From: Stachybotrys elegans
Taxonomy: Eukaryota; Ascomycota; Sordariomycetes; Hypocreales; Stachybotryaceae
DNA length: 64,000 nt
NCBI GenBank assembly: GCA_020746835.1
Contig: JAGPNK010000030.1
Coordinates: 62,001 to 126,000 of the forward strand
Reading direction: 5' to 3'
Part shown: piece after piece, positions 1 through 64,000 of the stretch
Layout: every line of letters starts with the position of its first letter
Numbering within the stretch: the stretch's first letter is position 1
Program-made: the position numbers and the translations under genes
The notes under the pieces: model-generated
What the model was told of the DNA's origin: nothing
Databases searched by the model: none
Seen by the model: the letters and a program-made list of their open reading frames with translations, nothing else

Positions 1-669
1 TCAAAAGTTTTGGCGACGCCCGTCAACATCCGGATCGCTGAAGACGACATTTCTCCGGGCGATTCTGACAGTCACATCACGTTCTCTGATGATGTTCTGC
101 CACCGAACTACATAGCTGCCGATTTCAACCCTCCTGCTGGCTTCGACTGGGAAGATACTGCGGACCTTGATCAGTCGTTCATTGGCTCCAACTACACATG
201 GCCAGTTAATACAACTGACAATCCCGAGTACACAATCAAGCCGAACCTAGCAGACGAGGACAAACACTTCCAAATCTACTTTATGACTTATGATGTAACA
301 GGCTGCACCCACGGTGGTTGCTGGGACCAGAGTGTCAGGAGATATTCCGTGGATTCCAGCTGCCATGGCGGACGCTGCGGCGCCAAGGCGTTTATGGACC
401 ACGACTGGGAGGCCCACCTGTGTGATAAGAAGCTCACTGCCTGTGGTATTGAATATGTGCTAAAGTATACCGGCACTCAGGGAAGCTGCATGAGATATAA
501 GTGGTTCCATGGCCGAGGGTTTCACTACTGGGTCAAGTATGCCCATCTCACACGTGGGGGAAAGAATGTTGGCGAGTGTTTGGTCTGGAACAAAATCCGG
601 ACAGCAAAGCATTGCGCGTTTGGGCCTTGGGGGATGGACTCTATGTTGAAGTGCTGGGTTCATAGATAG
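1..669 (+). CDS. C-terminal part of an unidentified Cys-rich protein (5' end outside window)
   Basis: The frame is open from the first base of the window and ends in TAG at 667-669. No ATG is visible near its start, so the gene begins to the left. About 222 residues are visible. The first half is acidic and Asn/Asp rich with possible N-glycosylation sites (NYT, NTT). The last 130 residues hold ten Cys, in spacings such as CTHGGC and CHGGRC, plus many Trp, Tyr and His, and the protein ends in CWVHR. This looks like a disulfide-stabilised extracellular domain. I do not recognise the family. Whether a signal peptide exists cannot be judged because the N-terminus is missing. No intron is needed in the visible part. 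Confidence 0.6.
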   Translation, partial: SKVLATPVNIRIAEDDISPGDSDSHITFSDDVLPPNYIAADFNPPAGFDWEDTADLDQSFIGSNYTWPVNTTDNPEYTIKPNLADEDKHFQIYFMTYDVTGCTHGGCWDQSVRRYSVDSSCHGGRCGAKAFMDHDWEAHLCDKKLTACGIEYVLKYTGTQGSCMRYKWFHGRGFHYWVKYAHLTRGGKNVGECLVWNKIRTAKHCAFGPWGMDSMLKCWVHR

Positions 670-1406
670 GGCCTACTATACCTAGCCCTGAGGACGGATA
701 GAATTGCTCATGTACACATTGTCCTTGATCCTCCTTTCAAGTGGGTTCCGGCAGATTAGATCTTGGCGGCCGGTCTCATTCCAGCCTGGAGTGTTAATGA
801 GTAATTCAACGAGATGACTGACCTAGCATTATCCAGATTGTGAAGCAACTCCAGGAAACCGTCTCAAACTAGCTATAGTACGAGCAGGCCGAAGCTCAGC
901 ATGTCCACTGCCCAAACCCTGGCGATATCTCTTCGCTCGAGATCAAGGGGCTTCTCTACACACAACATATCCAGAAGGTATTCCATGCCCATGGTCTGAG
1001 ATTGTTCGTAGCTCACTGGTCTCTATTTGCTTGTGGCCGGATATACGCAGCTTTTTACTCAACTTAATGGCCCACGATACCCGTCAGCGATGCCGATAAA
1101 ATTTGCTAAGAACCTTCAGCGGTGTCAAGACGATGAAAACAAGAGCATACATATATATTGACAAAATCTGCTCCATTCTCCCCCCCAAGCCTTCCACGGA
1201 ACACAATAGGGATTGGTGTCCTTCTCGAGAGTGCCGGCAGAAGTGCCACGCGTGCAGTGATAGGCGCCACTTTAGGAGAGATCATTCTCAGGCATTTCGA
1301 ATTCGGGTTACCTTTGCTTACTCCTTCTGAGGTGTAAGGTATCCTCCGTCGTTGGCAATGCATTTTGAAGCCAGAGGCGGCTGGTGACCCACTTCCGTTG
1401 CGCCTT
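670..1406. other. intergenic region, no gene recognised
   Basis: Short overlapping reading frames occur on both strands around 1103-1363, but none shows a recognisable domain, a signal peptide or a consistent exon structure. I see no RNA gene or repeat here. Confidence 0.4.
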
Positions 1407-1625
1407 TTATACGCTGCTACTAATTCCGTGGGGGCAACATAACCGTTGAGACCGAAATTGAGAAATTCCGACAGCTCCAGTGAGATCCAGAACCCACGAG
1501 GTGAAAGCTGTCGTCAGAGAATAACCTCGTGGTGTTACTGGGCACGCCAGTTGCCTCGGGGTATTGAGTGGACTGGCAGCAACACTGAGGAGCTGCAGAG
1601 CAGCCACAGCTAAGGTGAACTTCAT
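1407..1625 (-). CDS. candidate small secreted protein
   Basis: The reverse strand encodes 72 residues from an ATG at 1625. The N-terminus is a good fungal signal peptide (MKFTLAVAALQLLSVAASP) with a plausible cleavage site after VAAS or AASP. The remaining ~50 residues carry three Cys (one AC, then a CC pair) and no known motif. The mature part is short and could instead be the first exon of a longer gene whose splice sites I could not place; a second open frame overlaps it. The secretion signal is seen; any effector-like role would be inference. Nearby genes give no operon-like context. Confidence 0.4.
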   Translation of the reverse strand: MKFTLAVAALQLLSVAASPLNTPRQLACPVTPRGYSLTTAFTSWVLDLTGAVGISQFRSQRLCCPHGISSSV

Positions 1626-1692
1626 ACCGAAACAGACGAGATGAACGGTGATGCTTGGGCAGGAGAACTGAGGTAAATTTATTTATAGACAC

Positions 1693-2764
1693 GGATACTC
1701 ACGAAATCTAGTGGGTGGACCATAGTTCCGGACATTCCCTATTTTAAGGTGCATCAAATACTAGCTCCAGCAGCCTCACCCACCCAATATTGGTCCATGG
1801 CCCACGCATCATGGGTGCCGACAAACGGTAGAAATGCGCTAGTAAGAACGATAGCGAGAAATGGAGCACGACAAGGACCACTCACTCACTGTGATCAGGG
1901 CCAGCACTAGCCGTTTCGCTCCAACTTCTCCACCTGCTCCAGCTCGAGATCCCCCAGAGCCGCTGGCCCCAGTTCGATTTCTCATTAACCAACTACAATA
2001 TGCCGGGGATGAGCCGGCGAAGGATACCTCCATTCGTCTCGAGATCAAGTGTAGCATATATTGCATGTCCCAATATATATCTGAACACCTGCCAAGAATA
2101 CCTGCCGCCGCGCAATATGATCCACGAGGAGGTGTCAAGTGCCAGGACTATATGGAGTCGGCTCCGGATATGTCTACACTTGATTATTTACATTATCAAC
2201 CTTCCTCCGCTGGCAACCTCGTGATATCGCCTCAAATAATGGTGCAAGTGCCGTCAGATCAATGATAAGATCTAACTGGTTGTACTGGCAGAAAGATGGT
2301 TGATTTTGTTCTAGTAGAGGAGCTGGCTAGGATAGGGCAGTAGGTTTAGGGTAGGAAACAGTAAGAATGGAAAAACAGGGGATTGCCCTCAGCCTGGAGA
2401 AGAAGACTTGATCTTGCCAGTGGAGAAGCAGTGACACTGAAGCCTAACCTCCGTGTCGGATCGGAAAATAGTTCCGACAGGATTCGAACTGGAGGGCCTA
2501 GCGATGTGGCTGCAACAAGCGATACGTGAATTAGAAGTCTGCGGCTATACGATGCTTCAGCCCAATTGCATCAGCCATGGACCATAGAAATTCCAGGAAC
2601 AGAACTACGAACAGGCCAGCGCGTCATTCTTTGGGCATCATTATATTCAATCCAGCCAAGGCCGCCACGTTGTATTAAGTAACCGTTTGAATGGTCGCTG
2701 TCAATGTAATATTTCTTCGAATTTTTCAGAGTCTATTGTTCTTTCAAGAACAACTAGATCATTG
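1693..2764. other. intergenic region with one weak ORF and a tRNA-like relic
   Basis: A 134-residue frame runs 1861-2265 on the plus strand, but it is Pro/Ser rich, overlaps an equally long antisense frame and matches no family I know, so I do not call it a gene. A tRNA-like stretch is listed separately. Nothing else is recognised. Confidence 0.4.
2470..2545 (-). other. tRNA-like relic (B-box)
   Basis: The reverse complement contains AGTTCGAATCC, a near-perfect internal B-box, followed by CTGTCGGAAC, which resembles the end of a T arm and acceptor stem. CTTCTAA, the form of an Arg(TCT) anticodon loop, lies about 60 nt upstream. The T stem does not pair and the D arm cannot be placed at normal spacing, so this is a decayed tRNA or a tRNA-derived repeat rather than a working gene. 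Confidence 0.3.
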
Positions 2765-3826
2765 CTACATCGTATTGTGCAAATCTGGTTTCATGAAATC
2801 CTTGCTGCAGCTAGACTGAGGATCAATGTCTAACAAACGCTTAAAGTGAATGAACTTGTGCAAGATGAAGCAGACAAAATCTGTCAATCCCATGGCGTGA
2901 GGTCCTCCTGCTCCTTGTATTATGTCTAGAACAGCCTTCAAGTGTCTTGAAGCCATCGAAAGGTCACCAAGCATAATCTATGACAATTTAGCTAAAGGGA
3001 CGAACATGAGAAAAAACCTCACCTCGTCGTTGATTAGTACAATTGCTCGAGTAACAGCAATCCCTTTCAGCCGCGAATCGTCAATGAAGAGAATATTCCG
3101 GAGACCTTGGATATATTTCAACTTGTACTCTGTAGCGAGTTGCACATAATCTGGCCGTGACTGAACGATCGCAAGGTGCCGACAGGATGCTAACAAGAAG
3201 CCCCTAAGTAGCTCTGTCTCGGCCGAGGACAGCGAAATCCAGTGGCTGAAATAGAATTTCCCGTTGCTCGAATTCACCAGTGGACAGTGAAATTGGAGAT
3301 ATGGAAAAACCACAGTAATATCTGTGCTGATTAGCATCCAGCCCTTTGACTTCCGTAATAAACGAAGTACTGGAATTTGTTGATGCCGGCGGAGGAACTT
3401 ACAGTGATGAAACAGAAATTGCTCCCTTGGGGTCAGGGATCTTATGAAGCTTCCCATCAAGTCATATCCCAAAGGGCTTATTACATTCTGAGGCCCTGGC
3501 ACGAACGTCTCTGTAACAGGAGGACTAGTATCCTTCTGAGAAGCCATCAATACAATGCCTCTGGGCTCGTCGCTGGTATTTCCTCGTGTATCCTTGCCAT
3601 CATCGTTCCTAGGCTTTCCTTTCCGCCGCCGAGCTTTCGCATGAGAAACGCGCGCTGCGTGGGAGTGGACCTTTTGTTTTTGCCGTGCTGAAGGCTTGTC
3701 TGTAGGATGCTCGACGTTTATAAACTCCATGACTGAGTCTACAGTTGTACTTTTTCTTGGATTCACTGTAGCCATGAGTTTAGTTGCCATTGACGGATGA
3801 TCCGGCAGGTAATGGGGTTGCATCAT
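2765..3826 (-). pseudogene. truncated fungal transcription factor-like protein (tachykinin-family type)
   Basis: Two exons are visible: about 3023-3826 and 2765-2977, joined by a 45-nt GT-AG intron (2978-3022) with a CTAAAT branch site. The N-terminus has the typical arrangement of these regulator-like proteins without a zinc cluster: a short FIN motif, then a basic stretch (RQKQKVHSHAARVSHAKARRR). A helical region follows (LTPREQFLFHH, then LSSAETELLRGFLLASCRHL), and the second exon resumes with the conserved GDLSMASRHLKAVLDIIQGAGG segment. Relatives usually continue for another 100-200 residues, but here a stop follows at 2765, so the protein (about 340 aa) looks shortened. Start codons at 3826, 3790 and 3775 are all possible. 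The family assignment is from memory of the pattern and its molecular role is unknown. Confidence 0.55.
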
Positions 3827-3993
3827 TATTAATAAGGCGGGGTTGTAAGCCACAAGGCGAGAGTAGCAAAGGGTGATGACGTAGATAGCGATAAGCTTGT
3901 AGACTAAAACCAGGTACTATGAACACCAAGACCCTTTGGGCCAAGGAAGAGTGGTGGGCCGAGCGCTGGCAAGCTGATCTTCCTACCGATAAA

Positions 3994-5086
3994 TCACACC
4001 ATAAGGTATGAGATATCGCCCCCAATCTGCTCATACAAGCGCTCCAGGGCAGCCACCACTTCGTCAGGCAGCGGCCCCTGCTCGACCATGTCAAGGTTAG
4101 CTTCCAGCTGCTTCACACTAGAAGCACCCAGAATGATAGCGTCCCCCTGATCCTTGCTCAACATGCTATGATGCGCGGTCCATCTAAGCGCCGCAGCGTG
4201 TCCTCCAATACCATATTTAGCCGCAGTAGCCAGAGCCTTGTCCGTCGCAGTCTGAATGGCGGGCTTTAGATAATATTCAGAGTAGATCTTGCCTATGGTG
4301 TTCTGCACTCTGTCAGTACTGTTGAGTCGTCGACGTGCGGACGGGTTGTGCTCACAGATGTATCGAACCGGCCGCCCTTCTGGAGGTTCTTGTGGTTACT
4401 GGCAAAGAAACCGGCTGCAGCCGGACTGTATGCGTAAAAGGCAATATTGTACTTGCGTAGAATGGGGAAGAGGTCCCTTTCTCCTCCCCTCACTATGGGA
4501 TTATATTGACCCTGGTAGACAGAAGGCTGGACCAATCCCTGGGACTTGCAGATGAGAACAATTTTCTCAACCTCTTCTGCCGCGTAGTTCGAGATGCCCC
4601 AGTGCTTGATTTTGCCTTGTCTGTGCGCTTGATCCATGGCCACGCAGGCTTCCATGAAGTCGGTAGCTCGATCTGGCTGGTGCAAGTATTCAATGTTGAT
4701 TTGCTTAACTTGCAAGGCCTCCAGCGACATATCAATCTCCTGGAGTATCTTGTCCTTGGTGTGACTGCCTGGTTCCCGCGACTTCACCTTGGTGTCGATG
4801 ATGAATCGGTCGCCGGCCCCAACCGCGCCAAGTCTCGGCTCAGAACTCCCTGGAGCATTGGGGGAGTAGTTACGCGCCGTGTCGATCTGGCGGTATCCAC
4901 GGGCAGCAAAAGCATCAAGAAGTGTATTCACCTCTTCTGGGGTGTCAAAACGGGCGATGCTGTCAACAGATTTATCTCCGACCTAACATAAACGGTTGGA
5001 AAATATGGAACAACCCCTTCTAGACGAGGATCAACATTTCCTGCTCCCAGAATCAGATTCAGGGGTGATTTGATACCGTTGGCCAT
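3994..5086 (-). CDS. aldo-keto reductase, aflatoxin-aldehyde-reductase-like (AKR7-type)
   Basis: Three exons (5036-5086, 4356-4982, 3994-4302) with two 53-nt introns encode 328 residues, normal for the family. It should reduce aldehydes or ketones with NADPH in the cytosol; the substrate is unknown. The start MANGIKSPLNLILGAGN is followed by GDKSVDSIARFDTPEEV. Catalytic residues are visible: Asp and Tyr in QIDTARNYSP, Lys in DRFIIDTKVKS, and His in EYLHQPDR. GISNYAAEEVEKI and the C-terminal GDAIILGASSVKQLEANL, the cofactor-binding segment, are also present. The first intron uses a weak donor (AAT|GTTGAT), but the joined product matches the family well. No stops or frameshifts are seen, so the gene looks intact. 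It is flanked by a truncated regulator-like gene downstream and no recognisable gene upstream. Confidence 0.85.
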
Positions 5087-6648
5087 TGTAAGTGCTGAGA
5101 GAGATTTCTCGAAAGTTTTATAGAGCGAATACCTAGGTGGATGTTGTTTCTGGAGTCCTGAGGAGCATGGAATCGCCATTCTGGACTTGCGATGTACAGC
5201 TCTTTTATAAGTCAATGCTAGAGAGGTTTTGTCAGCTTCTGGGACTTCATGAGCTTCAAGATGAATTGCAACTACTCGAAGGGGAAGTAGCAAGTTTACT
5301 AATTTAGCTGATCCGGCTTCCCAGACAATAGGAATGATTGCTAATGCTTGGATTATTCCAGATTAGGCAGTTGCTCCAAGTGCATTCGCCTAAGTGGGTA
5401 TAGATGAGCCTCGCGCACCGAGTCAAGCACAGAGTGAGCGGAACACATGTGATACTGTGAATACATGGCCTGATTGGCTACTCATTTACCTTTTAACCTT
5501 ATTGGTCTACTCAATTTTTTCCTGGACTTCCAGTGGCCTAGGCTTCAAAATCACCCAACTCTAACCCCGTCAATTTAACAAGGTTCCCAACATTCCACAA
5601 CAAGTATTACATCGTTACCTTACCAGTCTTGTCGTAAGGCTTTCTAGGTCTTTCATTATCTATGCTCTTTGAATCTCTTGAATACCGCCGTTCTGTCGGG
5701 GTTGAAGGGATCAAGCTGTTGGTTTGCGTACAAAAACACCTGAAAATAAGAAGCATTCATAAAAGCTTTTAGAATTGGATATTTGTTACTGCCCATTAAC
5801 ACATGCACTCGCCAAGATGCTCTCTGTAGAGCTTTGAACGCCAGGGGCACAAAGTTCATTCTTCGAGATAGGAAGAGGTTAAGACGCCCGCGCGCGCCGG
5901 CTATGTTTGTAAGATCGTGCTGCAGACGCTCATCTACGGCCTGCCGTGAGAGTAAGTCCAAGGACCAAGGTTTACAGCGGGCTATCAGAGTCAATGCACA
6001 TTGATATCTGCACTGATATGTTCCACATTCGGGTATAGATCCAAGCTCTGGAACTGCGGGTATTTCCTTTATTAATGCGCCGTCACACTTTCCGATCGTC
6101 GATATTACCTTGAAGCCGAATTCCAAGACCTGCCACATTAAAACGAAACAACCCCATCCACACACACACACACACACATCTACGAAATGGCCCGCTCCGC
6201 CACAAAGCTATGAAGACCGCAGCCCAGACCTTGCAACCGATATGTCGTATAGCAATTATAGAATATAGCAGGATAAAACATGCATTATTTTAACTCTCTC
6301 AAAACTAAGCATCTTCTTAAAGTCATTGATATCTATCCCACTAAGGCACAGGGTCGGGAAATCCCATATTCCTGCCGCTCTTGAGCTAAATACTTTTATA
6401 GCGCTAGTATATATAATATGAAATTAAGCCATCCAACGCCTAGAGCATTTGGACCTAGTCATGTTCCTCCCCACACTCTTGTCCACCATCATGCGGGTTA
6501 GCGGCTTGGTATTCGATTGAATGCTCCAACATGCGGAGGTAACAAGGGCAGGGGGAGTATGCTCGGGTTAAATAGCCCGAATGAACGACTATAAGAGCCG
6601 GTGAGGCCATATTCTTCGTGAAGTCGTAACTGCGCTTCGCTATCCAAC
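5087..6648. other. intergenic region with one doubtful ORF and a CA repeat
   Basis: A reverse-strand frame of 173 residues (5656-6177) begins inside a CA/TG dinucleotide repeat, which supplies its first residues, and has no recognisable domain. I leave it as doubtful. A TATA-like stretch (GTATATATAATATG) lies at about 6409-6421, some 230 bp upstream of the GH92 start. Confidence 0.35.
6158..6178. repeat. CA dinucleotide microsatellite
   Basis: A run of about nine CA units is visible just before 'tctacgaaatgg'. It creates the artificial MCVCVCG start of an open frame on the reverse strand. Confidence 0.8.
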
Positions 6649-9251
6649 ATGAGACAGGTCATTTTCTGGCTTACCGGCTTCGCGGCTATTACCGCGGCTA
6701 CTGCGACCAAAGACTACACCCTCCATGTAGATCCTTTCATTGGCACAGAAGGCCCGGTCCCAGGCTCCGGCTTCCAAGGTGGCAATGTCTTCCCCGGCGC
6801 AACAGTTCCCTTTGGCGCCGTCAAGGTCGGCATCGACACAACACGATGGAACGTCAGCTTCTCTGCCGGCGCGGGCTATACCCCCTCTGGCAACGTCACC
6901 GCCATCTCCATGCTCCATCTGAGCGGCACGGGCGGACCGCCGACGTACGGACTCATTCCGCAGATGCCGCTTACAAGCCTTGAAGGTGTGAATCTTTTTG
7001 ACAACATCACGTATATGCAGTCAAAGACAGAGCATGATGTTGCCGAGGTGGGCTATTTCAAGACAAGCCTTGAGAGCGGCGTTGTGGCAGAAATGAGTGC
7101 GAGCATGCACGCTGGCATAATGCGGTACAGCTTTCCTGAGACAGGAGAGAAGCACATCTTGGTGGATTTGAGTCACTTTATCCCTTCGACAGGAAAGTAT
7201 GAGCAGTTTTACAGCAACTCTAGGATGGAAGTGAGTGAAGATGGGACGCAGTATTCTGGGTACGGTGTCTATCGCGGTGGATGGGTTCTCGGTATGTTAC
7301 ACTTCCTCCTACTCTGCTCTTCTGACAGCAATAGGTGGCGACTACAATGTCTATTTCTGCGCCAAATTTGACACTGCTCCTTCAGAGGCGAAGCTCTTCT
7401 CGGGAATCTATACTGACCCGTACTGGCCTAACACTACCAACGTAGGGGCTGAATTCACCGACGCAACGTCGTTGCAGGGCGGTAGAACCGGCTACCAGTG
7501 GGCCAAGCGCGTCGGTGGACTCTTCACCTTCCCTGCAAACTCCACGACGATACAGTCCAAAGTAGGCATATCGTGGATCTCAAGCGACAAGGCCTGCCAG
7601 TTCATCCACGACGAGATCCCACACTGGGATCTGGAGACGACAGTCGCACAGGCTAAAGACAAGTGGAATGCTGAGGTCCTGTCCAAAATTGACCTCCAGA
7701 CAAACAACTCAACCCTACTCACCATGTTCTATACGGGGTTGTATCACGCCAATCTGATGCCGTCGGATCGAACGGGTGAGAATCCTTACTGGGAATCAGA
7801 CGAACCGTACTATGATGATTTCTACACACTCTGGGATACGTTCCGCTGTACCCACGCTTTGACATCGCTTATACTGCCAGAGCGAGAGGTGGACATTAGT
7901 AAGTTTATGCCCTTTGTATTATATTTACTAACAAAACAGTCCGAAGCATGATTGATATATGGCGCCACGAACGCTTCATGCCCGAAGGCCGCGCACACAA
8001 CTACAACGGCCGAGCACAAGGTGGCTCCAACTCGGACAACGTCCTTGCCGACGCCTACGTAAAGAAGGTTGATTCAAAAGGGTTGATCAGCTGGGAGGAT
8101 GGTTATAAAGCCATGAAGACCAACGCCGAGATTGTCCCGTGGAACACATTTGATGTTGACGACCCCACCGGGAGCACCCAGCACGGCCGGAGCGGTCTTG
8201 AGGACTGGAAGACGCGTGGGTTTATATCCATAAACTATGGCCGGAGCGTGAGCAAGACGGTCGAATACTCGCTCAACGACTTTGCCGTATCTCAGGTTGC
8301 CCGGGGGCAAGCGCCAGATGAAGTGGAAAAGTATTTGGAGCGAGCTGCGTAAGTCACCAATCACCTTTTTGCGGTTGCAACTGACAACTTAGGAATTGGC
8401 AAAACATCTGGGATACCACCGTTGAGGCATACAACTTTACGGGTTTCTTGGCACCCTACTACCCCAACGGGACCCTCGCGCCTTACCACCCCCTGACCTG
8501 CGGCACCTGCAGCTGGTCGGCCATCACGTATGAGGGCACCCCCTGGGAGTACAGCTTCACCGTGCCCCACGACATGTCGACTCTGATCCAGCGTATGGGG
8601 GGTCCGCAACAGTTCGAGGACCGTCTCGATACCAGCTTCCAGCCCGGGCTGGGCGAGGCGGATCACCACAACGACGGCATTGGAAGCATGATCTTCAACC
8701 CCGGCAATGAGCCTAGTTTCATGACGCCGTTTCTGTATAATTACGTCAAAGGCAGGCAGTGGAAGAGCGTCATGCGGAGCCGAGCTCTTGTGGATACTTG
8801 GTACCACGATGGACCAAACGGAATCCCTGGGAATGAGGATGCAGGGAGCATGAGCAGCTGGCTTATATGGAATATTATGGGTCTGTATCCCGTGGTCACG
8901 CAGCCTGTATATCTGATTCTCTCGCCCCGTGTAGAGGCTATCAGCATTCGGACTGGAGATGGGCTGCTGCGCGTGACGGCGCGGGGCTTGGAAGACGGGC
9001 CGTATATCCAGAGTCTCAAGGTCAACGGCGAACAGTGGAACAAGAGCTGGGTGACGCATGAAGATCTGGTAGGTGCAGGAGGGGGGTGCTGGAGTTTGTT
9101 CTCGGTTCTGAGCCGGCTATGTGGGATGACGGAGATCTACCTCCGAGTCCTGGGAGTCAGTAATAGCTACATGGGCGTGGGTGAAAGTCCGTATGTGCCC
9201 GCTGGCCATAACCATATGTGTTCAGTTTTGAAGTTAGCTGTTCATTCCTGA
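6649..9251 (+). CDS. secreted GH92 alpha-1,2-mannosidase-like glycoside hydrolase, C-terminus frameshifted
   Basis: Four exons (6649-7291, 7335-7898, 7940-8348, 8393-9251) joined by introns of 43, 41 and 44 nt give 824 residues. A signal peptide (MRQVIFWLTGFAAITAATA) precedes DPFIGTEG, the usual GH92 start. Family motifs follow: GAGYTPSG, the SNSDNVLADAYVK block, VEYSLNDFAVSQVA, EYSFTVPHDM, FNPGNEPSF and PGNEDAGSMSSWLIWNIMGLYP. GH92 enzymes are Ca2+-dependent exo-mannosidases acting on alpha-linked mannose of glycans, here outside the cell. After ...SWVTHEDLVGAG the expected ending (LEFVLGSEPAMWDDGDLPPSPG) lies in the +1 frame, beyond a run of six G at 9081-9086, with a stop at 9161-9163. As written the frame instead runs to 9251 with about 50 unrelated residues. 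The catalytic core is upstream, so activity may survive. Confidence 0.9.
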
Positions 9252-9390
9252 TTCATGCCTCGGACATGTTTCTTGTCTTCCTCTCTTGAACATCAATTTT
9301 ATCCCCAAAGACGTTACGGCCCCATCGTGACGGAAGCTCCCGACCAATTGCGGCATTAAAGTGGCTAGGAAAACTTTTGCATCGGCATCG

Positions 9391-9505
9391 GTGCAGCCAC
9401 AAGCCTTTCTCAAGCCAATTTTCTTACCAATTGTCGTCTATTGATTTCACATTGTCTTTGTCATGAGAGGGGGCCTCCTCAAGACCGCTGGTCTGTATCA
9501 CATTA
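9391..9505 (-). repeat. dispersed short repeat, copy 1
   Basis: The reverse complement matches the family seen at 17442, 26171, 27026, 45290, 56855 and 59066. It includes the segments GATACAGACCAG (here diverged), GAGGCCCCCTCT and the GGCTTGTGGCTGCAC end. It lies directly downstream of the GH92 gene and is more diverged than copies 6 and 7. No clear flanking duplication is visible. Confidence 0.7.
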
Positions 9506-9571
9506 AATACCACGATGGTGTGCAGTCCGCGAGAAGCGATAAGAAGAGCTATTTGGCATTATTGTGATAAA

Positions 9572-9690
9572 GAGGTATACAGTCCATGGTAGAAGAAGGA
9601 GTTGACTATATTAGGGGTGTAACCCAGTGCCCGGCAATTTATGCAGTTAGAAACAGGGAACAACGAAGCCCTTGTCAAGCTGTCATGCGT
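9572..9690 (+). repeat. dispersed repeat B, copy 1
   Basis: This segment (ggtatacagtcc ... aagcccttgtcaagc) resembles 16820-16945 over about 120 bp in the same orientation, including GGTATACAG, GGTAGAAG, ATGCAGTTA.AAACAG and the CCGTCAAGC/TTGTCAAGC end. No coding potential is shared. It may be an old transposon fragment or a segmental duplicate. Confidence 0.5.
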
Positions 9691-9797
9691 AATTTTTCAA
9701 GCCATGCATTATGAATAAACAATAAAGGTTTCTTGTTTCCCTCTTGTCAAGTTCCAAGTAAGTGTTTATTACAGTGCTTACGAGATCTAAAATTCTA

Positions 9798-10826
9798 TTA
9801 GCGAAAGTCTTTTGAAGTAACCTTCTGACTCACTTCAATAATTGCAGGGCCAGCAGCGACGGTGTCGTCAGTGACAAACTTGTTGCAGCCAGTAAGAACC
9901 ACGTATGTCTGCCCGGCAAAACCCTCAGGGATCTTGACCTCGAAACCACCATCGACTGCCTTGGCCTCGACAAAGGTAGGGCCTGTGACGGCAATGAAAG
10001 CGGCATAGATTTTCTGGCCCTGGGCGCCAGCAAGTTGGTAATCCTGGATTCATCAGCAGCCGTCAAGTCGAAGGATGGGGTATTCTTACAGGAGTGAGGA
10101 GGGTGACGGTAGCGCCAGAGGTAGCGGGCTTTCCTCCGTCAGAATGGAGCTGTAGGGCTGGAAAGGCCTTGACGGGCAAGGGCACGTTGCTCTCTGGGCA
10201 TGACGTGATGAACTGCGAGGCGAGAGAGTACACCTCGTTGTATGATAGAGGCGCATCAAAGGGCTGCGCAAACGGAGCCTCATCCAGGCCTGCGCGGATG
10301 TAGGCAGAGTGACGAGACTCGACGGTGAGGATGGAGCCCGCGGCAGTCAAGTACGTCTTGCTCATGATGTCGGCGGCTGCACCAAGGTAAGCCGAAACAC
10401 CGACGCCTTCGAGAATCGACGCTGTCGCGATAAAGCTCTTGACGTCGGTGACGCCAAAGTTATATTCGCAGGCGGCGACGGGGTTGGCACCAGCAGCTAC
10501 TCTGTCAGCTCATCTCTCTTCTTTTATCTTTTTGCTACAAGAGACCTACCTTTAAGAGCCGAGGTCAAAAACTTGACGTGCTGCGTCTCATCCGATGACA
10601 CTGTCTTGATATTATTGTAGAACACCAAGTCGAATCCACTGTCGGCAAAGTCCTGTTCCGTAAATTTTGACAGGCCTTGCTGGTAAAATGCGTCTTCGAG
10701 ATGCTCGAGCGTGAGAGCATAGTTGAGGATAACCGCGTCGTCGATGGACTGACGCTTTGCAGGGGCAGCTGAAGCGAGGCCAGTGAGGCCAGAGATGGCC
10801 AGAGCGGCAGTAGTGTAGCGGAACAT
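9798..10826 (-). CDS. rds1: Rds1-like secreted ferritin-like-domain protein
   Basis: Three exons (10550-10826, 10090-10496, 9798-10043) with introns of 53 and 46 nt encode 309 residues. A signal peptide (MFRYTTAALAISGLTGLASAAPA) precedes a KR site and the ferritin-like segment: LNYALTLEHLEDAFYQQGL and SSDETQHVKFLTSAL, which hold the typical Glu/His pairs of the fold. It continues with PVAACEYNFGVTDVKSFIATA and a C-terminal region with PEGFAGQTYVVLT and AGPAIIEV. Relatives (fission yeast Rds1) are stress-responsive extracellular or cell-surface proteins whose biochemical role is not settled. The gene looks intact. It is transcribed toward the GH92 gene; the two 3' ends are separated by repeat copies. 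The symbol follows the family name only. Confidence 0.85.
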
Positions 10827-12040
10827 GATGGAAAAGTAGATAATGTGATGAATGGATGAGGTGTTGCAGTTGTGTGATCGATCATTGGGGGTAGGAAGGC
10901 ACTATATGTACTCCCATGCTCCTATGTTTCGTCAAATCATCATGATCTGCACCTGACCAATCTAGAACATGGCTACAATTTCGGGAGGATACATGACAAT
11001 ACATTGCTGTTCATCAATATCCTAAGCCTAGAACACACAATTTTCAAGACATGGCATACAACAAGTCGTGCAATTTCTACGTCACTTGTGCACAGCCTTT
11101 CCCCCTCTTTACACCAACACTACCCGGACGAACCCCACGAAACAAAATTTGGGTCGAAAAGTGGATGTGATTGACAAGCGTCCCGGATATCTCAAGAGCC
11201 GGGCTTAGCTTGTCCTCCATCTCGCATGGCCCAATGACATCTCCCCAGAAAGATGAAAGAAGAGACACACCACGTGGGCAGAAACCTCCTTAATCCCCGC
11301 TACTGACCATGGTGGTGTCCCCCACAAACTTCCGCCCCGGAACGAGCTTGACCCGAGAAAGGTCCACGCGCCACGCTGGATTCGGTAGAGGCAAAAACAT
11401 TCTTCGGCTCGACCTGTCCGATGCAAGTGATGACCCAATGACAATGAGCTCTGAGCTGGCTGGTGCACTAAGCGGAGCGAGTGGACAGTCATCGCCTCTA
11501 AACTAATGTCGATCTTCTTCCGCTTCTCCTGAATTGGCAACTTGGGTATGAAGAAACTACCAGACACACTTGGGTTGCGCTACGAGGCGGCCGACCCCTT
11601 TCCTATCCGAGAAGGTCAAGACGCGATGCCATTGGATGACGACGCATAAGTGAGGTAATGCGGAGGCTTCAGTCTGGGGGTTGTATTATGGATTAGCACA
11701 TCTCTCATCTTATCCAAAGACTAGCCCACGCTCAGCTGGGAGATTGCGATGATGCCGTCTCAATCGGAAGTTGGTCTTTCCGAAAGAACAGAGCGACGGC
11801 GTGACATGGCATTGATTGGGACCGGTGACTTGCAACTACATGCTCGACTTCTGATGATTGGTGTCGCGCGAAGAGATAAAACCTCCATGTTCCCCGTATT
11901 GTTTATTCTATCGCACATTCGTTTGGATGCAATTGCGAGATTCCAACTGCTGTTCTGCTTCCTTTGCTTTACTACATTCACTAAGCAACACCCATCTTAT
12001 CATCACACTATTTCCCAATCCTCAGAAGAAGTCGGCGAAG
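10827..12040. other. intergenic region, no gene recognised
   Basis: A TATA-like stretch (actatatgtactcc, reverse strand) lies at about 10901-10914, upstream of the Rds1-like gene. Short frames at 11077-11567 and 11749-11981 on both strands lack domains or signal peptides, and I do not call genes. Confidence 0.4.
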
Positions 12041-12430
12041 ATGAAGGCGTCAATTATGAGCATGTTGGCTGGTGAGTAGCACCACCTTCTTCCCATTACA
12101 TGCTAATCCGTACCAGTTGCCGTCCTTGGTGTTCGAGCTGCCTCTACCGTGTCGTGCAACGGCTGCCCCGAGTCTGTGTCGGCCGAGGGCATTGTCTCTC
12201 GCACCGACGCACCATCCAGCTCCTGCACCGACCCGCCTCTGACGGTCATCTCCAGCAACACAACGTTGACCCGTACGTCAGACACCGTGCCTACTGGTGG
12301 CATGCCTGGCGATGTCAACGAGACAGCCGGGCCAACGCCAACACCTGTGCCTGGAGCAGGGAATACCATGGGCAGCAGTCTGGTCCTCCCCATGGCTATG
12401 GCTGGATTTTGTATATACTACGCCATTTAA
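12041..12430 (+). CDS. small GPI-anchored-type cell-surface protein
   Basis: Two exons (12041-12071 and 12117-12430) around a 45-nt intron, with a TGCTAAT branch site, give 114 residues. The joined N-terminus is a signal peptide (MKASIMSMLAVAVLGVRA). The mature part has three Cys (two in CNGC), then a Ser/Thr/Pro-rich stretch suited to O-glycosylation. The C-terminus ends in a hydrophobic tail (LVLPMAMAGFCIYYAI) preceded by small residues (GAGNTMGSS), the layout of a GPI-attachment signal. The domain matches no family I recognise. The role is probably structural or in wall-surface contact; this is inference. The intron placement is what reveals the signal peptide. Confidence 0.65.
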
Positions 12431-12959
12431 TCCTAGAATACGAGGGTATACTTGTAGCCTAGATAGCTCGATCCTTTATCTCGAAGGGCTAAAAACTGCT
12501 TTGCACCCGTCCAGAACGACTAGCACTACATGAGAAGCCCCTAAGACAGCTCATTGAATCCTTATACAGGCTTCGTTTCTACACTCGTCCACTCGTCAAC
12601 GGGGAAGAAAGTGCGCACTCTCCCTGGAATCCGTATCATTGTTCCTCGAGCGCCCTCTTTTTCATCTATCGCGGCCTTGGTAATACGCTCTGCTCTTCTC
12701 GCCTTGTCTCCTGCATCGTCAATCCATGCGATACATATTAAGAACGCTTTCTAGTCAGCGGCACCCGGCGAGACGATGTCTGGGCCAATGGGGAAGCATC
12801 GACAGGCAGAGCATCAACACGCAGCTTCGCGTAGGTAGTGTAAGGGGTAAGGCTCTCATCCCTGTGGCGCTGGGGGTGAGAGTGGCTAAACGGCTTCGGA
12901 GACAAAAACTACTATACGGAGACTTGAGTTCTTCAAAGCCTCGGTTTTCTCCAAGCGTG

Positions 12960-13350
12960 CCCTCGAAATATGACAGATTCTCCAAGTTGGATTGCCACGT
13001 CACCTCAAGATTTATATCGAATGTCATGGTGTTGGGGCTCAAAATAGCATTCGTATAAAGCTGCCTGGCGGAAAATATTTTCCCAATTGTTCCATAAGAT
13101 GGTTTTCCCATGGGAAATTTGATTGGTCTTCCAGCCTGCCCATGACCAGCTTGGGAAACCATGTCGACGGTCAGAGGGGTTGTGGTCGTCCTCTATCCGG
13201 CAGAGGGCGTGGTCGAATGTAGCAACTGGCAGGCCATAGCGAAATATAGTGACTGGTCCATGATCCAAAACGTCAGCTCTCGGCAAAGGCCGTCAATGGC
13301 TCTTAGAGCGTCGTTTTCCAGAGTAACACGCCGCGTTGTGTAAATTTCAA
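12960..13350 (-). pseudogene. HET-domain relic
   Basis: The reverse strand carries scattered pieces of a heterokaryon-incompatibility (HET) domain in more than one frame. EIYTTRRVTLENDALRAIDGL is followed, in another frame, by YGLPVATFDHALCR and FPSWSWAGWK, the last being the best-known HET signature. A stop follows the piece ending RYKS, and further open sequence is again out of frame. No start or full domain can be assembled, so this is a decayed copy. HET proteins act in non-self recognition and cell death in fungi. Confidence 0.6.
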
Positions 13351-14190
13351 CCAGTTGAAAGACATCAGCAAGAGGGACCGGGACTTCTGGCTTTTACAAC
13401 TCAAAGTTGCTATTTATCTGCATCCATGGTCATGTCGAGGTCTCTCAATCTTGGCAATGGAGGTAAAGGAGGTGTGCATTGGCGAAATTGACTGCTCAGT
13501 TGCATCAATGATGGATGCGAGAAAATATCCTCGGAAAAGTCACAAGCGTGACATTGGAGCCATCAATGTGTATCAGAGATTTACAGCACCCTTTCAAATA
13601 GAAGTTCTTCTTGCATCGTCCATGCACGAGTGGCCCAGGTTGATAGCTGCTTTGACTGTAGTTGAGGGTAGGCACCTGACAGGATCGCCTTGAATTCATC
13701 AAAGTTGTGTAATTATTGGAATGGAAGTCGAGTATCCGGTCAGAAACTGCACAGTACAGCATACTGCCTCCATGACTCAATTCTGCGCCATGTTCAACTG
13801 GTTATTCGCCCACTTGCCACTTCCAACAAAGCTAAGCTCACTATTGGGGCCTTGCATATTCCGCGGTGCAAGTTGCGGAAAAATTTCCACATTCGGCGAT
13901 ATGCAACCTTTACGAATTGTGCTTACACTTTGATGGTTACCTTCTCTCATTTCATGTCAAAAGTCCTCGGAATCCCCCCGACCCTTACACCCCATACTGC
14001 ATACCGATTGCCTATCGCTCCATCAGTCAGCGCCAAGTGCTACCCGCATGTGCGGACTGCACTGTGGGGTGATTCATCCCGGCCGTTGTCCGGGAAGGGC
14101 GCAGCCATGCCCTTCCAGTCAGGTGGGACGGGGACTGTCAAGCTGCCCCCCAAAGCTGGCCGGCTTGTGTTCGGCGCACGAGAAATGGAG

Positions 14191-14337
14191 CTAGGCATTG
14201 TCAATGCCTGCTTGCCTGTCCTTCCCCCCTTGTTCAAAAGATATTTCGGTCAACTCAACCTAGCCAGTTTGTGGGCGAGTAGAGAAGCGCTGAATCTTGC
14301 GGTACACAAAGGGGCCATTTACTTTATAGCTACTTGA
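14191..14337 (+). pseudogene. possible relic of a rhodopsin-domain membrane protein
   Basis: Within a longer open frame, the segment MELGIVNACLPVLPPLFKRYFGQ resembles the last transmembrane stretch of Pth11-like proteins, which usually read E-N-G-I-CACLP-L-P-F. Only this short match is visible and the rest of the frame is unrecognised, so the call is weak. Confidence 0.25.
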
Positions 14338-14625
14338 GAACATGCATCATTTACATGAGGTGCCAGATCCGGACGTGTAGACTATTAGGATAAAATATAG
14401 AACCACCGTAGCGACAGGCCTAATTGATAAGACCTTTGACGTTGAAGCCTCACAGCAAGGAACAAATGGACTACGGCATGCCTGCTGAACAGCGGTCGTG
14501 GTATTTCACGTCACCTCCTTTATTATCTTGTAATGTGTCGGGAACTCGGCCCATCTATCTGCTGCGGATGTTGTATCGTCTGACATGAAGGAGAGAGTTC
14601 GAGACTAAGGGGGCGCCCATAAGAA

Positions 14626-14850
14626 TTATGTAGGTCTTGAAGGATGAGGTGACATTTTCCCGTTGCGACAGACAAGGGAGCACCGGAGCTTAGTTATACT
14701 AGCCAAAGGAGGGCCTGGGAATCTCCCGAGAGGATGGAAAAACAAGCGGCAAATAGTGATGCTAGAAAAGAGGGTGATGGTAAAGTAGGCTGTAGTTTCT
14801 AGGGAATAAACCAGAGCATCGACAGTCGGAGAGTTGATAGTTGACAACAT
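14626..14850 (-). pseudogene. N-terminal fragment of a cytochrome P450
   Basis: The reverse strand starts MLSTINSPTVDALVYSLE, followed by a membrane anchor (FTITLFSSITICRLFF) and the proline-rich hinge HPLGRFPGPPLASITKL, all typical of fungal microsomal P450s. About 57 residues match and the frame then ends; no helix I, ExxR or haem motif lies downstream. The rest of the gene has been deleted. It lies 880 bp upstream of the UbiA-type gene on the opposite strand. Confidence 0.65.
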
Positions 14851-15731
14851 GAAAAGGACGCAGGGGAGTAGAAGCCATAGAAGGAGGAGAAGAGGGGCTT
14901 GAAGATGTCATTCTTCTCTTCGCAACAACACGCGACGGAGCCCAATCGCTGGGACGGACGGTGCCATGAATTAGATAGCAAGGGGACTCGCGTAGAAGGC
15001 TTGCTGGAGAGCAGCAATTATCTATAAAAATTAAAATTAAAAAAATTGAGGCATCTTGGTCTCAAAAATTCGGTTTGTTGATATAAAACCCCACAGCAAG
15101 TTGGGAAGTGTGGCCCATGACAGCTGTTTTACAAGGCAGGTCGGAAAGAGTAAGATGCGTGCATCATCCTTACCGTCACAGGACCCTCCTCAGCCGCTGA
15201 ACAGCGAATCCCATACGAAGACGCGTGCATGGGTGTATGCACGGCGAATAGACCACCTGTAACCCAGCTTATACACCACCCTGCCTTGCCTCACCAGGCA
15301 GGGCTCCCCGTATAGGTATAGGAAGCGGGGTATAGGAACTTTGACAGTGCAGCACGATGCACGAGCTGATGGGATGGTTGCATGAACCGGAGGCCCTGGG
15401 AAGGCGTACAAGATGTAATCCCTCATAGTGCGCTACTCACGACAAGACTTGGCGCTCGCTCATCTCGCCGACATGGCATCGGCGGGTGTCGGTACAGGAC
15501 GTCGATCGTATGCAGTCAACAGTCATGAGATCAGTATCATGGCGCAGGAGATAGCTTGCAGAAACAGTCTTCATACACCGGGATTTCGGATTTCCGAAAC
15601 AGTTGAATCATCGAGTAAGGGTGTCATCTCCACACCTCCGTGAAGGGCCGGCTCTGCGACGAGTGAATACATACTCTAAGACATAAAGTACAGACACGGT
15701 GGCTCCGGCGGTTCAACCACCCATCTTCATC

Positions 15732-16667
15732 ATGTCTTTGCACGCTATGCGGCTGAGACCTGAAACGGTACTCCCACTTATATCTTTGATACAACACTTA
15801 GCATATCATGGGTATTCTATCTGGCTCTTCAGCGCTAGCGATATTAAAACCATTGTAGCCCCAAGCTTCTTGTTTTCATTCTTTACCGCCTTGGCATTGG
15901 GCCGTTTTGGCATTTCTTCGCCCCCAGAAGTACTTGACCTCTTATATCGGTCTCCAAGAACCCTCTTCTGGATCTGGATCAACCTCATGACTTTTGTTAT
16001 TAACAATCAACGCCGCCCATGTTCCATACTAGAAGATACCTATAACAAACCATGGCGTCCCATGCCATCGAAGCGCCTGACACAAACCCAAGCTCTTGTT
16101 TTGGTGTGGTCATTTCATCAAATAGCAATCGCAGCTAGCTTCTATCTTGGCGGAACCAGGCAGTGCCTTATCCTGATACTATTGGGATATTGGTACAACC
16201 AGCTCGGCGGCGGTGACGACAGCGTCGTGGTCCGTAGCCTCATCAATACCGGAGGCTATATGCAATTCACTACAGGGGCTCTAGAGGTTCTGGCTGGCAA
16301 GGTTACTCTCACAAGACAACTGTTTACCTGGCAGGTGGTCATTGCTGCCATTATTTTCAGCACTGGGTACTCCCAAGATATGCCTGACCAGCGTGGTGAT
16401 GCTAAGCGTGGCCGCCGGACTGTTCCGCTCGTCGTTGGCGACTTGAACGCTCGCTGGTTACTAGGAACCCTTGTGGTCTTCTGGAGCGTCTTTTGTCCTG
16501 TACATCTTGGTAGCTCTTTTATGGGGTATACTGTCATTACTTTCTTGGGGGCGGTTGTGGCTACAAGGTTTCTGCTCCTGACATCTTGTCAAGACGATGC
16601 GAGGACGTTTAAGATCTGGAACCTATGGCTGGCAGCAATTTTCACCCTTCCAGCCTGGAGTGCCTAA
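15732..16667 (+). CDS. UbiA-type membrane prenyltransferase / terpene-cyclase candidate
   Basis: A single exon of 311 residues starts at the first ATG (MSLHAMRLRPETVLPL); an upstream GTG in frame is unlikely. It is strongly hydrophobic with about seven to nine membrane segments. Two Asp-rich sites, which bind Mg-diphosphate in the UbiA superfamily, are visible. The first is within NNQRRPCSILEDTYNKPWRP, about residues 94-113. The second is within SQDMPDQRGDAKRGRRTVPL, about residues 216-235. This arrangement is shared with fungal UbiA-like enzymes, including the fumagillin sesquiterpene cyclase type, so either prenyl transfer or terpene cyclisation is possible; I cannot decide which. No stop or frameshift is seen. 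Flanking oxidase relics (P450, BBE, GMC) suggest it belonged to a terpenoid cluster that has decayed around it. Confidence 0.8.
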   Translation: MSLHAMRLRPETVLPLISLIQHLAYHGYSIWLFSASDIKTIVAPSFLFSFFTALALGRFGISSPPEVLDLLYRSPRTLFWIWINLMTFVINNQRRPCSILEDTYNKPWRPMPSKRLTQTQALVLVWSFHQIAIAASFYLGGTRQCLILILLGYWYNQLGGGDDSVVVRSLINTGGYMQFTTGALEVLAGKVTLTRQLFTWQVVIAAIIFSTGYSQDMPDQRGDAKRGRRTVPLVVGDLNARWLLGTLVVFWSVFCPVHLGSSFMGYTVITFLGAVVATRFLLLTSCQDDARTFKIWNLWLAAIFTLPAWSA

Positions 16668-16819
16668 GGATGTGTACTGATGTTGTTTCTACACGATTGG
16701 GAATAAATGATAACTAAGTTGATGGAAAAGCAGGGGCAAATATGGTATCCGGGATAGCTCACAATGTTGGACGTAATGCTAACGTGGAATACATGAAAAG
16801 TAGCTACAATGATGAAAGG

Positions 16820-16945
16820 AGGTATACAGCCCGAAGGTAGAAGCAGTAGAGTGCCAATACAGGGGTAGTGGCTCATGCCCCGGTAACCAATGCAGTTATA
16901 AACAGTAGAGAGAATCGATAACAAGGCCACCGTCAAGCTTCCCTT
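16820..16945 (+). repeat. dispersed repeat B, copy 2
   Basis: Second copy of the approximately 120-bp segment at 9572-9690, same orientation, lying just beyond the 3' end of the UbiA-type gene. A reverse-strand open frame across it has no homology I recognise. Confidence 0.5.
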
Positions 16946-17063
16946 ACGTACAGGATAAATGAGTGACCGAATGACCAATAGTAACTACGAAGAAACGATT
17001 TGGAGAATAAGCAAGCGCGGATGTCTCTAGAATGATTCAATGTTTATTGGTGATCTAGCTATG

Positions 17064-17378
17064 TCTAGTTGCGCATAACCGCCTGTCAGTCTGAGGAGCC
17101 CAATCCTCGCTCCCTACTGCTGTACTAGCATAGAACAACTGGAATGGATCGTAGTACTGTTTCTCCTTATACGAGGAGGCATAGTTTCTTCCATAGAAAA
17201 CCCGCTACCAGTCCGGTTACTGTACGTCGCCCTCGTTGAGGTTGACGCCCCCTCCAGGCGTTAGCTTCTCAATCTGTGGCAGGAAATCACGAGTAATCTG
17301 GCTTTGTCTCTCCCACATCGCCTCAAGTGGAATAGTGTGGTCGTATGGGCTAGTGAAGTCACCAGCAACATATGTCTG
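17064..17378 (-). pseudogene. C-terminal relic of a BBE-type FAD-linked oxidase
   Basis: Read on the reverse strand, one frame gives AMWERQSQITRDFLPQIEKL, then TPGGGVNLNEGD, then RVFYGRNYASSYKEKQYYDP and FQLFYASTAVGSEDW. These are the order and motifs of the C-terminal (BBE) region of berberine-bridge-type FAD oxidases. Two in-frame stops interrupt it: TAA at 17217-17219 and TAG at 17205-17207. The second follows PDW where relatives have Gln, so a C-to-T change would explain it. The FAD domain is absent; a dispersed-repeat copy lies about 65 bp upstream. Confidence 0.65.
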
Positions 17379-17441
17379 AAAGAAGCAAAGGTACTTGGAC
17401 TTGAATCACTGTGGAAATTAGCGTGTTACGCCACGCTGGAT

Positions 17442-17538
17442 GTGGGATTTCCCGTTCGTGTGCCCCACTGGGATACAGACCAATGACTTCAAGGAGGCCC
17501 CCTCTGACGATAAAGACGATATCAGATCAATAGATAAC
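17442..17538 (+). repeat. dispersed short repeat, copy 2
   Basis: It starts with GTGGGATTTCCCGTTCGTG and runs through the conserved core to AATAGATAAC, where similarity stops, so the 3' part is missing. It reads as WDFPFVCPTGIQTNDF and on through the acidic core without an indel. It lies between BBE and GMC relics. Confidence 0.85.
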
Positions 17539-17615
17539 GAGCATGTCTAACATCAGACAGGATCAGCCTTTTTCGGCCCTCCAAATGCACAGCTCTGTTG
17601 CCTCGCAAGCCAAAT

Positions 17616-18297
17616 TACCGAGTATCGAGAGTCACGCACAGACTACTTGACGAATCCTGGATCCGATTTTCTGGCTGGAGAAAAACTTCCACGGAACCTC
17701 TTGTCGACGCTAAGCCCCAGAACTCGGCGAGATTTGGCTACGAGCTTTCCCTCGGATTGGCCAACCTTGCAGTACACCTTTTCAGATGCCTATTTCGGTA
17801 CCGGAGATGACATGCTCGTAGGGTCCCAGCCGACGGGCGTCAATACGTCTCGATTCTACCTACAACCGTTGCCACCTTTAGCGTAACTATCAACAGCACG
17901 GACAGTGCCTCCAACCCCGTCATCAACTCAAACCTACTCTCAGGCCTACGCGACCATGAAATAGCCGTGGATGCCTTCAAACGTGCCCGCCAGGTTGCTA
18001 CGACCTCCAGTCTCCATCCCGTCATTGCTAGCCCAGAAGCATTTCCTGGGCCGCATCTGCATACCAACGCCCAGATACTGCAATATATTCATGCGAACGG
18101 CAACACGAATCTGGCATGCTAGCGGCAGCTGCAAAATGGGCAAACTGGGAGATGGAATGGCCGTTGTTGACCCTCAAGCAAGAGTCTTTGGTATTTCAAA
18201 TTTGAGAGTCGTGGATGCCCCAACTTTCCCAGTACTCGTTCCGGCACATCCCCAAGGAACTGTTTGTAAGTACCCCAAAATTCTTCTATCATCCTAA
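17616..18297 (+). pseudogene. GMC oxidoreductase relic (C-terminal half)
   Basis: Pieces in different frames match the C-terminal half of GMC oxidoreductases in the correct order. LTNPGSDFLAGEKLPRNLL comes first, then VTINSTDSASNPVINSN with HEIAVDAFKRARQ, then HASGSCKMGK, VDPQARVFGISNLRVVDAPTFP and AHPQGTV. The active-site His of the HASGSCKMG block is present. At least two frame changes are needed and the N-terminal FAD-binding part is missing, so it is not functional. Confidence 0.7.
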
Positions 18298-18485
18298 CTA
18301 ATAAGGCTTCTCTCCCTGATGGAGTTCGATTAGTAGGCTGAGGGTGGCTGCCTAGTTATGGTGGAGCTACATTCACCCCCTCACGACTCCACACAATAAT
18401 TGATGGGAACTTCTCCCTCGATCAACAAGTCGATCTCTCCCAGGCATACTCTCAGTTCAACATCGCAGCAGCTCAGAAATTCACC

Positions 18486-19390
18486 ATGGATCCTTATTTG
18501 GCAAAACCTGATGATATCCCCTCGACGGATTCTTACGCGGATGTACCCTTTTTTGGCAGATACTATCCTCAGCCCAGCGACTTTCGTGTCGATCCTCAAT
18601 ATATCAACTCCAAGTCTGGTGAGGCACTGAGTTATTGGGCTTCAATACTTGATCTCTGCGCTGAATCAACCCGAATATACCCAGCGGACGACCAAGGCCG
18701 TGACGTATTTGCGGTCGGCAGTGTTATAGTCAAGTCTGGTCATCTGCATACACACGCCGAGGTAGACTATTCCTATGCCGATGCCAACGAAATCCAAGCA
18801 ATCTCGATTGCTAGGGGTGTGTTGGGCGATATCCGAGTTCCAGAGATATACTTTTCTGGAATGGTAACTAGACGCCGAGTCTATTCAATATAAGCCACTG
18901 ATTGTTCCAGATCAATGGACGTCAAGTCCTCGTGCAGGAGAGACTTCCAGGGGTTTGCCTCACTGTGGCATGGCCATACCTGACAGAGACCCAAAGACAA
19001 TCCTTCAAAACACAGGCACGCAATATTCTGGCCCGGCTTCACACCATCAAACCACCCAGTGATCGAAATTCTCGCGGCCATGTTGTTGAAGATCCCAACA
19101 TCCTAACTAATGGCCGCATCAATCCGCTAGAAAGGGAGATACTCTTCTCGAACATTGACAATGACTTGAGCTTTATGCACAACGACTTGACAGATTCCAA
19201 CTGCATAGTCAACAACGACAAGATTGTAGGGCTCATTGATTGGGAGATGGCTGGTTACTTTGGCTGGAAGACTGCTGGCGAGGTTCATCGCCGGATAAGA
19301 ACACCTCAGAGAGAGCATTTTATCAATGCCAATCTTAGCGAAGAAAGACTTCGAGATATCATGTACTGGAACGATTTGTATGATCAGTAA
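18486..19390 (+). CDS. APH-family phosphotransferase (kinase-like)
   Basis: Two exons (18486-18863, 18911-19390) around a 47-nt intron encode 285 residues. The fold is that of aminoglycoside-phosphotransferase-type kinases. An N-lobe with GSVIVKSGHL holds the likely ATP-site Lys. A hinge-like segment VLVQERLPGVCL follows, then the catalytic loop FMHNDLTDSNCIV (Asp base, Asn metal ligand) and IVGLIDWEMAGYFG (metal-binding Asp). These residues look intact. Fungal members are numerous, cytosolic, and mostly of unknown substrate; resistance is not implied. The start MDPYLAKPDDIPS fits a short N-terminal region. It follows the GMC relic by about 190 bp, but no functional link is evident. Confidence 0.75.
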
Positions 19391-20945
19391 GAGAGACAGA
19401 TTCAATTTATTTCAGGTTTTCAACTAGTTATCAAACTTTTAAACAAAGCTGTTAAAGTGCCGAACTGTAAGGGCCAGTTTGACTTACAAGGACAGTTTCT
19501 CCTCTTCTTCTTTCTAGACATCTCCACACTTCTCGACATTCACGAACTGTGGCTTCCTGACTTCCACCGGTAATATTAAAATTTTGAGGTCTGATCCAGC
19601 CTCTAGGCGTGCAATGAAACGAATGAATAAAGCTGTGGCCTGACTGGTGGAAATGTTCCAAGTCGACCAAGGCTGGGTTCATCCGATATAGCATATGGTG
19701 ACAGAAGACACTGCCCAGCACTAGGGTGATATTAAATGTGATTCTGAGGTCTTCTATTAATTTACCCTAGCCTCTCGACTTGCTCCTTGTAAGAAGGAAG
19801 ACTCAAAGGCTGATCGTTGCACATTGGTTTAACGCTATTGAAGCTTCGAATTGATCTTGCCTGACTCTAATGATCATTCAACCCGTTTCTAACTACGAGG
19901 ACCTGCTGTAGGAAGTTTTGCGTAATACACAAGATTTTACTTTCATTGGGTGAAATGACAGCATATACTGTAAGGTGTTGTTTCTGGTCTTATATGGTGG
20001 AGTAGGTGCGTGCAGTGTGGAAAAAAGAACAATAGTAGATGCGAACAATAGTGGCCTTGCTGCCCGCAGGACCAAAGAACAGAGTCAAACAATGAAGGGG
20101 TCGTCAGACTGTAGCATACATGACATCACCCGTTGGCCGAGATCCAATTAGTATATACAACTCTTGACATGGAAATACAGAATCAAAGTATTTGCATTCA
20201 TGTCAAGGCACACGTTATTCGGTGCATGATCCCATCCAAATTGGACCAGCTCGATTTATCCACCATTGTGCCTCGGCTTAACATTGGCAGTGTCTCTCCA
20301 GCCAAGCTTGCCACCGCCGACATCGAGAATGAGCAGATTATTTGTTGTCTCGGTTGTTTAGGTGTGTTCTACCGCCGATGCGCAAGCGATCAAGATGAAA
20401 TGGTCGAAACAGGGAAGCTGTAGGGTAGGAGAGCTTTGGTTGTGTGTCCGGCCACCCTATTTGCATATGTTTTGTGTGGAGAGGCTTGAAGAATTGCAAG
20501 GTGAAACACGGAAATCAGTCAGGTTCGATGGAAGAACTTGAGTCAACGAGTCGTCCATTACTCGATGACGCGAGCCGAAATACCATCACTGTGGCATTGG
20601 CCAGCAGTTCGGCTGCTACCGATGAGACTCGTCTGATGTGGTCCCCTTGCAGGCATGTCGTACCTGGCGGACCCTGCTGACAGCTTATCTTGGACATTAT
20701 CGTAGCTAGCTACCCATGCTCAGCAGCTAAACTTGCGGAGACATACCAGAACGTGGGGACAGCCAAGCGATGGGCTTACCAACAAAATTGGGCTGATCAA
20801 AGGTACCCAATATTTCAACCGCATCAGGAAGGTGATTGACCGCGTGTTATCGTTACCCTGGACGCCAAGCCAGCGGATGAATTATAAGATGATGCGTCCT
20901 CAATTGTTTTTTTTCAGCTCCTCATCCCTCTCGTCAATCGCGAAG
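19391..20945. other. intergenic region, no gene recognised
   Basis: Several frames of 60-100 codons (for example 19452-19721 reverse, 20133-20423 and 20444-20680 forward) lack ATG-supported domains, signal peptides or splice structure. The last 70 bp before 20946 are a pyrimidine-rich stretch typical of a fungal promoter near the transcription start. Confidence 0.4.
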
Positions 20946-22542
20946 ATGAAGTTCTCACCTGTTGCTTCCGCCGCCGCGGCCTTGTTGCCGTTGGCTTCCG
21001 CGTTTCAACCCGAGGAGTATGAGTCGGGTGAGGTGATGCAGCTGATGATGGAGAGCAAGGAGGTAAACCGGCACGTCGTAACCCTGGCCTCGTACTCTAC
21101 TAACGGTTTAGTCTGCCTGGGCCAAACACCGAGCGGCTGGAGAGTACGACAGCAGCCGATTCAACGGCTTCGCCCAAAACCGTTCAGCTCCCGGCGTCAT
21201 CGAATGCACCAACGGCGTGGTAGAGGCTATCATTGGTGACCCTGACCAGACCTACAGGTGCAACAACATTGTATGTCTGGCGTTCCAAGAGAGAATTTAT
21301 CTGACTTTGTAGGACCTGTATGACTACAAGACCCACGAGGAACTCGGCGATGGCAACAGCGAGGGTTCGGGATCGTGGGGCTGGGTTCACGAGGGCCGCG
21401 AGTTTATTGCCCTTGGCCACACCTCTGGCACGGCATTCGCAGAGGTCACGAAGGAGGGCAAGCTGCGTTACCTCGGTCGCTTAACTGCCACGGGCCAACA
21501 GGTCATCTGGCGCGAGATCAAGACCCTGGGTGACTACCTCATTGTCGGATCCGAGGGCTTGGGTGCCGGTGTGCAGATCTTTGACCTCAAGAACCTTCTG
21601 TACCTCTGCAGCTCCAGGCCCAGGACCTTTGACCCTGAGACCTACCTCACCAGTTGGTTTAATGACCTGACCGAGACGCCTGTTGGTCTTGTTGGGCGCT
21701 CGCACAATGTCGTTGCCAACGAGGAGTCTGGGTGGATCGCCGCCGTCGGATCCGGAGGCCGCCCTGGCAGGAACGACACGTGTGCGGGAGGCATCATCTT
21801 CATCAACGTCGACGACATCACCAACCCGTACAAGGAGGGCTGCGCGTCCCAGGATGGCTATGTCCACGACGCCCAATGTCTTGTTTACCGTGGCCCTGAT
21901 GAGCGTTACTACGGCCGGGATGTGTGCTACGGCTACAACGAGGACACCCTGACCATTTACGACGCCAGCAACCGCACCGGTTTCCCGGCTGCCACCGTCA
22001 TCTCGCGCACCCCATATGTCGGAGCCTCGTACACCCACCAGGGCTGGGTCAACGACCCCAACTGGCAGACTCACCTCATCCTCGATGACGAGCTCGACGA
22101 GGGCGAGATTGACCCCAACCGCACCCACCCCGGATCGCCTGCCATCGACGGTTTTCCAGTTACCTACATCTGGGACATTTCTGACCTCGAGAATCCGGTG
22201 CAAACGGGCATTTACAAGTCTGGCACGCGCTCCGTCGACCACAACCAGTTCATCATTGATGGCCTCGCCTACCAGTCCAACTACCAGGCCGGCCTCCGCA
22301 TTCTTGATGTCAGCTCTATTCCTGAATTCCCTGACGGATCCCAGGTGGAGGAGATTGGCTTCTTTGATGTCTACCCACCCGACGACCACCTCCCTGGCGG
22401 CGGCGCAGCCATCTGGGACTTTGGAACATGGAGTCATTATACCTTTCCCAGTGGCTTTACTGTTGTCCATACCATTGACCGTGGCGCCTTTGTCGTCAAG
22501 CTGCGCGGCCAAGGCCGTGGTAAGGGCAAGTACATTAAATAG
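20946..22542 (+). CDS. secreted LVIVD / choice-of-anchor-B-type protein (fungal 'regulatory P domain' protein)
   Basis: Three exons (20946-21062, 21112-21270, 21313-22542) with introns of 49 and 42 nt, the first with a CTAAC branch site, encode 501 residues. A signal peptide (MKFSPVASAAAALLPLASA) is followed by repeated beta-propeller-like units: LYDYKTHEELGDGNSEGSGSWGW, DYLIVGSEGLGAGVQIFDL, SHNVVANEESG, GGIIFINVDDITNP, DAQCLVYRGPD, FPVTYIWDISDLENP, DHNQFIIDGLAYQSNYQAGLRILDV and VEEIGFFDVYP. LVIVD repeats of this kind are found in extracellular proteins of unknown activity. The gene looks intact and GC rich in coding sequence. Its antisense strand is also open for 377 codons, which is a by-product of codon bias. 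Confidence 0.8.
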
Positions 22543-23895
22543 ACGTAAGGTCAATTGTACGCAAGGTATCACCTGTATATAAAAAGTGACTGTGGCAATA
22601 TCAAAGTTGTACATGCCATATCAGGACCCTAGTTCTCTCGGCGAGGTAGTGAATCGCAGACGAAGCGGTAGATTGAACACCGAGTGTCAACGTGAGTCGG
22701 ACATACACGTTCTGTATAACCGTGCCTGGTCCAACTTTAGGTCTGACGTGGAGGGATAAATATATTAGCCTCAAAAGTATTCTTGCTGCATGCTCAGTCA
22801 ATGTAGCCGGGCGGCAAGGCAGACTGGTTCGCAATAAACTCGCCGACAGAGTTTTATAAGCCTGTGTCCTATATCCCTGCGTTCTTCATGTGTACAAGCC
22901 CAATACATATCCAGCGGCACGCAGGCCAAGAATTAGGGTGGCCCGCGCTTCAACTTCCGTGCCGAAGCAACGCTGACTGTACAGGCAAACAAGAAACGGA
23001 AATGAAGAGCTTTGCGCGTTGCTACGCTAGCCTTGATTGGCTCGCCTTGGATACCTCACAGTATTGCCTTACTATTCTAGGCCCTATCAACGACGGATTT
23101 GATTTGTCGGATTTGATTTGCCGGATTTATTTCTGGACTGTCGAGCTTCATCTGGCAGGTAGTATTAGATAACTGGCAAGTCCGCCTTGCCCCCAAAGCT
23201 GGAGCCTTTGTGTCTGACTGCCATTGGTGTATGCATGTCGGATAGAAGCAGTCGAGTGGGAATTGTGTTATTAATATCCTGTGCGTGTTCATTGCTACCT
23301 TGGCTCCGCCTAAATGCATTGGCTATATTATGTGCTTGTTCATTGCCACCTTGACTCCGCAAATGCATTGGCTAAGTGAAGGGATTGGATGACAGAAATG
23401 CATATTGGGATCAGCAATAAAGAGAGAAGGGGCCTCAGCTCCTATTTTTATTCTCCAGTCCAACTGGAGGCCCAATCTCTTTCGAATTGCCCTTTTTCAC
23501 ATTTCATGGACTAATCTGAGCTTTCATAAATAGCGCAGAGGTCCGAACTGGAAATGAAGCCAGAGCAGATATGATTCAGCCGACTAATCATCGAATCGGC
23601 TCCCAGCCAATTCTCACTCAATATCTTCAGACCTAAGGCGGATGACACAGTCCACAGGGACGATCCCAACTTCCACAGTTCGCTATTTTGAGGATAGCGG
23701 TCGTTGCATATATCATTCGGATGAACCAAGCTGCATCTCCTTCTCAGCGGCTAAGCAGTATACGACCAAGAGCGGCCCTTGAGCCAAGTATGCTCGCTCT
23801 TTCCGTTTCGTACTGAATCGGTAGCTGCTCTGTCACAACCTTTCACTCAATTCCATCTTACATACCAAGAATACATTTCCGGTAACTTAGACCCA
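22543..23895. other. intergenic region with tandem repeats
   Basis: No gene is recognised. It holds a short CGGATTTGATTTG-type tandem at about 23094-23127 and a two-copy tandem repeat at 23280-23374 (listed). Reverse-strand frames across the tandem are repetitive and not gene-like. Confidence 0.45.
23280..23374 (+). repeat. two-copy tandem repeat of about 47 bp
   Basis: TGTGCGTGTTCATTGCTACC at 23280 and TGTGCTTGTTCATTGCCACC at 23331 begin two copies that both end in AAATGCATTGGCTA. They differ by a few substitutions and a small indel. Confidence 0.8.
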
Positions 23896-25395
23896 ATGGC
23901 TTCATTGCTGGACTTCGATCCCACGCAGACTCCAGCGGTACCGCCGCCCACCGGAGTCGACTCAAACTTCATCAACCCACCCTCCCAAGTCTGGCAGCCG
24001 CAAGTAGCCATCTATGCAACTCTTCCAATCGCGTTTATACTTATCCTTCTGCGGATACACACTCGCCTGCGACTATGTCATGGTTTTGGCTCAGATGACT
24101 GTGAGTTCGCCGCGTTGGTTGTCTTAATGTTCGCGCTAACTTAGACACTCAATGAGACTTTTGCATTTTATCCATGGTGCAATCCCTGATTGTGCATCAC
24201 ATTAATATTCTGGCTGACTCCGGGAACAGGTCGCAATGCTGGCTTATTGCGGTGTCATGTTAGCTCAAGGTACGCTCTATTCCTAAATCACCGACCTCCA
24301 ACTTAACTGCTTATCCTAGTAACCGATGAGACTTACGGGAGACATGTTTGGGACATTCCAACAAGTGCCATTACAGAAGATGTACTCCAGGTATGTTGTT
24401 CCCTATTTGTCTTGACCCCGAAGCGAGACTTATCTGTATAGTTGCTCTCTGCAATCTCAATAAGTAATTTCATTGTGAACATGTTCGTCAAAGTATCCAT
24501 CCTGCTGCTCCTCCGACGCATTTTCGCAGTCTCTGATTATTGGAACATGATGTTATGGGTGGGTCTGGGCTTCACAGTCATCTCATACACCGTCATTATA
24601 GTCCTCTGGATCGTATACAGCGTGCCGCACCCCGGTGATGGAGGATGGTTTAGCGAAGGGTACCATCGGCGAGCTCTCAACACCCAACCCACGATAGCCG
24701 TAGCAGCAGGTGTGGTTGGCTGCTTGACTGACTTTTACGTCCTTGCCATACCTCTCAGCACGGTAGCTTCATTGAGAATGTCGAAATCCAAGAAACTGGC
24801 TGTCTCAGCAGTTTTTATGACAGGCTTGCTGTAAGCCTTCCCTGAAAGCACTCACAATTGATCTTGCGCTAATTGCATCAAACTAGGGCTTGCGTTTTGT
24901 CTGTAGTTGGGCTTGCCTTCCGAGTTAGATTTTACCAGCAGTCACTCCTTCGTGATTCGTTCTGGGATTCATCGACTGTCTATGCCCTTAGGTAAGCATC
25001 TATCCACTATACCTTATCATCCTCTAGTTCTGACACCACACAGCGTTGCCGAGGTCAACATTGGACTTATTTGCGCTTGTTTGCCGGTTATCTTTCCGGC
25101 AGTAAAAGCCTTTGTGCGTAGCTCAAGCAGTGCTTGGGCCTCGCTCAAGGAGTCGCTGTTCTCATCCCGCCAGTTGCGTGACCCCGCCTTTGATGACTCC
25201 GGACCAGATGTGCCGGCCAGTCAACAAGGCCTTCCCGAGATCCCAAGAGGAAATCTGGGTATCGTGTTCGAAAACAGAAATACTTGCAATAGGAGACGGG
25301 AAAGTCTTTCGCAAGGCACTCAAGCAGGAAACGAAATGTTGCCCTACTCCGAGCTTCGATCTATGGACATGGACTACCACAAGCATTTGGTATAA
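23896..25395 (+). CDS. Pth11-like / rhodopsin-domain integral membrane protein, 5' exon junction unresolved
   Basis: Likely exons are 23896-~24135, 24230-24269, 24320-24390, 24442-24830, 24887-24991 and 25044-25395. The N-terminus (MASLLDFDP) leads to a first membrane helix (VAIYATLPIAFILILLRIHTRL). Then come HGFGSDD, VAMLAYCGVMLAQ, TYGRHVWDIP, FIVNMFVKVSILLLLRRIF, a segment with YHRRALN, VVGCLTDFYVLAIPLSTVASL, and the last helix AEVNIGLICACLPVIFPAVKAF. The cytosolic tail is Ser rich. This is the seven-helix fungal rhodopsin-domain family often compared with Pth11 receptors; ligands are unknown. The splice between exon 1 and exon 2 does not work cleanly. The obvious donor after GATGACT leaves the wrong phase, and the unspliced frame meets TAG at 24142-24144. 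The gene may therefore be damaged. Confidence 0.65.
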
Positions 25396-26170
25396 CCTAT
25401 CAAAACAGAACGGCTGCTGGCGCTATCTGAAATCGTGTAGTAATTCGAGAGAAATGAACACGACGCCAAATGTGGTCAATTTCATTAAATGTCGCTTGAA
25501 CCTACAGTCAGTTCCATTTCGTGAGAGAAACGTGGGGCGTACACGTTTGAAGAGGTATGGCCAGTATTATCATACCCTTGTGCTTCCGGCATATTTATGT
25601 AATTGAGATCGTTGTACTCCTACTTTGGTTCGATGGCAAGACTTGCTCTCTCTCTTGCAGTCGTTCTTCTACCTCCATATCATTGCGCTATCCATCTTAG
25701 CTCTCGGTATTCTTCATTGCAGCAACAGTAGGCCCAGTAAATCTTTTGCGGTAACCTTGGACTACCGAGTCCTCATCCCATTCTGGAGCAATATCTTTGC
25801 CAGCTCACACGCCAATTCCAGCATATTCGGTAGCGTTGGCGATATTGTAGAGATCAAAACACAGCGGGAGAATCATCTGCGGGACTCCAGCCCTAGCATA
25901 GGTCAGTAAATAACAATTGGAAAGTGTCCTTGTACTCACAGAATAGCCTCGTAGTAACAGTTGGTTCCACCATCGTGGACGGATAGAGCTATATGGCCAG
26001 TGTGAAGCAGAATCAGTGGGTCGAATCGCTAGGTCAGTTTGAAGCCTGGCCAGATACTCGTGGATGGCGCCAAGTGCTTCATTACTATAATCTCAATCTT
26101 TCTGAATTTCTATAGCACCTTGAATCTACTTGCCTTTATTACAGTCGCAGGCAAATTAGCAATAATTATA

Positions 26171-26345
26171 TAGGATTTCCTATTTATATATCCTAATAGA
26201 ATATAAACCAGTGACTTTAAGAAGGCTTTCTTTAATAATAAAGATAATATTAAATTAATAGATAACAATTGATTAATAAATTTAATTAAGAAAAGCTTAA
26301 CTCTTATTGCTAAAGTGAATATTAAAGTTTTCTAGCTATCTGTAT
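26171..26345 (+). repeat. dispersed short repeat, copy 3 (RIP-like)
   Basis: It aligns with the repeat family, but most C are T and many G are A: GATTTCCCGTTCGTGTG becomes GATTTCCTATTTATATA, and GGGATACAGACC becomes AGAATATAAACC. AATAGATAACAATTG is retained. It extends past the usual end, sharing with copy 4 a tail like AATGTCAAAGTCT. Confidence 0.75.
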
Positions 26346-27025
26346 ACTGCAATTGCCTAGAAGATACTGCTGTGGTATTGGGCGCCTAGGGAAGGCTTTT
26401 GCCTAGTGACTTGATTAGAGCTAGATGTAGCTAGCTTTAGCAAGTAATGCAGTCGGGCGATGAGGCTTTGGCGAGTGATGTAGTCAGGTCTGCCGCGAGA
26501 CGCTAGCCATAATTATAGCCCTCTGTTCGTTGTACTACGCTCAGCTGCCCAGGTTGATCAGTATCGTTGGTGGCCCTTCTAGCCAAGAGATGAGAGGATC
26601 TGCGTAGGCTGTGGAAGGTACCGGCACAGCAATTGGTCGGCTGAACTTTGACATTGGGTAGAATGAAGTTCATTGGTATATTCGCCTCAACAATCATAAT
26701 TGCAATCAATGGCGCATTATTGATGATTTTGCTGAGTTCTATGAGGTTTCTGATTCCTGAAAGAATGTACAAGAGAAATTGTAAAGCTCTATCCAAGCTG
26801 AAGTTAATGGACTGTATCAATGGGAACAAGATACCAGGAAGAGGAAATGGGAAACCCATTAACGCCTGGATAAGCTTAGCCAATGACCGGTAAATCTGTC
26901 TGTAAGAATACTTACGCCGGTTATTTCCGAAAATGCCGGCTCCAGGCTAGTCAACTGCTATAAGCTCTAGGAGACCATTCGGACACAAGCCAAGAAATTG
27001 ATAGTCCACTACACGGTCTACCCCT

Positions 27026-27190
27026 GTGGGATTTCCTGTTCGTGTGCCTGAATGGGATACAGACCAGCAACTTCAAGTCGGCCCCTCTGACGATAAGGAC
27101 AATATCAATAAATAACACTTGGCAAGGAATCTATGGTTGTGGCTGCGGCGATGCCAATGTCAAAGTCTCTATATACCGCAATCAGTCCGG
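27026..27190 (+). repeat. dispersed short repeat, copy 4 (long form)
   Basis: It begins GTGGGATTTCCTGTTCGTG and continues past the core into GGTTGTGGCTGCGGCGATGC and AATGTCAAAGTCTC, giving one of the two longest versions seen. It has point changes and a small indel relative to copies 6 and 7. Confidence 0.75.
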
Positions 27191-27569
27191 CACAGTCTGC
27201 CTATAAGTCTGAAAGATAGCTTTCAAGTCACAGGGTTGCAACAATCGGATTGACTGCTTACCTTGACAGTTACTCGGAGACAAATTCGCATATAGTAGAC
27301 ATGCCCCTCGGTCTCGGCCTGCAACCATTCTTGTTCGCATACACTGTTCCTTTTCCTCACTGTACGTATCTACTCTATCGCCCTATTGTTCTTTTCCTCA
27401 ATCATGCATGCAGGCTACCTGGCTAGATGTGTCCGTACTTGGTGACCGACGGAATGCGAGTATTATTTGAATGGCAATATCACTTGCGAGCTGGTTAGAT
27501 ACTTTGGCCGCCTGAAAGACTGCTTGCTAAAGGGCGTTTATTGGACCATTAAAATTGATGTATTTCTGT

Positions 27570-28700
27570 CTATTCATTTCTTGACTTACTCTCCGGGTCA
27601 AAGTAGGGCTTCTCTCCAATGCCAACTACACGGTGGCCTACTCGAAGTTCATCATAGTCATCGGTTGCGCTGTGGAAAACGCTACAGTTATCCCAGGTGG
27701 CTAGCAAAGTTAGTGTTGAATGGATACCAATCAGCAGTCTTACCAAAGTCGTTTTTATTCCTCCACTTGAAGCGAACCTGCAGGTCGTGGTTTTCTAGGA
27801 TCCTCCGGTACAGCAGCTTGGACAACTCCTTGCTTTCGCGGGCGCTTAGTTCGTTGATTCGTGTCAGGAACGGCCCAACAGCAAAGATGGACTTCCAGCC
27901 TGTGACCGGGTTGGTGCGCACAATAGGATGGACTGTCTTTAAGACGCGACCAATGTTTTCTGGGTGTCCGCGAGGTCCTTCAAGGATTTTGTACTTGTCC
28001 GGGTTGGCCTCGGCGGCCTTGACGAATCCTTGGCCCTTGAAAGTCGCGGTGAGACCCTCTAAGAACTTGCGGTAGGGGTCGCTGAAGCGATCGTACAGCT
28101 CGTAGTCCGACGCTCACATAGTGTCTCCGCCATTAGGAGGCAGTTCCGCCAGGCGCAGGCTGGTGTAATCAGCAGGCGTAGGCTCGAATTGGATGTCACT
28201 ATGCCATGTGGAGGCGCCGCCACGCCTGTCAACGCGATCCTTCTTGACATTTCGGTTGATGTAATTGTTGGCGGCAGACGAGATGGAGCTAATCTGCTTG
28301 TCACTCGGGCCAAACTCATTGGTAATGTTGTCAAGGGGTGGACGTGTAGTGTCGATTCAGCCGGCCTGCCAGATAGCTCCCCCAGCTTCAGGATCAGCTC
28401 CTTCTGTAGGTCATCGGTCAGGTTATCCTGAGCACGGAAGAAGACGACTCCTCTTTGGGAGACTGACACACGTTAACCCCTGCCAAAGATTGAACTGAGC
28501 TACATACTGGTAATTGCGAGATCTCGGATAAGTTCCGACGAGTTTTTGGCTCTGAGGACATCATCGACAGGGTTTAGTTCGGGATATTCCCGTCCAATGA
28601 CAGGCGTTGCATCTTCAAACTTGAACGGTTCAAGCACTCCTGTAGGCTGCAGGGGCTCAGGATACGTGGGGGTAGAAACCTCGAAGATAGCAACAGGCAT
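27570..28700 (-). pseudogene. TauD/TfdA-type 2-oxoglutarate-dependent dioxygenase, broken
   Basis: Three exons are recognisable (28508-28700, 27744-28462, 27570-27700) with introns of 45 and 43 nt. The start MPVAIFEVSTPTYPEPLQPTG and the block ELIRDLAITISQRGVVFFRAQ are typical of fungal taurine/sulfonate dioxygenases. The iron-binding motif STWHSDIQFEP (His and Asp) is present. So are FLTRINELSARESKELSKLL, the distal His region NCSVFHSATDDYD, and VVGIGEKPYF. Two lesions break it. A one-base loss in a C run (plus-strand 28335-28338) shifts the frame after HVHPL. A TGA at 28114-28116 stands where relatives have Trp in GGDTMWAS. An intact enzyme would release sulfite from sulfonates. It lies head to head with a damaged Dal5-type transporter. 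Confidence 0.75.
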
Positions 28701-29557
28701 AATGAATAATGGTATGCGGTGATGTAGTGCAGGACAGGTTCCTAGCATTCACGACTCTTTATATGCTTGCATTCAGACATTCATACATACCTTGGGATTC
28801 ACATGTGGGTAGAAGTATTGTGTCACTGGGGTCAAAAATCACGACATAGCTGCTATCTTCTGCTTATCGGACTCGGCACCAGGGGTAAGCAGTAGTTGCG
28901 ATTGTGCGAGTTAGGACTGCGGTGAATTGAGGATGAATGGCTCGTAGCCCCGATCACGACATCGATAGTAGCGCCAGATATCAACGACACAGCTGTTTTA
29001 CCGAGGTGATTCTGTGAGGGCCTTGCAGAGTTCATCTGATGTTTGTAATATTGGCTCCACCTGACAAACCTTCATCATGCAAGCTGAAAGGAAGGAACTC
29101 GGGTACAACGGCTTGTCGGCAATCTCGACAATCAGCCAATTCATTTTCGACTTCTAATCTGCTGTATAACACGAGGCTGGTAACTATCCATTAGTCGGTT
29201 GGAAGAGTCGCACGAATCACGACTTCCGATACAAGTTGCGACACGACCTACGACACAAGTTACGACACGGCTTGGACATCTCGGCAGCTCGCAACATTGT
29301 CCGCCGGATCATCGGACGCCCTGCGATTCTCTGCATCCTGAATCATGTCCCTTGCACTCCGCTTTGTGGATTGCTGCCACGCTACTCCAGGCAGGCATAA
29401 CAATCGTCTTGGCCGCCAAGTTGGCGAAATATTGGGGCTTCATGGCGTGCTCGGATACTGTGATGGCGTATTGAAGCTTGAGGCAGGCCGTTATTGATAA
29501 ATACAGAGTAGACACATATTCCCATAATCATATCCTTCCAACAATCCAGCAATCACA
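28701..29557. other. shared upstream region between dioxygenase and transporter relics
   Basis: The region between two divergent gene starts holds a short run of direct CGACAC-type repeats near 29219-29271 (ACGACTTCCGATACA, GCGACACGACCTACGACACA, ACGACACGGCTTGG). No gene is recognised; the frame at 29199-29474 covers this repeat and has no domain. Confidence 0.4.
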
Positions 29558-31461
29558 ATGGGTCTTCAGAGCAACCCCTCCGATGACAAATTGTCTAACC
29601 CCGATCGCTCGGAGAAGACGGGCTTAGCTTCTACAGACTTGCTTGCTCCTACAGACTCTTCTACCTCGCTTGCTACTCCCGAGCCACGGTCGTGGTGGCA
29701 GAGGTCCCCTAAATATGCCGATGATGCCATAGCAACGCAAAGATCAGCCTTTGACGGTCCTAATGCCGATGCATACCGACCGCGGGATGACTGGGAGAAT
29801 ATTCACCGATTTGCTCCCAGCGCAAGATTGTGCGCAAGATTGACAAGTATATATTAATATTTACTTGCATCATGTTCATGGCGCTCGAGCTTGACCGCTC
29901 CAACATATCTCAGGCCCTCTCCGACGGCATGCTGGCGGATGTTGGGATGGACACAAACGGTACATTCATTCCTTGCTGTGTTAGGACATCGCTAACTGAG
30001 CAGACTTCAACCTTGGCATGACCGTGTTTAGAACTACCTTCCTCCTTGTTGAACTTCCCTCGCAGCTGGTGAGCAAGTATCTGGGCCCTGATAGATGGAT
30101 CCCTATGCAGTTGTGATTGTGGAGTATGGTATCTGCTGTAAGTCACCCATGCACCGTGTCCATGGACCTTTGTCAATTATTCAGGGTCAATTCTGGCTTA
30201 GTGGGAGAGGCTCTTTCCTGGCCTGCCGTGCGCTGATTGCCATATTCATGGGCGGCTTCATCCCTGATGTAAGTCATCCAAGACCTGATACACCGAATCT
30301 AATGAATCAGGTCATTCTTTACCTCAGCTACTTTTACACCTCGACCGAGATGGCTGTGCGTCTGGCCTTCTTCTGGACAGCGTATAATGTAGCGGACATC
30401 ATCAGTGGCTTCTTGGGGGCGGGGTTTCTGCAGCTCCGTGGATGGCATGGGCTGGAGGGATGCCGCTGGCTGTTTCTTTTCGAGGTATGTTCTTTCGTAT
30501 TACGCTTGGCTGGATTGAGTTGGCTTGACAGGGTCTCATGACACTCTTGATTGGCATTTCAGCTTGGTTTCTCATGCCTGCCGGCCCAACGCAGACGGCT
30601 GGCATCCTTCGAGGCTCAGGCTGGTTCGACGAGAGAGAGCAGCGCATCATGGTCAACCGCGTGATTCGTGATGACCCCAGCAAGGGAGGCATGCACAACC
30701 GTCAACCCATTACACCTAGGCTCTTGTGGGACTCGCTCAAAGACTACGACCTCTGGCCTGTGTATGCCATTGGTTTGCTCTTCATCATACCGGGAACTCC
30801 CCCGGCCACCTACTTCACGTTGACGCTCAGAGTTCTGGGGTTCAATGTTCTGGTAACAAACCTGCTCATAATCCCCCAGACTGTATTCAGCATCTTTACT
30901 CTGCTTGGGTTCACGTACCTGGCAGAGAGAACTGGAGAGCGCGCCCTAGTTGGTGCCATTGCACAGCTTTGGAGGCTGCCATTTCTAATCTACCTCTACA
31001 CCGTCGATATTACCACGGCCAACAGACGGGGGTCATTTGGAGCTCTGACCATACTCTTGGCTGCTCCCAGCGGTAATCACCCAAGCCCACTTGTCTAACG
31101 CTTGCTAACTGTGTCAGCCCACGCCGTACAAGTCGCTTGGGCCCCTCGCAACTCCAACGCAGTCAGGTCACGAACTGTCTCTGCGGCACTCTACAACATG
31201 GCTGTACAAATGTCAGGCATCATTTCGGCTAACGTGTATCGAGAGCATGATGCGCCACGTTATCGTGATGGCAACAAGAACCTGATTGCTATTCTCGCCC
31301 TGACCATCTTCATCTACGTCTCGACGCGCTTTTATTGCGTGTGGCGTAACAATAGACGCGAGAAGATCTGGAATGCTATGGATGATGAGCAGAAGAAGGA
31401 ATATCTAGAAGCAACTACGGACAAGGGCAACAAAAGGCTTGACTTTCGGTTTGCTTTGTAA
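29558..31461 (+). pseudogene. Dal5/allantoate-permease-type MFS transporter, broken
   Basis: Exons read 29558-29959, 30004-30137, 30185-30268, 30311-30484, 30532-31072 and 31118-31461, with short introns (42-47 nt). Family motifs occur in order: [119 protein letters not shown], and AVQVAWAPRNSNAVRSRTVSAAL. This family carries anionic organic nutrients, and yeast relatives include carriers linked to sulfonates. Two lesions are seen. A frameshift lies near 29818, between HRFAPS and RKIVRKIDKY, and a TGA at 30114-30116 falls within IPMQL-LWSMV. Outside these the reading frame and splice sites are well kept, so inactivation looks recent. Confidence 0.75.
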
Positions 31462-31702
31462 ACAACCAAATGCAAGCGCCTCTACCACAAGCCTCAAGCT
31501 TTTCTCAATCTAATCTCCCTGCTAAGTGTCATCTTTTGATTTGATATTACCTTAAGCACTCTATTCTTCTGGATAGAACAATCTCTTCGTCAACCTCCCT
31601 TATCTGTCGATTTTCTCGCCTACATCAAAGACATAACAATCTTGAACAAGTCACACATACACCCCACGAACGCAAACAATGCCCCGCACTCTCCACTCTA
31701 TC

Positions 31703-32830
31703 TTAAGATAAATCATCTAGGCATAAATGCCACGGGAGGCTCATTGAACTAGGAATACCAAATACCAAGGCGTCCGTTACCACGACGTGGATCCAACACT
31801 CCCCAGGACGGAACTTATGCTGTCTTATCAAGATCCGAATTTCCTCACTTTCCCCATCTGCCTTATCGATTAAATCGAAAACGTCGTCATCATTAAGCAA
31901 AGAAAGAGTGGTTGCAACTGTTGTAGGCTGAGGTAACCCAAGAGTTACTGGTAGTAGCATCAGACTGATGATTCCAAAAACCAATGCTACTCCGAGCAGC
32001 CCCTGGAGTATCCTAGTACCTGTGGCATCCTGAACAATACGCCGCCGACTCTTATGCGCATAGCTGATTGTCGCATTGAATGTGGTCCCATTCAGCCATC
32101 CTCGGTTAATGGCATCCAAGATGCCAGGATCGCCCGCGATGGGGTATATAACTCCGCCAGTGGAAGTTCGAATGTCAAGGTATGTCGGAATATTTGGAGG
32201 TAAGCGTGTTTGTTCGCTTGCCACTTGCGCAAAGATAATGTTATGCTGCCTTTCAATGGCCTTTGCAACGTCTGCAGCGTTGGCCGGGTCCGATAGAGCG
32301 GACAAAGGGATCACATAGGGCGATGTGGCAAAAAGGCTGAAAAAGGAATTCAATAGCTCTGCCCTAGGAACAAGAGGAGAATCAAAATAGGATTACCACT
32401 CCCTTCTCCCTTGCCTCAAGATACCTTCAGGACGATGAATCTCTCTCCTTGTTTCTTCCTTGGGAATTGATGGGTGGTCTGATCTTATAGTCAAATTAGG
32501 CCCGACGAAGGTTGCGTCAACATTGACAGCGACAATCGATGCACTGCAGCTCGATACGTAGGCAGTAATAGCCAGGTTGTGGTCTGCTGTTTTTAAGTAG
32601 TTACCCCAAAGGTAGAAGTAGTTGCTACAGTCATAAAGCAGCGTCGTATCTACATCGTGTGCCATAGCAAAAAGGGGCATCCATCCTATCGAAATCTTGG
32701 AGAGCCGTCGCCGCTATAGCGTTAAGTTGTGATAAGGATATCGGTCCTTCATATCCGGCTGCTGCCTTACAATGTTGTTCCGGCACATCTATCACCATTC
32801 TATATCCTGAAGGCCAGTTCCTAGGGAATC
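31703..32830 (-). pseudogene. relic of a large integral-membrane protein (DUF3433-like)
   Basis: The reverse strand holds matching pieces in several frames: YRMVIDVPEQHCKAAAGYEG near 32800, a middle part with DCSNYFYLWGNYLKTADHN, and a 216-residue part with YLDIRTSTGGVIYPIAGDPG, ATGTRILQGLLGVALVFGII and SLMLLPVTLGLP. The order and the late membrane helix resemble the C-terminal region of DUF3433-type fungal membrane proteins. Frame changes between the pieces show it is no longer a gene. The family assignment is from memory and uncertain. Confidence 0.4.
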
Positions 32831-34853
32831 AGTCGAAGTTTCTGCTACATGACATGTCTGGACCTCCGTCGAGTAAGATAGCACGAGCGGTGATGTCTTC
32901 AGGCTTGTAGTGTGGCATTGAATTTCGCTCCTTAAGGCTGGGACCTTAACATGGATCCCTTAATATTCTGTGCCAGACTCTGGGAGCTCTGTGTATTGGC
33001 CCAGTCTGAGCTTCGGCAGAATGAACTCCTCGAAAGGAATTGCAGGAAATGCTGCAGCGCCTTGCAATACCATTGCAACGTGCACGGATACTAGCTCAGC
33101 GGCAGCGCTCGCATAAGAGGAGCGGTATACTAGCTCGAATCATTTTCTGTCTCCCTCCGGAGATAAATCGCCCATTCTGGAGGCAAAGCTTCCAATTAAA
33201 TGGACTGGAACAGGCGATTCAAATATGTTGTTCTCTATGATGATGAAAAGATTGTATAGTGTGAGGCGGAAGCAATAGAGAGCAAATAAACAGTAGAGGC
33301 GATGCCTATGTTGTTCTCTATGAATAATGCCACAGAGGCTGTTGGTAGGATTCTGGCCAATATTACTATTTTATATGCCGCAGCTCCTCTGTGGATTGCT
33401 TATATCCCACCTGCAGCTTGGCACTCCCTGACCGCTTACCTCACTCTTGTCTGATTCGCACAGATGAGCCTCTGGCGTCGTATGTATTTAGTCATTCAAG
33501 GCCTGATGAAGCTCAAACCGTGAAGCCAGCCAAGCTGTTTTGTGGATATACATAACCCTATCAGTCACTACCACCCACGCCGATATAATTGCTCACCGCA
33601 GCTGGGAGTGCCTTCTCCCGTGATTGGTCCTGCATTTCGATATATGGCGGTATGGCGCGGTTAAGGAGGGCATAAAGGCAATTTCACACGGAAACTTCAG
33701 CTTCCATGTCTAGTCAAAGCACTCGGTAGATCGGATGATAAACCTTTTTATGCCAAGGGCTTGGAAATATCTCAAGCGTACTCTCTCCGGATTCTGCAAG
33801 ATCATTCCATCACTGACCTGGGCACATCATGGACTTCGTACCTGGATGGGTCTCACTCACTACCATTGCCGATGCTGGGCTCGCAACTTTTATCAAAGAC
33901 ATTATTTTTCTCGCAAGAGTTGAGAGGCTTTCAGGGTTACTGCTTCCCCTTTCTCAAGAAATGATGATTTTCTGCAATGATTGGAGGCCCGTGGGGACGT
34001 AGAGAGCATTGAATCTAATAAACACAGTAACTGAAACATATGTTTAGCGGCGACTGGCGAGTAGCAGATACAGGTTCATCAAGCGCACCTTGGACATGGC
34101 TGAGATGGCTGAAGACAACAACCTGATGCTATCGTCCCTGTATTGATTTGGTTATTTTTCAACGGCGAACCAGCACGGCACATGTCAAGTTATGAGACCA
34201 TCTTCAAGATTGCTACAGGGCGGGAAACTAATTGTGCTTATGGAGATAATACGTCTGATACGATAACAGCGGAGATACTGAGTTTTTAAAGATAGGTCAA
34301 TCCGCAGAAATTACCAGGAATGCGTAGTCTGATCACCAGTTCACCATCAGCGGTCTCATGTCAAGCGTCACTCAGGATCGTCGGTCATCTGGCTTTCTGC
34401 CTATCTACCTAACAACCTGAATGGCAGGGGAGATCTTGAAATCAAGGTAGCAGAGGCGAGATACCGCGTGGACTAGAGCTAGCAAGTAAGCAATGCACTC
34501 GCCTGCATCTAGGCCAAGGTATGAAAAATCTCACCCTCCATATAGGCCGAACAAAAATAGAACAAGTGGAGGGTTAAGGGTCAGGGTTAGAATCATCTGT
34601 CTTCCGGCGTGTCTTCTGGTCTGTTAAGTTAGTCGTCAGGTACGGGATAGGCGGTCCACTTCGCACAAGGTTCGGCATTGACGATACTTTTTCACTCTAT
34701 ACTACGTAGAAATTGACTTCTTCAAACATCCCAAGGGAGGTATTGCCCCACTTCTTAACACGCTCTGTACTTGGTATGCCAGCTCGCCTCATGTGCGCTA
34801 ATGACCGAGTTATATGATTCCCCATACAATGTGAATCTTTACTATTGCAACAC
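32831..34853. other. long region without recognisable genes
   Basis: Only frames of about 60-70 codons occur. I found no domain, RNA gene or clear repeat. The phrase TGTTGTTCTCTATGA occurs twice (near 33227 and 33309), a minor local duplication. Confidence 0.4.
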
Positions 34854-36658
34854 TCAGTGTCGGACAACCTCGGTCAATCTCACGTCAAGGTTGCCCTTCT
34901 CCCATAGCACAAAGACCTTCTGGTCGTTCCAGGCTTCGCCTCCGGGCATCATCTCGAGATCGAATTTCCAGAGCAAGCGCGCCAATATCATTCGCATTTC
35001 GGCATAGGCCAGACTAGGAGAGAGTTAGCTCAGGGCTCTCAAGTGAAAATCCCGGGAAACATTACTTCCTGCCGATGCAGTTGCGGGGTCCGACGGAAAA
35101 TGGCTGAAGGATGGCTTTGTTGTCAGCCTGATAGCGAGCATCATCAAGCCAGCGCTCTGGGATGAAGACATCCGGGTCACGAAAGTTGACTTCACTCCTG
35201 TATGCCGACCACTGAGGCGCAGATACGGATGTCTGGACATGATTAGCTGTTGCATGACAACTGCATCGAGAAGCATACTCCTTCGGGTATCCAGTAGCCA
35301 TCGATGAATGCACCACCAGCTGGGCTGATTCTCGGAAGGTTGGTTGGTACTGGCGGATCTGTGGAGAGTTAGATTAGTTCTTCAGATGGGGAAATGAGAA
35401 CTCGTACACATCCGGAAGGACTCGGTCAAGACTGCGAGCATATACGGAAGCTGGTTGAGTCGAGACATGGTAATCTCGTCTTCTGACTGGAATGCGGACC
35501 GAATCTCCTGCACCACCTTCTTGTATACCTTTGGATAAGTCAAGAGATAGTACGTAGCTCCGCTCAGAAGTGTCGCTGTCGTTTCGCTTCCAGCGACAAT
35601 CAAGACTGCGGAGTTCTCAACAATCTCGCTCCTCGTCATGCCCTTTTCGGTGGCGTTATGGCGAAGAATGTAAGACGTAAAATCCTCTCGCTCTGTGTTA
35701 TTCGAGTCAAGTCGTTTAAATGCAGTGTTCTGGCTGAGTTGATGATGTTCCTTGGCGCTGCGCTTGAGTGATGGCGGGCTGAGCAGAGACATCAAACTAT
35801 TCAGGTTGAGGCGATGAATGATTTGGCGAGCTGCCGCTATCTTGACACTCTCGAAGATCATTTTTACCCACGGATGATAACCACCGGCTTCCAAACAGCC
35901 AAATGGTTCGCCGAAAGACAAGTCACCGATGAGGTCGAACGTAGTAAAATTGTACCACTGGACCATATCAATAATCGTACCTTCTCTCGCCTTGGTAGTC
36001 AGCTTTTCGATCAAGAGGCCAACGTAGTGCTTCATGATATTTTCCTGGTTCCGGAGTGCCTTCTCGGAAAACGCGTGCGACAGTAGACGCCGCATCCTCC
36101 TATGCTCTTCGTTGTTCCCGTTAAGGATATGACGAGGCTCCGTGGGGGTGTAGAATCGAATAGTATCCTTCTCGAACGTCTTTTCTGTGGCAGACTTGTG
36201 GCCAAAGATCTCTTGGTGGGCGTCGGATGAGATGAAAGAGACCTCATCCCGGGTAAACCGGACAACGGGCCCATACCGGTTGTGCAAGGACCGCAGAGTC
36301 TCGTGCCAGTCTCCTCGTGCAACATGGTAAATGTATGGCAAACTGGTGAGGCTATAGAGCTTTGGCCCTGGAACTTTTGCCAGGGGATGGAAGTAGGCGT
36401 AGTAGATCGAGGAGGCAACGAGGTAGGAAGGCACCTGCTAGAATGGTTATTTACCAATCTGAGAATGACTGGGATGGTACTCACAACAATCCCTAAGAGG
36501 AGAGCTATCGAAGCGAAGAGCCCGTTCCCCACTAACCACATTGACATGATGGCAAGTCCAAATAGGAGATAGTATGACGAGTAATGATCAATGCTCAAGA
36601 GAAGTAAAAGTAACTGCGCGTTGGTCACAAGCATAGGGATGGGCAACAAAGACTTCAT
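34854..36658 (-). CDS. cytochrome P450 monooxygenase (CYP65-like)
   Basis: Five exons (36485-36658, 35408-36434, 35279-35358, 35066-35232, 34854-35013) with introns of 50, 49, 46 and 52 nt encode 535 residues, a normal length. An N-terminal membrane anchor and the hinge YYAYFHPLAKVPGPKL place it on the ER. The catalytic features are complete: oxygen-binding helix VAGSETTATLLSG, ExxR as ESFR, PERW, and the haem loop FSVGPRNCIGRNLAYAEMR, whose Cys ligates iron. The last intron must be spliced at AA|GTAATG to give NCIGRN. The haem-loop wording resembles isotrichodermin C-15 hydroxylase-like (CYP65) enzymes of secondary metabolism; the substrate is unknown. No lesion is seen. A striking array of GCGG motifs lies 80-115 bp upstream of its start. 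Confidence 0.9.
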
Positions 36659-36738
36659 ATATGTATTGTAGTTCGGGTTAAAAAGGTAATGAAATTATTA
36701 GGGCGAGACTGCGCCGTCGGAGTTGAAGGAAAATTAAT

Positions 36739-36769
36739 GCGGATTATGCGGACTAGGCGGACCATGCGG
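36739..36769. promoter_or_regulatory. 9-bp-periodic GCGG array upstream of the P450 gene
   Basis: GCGG begins at 36739, 36748, 36757 and 36766, exactly 9 bp apart, within GCGGATTAT, GCGGACTAG, GCGGACCAT and GCGGTCTTT. On the P450 strand this is CCG-N6-CCG repeated, 80-115 bp before the ATG. CGG/CCG triplets are the half-sites of Zn2Cys6 regulators. Binding is inferred. Confidence 0.5.
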
Positions 36770-37539
36770 TCTTTGCAGGACTCGGGGCATTAACTACACC
36801 CGACTTCCCGTCACTGTAGCGCCTACACCTGGGATGATCTTTACTGCAATCAGGAGCTCGTTAATTCGAATGGCAAAACTTCACTTCCCCCAGCAGTTGT
36901 GTGTGAGGGGCGGAAGGGTGGCCGCGAGTCCCAGCAGGCCCCCTCGATTGATCCACTGTAACTACCGGAGAACATATGACCTTTCAAACATGGTCGTACC
37001 CTCTCTCGCCTACCCCTTACGTAGTAGTATCGAAGCTGGTCACTTGATGTTTGTGGGTTTAGTCGGTTCTCCTGGAACATGTCTTCAAAGCCTAGCGTTA
37101 CACATGTAGCCTCTGGCGGAAGGCAGCCATAGGCTTAGGCTATTCTTTGACCTTGCAGTTGATCTATGGCGAGTCCTCAGCGGCGTGAATTTGTGACTAC
37201 CGCGTGTTCAATCGATCGGACCTTCACGTGCGTCAACCCAGGGCGCAACCTTGGGAGAAAGACAGTATGTATTCATCCAGGGCGCGACGGGGCTTGGGCC
37301 AGCTCTTCCGGTGCATGGGAGGAATTTACAACTACCGTGGTACAAGCCTATTCAGGAAAAGTAATTTATCAGCAACGGTAATGCTTTTTAGTTGACGAAC
37401 AGTTGCATCATTCAAAGTTTCAGCATCCATGAGGATAAGATAAGCTGACATCAAGGTGCCCAACCACGCACTCATTTGCACACTCTTACGTAAATTTCCA
37501 GCATAGGAAAGCTCTTTTGGACCTGGGAGCAGGTACATT
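36770..37539. other. intergenic region, no gene recognised
   Basis: Short frames on both strands near 36834-37395 are not gene-like. Nothing further is visible beyond the regulatory array listed next to it. Confidence 0.4.
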
Positions 37540-38162
37540 ATCCTCGAGCTCGTTCTCTGCCTAGTCCCACGACATTTTGGCCAGAGCAGCTTCGTTGGTG
37601 TGCGGTTTACCCAAGCTGGTCCTGCCAACTGTACGTCCTCGGCACGGTGTCTTTGGACGTCGAAGCCGAGAGGGTGCCGGCTGGAATCTCGACGCCGACG
37701 AAAGCTGCAGTGATTTTCCATACGCATGATCCAACTGTCACTCACTATGCTGGCTAGATTAGTTGTGGCCAGACCGGGCTGGAGAGAAGCGGTTGTGAGC
37801 TCAGGGTAGCGTTGGGCCAGCTCCTTGGTGCAGAAGATGTCGGCAAGCTTTCTTTGCCCATACCAGGTAAAAGTTTCCAGCTTGTCCACTTAATTCTTGA
37901 GCCTATCGAACAAGACACCCTCGCCACGTACTGGGGAGCTGACAACGCAGGGACGGTGCCTCGCACCTCGGAGTGGGGTTGCTTGAATGTTTGGAGGAGG
38001 CTAGGCAGGAGGAGTTTGTTGAGAAGGGCATATCTCTTAATACTATCGATAGCTTCCTGAGCCTTGGCATTAGTGCGAGCTCCGAGCCAGATCTCCTTGC
38101 GGTCATGCTTGGAATCGATTGCTTACCAAGGCCACTGTTACCCCCAGTGACAAGTATGACCT
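37540..38162 (-). pseudogene. short-chain dehydrogenase/reductase relic with internal deletion
   Basis: The reverse strand begins with VILVTGGNSGLGKQS, the NAD(P)-binding TGxxxGxG motif. After a frame change HDRKEIWLGARTNAKAQEAI follows, which is the usual second Rossmann strand and helix. The frame then jumps directly to a late segment with LLNKLLLPSLL, and to YGQRKLADIFCTKELAQRYP (catalytic YxxxK) and ELTTASLQPGLATTNL. A tail similar to W-x-AENELE occurs near 37550, in another frame and after a stop. The central part with NNAG is missing. It is dead but recognisably related to the intact SDR at 41319-42533. Confidence 0.65.
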
Positions 38163-38644
38163 TCCTTTGAGTGACGGGACATCCTCACCGGGGTTAAACT
38201 TTACAGTCTTGCTGCCTGAAGATCCCGAATAAGCGAGTACTGGTTGTGATGTGTGATGTTTCTTGGTGTTAGAGGATGTTGACTGCAGAATACCTAGATT
38301 GCAATTGAATCTGCCACCGCTTTACCAAACGTGAAGTATAATATCTCTAGGTCTGGGAAATCATGATAGCCTTGCATTCAGGGTATTAATGCGATAGAGA
38401 GAGACTGCATTGGGCAGTGATAGATGACTGTTGCGCAATGGACCCAAGTTTGGGTTCGGCTTCAGGGATGTCACGATCATTTTGTATCCCATATCACAAG
38501 ATTCAGATTCATTTCTTTGTCCTTGGTCTTCTTTGTACACGGCGCAGTCGATATAGGATACGCGCTTCACTCTTGTGGTTATCAAATGCAGCACATGGTT
38601 GAGTCATGCCACAAAGCGGGGGTTGCCAGGTTGACTTAACCGCT

Positions 38645-38661
38645 GCGGCCGCTGCGGCCGC
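38645..38661. promoter_or_regulatory. two GCGGCCGC octamers upstream of the Zn2Cys6 gene
   Basis: GCGGCCGC occurs at 38645-38652 and 38654-38661, about 165-180 bp before the regulator's ATG. Each is a perfect palindrome containing CGG directly abutting CCG, an inverted Zn2Cys6 half-site pair with no spacer. Function is inferred. Confidence 0.45.
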
Positions 38662-38825
38662 ATTTTCCGCAACGGTCCTACGAGCAGTAAGCAACAAATC
38701 TCCGCAGTCAGATTATGCTGCCAGACTATTAAGTCTGGCAATCTACACCCGCAACGTGTCATGGCGTGCGGCTGATTTCCGCCTCCTTTGCAAGACGGGC
38801 AATCAAAACAAGCCTCACGTCCGCT

Positions 38826-40857
38826 ATGGCCTCCCGCAGCGACCAAGCCTGCATGTCCTGCAAAAGGCGGAAGCGGCGCTGCGATAAGGGTCTTCCCGAA
38901 TGCGGTCTGTGCCAGCGAGCGGGGCGCCTCTGCGAGTATGGGAGCACCACTGACCTTCAGCCAACCTCCAGCGACTGGAATTTCCTGCGAGCACGTCTCG
39001 CTGAGCTTGAGAATCGCCTAGAGGGCTCGCCAAGAGCTTCCCAGCAGTACTTGCCTCCAACCTCGACCCCAGCCTCCAACTCGGCCTTGACGTCAAGCAT
39101 CATCCCTAGCGAGTCTGTAGACGCACACATCACTGGCCCAAGCAACGTGACCCCATCGTTCCCATCTGGTATCACTTCGGCCTACTCTGCAGTCGAGGAT
39201 TCGAGCCCAAACTCTCGAGCCCAGTTTCCCGCATCTATGTTCCTTGATATAGACTACTATATCTGGTCTCATGTCCGACTGCCTGCTCCCCGTGGCATCA
39301 TCCCTACGGTGCGTTCCCTCGGCCATCCACACATTTCCGCGCCTTCGTTTTGCCAGGGCCTGATCCCACACCTAAGTTTGTTAATCGAGAGGTCTAACCC
39401 GTTCTAGTCAGTTCTGGCACTTCTCAGCCAAGGCAATGCCGTCCTCGAAGTGTCGCGGGACTATTTTGACACAATCCACGCCTGGCTCCCCATGGTGTCC
39501 AAGAAGAGGATGGATATGGGCTTTCCGGTGCACAATGCAGGCCCCGACCTTGCCATGCTGTTTCTCGGAATGAAACTTGTCACCGCGCCCGCGCCCGCGA
39601 ATAGCGTCACTGACTTCGGCATGTACCAAACAGCGAAGGACTTCCTTGCCCACCTTGAGCGTAATGGTACCGTCTCGCTACTCTGTCTCCAAGCCATGGT
39701 CCTGGTAGCGCTGTATGAGTACGGCCACGCAATCTATCCGGCAGCTTGGATGACTATAGGGTCATGCTCACGCTACTCCGATGCCTTGGGACTTAATCCT
39801 GGTGATTATCCCATACTGGGCCAAGCTGTATGTGCCTCAAATACTGGGTAGCGCTTATGGGCCCCTCTTCATTTTGTTAACAAAATTCCTTGTCGTAGAC
39901 CACGTGGACGGAAGCCGAAGAGAGGAGGAGGGTGTGGTGGAGTATTCACATCTTGGATAAACTTGTGTCGATGGGTAGCAGAAGGCGTTGCCTAGTACTA
40001 GACCCCCAGCCCGAGGGCCGGTTGCCTGTTGATGATGAAGCTTGGGTAGGTTTTCTGGCAGAAGCCGGGGCAGTGATCATCTTATTCCCACCGTCGCCTG
40101 GTGCGAGAGGGTAGTTGCTAGCAACTGACTTGGCATGCAGGACTGCGGAGATGTTAGAAGGGCCGTCGGCTACTCGACTCATACGCCCTGCCAGGTCGAG
40201 CAATCGGGATTTGCACGTCTATGCCAGGCCTCGATCTATCTCGGCCGCGCCATAGGCTACGCGCGCGAAAACTCAACGACGAGCACATCCCGCATTGCAG
40301 AAATAGTTTCTCTCACCCATGAGCTCACGGGGTTTGCGGCTGTCGTGGACAACGAACGCACCTGCAGCCTCAAGAGCCCCTTTGCCCTCCTTGCCCCACA
40401 GTGCATTACCCGTTCAGCACTGTTCGTCCTTCTTGATCGCTTCGCTTGTCCAGAGAAGATCGGCTCAGAGCCCGGGTACATCGACAGCCCGGGCGCAAAG
40501 ACACAGGAAGAGCTTGAGCTTCAGAGGCAGTCAGTACAAGCCATCGAATTGGCGAGCGAGCAGCTTCACGCTTTAGGTACAAAGATGCTGGGCATGCTCC
40601 AGGCCGAAGGGGATACGGCTCAAGCATATTCACTGGGCCACGTGAGTCCATTCATCATGGACTCCATCTACGTAGGCTCTGCGACCTTCCAATGGCTTCA
40701 CGGAGAGAACGGCATGGAAGTTTACCGCAAGACTGCTGCTGATTTTAACGTACTTCTGGACATTCTGAGTCCGAGGTGGCGGCTCGGTAGCGTGTACCGG
40801 GAAATGTTGATGATGCACGACGCCTCCGCGAGGGTAGCAGCCAGCGTGGCGGAATAA
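38826..40857 (+). CDS. Zn2Cys6 transcription factor
   Basis: Four exons (38826-39308, 39408-39827, 39899-40045, 40141-40857), with introns of 99, 71 and 95 nt, encode 588 residues. The zinc cluster ACMSCKRRKRRCDKGLPECG...RLCEYG is at residues 9-38 with all six Cys. It is followed by a short leucine-bearing linker (FLRARLAELENRLEG). The middle holds DYFDTIHAWLPMVSKKRM and the fungal-specific regulatory region (EEERRRVWWSIHILDKLVSMGSRR-like, LPVDDEAW). The first intron removes an in-frame TAG at 39405. No lesion is seen. It sits between an intact P450 (with an SDR relic between) and an intact SDR. Octamers GCGGCCGC flank it on both sides, consistent with a local pathway regulator acting on itself and the SDR; that link is inference. 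Confidence 0.85.
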
Positions 40858-40968
40858 AATCGGTGGGTGTTGTAATTGCAGTCATCAATTATCAAAGGTA
40901 GTAAGCAATAACTTGCATGTCTAACTGTAGACCAAAGACCCTTGCTTGATACCTACATGGGGGGATTC

Positions 40969-41097
40969 GCGGCCGCTTCTGCGTGGCAGCAGGTAGAAGC
41001 GCTGCACTCATCCATGAAGCCATCGCTGCTGCACGAATGCCATCCACAGGGCGGCCGCTGCACCCCGCGATGTGCAGGCAGCGGCTTCAGCGGCCGC
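40969..41097. promoter_or_regulatory. three GCGGCCGC octamers between regulator and SDR
   Basis: GCGGCCGC occurs at 40969-40976, 41051-41058 and 41090-41097, in a GC-rich stretch also rich in GCTGC. The stretch lies 110-250 bp after the regulator's stop codon and 220-350 bp before the SDR start. It may act as the promoter element of the SDR gene. Confidence 0.45.
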
Positions 41098-41318
41098 AGC
41101 TGAGCAGTCTGACCTGCACTTCCCCACCCCAAGTTACATACATAGAATAGACCGGTTTAGAGTCTCACTGAGAGAGAAAAACAAAAAAACAATGGCCTAT
41201 AAAGTCGGTGGCCTTTCGCAAACCTTGGAGAACATCCAGTAATACATACGCCCTTCTCTCATCCGATAAAGTCCTAGAAGACTTGGAATCGTTACATTAC
41301 CGACAAAATCCTTTTCAG

Positions 41319-42533
41319 ATGCTCAGCATAAATGTCCGTCGGAGCTCCATCGTTCCCCACAAGCCGACTCTGGCCGAGAAAGACCTTCCTGACCAGGCAG
41401 GCAAGGTAAGACATAACTGCCTTCACACTGCTGCGACTCGCTTGGTGTACCAACATGCACTAGGTCTTCCTTATCACTGGCGCCTCGGGTGGTCTAGGGA
41501 AGGAGCTGGCCTCAATTCTGTACCAGAAGAATGGCAAGATCTACATGGCTGCCCGATCCCGGTCCAAGACAAGCGAGGTGATGAAGGATATCAAGGCCGC
41601 CCATCCAAACGCAAATGGCCAGATGATATTTCTGCCACTGGTCCTCGATGATTTGACCACTATTAAGGCTTCAGCCGACCAGTTCCTCGCACAAGAGACC
41701 CGCCTAGACGTCCTGTATAACAATGCTGGCGTTATGGTCCCCCCTCAGGGGTCTAAGACCGTGCAAGGCCACGAGCTGCAGATTGGAGTGAACAACCTTG
41801 GCCCGTTTCTCTTCACCCACTTCATCCGCCCCGTCCTTGTTTCTACGGCCCATATCGCACCCAAGAATTCCGTTCGTGTGATCTGGGTTTCCTCCAGCGC
41901 CGCCGATAGTGCCCCGACGCCTCCTATCGACTTCACAAACATGGACTACCATAATGAAGAGGGTATATGGCCCAAGTACTGCCGCAGCAAAGCTGGAAAC
42001 GTCTTACACGCTGTTGAGTATGCTCGCAGGACTGCTGGCCAAGGCATTATCAGCATTGTTCGTCGATGATACCGTCTCTTCCCTTTAATAGGTGCTGAAA
42101 ACTGAATTTGACCACAGGCCCTCAACCCCGGCAACTTTGTGACCAACCTGCAGCAGAGCATGCCGAAGCTGCAGCTTGCCCTGTTTGTGAGTCGACTTTA
42201 CCTGTAAGAGTCGATTGGGCTGACATTGGCTTCCCAGAGACTCTTCACCCACGCCCCCAAGAACGGCGCCTATACTCAACTGTTTGCGAGCCATTCTCCT
42301 ACAATCTCAGAGAAGGATAACGGCGGTTGGGGTAAGTCTGTCCATAAACTCGAGGCGTCCGCCAGCTTACTCTAGGCGTCTCATGCGCGAACATGATTCA
42401 TCTAGCTAACAATGCCTTTTTCACAGTTTCGCCTTTTGGAAAGGTTGAGCCAGCTCGCAAAGATTTCCTTGATCCTGTCCTTGGGAAGCAGTACTGGGAA
42501 TGGACCGAGGAGCAGGTCAACCAGTACAAGTGA
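41319..42533 (+). CDS. short-chain dehydrogenase/reductase
   Basis: Five exons (41319-41405, 41464-42057, 42118-42186, 42238-42331, 42427-42533) with introns of 58, 60, 51 and 95 nt encode 316 residues. The classical SDR features are present: cofactor motif VFLITGASGGLGKELA, YNNAGVM, WVSSSAAD (catalytic Ser), and YCRSKAGN (catalytic Tyr and Lys, YxxxK). LNPGNFVTNL follows, and a C-terminal extension ends EWTEEQVNQYK. It should oxidise or reduce an alcohol/ketone with NAD(P)(H); the substrate is unknown. It resembles retinol-dehydrogenase-like fungal SDRs common in secondary-metabolite loci. The start MLSINVRRSSIVPHKPTLAE is chosen because PDQAGK-VFLITG then reads as in relatives. The gene looks intact. 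Confidence 0.85.
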
Positions 42534-42929
42534 GTCGCTATGGTGTTTAAGAATAGTACCGAATGAGACGTCAAGCGATGATAAGCCAGGTCTGTGTTAA
42601 AGAATAGAATAAGATAGGCGGCTACAAAGAATCACACTGCATGTGACCCCAGGCACTGCTACATAGCCATCTTGGGCCGGCTCCATTGACTCATGTGCCC
42701 CTCCAAGCTTGTCGGAAGGAGAGTGATAGGACTGCGCCTGATAGTAGGGGGTAGGATACTTTCATTATCACACTCCGGTATCCTTTGCGCTATCTGCTTT
42801 TTGACAGAGGTTTGCTTTCCTATCAACCTTGTTTATTATTCCTTTACCACTTTCATATTCAACAACATGCGCTTCTCAAAAACGCACATGCTGGTTATGG
42901 CATGTCGTTTGCTACTTCGAAATGCCCGC

Positions 42930-43215
42930 TGAGCGAGGTGAAACCTGCGACGGTTGCTTCGAAAATTGTCATCACTGTTACCCAGCTGCGATCTTGGAAC
43001 TCGGAGATTAACGCCTCCTGCTCCAATCTCTGGGTTGACTACATCTGCGTTTGCGTTCCTGGTGCCGTCCCTACGAGCACTACGTCTGTACCTCAGCCCA
43101 GCAACTCGCCTGCCTTGCCGAGTGCCGTGAATAACCGCAACAGATGGTCCAGGATAGTCTCTGGAGAGTCGTGTAACATTGTCGCGGCGAAGAACACCAT
43201 CGCCGTGGCTGAGCA
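42930..43215 (+). pseudogene. LysM-domain protein relic
   Basis: GETC in one frame and VASKIVITVTQLRSWNSEIN in the next reconstruct the first half of a LysM domain with a frameshift between them. CSNLWVDYICVCVPGA completes it. After a Pro/Ser/Thr linker, RWSRIVSGESCNIVAAKNTI looks like the start of a second LysM that then runs into unrelated residues. LysM proteins bind chitin, and fungal ones can act as wall-masking effectors. This copy cannot make a full domain. Confidence 0.6.
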
Positions 43216-45601
43216 GGGGGAGGGCAGGAGAATCGGCAGGCACGTGAGCAAGACCAGGGCAATGACGAGAAACGGGTAGTCAAAACCAAGTAAGCCTCTG
43301 ACTGATGTGATGGAGCTTTCGCTGATGAAGTTTAGGACTGAGACTACTGTTATAACATGAGCAGAAAAATGCAACTGCAAGAAATTCCAATGCATAGCTG
43401 TCAGCCGCTACCGTTACTTCAGGGACAAGGGGAATCTTGGCGCTAGCCAGACGTGCAAGAGATGGAGATGGTGACAGCCTTTCTAGTCAAAGCAGTCGTG
43501 AGGCTCTCGAGATATCCAGTAGCTGTGTGTGATAGGGGTCATGCTTGTAGGAACGTTATTAGATTTGTGAGAGAGCTCTTATGTCAGGAACTTGGTCAGA
43601 TCAGCGTGACAGTTTATTAAATACTCAGCTGGCCACGAACAGGAACCCACTTGTCTTGATGCTTCAGTAAATGAACCGCGATATGGCTGAGCTTGCTTCC
43701 AGTAACCAACAACGCCGCCTACAAAACTAATTTGAAATTCGATCATCTACAAATGCAGAATAACTCCTAGGCCGCACAGGTATTAATTAAATTGGAAGTG
43801 TCTTTGATTCGAGGCATCAAAACCACGGCGCTACTTGTGCAGTAGCAGATGCCCCCTACCCTAAAGATGACGGTGCAATGGGGAGAATGATGAAACAGGG
43901 CATAAAATGCGTAGTATTTTAAGATAAATAGCAATTAAAGTACTTGAGTTGTTTAGAAAGCAAAAAAAAAAAATCTTTTTATTAAAATATGTAAATAAGA
44001 GATGTGAGAGTGATTGTTTTGCGCGAGCATTATTTTCAAGACGCTTCTTCCCGTTCTTGGCATGACATTGCCACAACCAGTTACAAAATTACAACGTCAA
44101 GACCGCTGTTCCACACTGCGCCCGCAACTTTTTCCATCAAAGGCTCAGCAGGCTATTCTCTCCCTACCGTTGACTTGTCCCAGATACCAGTCGACATTCT
44201 CTGACGCCCCCATTCATCAACTTCCGACGCGTCGACAAGTTCAATTCTAATGTGTCCATTCGGAAATCCAGCGCCTACTCTATTCGTTGCTCGCCACACT
44301 CTATCTCATGTAAGCTGCTTCTACATGAGCAAAGACGAACAGACAGGCTGTAGTCTGGCCGACTGTAACAATCACCTACTCGCGATCTACTCGATCTAGC
44401 CCTGCAACGAGGTGCCCGCCAACATTGTTACTGTTGATTCTATCAAGCAGCCGGATTCATCTGACAAAGCTTGCCATTACCAACTAAACTGAAAAGTAGC
44501 AGGACATGGACCGCAATCATCCATACAGCCTAAAGGAAACCGATGGATGATGCCTCTGGCTACCTGAATCGAGTACAGACAGGGCAAGAATGGCGTACAC
44601 TGCATGATCTGATAACCCAAGCGCGCATCATGGCGTTCGAAGCGCCGCTATTCACGGCACTTGTTGAGAATATCCATGTGGAGATTGTAGCCGGATAGGG
44701 ACGCGCCGATTAATTGCACGTCCGGCACCAAGAGGCCTGAGATAACGAGAAGCTTGAGACAACTGATATTACATGAGTTGGATGCACCAACTTACAGCAA
44801 GGCAGTCGCTCAGTGACATGAGACAGCATTGAAGGCAGACTGAAGGGCAGGGCACTGGTTCAGCTGACGGGCCATTGAACTGAATAGTTCTGCTGATGCT
44901 ACTTGCTCGTCCACGAGGGCCCATTCACTATTGCCGTCCCTTGCCCGGAGGTGGAAAAACTTGTGATCTTGGCTGTGGCAAACGTCCACTTCCAGTTCGT
45001 CACCTACGACAATGTTCGGTTTACTCGTGTCGTTCCTCGCACTCTCCCTTACAAGCAACTTCCTCTGCCCCTTGTTTCTGCTGCTCGTCTGTTTCGATTC
45101 CGCTGTAAGAGCCAACGTTATGCCTTTCAAATCTTGGAAGGCATTACCCGAACATATAATCCTTGGCGAGGTCATCGAAAACATGTCTTTGATTTCTACC
45201 GAGAGATTGAAGAGGCGTAAGACCTTGGATAATATCATAACTTCCACAATGAATATCGCATCGAAATTTCACGCAATTTACGAGCCTGTGACATCCGCCG
45301 CAGCCACAAGTGTCAAGATTTTCTCAATCGAATTTTCTAACCAATTATTATCTATTGATCTGATATCATCTTTATCGTCAGAGGGAGCCTCCTCAAAGTC
45401 ACTGGTCTATATCCCATTGGGGCACACAAACGGGAAATCTCACATTGATGAGCCTGTAAAGACGGTTTCCATGAAGTTTGAGCAGTAAATCTAAACTTCT
45501 CTGCACTCTCTAATGCATGTTCCTTCTCCTTCATAGATGAGAGATTCCCTTGCCTACTTGCATCTAAGCAAGCAAACGGACAAGCTCCATCACAGCTCAT
45601 C
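43216..45601. other. gene-poor region
   Basis: A poly(A) run with AT-rich flank lies at about 43962-44000. A reverse frame of 145 codons (44810-45247) and a forward frame of 105 codons (44903-45220) overlap; neither has a recognisable domain and neither is convincing. A repeat copy lies at about 45290-45449. Confidence 0.4.
45290..45449 (-). repeat. dispersed short repeat, copy 5
   Basis: The reverse complement runs from GAGATTTCCCGTTTGTGTG to CTTGTGGCTGCGGCGGATGT, including the ATTGAGAAAATCTTGACAC segment. GAGCCTGT occurs on both sides (45282-45289 and 45450-45457), a possible 8-bp remnant of a target duplication. Confidence 0.8.
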
Positions 45602-47131
45602 TCAGTATTTTGGTAATCCATTCTCGACAACCACAGTCCCATCCTGTTCGACATATCCCGTGCTAGCTTGTCCGTTCCATTCGTTCTCCATCTTGTTCCT
45701 ATAAAATTCGTTTCTGGTTTCCGTGGTTTTCTTGTCAGGGTCTTCATACATCCACCATCCAGTCAGAGGGTGAAGCGTGTTTATCTCGTCATCATTTGAC
45801 CATGTCAACTGTGGCGCCTTCTCCTTAGTCTTGTCGGTTAACTCCTTTCTTCCCGTGGACTCTGCGCTTGAAGAATCATGCTCCAAAACCTGTGAACTTT
45901 GGCGTTCCGTCCCAGGCAAAGCTGAACCCATAAACCTTTTAGGTTGCCCTGCCACACGGCTTATCTTCCCCCACAGCCTACCAGCTACAGGGAGCAGGCC
46001 ATTTGAGTCCTTGCCCGCCTCCTCAGCCTTCTCAGCTGGCACATGATTCCCAGAGCATTCCCATGCAAAATTCACAGCTCTCGTCGACTCAAAGCCAACG
46101 AAGCCTGCAAGCAATTTTGTCTCCACGATATTCCCACCGGGACTCATATATGTTACAGGTACTGAAACGAATCCAGCGGGTACTGAGTCAAACTCCAACG
46201 TGGAATAACCGTGTCCAGTGATTGGATTGGGGTTATGAGAAGAGTAAGGTTGTTGTGCGGTACACGTGCCCTGTTCGTCCCAGAAGCAAAATGCAACCAT
46301 CCACCCAGAAAGAGTGTCCATCCCGCTTCCGGTGTTGCGATCAATAATGCTACTCCAGAACTGGACGACGTCGGAATCACTCGGTCCTTTGGTGAATGAA
46401 GCGACCATCAAGTCCAATATAGGCTTGAGCAAGGCGCAAAATTGAGATGGCTCCTTTCCATACTCCTTCAGCTTCTCGATGCGTCGCCTAATGTCCTCCC
46501 AGTCGCTTACTTCCCCCATGAGTGTCACGGTTGGGATGCCGCAACAAGTACAATCAAAGACATAGTCGAAGTACTTCTGTAAGGTGCCCATCATGATGAC
46601 GGCAGCGACGACCTCGTCGTGGATGGTCGTGGTTGTGAACGAGGGCAAGATCCATTCCCGCAACTTTGGATCCACAATGTTTTGATCGATGAGCTTCGTC
46701 ATGTTGCGACACATCACTCCCATATCTGCCTGCTCCGGATCTCGCAGTATGAGACCCTTTTTGCCCTTGTGTGAGACGAAAGAAGAGCGTAGTTTCTCGG
46801 AATTTGCATTGACGTAGAAGCTGAACTGAGTCAAGATGGCAACCCAGATATCCTCGGGCCGCAGCACCAAGTGGTAGTGCTCCGAGTAAGCGTAATAGGC
46901 TGCGCGCACTAAGCCGTGATCCTGGACGGAGAGCTTGATTCTCTCGAGTTCGCTATCTGGCAGGGAAGTCTGCTGGCCCAGAACCGTTTCTAATATTGGT
47001 GGGCTCGGTCGATTTGCATTTTCGCCCCTGTTAGCGAAGGACTGCAGCACATCTTGAGAGGTTGAATTCTTTATCAATTGGCTGCGCACAGGGCGGGCAT
47101 CGTGCTGAGCAACTTTTATGGTCACCGGCAT
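45602..47131 (-). CDS. DUF4419-domain protein
   Basis: A single uninterrupted exon of 509 residues starts at ATG 47131 (MPVTIKVAQHDARPVRSQL). The pattern of the DUF4419 family is clear. HLVLRPEDIWVAILTQFSFYVN comes first, then LREWILPSFTTTTIHDEVVA, MMGTLQKYFDYVFDCTCCGIP, VTLMGEVSDWEDIRRRIEKL, and FWSSIIDRNTGSGMDTLSGW with MVAFCFWDE. The C-terminal third is less conserved, charged and Ser rich. There is no signal peptide or membrane helix, so a cytosolic protein is likely. The biochemical role of the family is unknown. No lesion is seen. It has no evident functional tie to the MFS gene beyond it. Confidence 0.85.
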   Translation of the reverse strand: MPVTIKVAQHDARPVRSQLIKNSTSQDVLQSFANRGENANRPSPPILETVLGQQTSLPDSELERIKLSVQDHGLVRAAYYAYSEHYHLVLRPEDIWVAILTQFSFYVNANSEKLRSSFVSHKGKKGLILRDPEQADMGVMCRNMTKLIDQNIVDPKLREWILPSFTTTTIHDEVVAAVIMMGTLQKYFDYVFDCTCCGIPTVTLMGEVSDWEDIRRRIEKLKEYGKEPSQFCALLKPILDLMVASFTKGPSDSDVVQFWSSIIDRNTGSGMDTLSGWMVAFCFWDEQGTCTAQQPYSSHNPNPITGHGYSTLEFDSVPAGFVSVPVTYMSPGGNIVETKLLAGFVGFESTRAVNFAWECSGNHVPAEKAEEAGKDSNGLLPVAGRLWGKISRVAGQPKRFMGSALPGTERQSSQVLEHDSSSAESTGRKELTDKTKEKAPQLTWSNDDEINTLHPLTGWWMYEDPDKKTTETRNEFYRNKMENEWNGQASTGYVEQDGTVVVENGLPKY

Positions 47132-47838
47132 CTTTAGTGGCTTGGGTATGGCGAGAAGATGAGTTTTCTGGACTCCCAGAATCGGGCCAAGTCTAAATAC
47201 TTGTAATATGCGGGGTAAAGAATATCTGCCTAATCAATACTCATGTACTGCGCACTGCTGCCTTGCACACCTCCCGGAGTCAGTCCCTATCAGCGTGGGG
47301 TAGGGCCAGCTGTTATTGGCTTGTGGCCGCGACCGCCAAATAAAGGCAGGCATGAAGATATGCCTACCATAAACGTATACAGCCTTAAGAAACCCATTTT
47401 TATTAATATCGACCCTGCTACTACTCTGGGTTAGTTTGGTAATGGACCTGGAGACCTCTGGATGAAGGTATATCGGGAACTATAAATGTCTAATGAACAA
47501 GGAAACACAATAGGTATAGAATGGCAACCCAACATTAGGCTTGGTCAAACTGGTAATTGCTCGCGGTCAGTAACAAAGCCAGCCAAACGTTTTTTTTATA
47601 TCCAGTGACTCCACATCCTAGTATGCACAGTGATAATCGTCCAAGAGAAGTCTAAACGATCAAAGATATCACTGTCTTGACGTATGATTAAAGGCAGCAC
47701 CGACAGCACTGTTAAGCGTGAGCAATGCAAGTAGAATGCGATTGCCCATGGCTGATGCACATTAAACCTGTGAGAAAAAAGATCTCAACTCCTGTATTTC
47801 TCCGTGTCGAAAGATTGAGCGAAGGTGCCTGATCCCGT
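47132..47838. other. intergenic region, no gene recognised
   Basis: It separates the DUF4419 start from the 3' end of the MFS carrier on the same strand. A T-run (47590-47596) is the only low-complexity feature. No gene is recognised. Confidence 0.4.
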
Positions 47839-49328
47839 TTAGAATGCCTTGATCAGCTTCTTGTCGGTGTAGAACCATCGCGACAAGAGAGTCACGGCGG
47901 AGCCTGCAATAGCCATGACACCGGCAAAAATCTTGACATCCCGCCATCCAGTGGACGAGCTTTCTATGATTGCACCACCAGTTGGCGCCATAGTGAGGGC
48001 GGGAAGCGAGATAACGAGGAAGACCACGCCCATGCGGTACCCAATTTCCGGAGGCGGCGAGACGGAGATGGGGAGGGCGCCCACAAGAGAGACAAAAGCT
48101 CCCGAGGCGAAGCCAAAGGTGACGGCGAACCCAATGGCGATGGCTTCAGTATCAGCGGGAATCCAAATGGCAAGAGTGGATACCCCAGACAGCGCGCAGG
48201 CGATGATGAACATGTTCCACCTCCCAATCTTATCGGCACCAATGCCAGCAAGAAGACGACCGAAAAGACTACAGGACGGAGCTGTCAGCGTCGGAAACGA
48301 AGCTTGAAGGAGGGACTCACCTAGCGGCGTTCAGGATGGCGATGAGGTAGTTGGCCATCTCTGTGCTCACGTTTGCCTGTTCCAGCGCCTGCAGGGCTAG
48401 GAAGATGAGGGGAATGTATATGCCAAAGGTCAGAAGGAAGATACCAGCAAGCAGGAGAACAAAGTTGAACTCGGAAAACGGTGCCAGGAAGCGCTTAAAG
48501 GCCATCGGTCTGGGCACAGGCTTCACCCTAGGGCGCACGGTGAGGATGGCGACGATTTGGAGGCCCAGGATGAGGAATCCGGCCGTCCTCAGAGCCCAGC
48601 CATATCCATTGTATCTAATCATGCGGCTGATCATGATGGGGAAGATGACGCCGCCGACCGACGAGCCGGTTGCCATGATACCCATGGCAAGACCACGCTT
48701 CTGGACGAACCATGTCGAAATAACAGCGAGGGCTACGAAACGATCAGCCTGAGGTATTGCATGGAGACTGGTGCTGGATCCTACCTGGTGAATAAAGGCA
48801 TGCCACACCGATGGCGCTGACTACGCCCTGGGTCAGGAGGAATTGATAGTAGGTCCTGGCCAAGGAGGCCATCATCAATCCAAACACATGCAAAAGGGAC
48901 CCGCCAATAAGGAGCGGTTTCGGGCCGTAGAGGTCGTAGAGTCGACCGACGATGGGTCCCAAGCCGAAGAGGAAGAAGACCTGGAGCGACGGAATCCAGG
49001 CAATTGTGCTGCTCGAGTAATTGTCCAACGGCCCGTTTGCATAATACTCCTGGAAGCTGCCAACACCTGCCAGACTCAATGGGTTAGAGAGGTTCCAAGA
49101 TGCAAACCGGTACGCACTATTGATCCATCCTGGGCTGCAAAAGGAGCAGCACCACGCTCCCAGCAGAGTCAGCCAGGCAGCAGTGCCACCATCGACGGGC
49201 TCTTCAGGTGCCTTGGGGGCAACAGCAGCCAGCTCTGTTGTATCGGTACCGTTTGGAGGCGCCGGGTCCGGTTGCCCTCCGCGCTTCTCGGCGTCTGAGT
49301 TGTTTGCAGAATCCTGCTGAGTCGCCAT
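47839..49328 (-). CDS. monocarboxylate-transporter-like MFS carrier
   Basis: Four exons (49118-49328, 48785-49066, 48321-48732, 47839-48268) with introns of 51, 52 and 52 nt encode 444 residues, the usual size for fungal MCT-like carriers. A hydrophilic N-terminus (residues 1-45) with EEPVDGGTAAWLTLLGAWCC precedes helix 1. Diagnostic stretches follow: GSFQEYYANGPLDNYSSSTIAWIPSLQVFF, GPIVGRLYDLYGPKPLL, STWFVQKRGLAMGIMATGSSVGGVIFP, a cytosolic loop (RPRVKPVPRPMAFKRFL), and LFGRLLAGIGADKIGRWN. Relatives carry small carboxylates or other metabolites in the plasma membrane or vacuole; the substrate cannot be told. No lesion is seen. Confidence 0.9.
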
Positions 49329-50880
49329 TTTGCCGAGGAGAAGAGCAAATCAACAACAAGGCAGAGAGATGGGAAAGGGGAATGAGGAATAGTCCAGCTG
49401 CATATTGGCGTCTCTGGCCGGTTATAACAATACGCAAGATTGATGATGGACATGACCCCGTTTAGATCAAGACAAAGAAATTTGATTCCTAATGACCCGG
49501 AGGAATACAGATGCCTTTGTCGGTGCTGGGCAGAGGGCAGGTCGGAGGCGGGCGGGGCAATTTCGATCCGGTTCCGATCTCCTTACCATCGGAGGCAGCC
49601 GGTCCAACTTCGATCCGTCAAGCAGCCGCCAAGGGAGCTGAACGCAAGTATAGATATTCCGCCCGGCGCAGCCCTTTTGCCTGAATATGCGAGTGCGAGT
49701 GCGAGTGCGAGGTCCATGGGCACCCTGCGCCGTACGGCTGCAGTCATGGCGCTCACCTCATGTCATCTAACCCATGTCATGTGCGTGAGCCACCAAGACG
49801 GCACACATGATTCGAGCACGGCACATCCCTTTCGTTTAAATGGGAATAGTGCTTCAGATCCATTCCGGCCTGTACAACCTCTAGGTATTACCTCTGCCTC
49901 TGCGGGCTCTGCCTCTGCTTCTATTGCCTTGAGCAAACCTGTATTAAATGTACCAATGAAAGAAAGTGGAGAAAACTGTCCTCTTCAAGCGAAAATGGCG
50001 TGCCACCCCATCCCTTTGACGTGTCCAACGCCCTAATCAAGCTATTACCCCGCGCTGTAATCGGTGCCTAAAGGTGAGGTAAGTGGAAATGGCCTCAAAC
50101 GGGATTCTTGGAGGAAGAACCGCAAGGTTAATGCATAGGCAGTGTGATGTCCATCTTTGCCACTGCGACAAATGCAGATACTTCCCTCACAGGCTCTATT
50201 AATAGGGAAAGAAGTCCCCTTCACAGACTATATTTGATTGGTAAACAACCTGACATGAAGCATAATTAGGGCTTGTCAAAGGGATACCACAAAGAGGGAA
50301 GCAATGCGCTGTTGAATGGCGAGCTCGCTACCAACCTTCATTCTTGTTGAGTGTATTCCTGCCTTTCCGGCCTACCTTGTCTTCTTAAGCGCGACAAGAC
50401 TGCATGCAGCAAGGTCTCTCCGTGCTGAACAAGGCGAGGCATCATCATTTACACCGAGACCATCGATCATGCGGCTGCCGCCTGAATGTCTGCTGTTTGC
50501 GAGTATTCCCCGGTAGTTCTGAGTCGTACTCCCGATGGTATTTGAATGGCACAATGCCAAGAATGCGGGCACATACCATACCCCGGTATCTGACAAGCTC
50601 CGTGCCCGCCTTCGAATTGCTACCCCTGAACGGCCTTGGTTTCGCCCCTGCCAGAGGATGCAGGGGTGGGCAAAATCCCAGGACTCTATAACTGCAACAG
50701 GAGTTCAGTGCCCACCAACAGTGCCTACCAGGGGCACAACCGTTTCTACTCCGTAGATATGGAGGTATTCGGCGATGTGTGCTACCCATTGCTTACGCCT
50801 TTGTCCCTCCCACCCTCCACGCTCCTCAATCACATGGCAGCATATACGAGACCAACATTAGACGCGTATCATTCTCAGCC
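49329..50880. other. intergenic region, no gene recognised
   Basis: A 198-codon frame (49440-50036) overlaps simple repeats, GCGAGT units near 49688-49711 and CCTCTG units near 49892-49919, and has no domain, so I do not call it. Several further frames near 50400-50800 are shadows without support. Confidence 0.4.
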
Positions 50881-52292
50881 ATGTCGCAACGGCAGTCATG
50901 TGACCGCTGTCGGCAGCAGAAAGTGCGTTGCTTTTGGGACAGCGCGTCGCATGGCGCACACGGCCTCCCTCGGTGCCAACGGTGCTTCAAGGCGGGGGTC
51001 GATTGTGTCTATAGCTGTATGTATTGCACTCGGAGGACAAGAAAGAAAGCAAGGAAAAACAACGAGCTATTGCTCACACAGAGACATATGGCAACTGACA
51101 CGCTGCTCATACTCCGCGCGCTATAGCAAACCGAAAGTTGAGTCATGACACTAGTCAACCCACGAGACGAAACGAACCTACGATGCAAAACGAGCCCCCA
51201 AAGCCGCCCAACACCTCATGGTTCGCCCTTGGTTTCGGTGGCATCTTTTGCCAAAACGGACCAGGCATTTCGGGAAACGACCTCGACGTGTCTGCCTTCC
51301 CTGCTATCGCTGACGGACGTGGTGTCGTCCCCTCCATGGACGTTGCAGACCTCAATGGCTGGGACGTGTCGCACCAAGTCTTCCCTTGGGTAACGTCCGC
51401 CAACCCCCGCGAATCATCCCAGCCATCGGCAGCAACACTCGAGGCCATGCTCACCAAAGAAGCCAGCGACACGCTCAACGGCCCCGGGGAGAGGCCCGGG
51501 TCCGCAAACAATTGGGAGACGCCCACGAGCGCCATCTTTACTATAGCCAACGACGCGCCCGACTTGGATGATGCTTCCAGTGCCCTTTTCTGGCAGCTGA
51601 CGGGCTTGAGCCTCAAAATCACCCGAGCCAGGCGCCGTCTTACCGGCCCAAACGCCCAACCCCCGACCGTGTCGTCACCCGAAGTGACGGAAGCCCTCGA
51701 ATACACAAACACCCTGACAGACGTCTTCAACAAAATCGTTGCAGCCGCATCCAGTTCCGACAAGACGGGCGGCATTGCGCCGTCATCCACCACCTCGTCC
51801 TCCATCACCCCCGCCGCCATCGACAACAGCGTCATACTCCTTGCCCTCGCCTCCCACCAACATCTCATTACCCTGTTGGAGGCCATCTGCGACGCCGTAC
51901 GGCGGTGCTTGGACTCGGTGTCCGCCTCGACGGATCGTCGAGATCCGAGCCAGGGCAAGGTGGGGGCCTTCTCCGTGGCCCATTTTGTCATGGTTCTCCA
52001 ACTATTGATGCACCTCATCAACAGGATAGACCGAAGCCTCTTCCAGGTCCGGCAGCACAGTGCCGCCAACGGCGCATACATTATCACGGAACATGGGCTG
52101 TCCAGCATGGAAGGGGTTCAGAACAACGAAGTAGAAGATTCAACATCCCAGTACCTTGTGCAGCAGCCACAAGGCAGCCTCCCAGCTCTGGCTGTTGGCG
52201 TCGTGCAAGGCTTACCAGATCAGCTGGGACGACTACGCAAGATAATTCAAGAACTTCAGACGACAATGGACAGCCGGGACTATAGTAACTAG
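50881..52292 (+). CDS. AflR-like Zn2Cys6 transcription factor
   Basis: Two exons (50881-51016 and 51127-52292) joined by a 110-nt intron encode 433 residues. The zinc cluster is at the extreme N-terminus ([12 protein letters not shown], then [16 protein letters not shown]). It has an enlarged loop between the third and fourth Cys, the arrangement seen in AflR-type regulators, followed by a basic [12 protein letters not shown] linker across the splice. The C-terminal part ([39 protein letters not shown]) fits the AflR regulatory domain. Such proteins switch on polyketide or related gene clusters. The gene is intact, but what follows downstream is mostly relics (P450, SDR) with an intact GMC and SDR further on, so its targets may be gone. 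Confidence 0.8.
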
Positions 52293-52599
52293 GAGGTAAT
52301 AAAGGTGGTTGAGCCTGGTAATAGCCCGCCTCAGTCTATGGAATAAGTGACGATTGAAAGATCGTATGCCTACCCCTGATACATTCAGTCAGGTTAAGCC
52401 AACAAGCACAAGGGCAGATTCCGAGACATCATTGGCTGTATCGGAGACTACTTGTACTAGGCCCTCGTACGTCTGACTGGCGGTCCAGAACCTCATTTTT
52501 GGTACGGTCTTCCCTCAAGTTGAAGACGACATCAAACTCGCTGAGCCTCAATGCGAGTTACGAAATAAAATCCGTCGCGAGGTTGAAATCAAATACCTT

Positions 52600-52870
52600 G
52601 CCTTCGGGGGCCTGGACCCCAAATGCCAAACATCAGGTTTGCCTTGCCGAGTCCATGCCGGGATAAATCCTACGCCCAACTCAAAACGCGTACGTGAGCT
52701 GTGGTCGAGTGCGAGCAGGGTCGTGTGCCGCGTCATTCCGCATCTCAAACGGATGGCGCAAGAAACAGTCGGGATTGAATTCGTCGAGATCATCGTAGTC
52801 CTCGGAGTGGTGAATGTCATGTACGTTGGCAATCACGGGGTGCCCTACGATCGCACAGTCTCTGGCGGTA
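52600..52870 (-). pseudogene. C-terminal P450 fragment with the haem cysteine lost
   Basis: One reverse-strand frame reads HPVIANVHDIHHSEDYDD, FNPDCFLRHPF, AHDPARTRPQLTYAF, then TGA, then VGRRIYPGMDSAR. This is the region from beta-1 to the haem loop of a fungal P450, but the axial Cys codon expected in RRICPG is TAT (Tyr) at 52663-52665, and a stop precedes it. The rest of the gene is absent. It lies downstream of the AflR-like gene on the opposite strand. Confidence 0.7.
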
Positions 52871-53095
52871 GGAGTCGCGACGTTGGAGTTGCAGGCGTTG
52901 GGCTGGGTGGCGGCAGTTCCTGTCCTCGCTGCTAACCCAAGTGCAGTAATGTGTGGTTTACTCTTTGTGTCAAGAAATCAAGGTTTTGTTGAGAGGTTTA
53001 TGAAGGCTTAGAGAGTACACATACTCGATGGCTGAGAATGGTCTCTTATCGTGTACAACATCAGAACTTGCTAAATTAAATGTTCATATTATGCT

Positions 53096-53730
53096 AGCGG
53101 TGTTGGCCGTGAAATCTCTGTGGCATTTGCTCTCGCTGCGGTTGGTAGAGTTGTTCTTCTGGGCCGTACCGACGCCTCATTTGAAGAGACGGCTACCTTG
53201 ATCCCTCAATATGCCCAGCTCGGTTCATGTCGTGGGCCTTTGCGATCTTGAAGCAGTGAAGGCTGCTGCAACCTCGATAGGCACTTGGGATGTTCTGGCG
53301 CTTGCTTCCGGTTACGTATCTCAGCCGTCATACATTGTCAACGCCGATCTTGGTGACTGGTGACAGAGCTTTGAAGTATGTTGGATAGAGATGACGACTG
53401 TTACGCCTACTGAGGTGCATGTGACAGACGAACGTCAAGGGCACAGTTATATGCGCACAAGTATTTCTGTCCACCAAGAGAGAGCGAAAGGTTGTGGTCT
53501 AGGGAATCTCTAGCGGCCTGGCATCTGCTTTGCCCACCAATATGCTGCCGGCTTCTTCCGCATACGCTGCGTCCAAGCTGGTGCTGTGCAAGGTCGTGGA
53601 GAACCTAGCTACAGAGCACCCCGACGTCTTTGTAGCGGCTGTGCATCCCGGTATGGTTGAAACAGTCGTGTTTACAAAGGGCGGAGCCAAGGCAGACACC
53701 CTCCGAGTGAGTAAAGGTACGTAAAGAAGC
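53096..53730 (+). pseudogene. short-chain dehydrogenase relic
   Basis: SGVGREISVAFALAAVGRVV and LLGRTDASFEETATLI give the cofactor-binding half. VVGLCDLEAVKAAATSIG, then WDVLALASGYVSQP, gives the middle. SSAYAASKLVLCKVVENLA, with YxxxK, and VAAVHPGMVET give the end. The pieces lie in different frames with a TGA at the end of the middle piece, so the gene is dead. Confidence 0.6.
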
Positions 53731-54867
53731 CCGATCTCCCGCAGCCTTGTCCATTTCACGGTCTATGGTCGAGGAATTAATCCGCCTCTACTCATTGCCA
53801 CCATCGAAATGGTTTCAAGGGTGAAGCTAATGTGCTAACCTTAACCTAGTCCAACTCTCAGCACACTTTCTTGTATGGCTATCCAGTCCCTAGTCGTCCT
53901 TGAAGGGCCGACTGGTCTTTGCTAATTGGGACGTGACCGATCTGAAGGATCAGGAGCAAGCGATTGTCGGTGGTTCGGCCACTACGGAGAGAGTGAATGG
54001 CTGGCCCTTCCAACCAACCACTTGATGCCTTTACAGGTTCCCCACTAACGTTGTGCGAAAGAGAGAGCCAGAGAAGAATGGAGAATGAAATGTTTACGAG
54101 TCGACGCCGGTAGAAATGGTGTTGATTGGTATCTTAATATAGAGTGCAGTTCATCATCACTCAGCCAGTATAAGCTCCTCTGACGAGCCTTCCAAATGCC
54201 AAAGTCGGCTTAGATCAAGCTATCACTTGGTATCAAGCAAGTTGGGAGAGCGCCGATGAGGATCTACATTTTAGAATTAACCACTCTTACCTGAACTGGA
54301 TATTCGAGCTTGTGTTTCGTTTCATCAAGCCATACTGGCTTGCTTTCAGACCTGCAAACCGTCTGTCCAGACCCACCACTACATGATCCTTGTATATCAC
54401 AGCATACAAAATGCAAGTGTGGTAAGCTGCTCGTGTGCATGGCATCTTAGAGACAAGGCCGCAGTCCAACCTTCCGTTTTGAAATACTTTGTATGCAGCG
54501 CAATCATACTGCATATAACTGCTTACTGTGGAGTATTGTCATGTGTTGGTTCTGCAAATTCCTGCCAGACCCGCTTGCCTCTAAACTCAAGTCCGTATTC
54601 CATGTATGTTGGTATCCAAGCAGCGGCAGGGATTTACCAATAGGATGACTGATTAATATCAATCCATAAGCATGAATCGTACGATGGGGGCGGAAAAAGA
54701 GCCATGTGTGGCAACAAATGTTGGTTCCTAATGAGGACTTCTGCCACAAGGACGGATGGATACCTGATCGTCCCCCCTCGGAATTGGAATTCTCTTCTTC
54801 TCTTACTCCCACATCCTTATTCCATACTGCTACAGTTTTAGAAAATCCATTCTATCAAGCGCTTACA
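53731..54867. other. intergenic region, no gene recognised
   Basis: No supported gene. The 100 bp before the GMC start are pyrimidine rich (TCTTCTTCTCTTACTCCC), a usual feature of fungal promoters. Confidence 0.4.
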
Positions 54868-56695
54868 ATGGCATCGGAAAGTTTCGACATTATCATCGCA
54901 GGAGGAGGATTAGCAGGACTCGTTCTTGCGTCACGTATCTCCGAGCTGCCTGATGTCCGAGTCCTCGTTGTCGAGGCTGGCGAAGATCAGAATGCTGATC
55001 CCAGGGTCATGATGCCAGCAATGTGGCAGAGTTTAATTGGCACTACGGCTACCACGAACTTCATGACTGTTCCTCAGGTATTTAACTCGTTGTTGTTCAA
55101 GGTGATGCAAGCAAAGACTAACTCGCGTTTAATGATAGGAAGGGCTTGAACATCGGACACTCAAATCTCCGCAAGGTCGAATTCTCGGAGGTTCAGCCGC
55201 ACTGAACGGCCTGGCCTTTGCTGCTCCGTCCAAATCAAACATAGAGGCTTGGGCAGATCTTGGAAATCCAGGATGGGAGTGGTCGGTATTCTTGGAATCA
55301 ATGAGGAAAGCTGTTACAGTGAACTCATCGGGACGTGCGGCCCTGGGTGACGGTCCAATACAACTCACCTTTCCTGATGATGATACTAAGTGGGTGGAAG
55401 CATGGCGCGAAGTTCTGGCCCAGCACAACTTCACCATGGCCAATACTTCCGATCTCTTTTCTGGCCAGATCTGCGGTGGCCTTATCACCCCGGATACAGT
55501 TGATCCAAAAACGAAGCAGCGGAGCTTTCCATCCATTGCCTACCTGAGATCTGTGATTCAAACGAGAGGCAACCTCACCATCTGGACCCAGGCTGTTGTC
55601 AACAAGATCCTGTTCAGAATTGATGATGCTACTCACGAGACTGTTGCAGCTGGTCTCGAGGTCACCAAGAGTGGCCAAACCTTTTCTGTCGAGGCCAAGA
55701 AGGAAATAGTGCTTACTGCTGGTACACTTGGCTCTCCTAGACTTCTTGAGCTTTCCGGAGTGGGTGATGCCAGCAGGTTGTCTTCCCTCGGCATAGATGT
55801 TGTTATAAACAACCCATTTGTCGGAGAAAATCTTCAGAATCATCCCATGTGTGGAATCAACTACGAAATTGTGCCAAAGGATGGCTTTGAAACCTTGGAC
55901 AACCTCGCACGACAGGATCCAGATTCGTTGAAGGCGGCTCTTGAGGAATATTCCCAGCAGAAAGGGCCATTGACTAAGAGCAACACCAACATAACGGCCC
56001 AGCTTCCTCTTCCCTCACACGCTGACGACGAGCTTCTTGCTTCCATTGGCCTTGACGGCGAAGGCACATCGGATTTTGCTGGAGCGCATGGTTCATACGT
56101 ACGTTCTGTGCTCTCATCTCGTAACGAAGCCTCAGCCACCTACATTCTTTTTCCAGGATTTGCCTCTTCAAAGAGTGATGGGACGATGATTACAGCACCT
56201 TCGGGCACAGAGAGCTACCTATCCATCACCTTGCTGTTGGCCCAACCTCTGTCCCGCGGCTCAGTGCACTTGACTTCTACGGATGGTGTCGCACTCGATC
56301 CGAAATATCTTACCCATGCTCTTGACATTGAGGTCTTTGCTCGGCATCTACAATTTGCAGACAAACTGATCTCTGTTGGGCCCCTCACGGATCTGATCAA
56401 GTCCGGTAGCGAGCGGAAGCCAGGGACTATAAAGCCAGGTGATTTCGAAGACTTGGATCGAGCTAAGGAGTATCTCCGACGAAATGCTATAGGAGCAGTT
56501 CACTATACGGGCACATGTTCCATGATGCCTCGTGAGATGGGAGGTGTAGTCGACCCACAGCTGCGAGTCTATGGCTGTCGAAACCTTAGGGTATGCGATG
56601 CCAGCATTATCCCAATCATTCCTCGGGCAAATATCCAGGCTGCTGTTTATGGAGTGGCAGAGCACGCTGCTGGTATTATTAAAGGGAATTTGTAA
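54868..56695 (+). CDS. GMC-family FAD-dependent oxidoreductase
   Basis: Two exons (54868-55077, 55139-56695) around a 61-nt intron encode 588 residues, full length for the family. The FAD-binding motif DIIIAGGGLAGLVLASR is at residues 6-22 with the adenine-binding Glu in LVVEAGE. SPQGRILGGSAALNGL is the first GMC signature, across the exon start. AGTLGSPRLLELSGVGD is the second. The active-site block AVHYTGTCSMMPREMGGVVD has the catalytic His, and the C-terminal ANIQAAVYGVAEHAA is present. It has no signal peptide, unlike secreted aryl-alcohol or glucose oxidases, so it probably acts inside the cell on an alcohol. The GMC relic at 17616-18297 is a different, decayed member. No lesion is seen. 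Confidence 0.9.
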
Positions 56696-56840
56696 TTATG
56701 TTATATATAAGGCATAGATAACAATGGCCTGGTTGTTTCTCTACCATTCATGACTGTATTAGTTGCCGGCACCGCCCCTACTGTTTGTATGCCGTCTACT
56801 ACTTCCACCTCACACTGTACGCTCCTTTTATCACTATCAT

Positions 56841-56854
56841 AAGCCTACCATTAT
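56841..56854 (+). repeat. 14-bp flanking duplication, left copy
   Basis: AAGCCTACCATTAT, repeated perfectly at 56992-57005 on the other side of repeat copy 6, as expected of a target-site duplication. Confidence 0.85.
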
Positions 56855-56991
56855 GTGGGATTTCCCGTTCGTGTGCCCCAATGGGATACAGACCAGTGAC
56901 TTCGAGGAGGCCCCCTCTGACGATAAAGACGATATCAGATCAGTAGATAACAATTGGTTAGAAAATACACTCGATTGAGAAAAGCTTGACG
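56855..56991 (+). mobile_element. dispersed short repeat, copy 6, with 14-bp target duplication
   Basis: A 137-bp insertion begins GTGGGATTTCCCGTTCGTG and ends GAGAAAAGCTTGACG, between perfect 14-bp direct repeats. There are no terminal inverted repeats and no poly(A). It ends earlier than copies 4, 5 and 7, which continue into TTGTGGCTGCGGC. It encodes an open acidic peptide (CPNGIQTSDFEEAPSDD). It lies between the GMC and SDR genes. Confidence 0.85.
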
Positions 56992-57005
56992 AAGCCTACC
57001 ATTAT
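56992..57005 (+). repeat. 14-bp flanking duplication, right copy
   Basis: Perfect second copy of AAGCCTACCATTAT. Confidence 0.85.
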
Positions 57006-57360
57006 AAGGAGTGGAAAGGCGTGATTCGTGGCCCAAGGTCTGCTTAATCAGTTCATTCGACACAAGCTATGCTGATACTCTCTCCAATGACGAACTGTCG
57101 TTTCCGATTGATATTACACCAATTCTGTTTACATAGGGTTTCTCACACTTCCTCAGCGCAATGAAGATAGGTGGCTGGATGTGACTTCAGGGTGCCGAGG
57201 TACGAAATACAAAAAGCCAGAATTACCCCACTTGGGGGCTGGAAAGGGAAGCCTATTCTCAAACCCCCGCCTCTTCCTCTCGGGGGAAACCGTGTTTAGT
57301 CTACAAGGTCTTTCTCTCGCAAAGCGGCCTATTGTTTTATATGCAGAATATCTAGCAGCT

Positions 57361-58403
57361 ATGTTTGGCGCCAATGTTTCCCATCTATCCAACGAACCAG
57401 CTGACAATGTGTTGTCCGTAGGAACCGCAGCATCATCCGGGCCTTCAGGACACAGGTCACGCCGTTGCCAACGCCCCGGGGTGACTTTTCGCAGAAGGTC
57501 GTTATAGTCACCGGCGCCAGTTCCGGCGTTGGCAAGGCTTCCGCTCAGCAATTTGCTCGCCTTGGTGCTGCCAAAGTCATCCTAGCCTGTAGGTCTGCTG
57601 AGAAGGGTGAAGCTGCCAGGAAAGACATTGAGTCCGCTGAGGCCGTCAGTGGAGTTGTCGAGGTATGGCCACTAGAGCTCGGGTCTTACGAGAGCATTAA
57701 AGCGTTCTGCGCCCGAGCAGATAAGCTCGACCGTCTGGATGTTGTCGTGGCCAATGCCGGCCTGCAGAGCTTCAAGTGCGAGTATTACGAGGGTTATGAA
57801 CGGCAGACGTTTGTACATGTCATTGCTCCAGTCCTTATGGTACTTCTTCTTCTACCCGTTATGAGGAGGACTTTGGAACAAACCCAGAGCGTGCCATACC
57901 ACGTCATTGTCAGTTCCAACGACCACATGTACACCAAGTTCCTGCCTGGAAAGGAAAAATCCATCTTCACTGCCGTTCAGGGCGATCGAGATATGCGTTT
58001 CCGTTACTACGACACAAAGCTAATGGGGGTTCTTGTGGTGCGTGAGTTGGCAGAAAGGATGAAAGAAAGCAAGAAGCCTTTGGTTGTTGTGAATATGGTG
58101 GATCCGGGGTTCTGCCAAAGCGATCTCCTGCGCGAGAAAGGTTGGGAACTGCCTGTGAGAATGATGATGGGAGTCGCCGATAAGGTTCTGGCTCGTAGCC
58201 CTGAAATGGGTGCGCGTACATATACAATGGCGGCAAATGCTGGTGTAGAGAGTCATGGCATGTACTTGGAAGATTGCGAGCTGAGTACGCCCAGCCAGAT
58301 AGTGAATACTGGGGACGGGATCGAGCTTCAGAAGCGGGCTTGGAATGAGTTGGTGGAAATTCTGAATAGTGCTGTGCCAGGCATCGTTGGAATTATTGAA
58401 TAG
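57361..58403 (+). CDS. short-chain dehydrogenase/reductase
   Basis: The main exon (from about 57456) encodes FSQKVVIVTGASSGVGKASA (TGxxxGxG cofactor motif), VVVANAG, HVIVSSND (catalytic Ser) and RYYDTKLMGV (YxxxK). VVNMVDPGFCQSDL and a C-terminal region ending VPGIVGIIE follow. About 330 residues fits the family. No ATG opens this exon. A plausible first exon is 57361-57417 (MFGANVSHLSNEPADNVLS), with a 38-nt GT-AG intron to 57455. That intron is shorter than any other here, so the start is tentative. The body shows no lesion. It may work with the GMC enzyme upstream, but there is no direct evidence. Confidence 0.8.
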
Positions 58404-58869
58404 ATGAATGTACGCATGCCGACCAATTAATGGAAATACCCAGGTGACCTGGTTTGCAGAGAAACGAGTGAAATCTGAGGGCACTGTAAATCGCTTCTTT
58501 CACTCACTATCTCTGGTTTTTTATAGCAACTTACTAATATCGGTATCATGTAACAGGCAAAGATGTCATCTGATTGCCCAAAGCAATTGGTAGGGTTACA
58601 TCCCTTGCATGGTAGGTGGTGGCCTTAACGATGTAAGAGTGATTCCTGTCACTCCCAAGTCCTTTGACACGCTATCCTGTATTACCGCCATCCTGTCGCT
58701 CAAGTTTTTACTTATCTATGATTTTATGAGTCTCTGGGATCACAGGCTCGGAACTATCATTTTTATACCTGCTTTTGGCATACCCCTATACGCACCCTCA
58801 CCATTGCTGCCATCACTAGGCTTCACTCTATCATACGCAAACTCCTACTAGCCTGCCAACAACAAGACC
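58404..58869. other. intergenic region, no gene recognised
   Basis: It separates the SDR stop from the start of the sulfotransferase-like pseudogene on the same strand. Short frames on both strands lack support. Confidence 0.4.
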
Positions 58870-59051
58870 ATGCCTTCCTCGAGATCCACTCCATCTAGCG
58901 ATGGCGTTCTAATCATCCACGTTGCCCTATTTCGGATGGCGACCGCTTCTCTCGCGAAAGAATATCGCGTCCTGGGCTACAAGGGTCACCACGGCACTGA
59001 GGACATCGCCGGTGGCATATCATGGAAAGCAATTGAACACGCTGCAGAAGC

Positions 59052-59065
59052 CATCTAGCTATCCA
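59052..59065 (+). repeat. 14-bp flanking duplication, left copy
   Basis: CATCTAGCTATCCA, repeated perfectly at 59206-59219 on the other side of repeat copy 7. Confidence 0.85.
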
Positions 59066-59205
59066 TGCCGCAGCCACAATCTTTTCTCAATCGAATTTTC
59101 TAACTAATTGTTATCTATTGATTTGATATCGTCTTTATCGTCAGAGGGGGCCTCCTCGAAGTCACTGGTCTGTATCCCATTGGGGCACACGAACGGGAAA
59201 TCCCA
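59066..59205 (-). mobile_element. dispersed short repeat, copy 7, inserted in a coding sequence
   Basis: A 140-bp insertion lies between perfect 14-bp direct repeats. Read on the reverse strand it begins GTGGGATTTCCCGTTCGTG after one base and ends AAAGATTGTGGCTGCGGCA, lacking the CTTGACAC segment of copy 5. The inserted length plus one duplication is 154 bp; taking out exactly that joins the flanking coding sequence in frame. Confidence 0.9.
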
Positions 59206-59219
59206 CATCTAGCTATCCA
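59206..59219 (+). repeat. 14-bp flanking duplication, right copy
   Basis: Perfect second copy of CATCTAGCTATCCA. Confidence 0.85.
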
Positions 59220-59800
59220 CCACGCCCAATGTTCACCCGCCAAGACCTACTTTTGCGAGGGAGGATTGGGACGAAGCCTGGGGCTATGAGTATGAAGTTG
59301 TGACCGAGATGGCCGCCCCTTTTGCGAAGCAGCTTATTGAGGCTTATCCCAACGCAAGAGTTGTCATCGTGCAGCGAGACTTCAACAAGTGGTGGCTAAG
59401 CTTCACATGAGAGCTACTGGACCCGCTCTTCTAATTTGCAACATTTGTGGGAGCCCATATCATGGGCATCCGGGCCGGGCAAGCCATGCGAAAGGTGCAT
59501 TACGGCTTCTTCAGCGCCACCAATAGGACTGCGATCAAAAAGAACAGCCGGGAAGCTTATGACAAATACTTCGAAACGGTCAGGGCCCTGGTTCCCCCGG
59601 AGAGGAGGCTTGAGTACAGCATAGGAGATGGGTGGGAACCCCTGTGTAGGTTTTTAGGAACGAAGTTCCGGATTTATCTGAATGCAAGAAAGACACATAG
59701 TGAAGCGTTATCATTGCAAATCCTTCTAGTTTTTATGCAGGTTACTGTAAAGATAGTTGTATTCGTAGTAGGGTACGTTCTAGTTATGTACATAGTAATG

Positions 59801-61250
59801 TCACTTTATGGAACTTCTGCCTCCCTGCGGCGAGTCTTTGAAGACATAACTCGGGTCGGATCTTTCCTGAATCTCCTGGAGCCGTTTTACGTTTTCCATA
59901 CCATACGAGGCGATGGCCTCTTGAGATCCAACCAAGTATGTAAACATTCTAGAGCGGGTGAGTGACTGTTTCCTGACCACGTAGTACAAAATATGAGGAG
60001 GCCGCGACGACTTAAATATTTGGCGAAAGCAGGCCCCGGGATCTCGCTTCGTCTTGAAGTTAAAGAACAAACCTGCTCCACTGCGGAAAGACTCCGTCGA
60101 CATCTTCTTGTCGGTTGAATTGAAGACCCAAGCCGATCACTAGATGAGCCTCATTAGACGCGGCTAGGAAAAGGATTGCTGGACATCGTCGTACAAGACC
60201 CTGGCGTAAACCGTCCCAACCCTAAAGGATCACTGCCATTTGTTTTGGCGATCCCATCGGGCGGGATGGGCATGACCGTGTGCAAGCCTGCCGATCACGC
60301 GATATGGGCGATTCCCAAACCAAACTCGGACAATCTGTTGAGCACATACCCAAAGTAGTACCTATCGGGTATACGGTGAGGGTATATAGTGTTTGGCTGT
60401 TTTGTGCACATCGTGATTAGTTCATCTGAAATACATTCACAATGCTCCTACATTTCTTCCTTTTTGTGACGTACGTAAGTCTGTCGGGAAACCCAGCACC
60501 AAACTCGGCAGCCAGGTTACCATAGGTCCGGGTTCCAAGAGTTGAGTTGGTGTGTTCTATAGCAAGCCACGGCTCCAAAGAATCGGGAAGTTCGTTTGGG
60601 TTATTGTCATACACCACTGGCGAATAGCTGTACGTGGCATTTGTCGCGCCCTCGTATATGCAAGTGGGCAGCACATGAACGTCCTTGGCCTCAATGGCCG
60701 TCTCAATTTGATATTGATAGGTAACATTCTGCAAAGCCTCAAGAGTGCCAGGAGCCTACCGCCATAATACCGTCAGAGGGGACCGTTTCCAGGAGGAAGT
60801 ATCTGATAGCGCTAAGGCTATTGCCGCCCTTCAAAGCCCAATATAGATTCTCGTGAGATGTGCTGCTTGTCTCGATTACTGGCCATTGGTTAGGACGACG
60901 CGATGACCTGTGACATTGTCCACAGCCAGCCCGCGTGAGTTTGTTAGGTATGAGAAGTCTGTCCCCAAAGCAAGTCCAACGCTGACCGTGCCGAACCGCC
61001 CTCCAACCATCATGACACCGTGGGGTCTATTGCGTTATAAACCTGCGCCCAAGTATTGCCGGCGCCCACAGTGATGGTTGTCTTGTCGGCACCCAGCAAA
61101 ATATCTCGAATACATCGCAAGCTGATGGAACCCCGTCATTAATGTTGACTGCACCGGGAATGCCCAAGGAGAACATGATTTTACTCTTCTTGACAAGAAT
61201 TCACAACTCATCCGCATCGGGCAACAGAGCCTCTGATAGGTATCATACCT
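59801..61250 (-). pseudogene. BBE-type FAD-linked oxidase relic
   Basis: Reverse-strand pieces in several frames follow the order of a berberine-bridge-type oxidase. FSLGIPGAVNIND is followed by TITVGAGNTWAQVYNAIDP. GVMMVGGRFGTVSVG-LALG, TDFSYLTNSRGLAVDNVTGH and LYWALKGGNS belong to the FAD-binding domain. VTYQYQIETAIEAKDVHVLP and DSLEPWLAIEHTNSTLGTRT come next. Far downstream ASYGMENVKRLQEIQERSDP is the start of the usual C-terminal end. Many frame changes and stops make it non-functional. It faces the sulfotransferase-like pseudogene, and the 3' ends meet near 59800-59830. It is more complete than the BBE fragment at 17064. Confidence 0.65.
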
Positions 61251-61510
61251 CTTAGCCCATCATGGTTGATATTAGTTACAGATACCTTCCGAGAATTCAT
61301 TTGTTAAGAACTGATGTCTCTCTAGGACGCCCGACCCGAGCCCCTTAAGATTATACCTTTGCCATTGTGTTCCAAGTTATGACAGAAGGGTACATAGCCA
61401 AGCCTCGGCTATATCCAGAACGAACACTATTTCAGGCAACTTGGTATTTCTCATCTGTTTAAACGAAGCTTTCTATCATGTTGGACTGGACCTTAATAGC
61501 CACATATCCT
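61251..61510. other. short intergenic region
   Basis: It lies between the BBE relic and the 3' end of the GH18-type gene. No feature is recognised. Confidence 0.4.
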
Positions 61511-64000
61511 TCAATCGCCAGGTTGAGACGGTCCTGGTGGAGGAAAACCTCGTATAACATTAAGCTGGTTTTCGATCGCCTGGAGCTCGTTGAGAACGCG
61601 CTGCAAGTTTGCCGGCGGTGGATTAGCTGCCTGATATAAGATCCTCACGGAATTGATTTGGCTCTGCAACCAAGTTCTCGTTCTGCTAGCATGGTGGTCG
61701 AAATAGTCTGGATCAAATTCCAGCCAAATGTCTAGTAGGTCGGAGATGGCGGGTATTTCTCTTCTAACATCAGTCAACTGTCGCCTGATCTGCCTTCGTT
61801 GTCGCTGGATGGAAGGCAGCACGTCTGGGTCAAAGAGATATCGGAAGATAGCGATGACCTTTCCCCCAAGACAATCAATGTTAGCCTATATTTTGACCTC
61901 AGGAACAGAGTGAAATAGGGGCGTCGTTACCTGACGAAGCGGTTGAAGGAAATTCTCCTCATTTTGACCAGTTGCAATGCTATTCGTGATGTATCGCCTC
62001 AGTCGGACCTCGTCGACAGGTCGATTATTTCCATAGATACTACCTTTCATATTATTTACTAAACCCCAAGTTCTTGTCAGCAATATTGTCATTTGTAGAT
62101 AGGGTGCGCGTGCAGGTGCAGTAGTGAAAAACAACTTACGGCTCCCTGCTAGCATACGCAAAGGCACGCGATTGTAATTGGTTCCCAATATCGCATAAAG
62201 GCGGTCACTAAGGTTCCAACGATCCCAGGGATTCGGTTGATTGGGGCTTGGTTTGGAGAGACGTCCTTGTGGTATAGCTGTGCCATCGCCCCTCCAATAG
62301 TCGTCCAAGACAGCTGCATCTACTGGCGCCGAAGCAATAGGATCTCCGCTGGGCAGTTGGCCTGATGTAACTGTCGTAAGGAAGTCTGCAAAGTATTGAA
62401 GCTGTTAACGTGTCAGTACTGGGCGTGCAGGTGCTCGAGCAACTGGAGGGCTTGCCTCAATGGGGTGATCATTCTGGTATCTTTCCGGCTAGATTATCAA
62501 CACCTGTCAGCAACCTGTCGCTAGTATCTGGTTCTTCGACTTTCCTTTCCCCCAGACGCCAGCGGACACAAAAAGGCATTGATTTAAATCACGTCTGACA
62601 GGACAGAGTTGACAAGGAATCAAAGGTTGGTAAGCTCACCTGATTATAAGGATCCGGTAGTTGGCCTGCTGTTGCGGGAACCTTCTCAATGTTGGTGGTA
62701 CTGCACGTTCCTCCCTGTGGTCTGTCTTGGTTAGTCGGCTTCCTCCCCTTGGATATTGTAAGTGTAGTTGCTCACCGAAATGCGTTTGGGTAGGATGGAA
62801 GGCCGTTTCGACCCCTGTATAGTGTTGAAGGCCCAGGATAAAGGTGGGCAAAAAGCCGCCAGATAATCCAGATCGCCCCCAGTACGGGATCGTCAACAAA
62901 GATGTCAGAATTCACAGATCTTTTATCTACCCTTTTTTCCAGCCAATGCTCCTCATCGCGTCGTGTTAGCCCTTCGGGCGAATCCTCATCATCCGGAGGG
63001 TTCGGGTCCTCATGTTCGTCTGGTGGACAAGAGTACAGGTCGCAGTACTGAGTCTCGCAAATAAACTCGATGTTATCGCTGTTTGGGGTACAGCAAAGAG
63101 ATTTCCTTCGGCCCCCTGGCCCTAGTTAGCAAGTGTCGTTGTGCTTTGCACACGTCTTCTGACTTACAGCCGCAACCCCGCCAGCCATCTCCTATCGCAT
63201 TGGTACGAACGGTCACTTCGTGTGCTGCGCATGTGTTGTCCGCACAGTCCCCTTGACCCACCCAGTGGCAGTCTTCGAGCGCCGGTGGGTTCGTTGAGCA
63301 GCAAAGACGCTCTCCATGGTCATCATCGTGGCACCCGGCGTTGGGTGACAGGTGTGCCACTTCCGTTTCTCCGTTCGCACAAGAGCGACCACTTCACAGT
63401 TTAAGTTAGCCACGTACGTACTGAGGATGCAGGTGTTATACCAGCCGGCCCAGTAACAACTTTCTGTATCTCTTGAAAAGTCTTCGTCGACACAACAGAA
63501 CATCTTACGTCCCCGGTTGCATTTTCTTTCGCCAGACTCGCTCCGAGGACCTCCTCCCTTCCGCGATGAGAATAAATTGACTTCGCCTTTATGGCATTGA
63601 CCATTGCAGTCCAGTCCACCACCACGCCAGGTGCAAGACTTGGGGGCAACAGCCGCAGAACAACAGATGGGAAGGGCCTATTGCCGTTAGAGGGTTTTTT
63701 TTTTTGCTTATATATTTACTCACTTCGTTTCCTCTGCAATCTCCCCTGTCATAGCCAACCATGACTGCGCCCGATGGACACACTGGTAACCCGCTGGAGA
63801 TATCAAGACATCCGGCCGCAATCTGGCAATGTGTGCCGTACTCCCTGTTGAGGATTTGGGTATTGAACAGCGCGCTACTTTGTTGGGCCAGCGCACCATT
63901 TGATTTAATGTCTTTCCCGGTCAGTGCCTTGTGGGCAGACATGGAATTGTCATCTGAGAGCGTATCAGTCTTTTGCTGGCAATTCACACTGGAAGAGGAC
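61511..64000 (-). CDS. 3' part of a killer-toxin-like GH18 chitinase gene (5' end outside window)
   Basis: The gene enters from the right edge and ends at 61511. Exons I can place: beyond 64000 to 63724, 63442-63676, 63168-63391, 62776-63121, 62640-62714, 62140-62401, 61931-62058 and 61511-61858. Introns are 46-81 nt except one of about 238 nt (62402-62639) that may hide a small exon. The visible protein is the region after the catalytic domain of large fungal chitinases related to yeast killer-toxin alpha/beta subunits. It has repeated Cys-rich units (CTWRGG, KMFCCVDED, CHWVGQGDCADNTC, SLCC), an acidic Pro/Asp linker, a basic KR-rich site and the conserved tail with VIAIFRYLFDPDVLPSI. The catalytic DxxDxDxE part lies outside. 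The phase at 62715-62776 does not match across the intron, so a small lesion or a different splice is possible. Its role in antagonism is known only for relatives. Confidence 0.75.

Follow-up and report, generated by a model that had tools for sequence, protein, structure and literature searches.

Dispersed intronless repeats of Stachybotrys elegans traced to intron-rich source loci beside LINE-type reverse transcriptase genes

SINEs are derived from tRNA, 5S or 7SL RNA with a Pol III promoter, and fungal examples are known. Processed pseudogenes (retrocopies) come from protein-coding mRNAs; their introns have been removed, they are often 5′-truncated, and they carry a poly(A) tail and target duplications. 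The system closest to the elements described here is WEIRD/MINE of Magnaporthe, in which a non-coding RNA of ~1.1 kb is likewise copied by LINE machinery with 10–20-bp duplications. As described, MINE elements join a complete copy of the 1.1-kb non-coding RNA WEIRD to a truncated MGL LINE, with duplications of 10–20 bp at their borders (PMC2104539). No solo WEIRD source was found, for which the authors blame an incomplete genome (PMC2104539), and RT-PCR with WEIRD primers yielded several bands of 800–1100 bp (PMC3978060). The word “intron” occurs nowhere in the main text of either article, and neither main text mentions introns or alternative splicing. By that description, WEIRD is joined to a LINE, whereas the elements reported here insert alone with their own 3′ end; the WEIRD source is missing, whereas the source here is known and is split by introns.

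The window analyzed is a stretch of 64,000 nucleotides (C24:62001–126000) of the 43.4-Mb, 61-contig genome of Stachybotrys elegans. A sequence-only reading of this DNA had proposed seven copies of a short mobile element. All seven were recovered by BLASTN with 56855–56991 as a query (71–100% identity), together with an eighth, weak fragment at 6320–6366 (plus strand) that holds the 3′ end only (79% over 47 bp). The copy at 56855–56991 (minus strand) is a 5′-truncated retrocopy of the last exon and part of the preceding one of a source locus on contig C3 (99% identity to the source exons), with one 53-bp intron removed by use of the alternative donor 635337. It is bordered by the perfect 14-bp target-site duplication AAGCCTACCATTAT at 56841–56854 (the 3′ side of the element) and 56992–57005 (its 5′ side). 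The copy at 59066–59205 (plus strand, 98% to the source) is also 5′-truncated and lacks two introns of 58 and 57 bp; its perfect duplication CATCTAGCTATCCA lies at 59052–59065 (5′ side) and 59206–59219 (3′ side). Both 14-bp repeats had already been reported correctly. Two introns are also missing from the copy at 45290–45443 (plus strand, 94%), where the 8-bp candidate duplication first suggested gives way, by eye, to a decayed 14-bp duplication with 2 mismatches (45276–45289 and 45444–45457, 12/14 match). The copy at 17442–17538 (minus strand, 97%) consists of last-exon sequence only, and the older copy at 27026–27150 (minus strand, 87%) has one gap relative to the source, without clean splice ends; a flanking duplication was looked for at both and none was found. 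The copy at 26171 had been given too short an extent: it runs to about 26478 (26171–26478, minus strand, 81%). This old, AT-rich retrocopy has a decayed 3′ end and six gaps that fall at, or close to, introns of the source. Its strong shift towards AT, judged by eye, resembles the effect of repeat-induced point mutation. An old fragment is found at 9400–9504 (plus strand; 78% identity by BLASTN, 82% over 87 columns).

Searches for further copies, as proposed in the sequence-only reading, show that the window samples a family of hundreds of copies in the genome. With the 137-bp copy as a query, the best 40 of 671 candidates were scored and gave 42 matches. The 19-base 3′ end, in sense CGAACGGGAAATCCCACAT, is present at 461 genome sites at no more than 2 mismatches (251 forward, 210 reverse), and its reversed control pattern at one. 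The copies are not parts of one large duplicated segment, since the flanks differ between the copies read. Many copies extend past 137 bp into one common sequence and stop at differing points. Because the longer copies share this sequence, GTGGGATTTCCC is the complement of the constant 3′ end and the variable end reflects 5′ truncation; the contrast between a constant and a variable end was correctly recognized, but the real sense is opposite to the one assigned. Nor is the element short: full-length copies elsewhere in the genome are about 1.0–1.4 kb, including copies of 1,014–1,060 bp (L056, L067 and L068).

The insertions have the hallmarks of LINE-type retroposition. As had been stated, there is no poly(A); the copies end in CCCAC immediately before the duplication, and the base following CCCAC is A in 36 of 37 copies and the next is T in 33 of 37. 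Of 37 non-redundant copies whose 3′ end is intact, 14 are flanked by perfect duplications of at least 10 bp; 20 of the 37 were taken from the best-scoring genome matches, with a bias towards young copies. None was found in the other 23, and none in 715 shuffled flank pairs. All 14 duplications are 14–17 bp long, and each starts with AT in the sense of the element. Copies of this family (family 1) that have duplications run from the 5′ part of the RNA to the RNA 3′ end only, with no fusion to a LINE.

In a search with extended sequence, the source was found through short matches at C3:636279–636582, a few kb from a reverse transcriptase (RT) match. At C3:633900–638200 (L061, L062), the ~1-kb element is present as short ordered blocks with other DNA between them. 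These blocks, of 13–225 bp, occupy C3:637486–635172 (minus strand) and are split by ~20 segments of 45–143 bp, most of which have GT-AG ends and CTRAY branch motifs. An aligner that charges a flat cost for any jump and has no knowledge of splice sites placed the copy L056 on the source over 1,012 columns (973 identical) with 20 jumps, as many as for L051. The alignment comprised 41 rows reaching the 3′ end; the window copies at 9400 and 6320 do not reach it and were left out, and four redundant rows were dropped (L013, L017 and L066 repeat L051, L055 and L056). The remaining 37 copies contain 223 jumps, among which 162 are GT-AG, 3 GC-AG, 1 CT-AC and 57 other. Among the 147 jumps in copies of at least 94% identity, the corresponding numbers are 123, 1, 0 and 23, and random jumps are GT-AG in 0.86%. 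We tentatively put the 57 other gaps, like those of the older copies below, down to decay, low-complexity regions and exons that are very short or skipped. With one copy per family counted, 53 of 62 GT/GC-AG introns have CTRAY within 45 nt of their 3′ end, compared with 8–16% of antisense windows and 26–35% of random sense windows. Identity to the C3 source is 100% over 131–172 bp in some copies.

A gene for a LINE-type reverse TRANSCRIPTASE (ORF2) lies upstream of the C3 source on the same strand; 928 bp separate its stop (C3:638414) from the start of the element. It contains one in-frame stop ahead of the RT part and may therefore not make enzyme now, despite the copies that are 100% identical to the source. 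Apart from one fragment of ~95 bp (C3:659950) and contig C14, which it matches at 66%, its DNA is single-copy. The genome contains 34 RT matches; among the 30 compared, only those on contigs C23 (L030) and C14 (L033) group with the C3 ORF2. The three share 35–44% protein identity over most of their length, against at most 33% over the main matched stretches for other LINEs, and fall in one 100/100 clade with the proteins P0001, P0002 (Trichoderma afarasin) and P0003. The latter three are endonuclease-plus-RT proteins, 34–36% identical to the C14 ORF2, which itself matches RVT_1 and Exo_endo_phos_2. By eye, and among frames of at least 120 aa, the ~3 kb preceding the C23 and C14 ORF2s show frames of host type but none resembling gag. 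On the strand opposite the C3 ORF2 and upstream of it, a 229-aa frame at C3:644131 (L081, plus strand) with zinc-knuckle-like CCHC motifs resembles a LINE ORF1 by eye.

The DNA downstream of the C23 and C14 ORF2s also matches dispersed, collinear short blocks. The two RNA loci lie 77 and 255 bp downstream of ORF2, respectively, on the same strand; they have 29 and 31 intron-like gaps and spliced copies of their own. For family A (source C23:213650–210276), 23 of 29 jumps are GT-AG in L070, 23 of 29 in L071 and 14 of 26 in L074, with no CT-AC. For family B (source C14:291404–287686), the counts are 23 of 31 in L077, 5 of 5 in L080 and 4 of 8 in L076. A further alignment (seven B loci and one A, with L080 repeated), in which the copies are mostly 79–86% identical and mostly older, gave 172 gaps: 91 GT-AG, 1 CT-AC and 80 other. 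The median exon lengths are 37, 29.5 and 33.5 bp, and the median intron lengths 57.5, 63 and 62 bp, for C3, C23 and C14, respectively. Duplications of at least 10 bp flank five of nine B copies (L077, 14 bp; L078, 15 bp; L103, 14 bp; L104, 16 bp; L106, 17 bp) and two of four A copies (L072, 16 bp; L074, 10 bp); L071 has one of 8 bp, and none was found in the remaining four B copies and one A copy examined. At no more than 3 mismatches, and with the source included, the 5′ end of the family is found at 67 sites for B and 4 for A. Family-B copies are clustered, with 10, 7 and 9 of the 67 sites at C1:385–466 kb, C4:0.4–62 kb and C34:1.815–1.886 Mb, whereas copies of family 1 are scattered across the listed contigs.

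Nucleotide comparison found no significant similarity among the three RNAs, and their 3′ ends have no common structure, all three folding no better than shuffles. The source loci have no flanking duplications of their own: over the 6.4–6.9 kb upstream, the 3′ flank recurs in stretches of at most 10, 8 and 10 bp, and none abuts the ends. Past the 3′ end point, the source sequence reads ATTATA at C3, and ATAA following CATC at C23 and C14; the alignment of four B copies and one A copy runs, at the 3′ end, 4–7 bases into the duplication. Together with the bases that follow CCCAC in family 1, these patterns suggest that the nicked target strand pairs with the RNA 3′ end.

It is also evident that the copies have a 5′ limit, which no examined copy exceeds. 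In family 1, a 0.7-kb query between the C3 ORF2 and the element was crossed by three copies, which start at 637477, 637481 and 637486; none of them reaches ORF2. In family B, 38 of the 40 listed exon-1 matches start at query positions 55–59 (291406–291402), two at 67–68 and none earlier, this list being the best 40 of 203 candidates, which may favor complete copies. Family A copies start at 213650–213652 (L070, L071, L074 and L072). By eye, TATA-like motifs lie 33–74 bp upstream of the three limits, their ends at about 33, 56 and 67 bp. At the 5′ junction of one B copy (L103), a single extra G stands between the duplication and the fixed 5′ start; in this one case it is possibly a copied cap nucleotide. 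We take the 5′ limits to be transcription starts, in which case the RNA would have its own Pol II start. The main rival is that the RNA is a long, intron-rich 3′ UTR of a LINE mRNA starting upstream of ORF2, so that the copies are 5′-truncated LINE progeny of the spliced mRNA with a preferred stop, or cleavage, just past ORF2. The RNA does lie on the same strand, 77–928 bp past the ORF2 stop, at all three loci, and family 1 has many 5′ truncation points. However, no examined copy extends into ORF2, whose DNA is single-copy apart from the ~95-bp fragment, the listed family-B copies stop at one 5′ position, and TATA-like motifs precede the limits. We therefore regard the 3′ UTR explanation as unlikely, though it deserves more weight than any other rival.

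A second alternative is that another, ordinary LINE mobilizes the spliced RNA in trans, the adjacency to ORF2 being non-functional. Multi-copy LINEs with long open frames are present in the genome (C22, C37, C38 and C16), and the C3 ORF2 carries a stop. Against this, the 3′ flanks of four such LINEs contain no sequence related to the elements, and all three loci of one RT clade show the adjacency, which makes mobilization in trans improbable. A search for the element tail at the RT loci first examined gave no match, because only ~1.5 kb past the RT domain was covered there. The 3′ flank of one multi-copy LINE (C22:23300–25700, L093) runs into CCTAA repeats that resemble telomere units.

We have further observed that differences among the copies correspond to alternative splicing at the C3 locus. 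A 4-bp difference between window copies reflects the use of donor 635341 or 635337 (13 and 16 copies), and a 7-bp difference the use of acceptor 635363 or 635356 (10 and 12 copies). Similar alternative site pairs occur at other C3 introns, and exon skipping is seen among the copies, e.g., 635936 joined to 635774. A probe over the last C3 intron identified five further loci (84–90%): L086 and L088 retain this intron but lack 3 and 4 upstream introns in the aligned part, and L087, L089 and L090 start in or at it. Since the indels between copies are alternative splice sites of the source, the elements are retrocopies of spliced RNA, an origin that we regard as close to certain. The full-length copies have no long reading frame in common and differ by 4- and 7-bp splice variants, so that a coding reading was rejected. 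The opposite course, in which introner-like insertions invaded the source and the dispersed copies are its intronless relatives, could draw on several C14-locus introns that are alike. It is contradicted by the coincidence of copy indels with alternative donor and acceptor pairs at many introns and by the intron-retaining copies, and the C3 locus has only one weakly similar intron pair (74% over 42 bp); we consider intron gain very improbable. The alike introns of the family-B source (C14:287686–289500, L084; up to 35 bp at 91% and 22 bp at 100%) suggest duplication of exon-intron units; no tandem repeats were found in the C14 3′ part. On the strand opposite the retroposed RNA (L061:764–1770 on C3, L051, L052, L054 and L056), a TATA-like box, (AC)n, an ATG, a GT-AG intron and a frame of ~70 codons were seen by eye, and the region is related at L054 and L056 (71–74% nucleotide identity); these features mark a tentative candidate for an antisense gene opposite the family-1 exons.

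A DNA element, whether a MITE or one mobilized by an integrase, would account for clean duplications and one constant end, but it is contradicted by the removed introns, the truncation at one end only and the 14–17-bp duplications, and has almost no chance of being correct. The sequence-only reading had left open a retroposed fragment or a non-autonomous element mobilized by an unknown integrase. The constant 3′ end, 5′ truncation, long duplications and, decisively, the absence of the source introns bear out the former; “non-autonomous” also fits, and the integrase is unneeded, given the hallmarks of target-primed reverse transcription and an endonuclease-bearing LINE RT gene adjoining each of the three source loci.

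The best reading, which we consider quite probable, is that a single-copy RT gene and the hyper-intronic template RNA beside it act together, the RNA being dispersed by target-primed reverse transcription. The locus C3:637486–635172 (minus strand) would produce a non-coding RNA of ~2.3 kb genomic span and ~20 introns, alternatively spliced to ~1.0 kb. A LINE-type RT, most likely encoded by the single-copy gene immediately upstream (ORF2) or by either of the two paralogues of this gene, would nick the target DNA. The nicked primer strand, ending in AT, would pair with the AU(A/U) that forms the 3′ end of the RNA, which would then be copied; early stops would leave 5′-truncated copies such as those in the window, and complete copying full-length ones. 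Joining of the second strand would then create the 14–17-bp duplications. The paralogous loci on C23 and C14 would act alike, with RNAs of unrelated sequence. That RT and RNA form a working pair is likely, as judged from three of three loci; that the adjacent ORF2 is the acting enzyme, and the details of priming, are our inference. Several results weigh against this reading: the gaps without GT-AG or GC-AG ends (a quarter of those in family 1), the stop in the C3 ORF2, the lack of a common 3′-end structure and the copies at which no duplication was found.

Such elements do not fit the described classes. Like SINEs, they are non-autonomous and dispersed, with target duplications and LINE-type insertion, but their source is a multi-intron RNA, and Rfam, with no match in the window or in ten source and copy loci, showed no relation to tRNA, 5S or 7SL RNA. 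In SINEs the 3′ tail is shared with a partner LINE; here, the four ordinary LINE 3′ flanks do not share the tail, and the RNA locus is itself part of the neighboring ORF2 loci. Like processed pseudogenes, the elements lack the source introns, are 5′-truncated and have target duplications; they differ in their hundreds of copies of one non-coding RNA, the lack of poly(A) and a source adjacent to an RT gene. A 5′-truncated LINE would share the constant 3′ end, variable 5′ end and 10–20-bp duplications, but its longer copies would extend into ORF2, which no examined copy does. As had been noted, they are unlike classical MITEs, with duplications of 14–17 bp against 2–10 bp and, by eye, no terminal inverted repeats. 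In introner-like elements the mobile unit is itself an intron, whereas the dispersed units here are exonic and the introns are missing. None of these five classes matches in every defining feature tested. A literature search, mostly at the level of abstracts, found no account of a LINE RT next to an RNA locus that is split by introns and has dispersed copies in spliced form.

A broader reading, which we put forward tentatively and with somewhat less than even confidence, is a fixed two-gene retro-system: a single-copy LINE-derived RT that does not copy itself and an adjacent gene for a dedicated template RNA with 20–31 introns and tiny exons. Since the source is intron-rich and the copies are intronless and without the upstream promoter, copies would rarely become sources; the system would stay at its locus while dispersing isoform-diverse spliced copies. 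Magnaporthe WEIRD would be a further case, its source undetected because it is split by introns. By our own reasoning from the published descriptions, an intron-split source would explain both the missing WEIRD source and the several RT-PCR bands.

These results connect a multi-exon non-coding source, and the RT next to it, with a repeat family that numbers hundreds of copies. One genome has this arrangement at three places, an indication that mobile elements may be made in a way not described before. Repeat annotation would otherwise class such families as unclassified repeats or SINEs. If this is true, the missing source gene of Magnaporthe WEIRD becomes directly testable, because exons of ~30 bp make a split source easy to miss when the contiguous repeat is the query of a similarity search. 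The dispersed copies would then be a fossil record of alternative splicing, and an RT gene could stay single-copy and yet reshape a genome.
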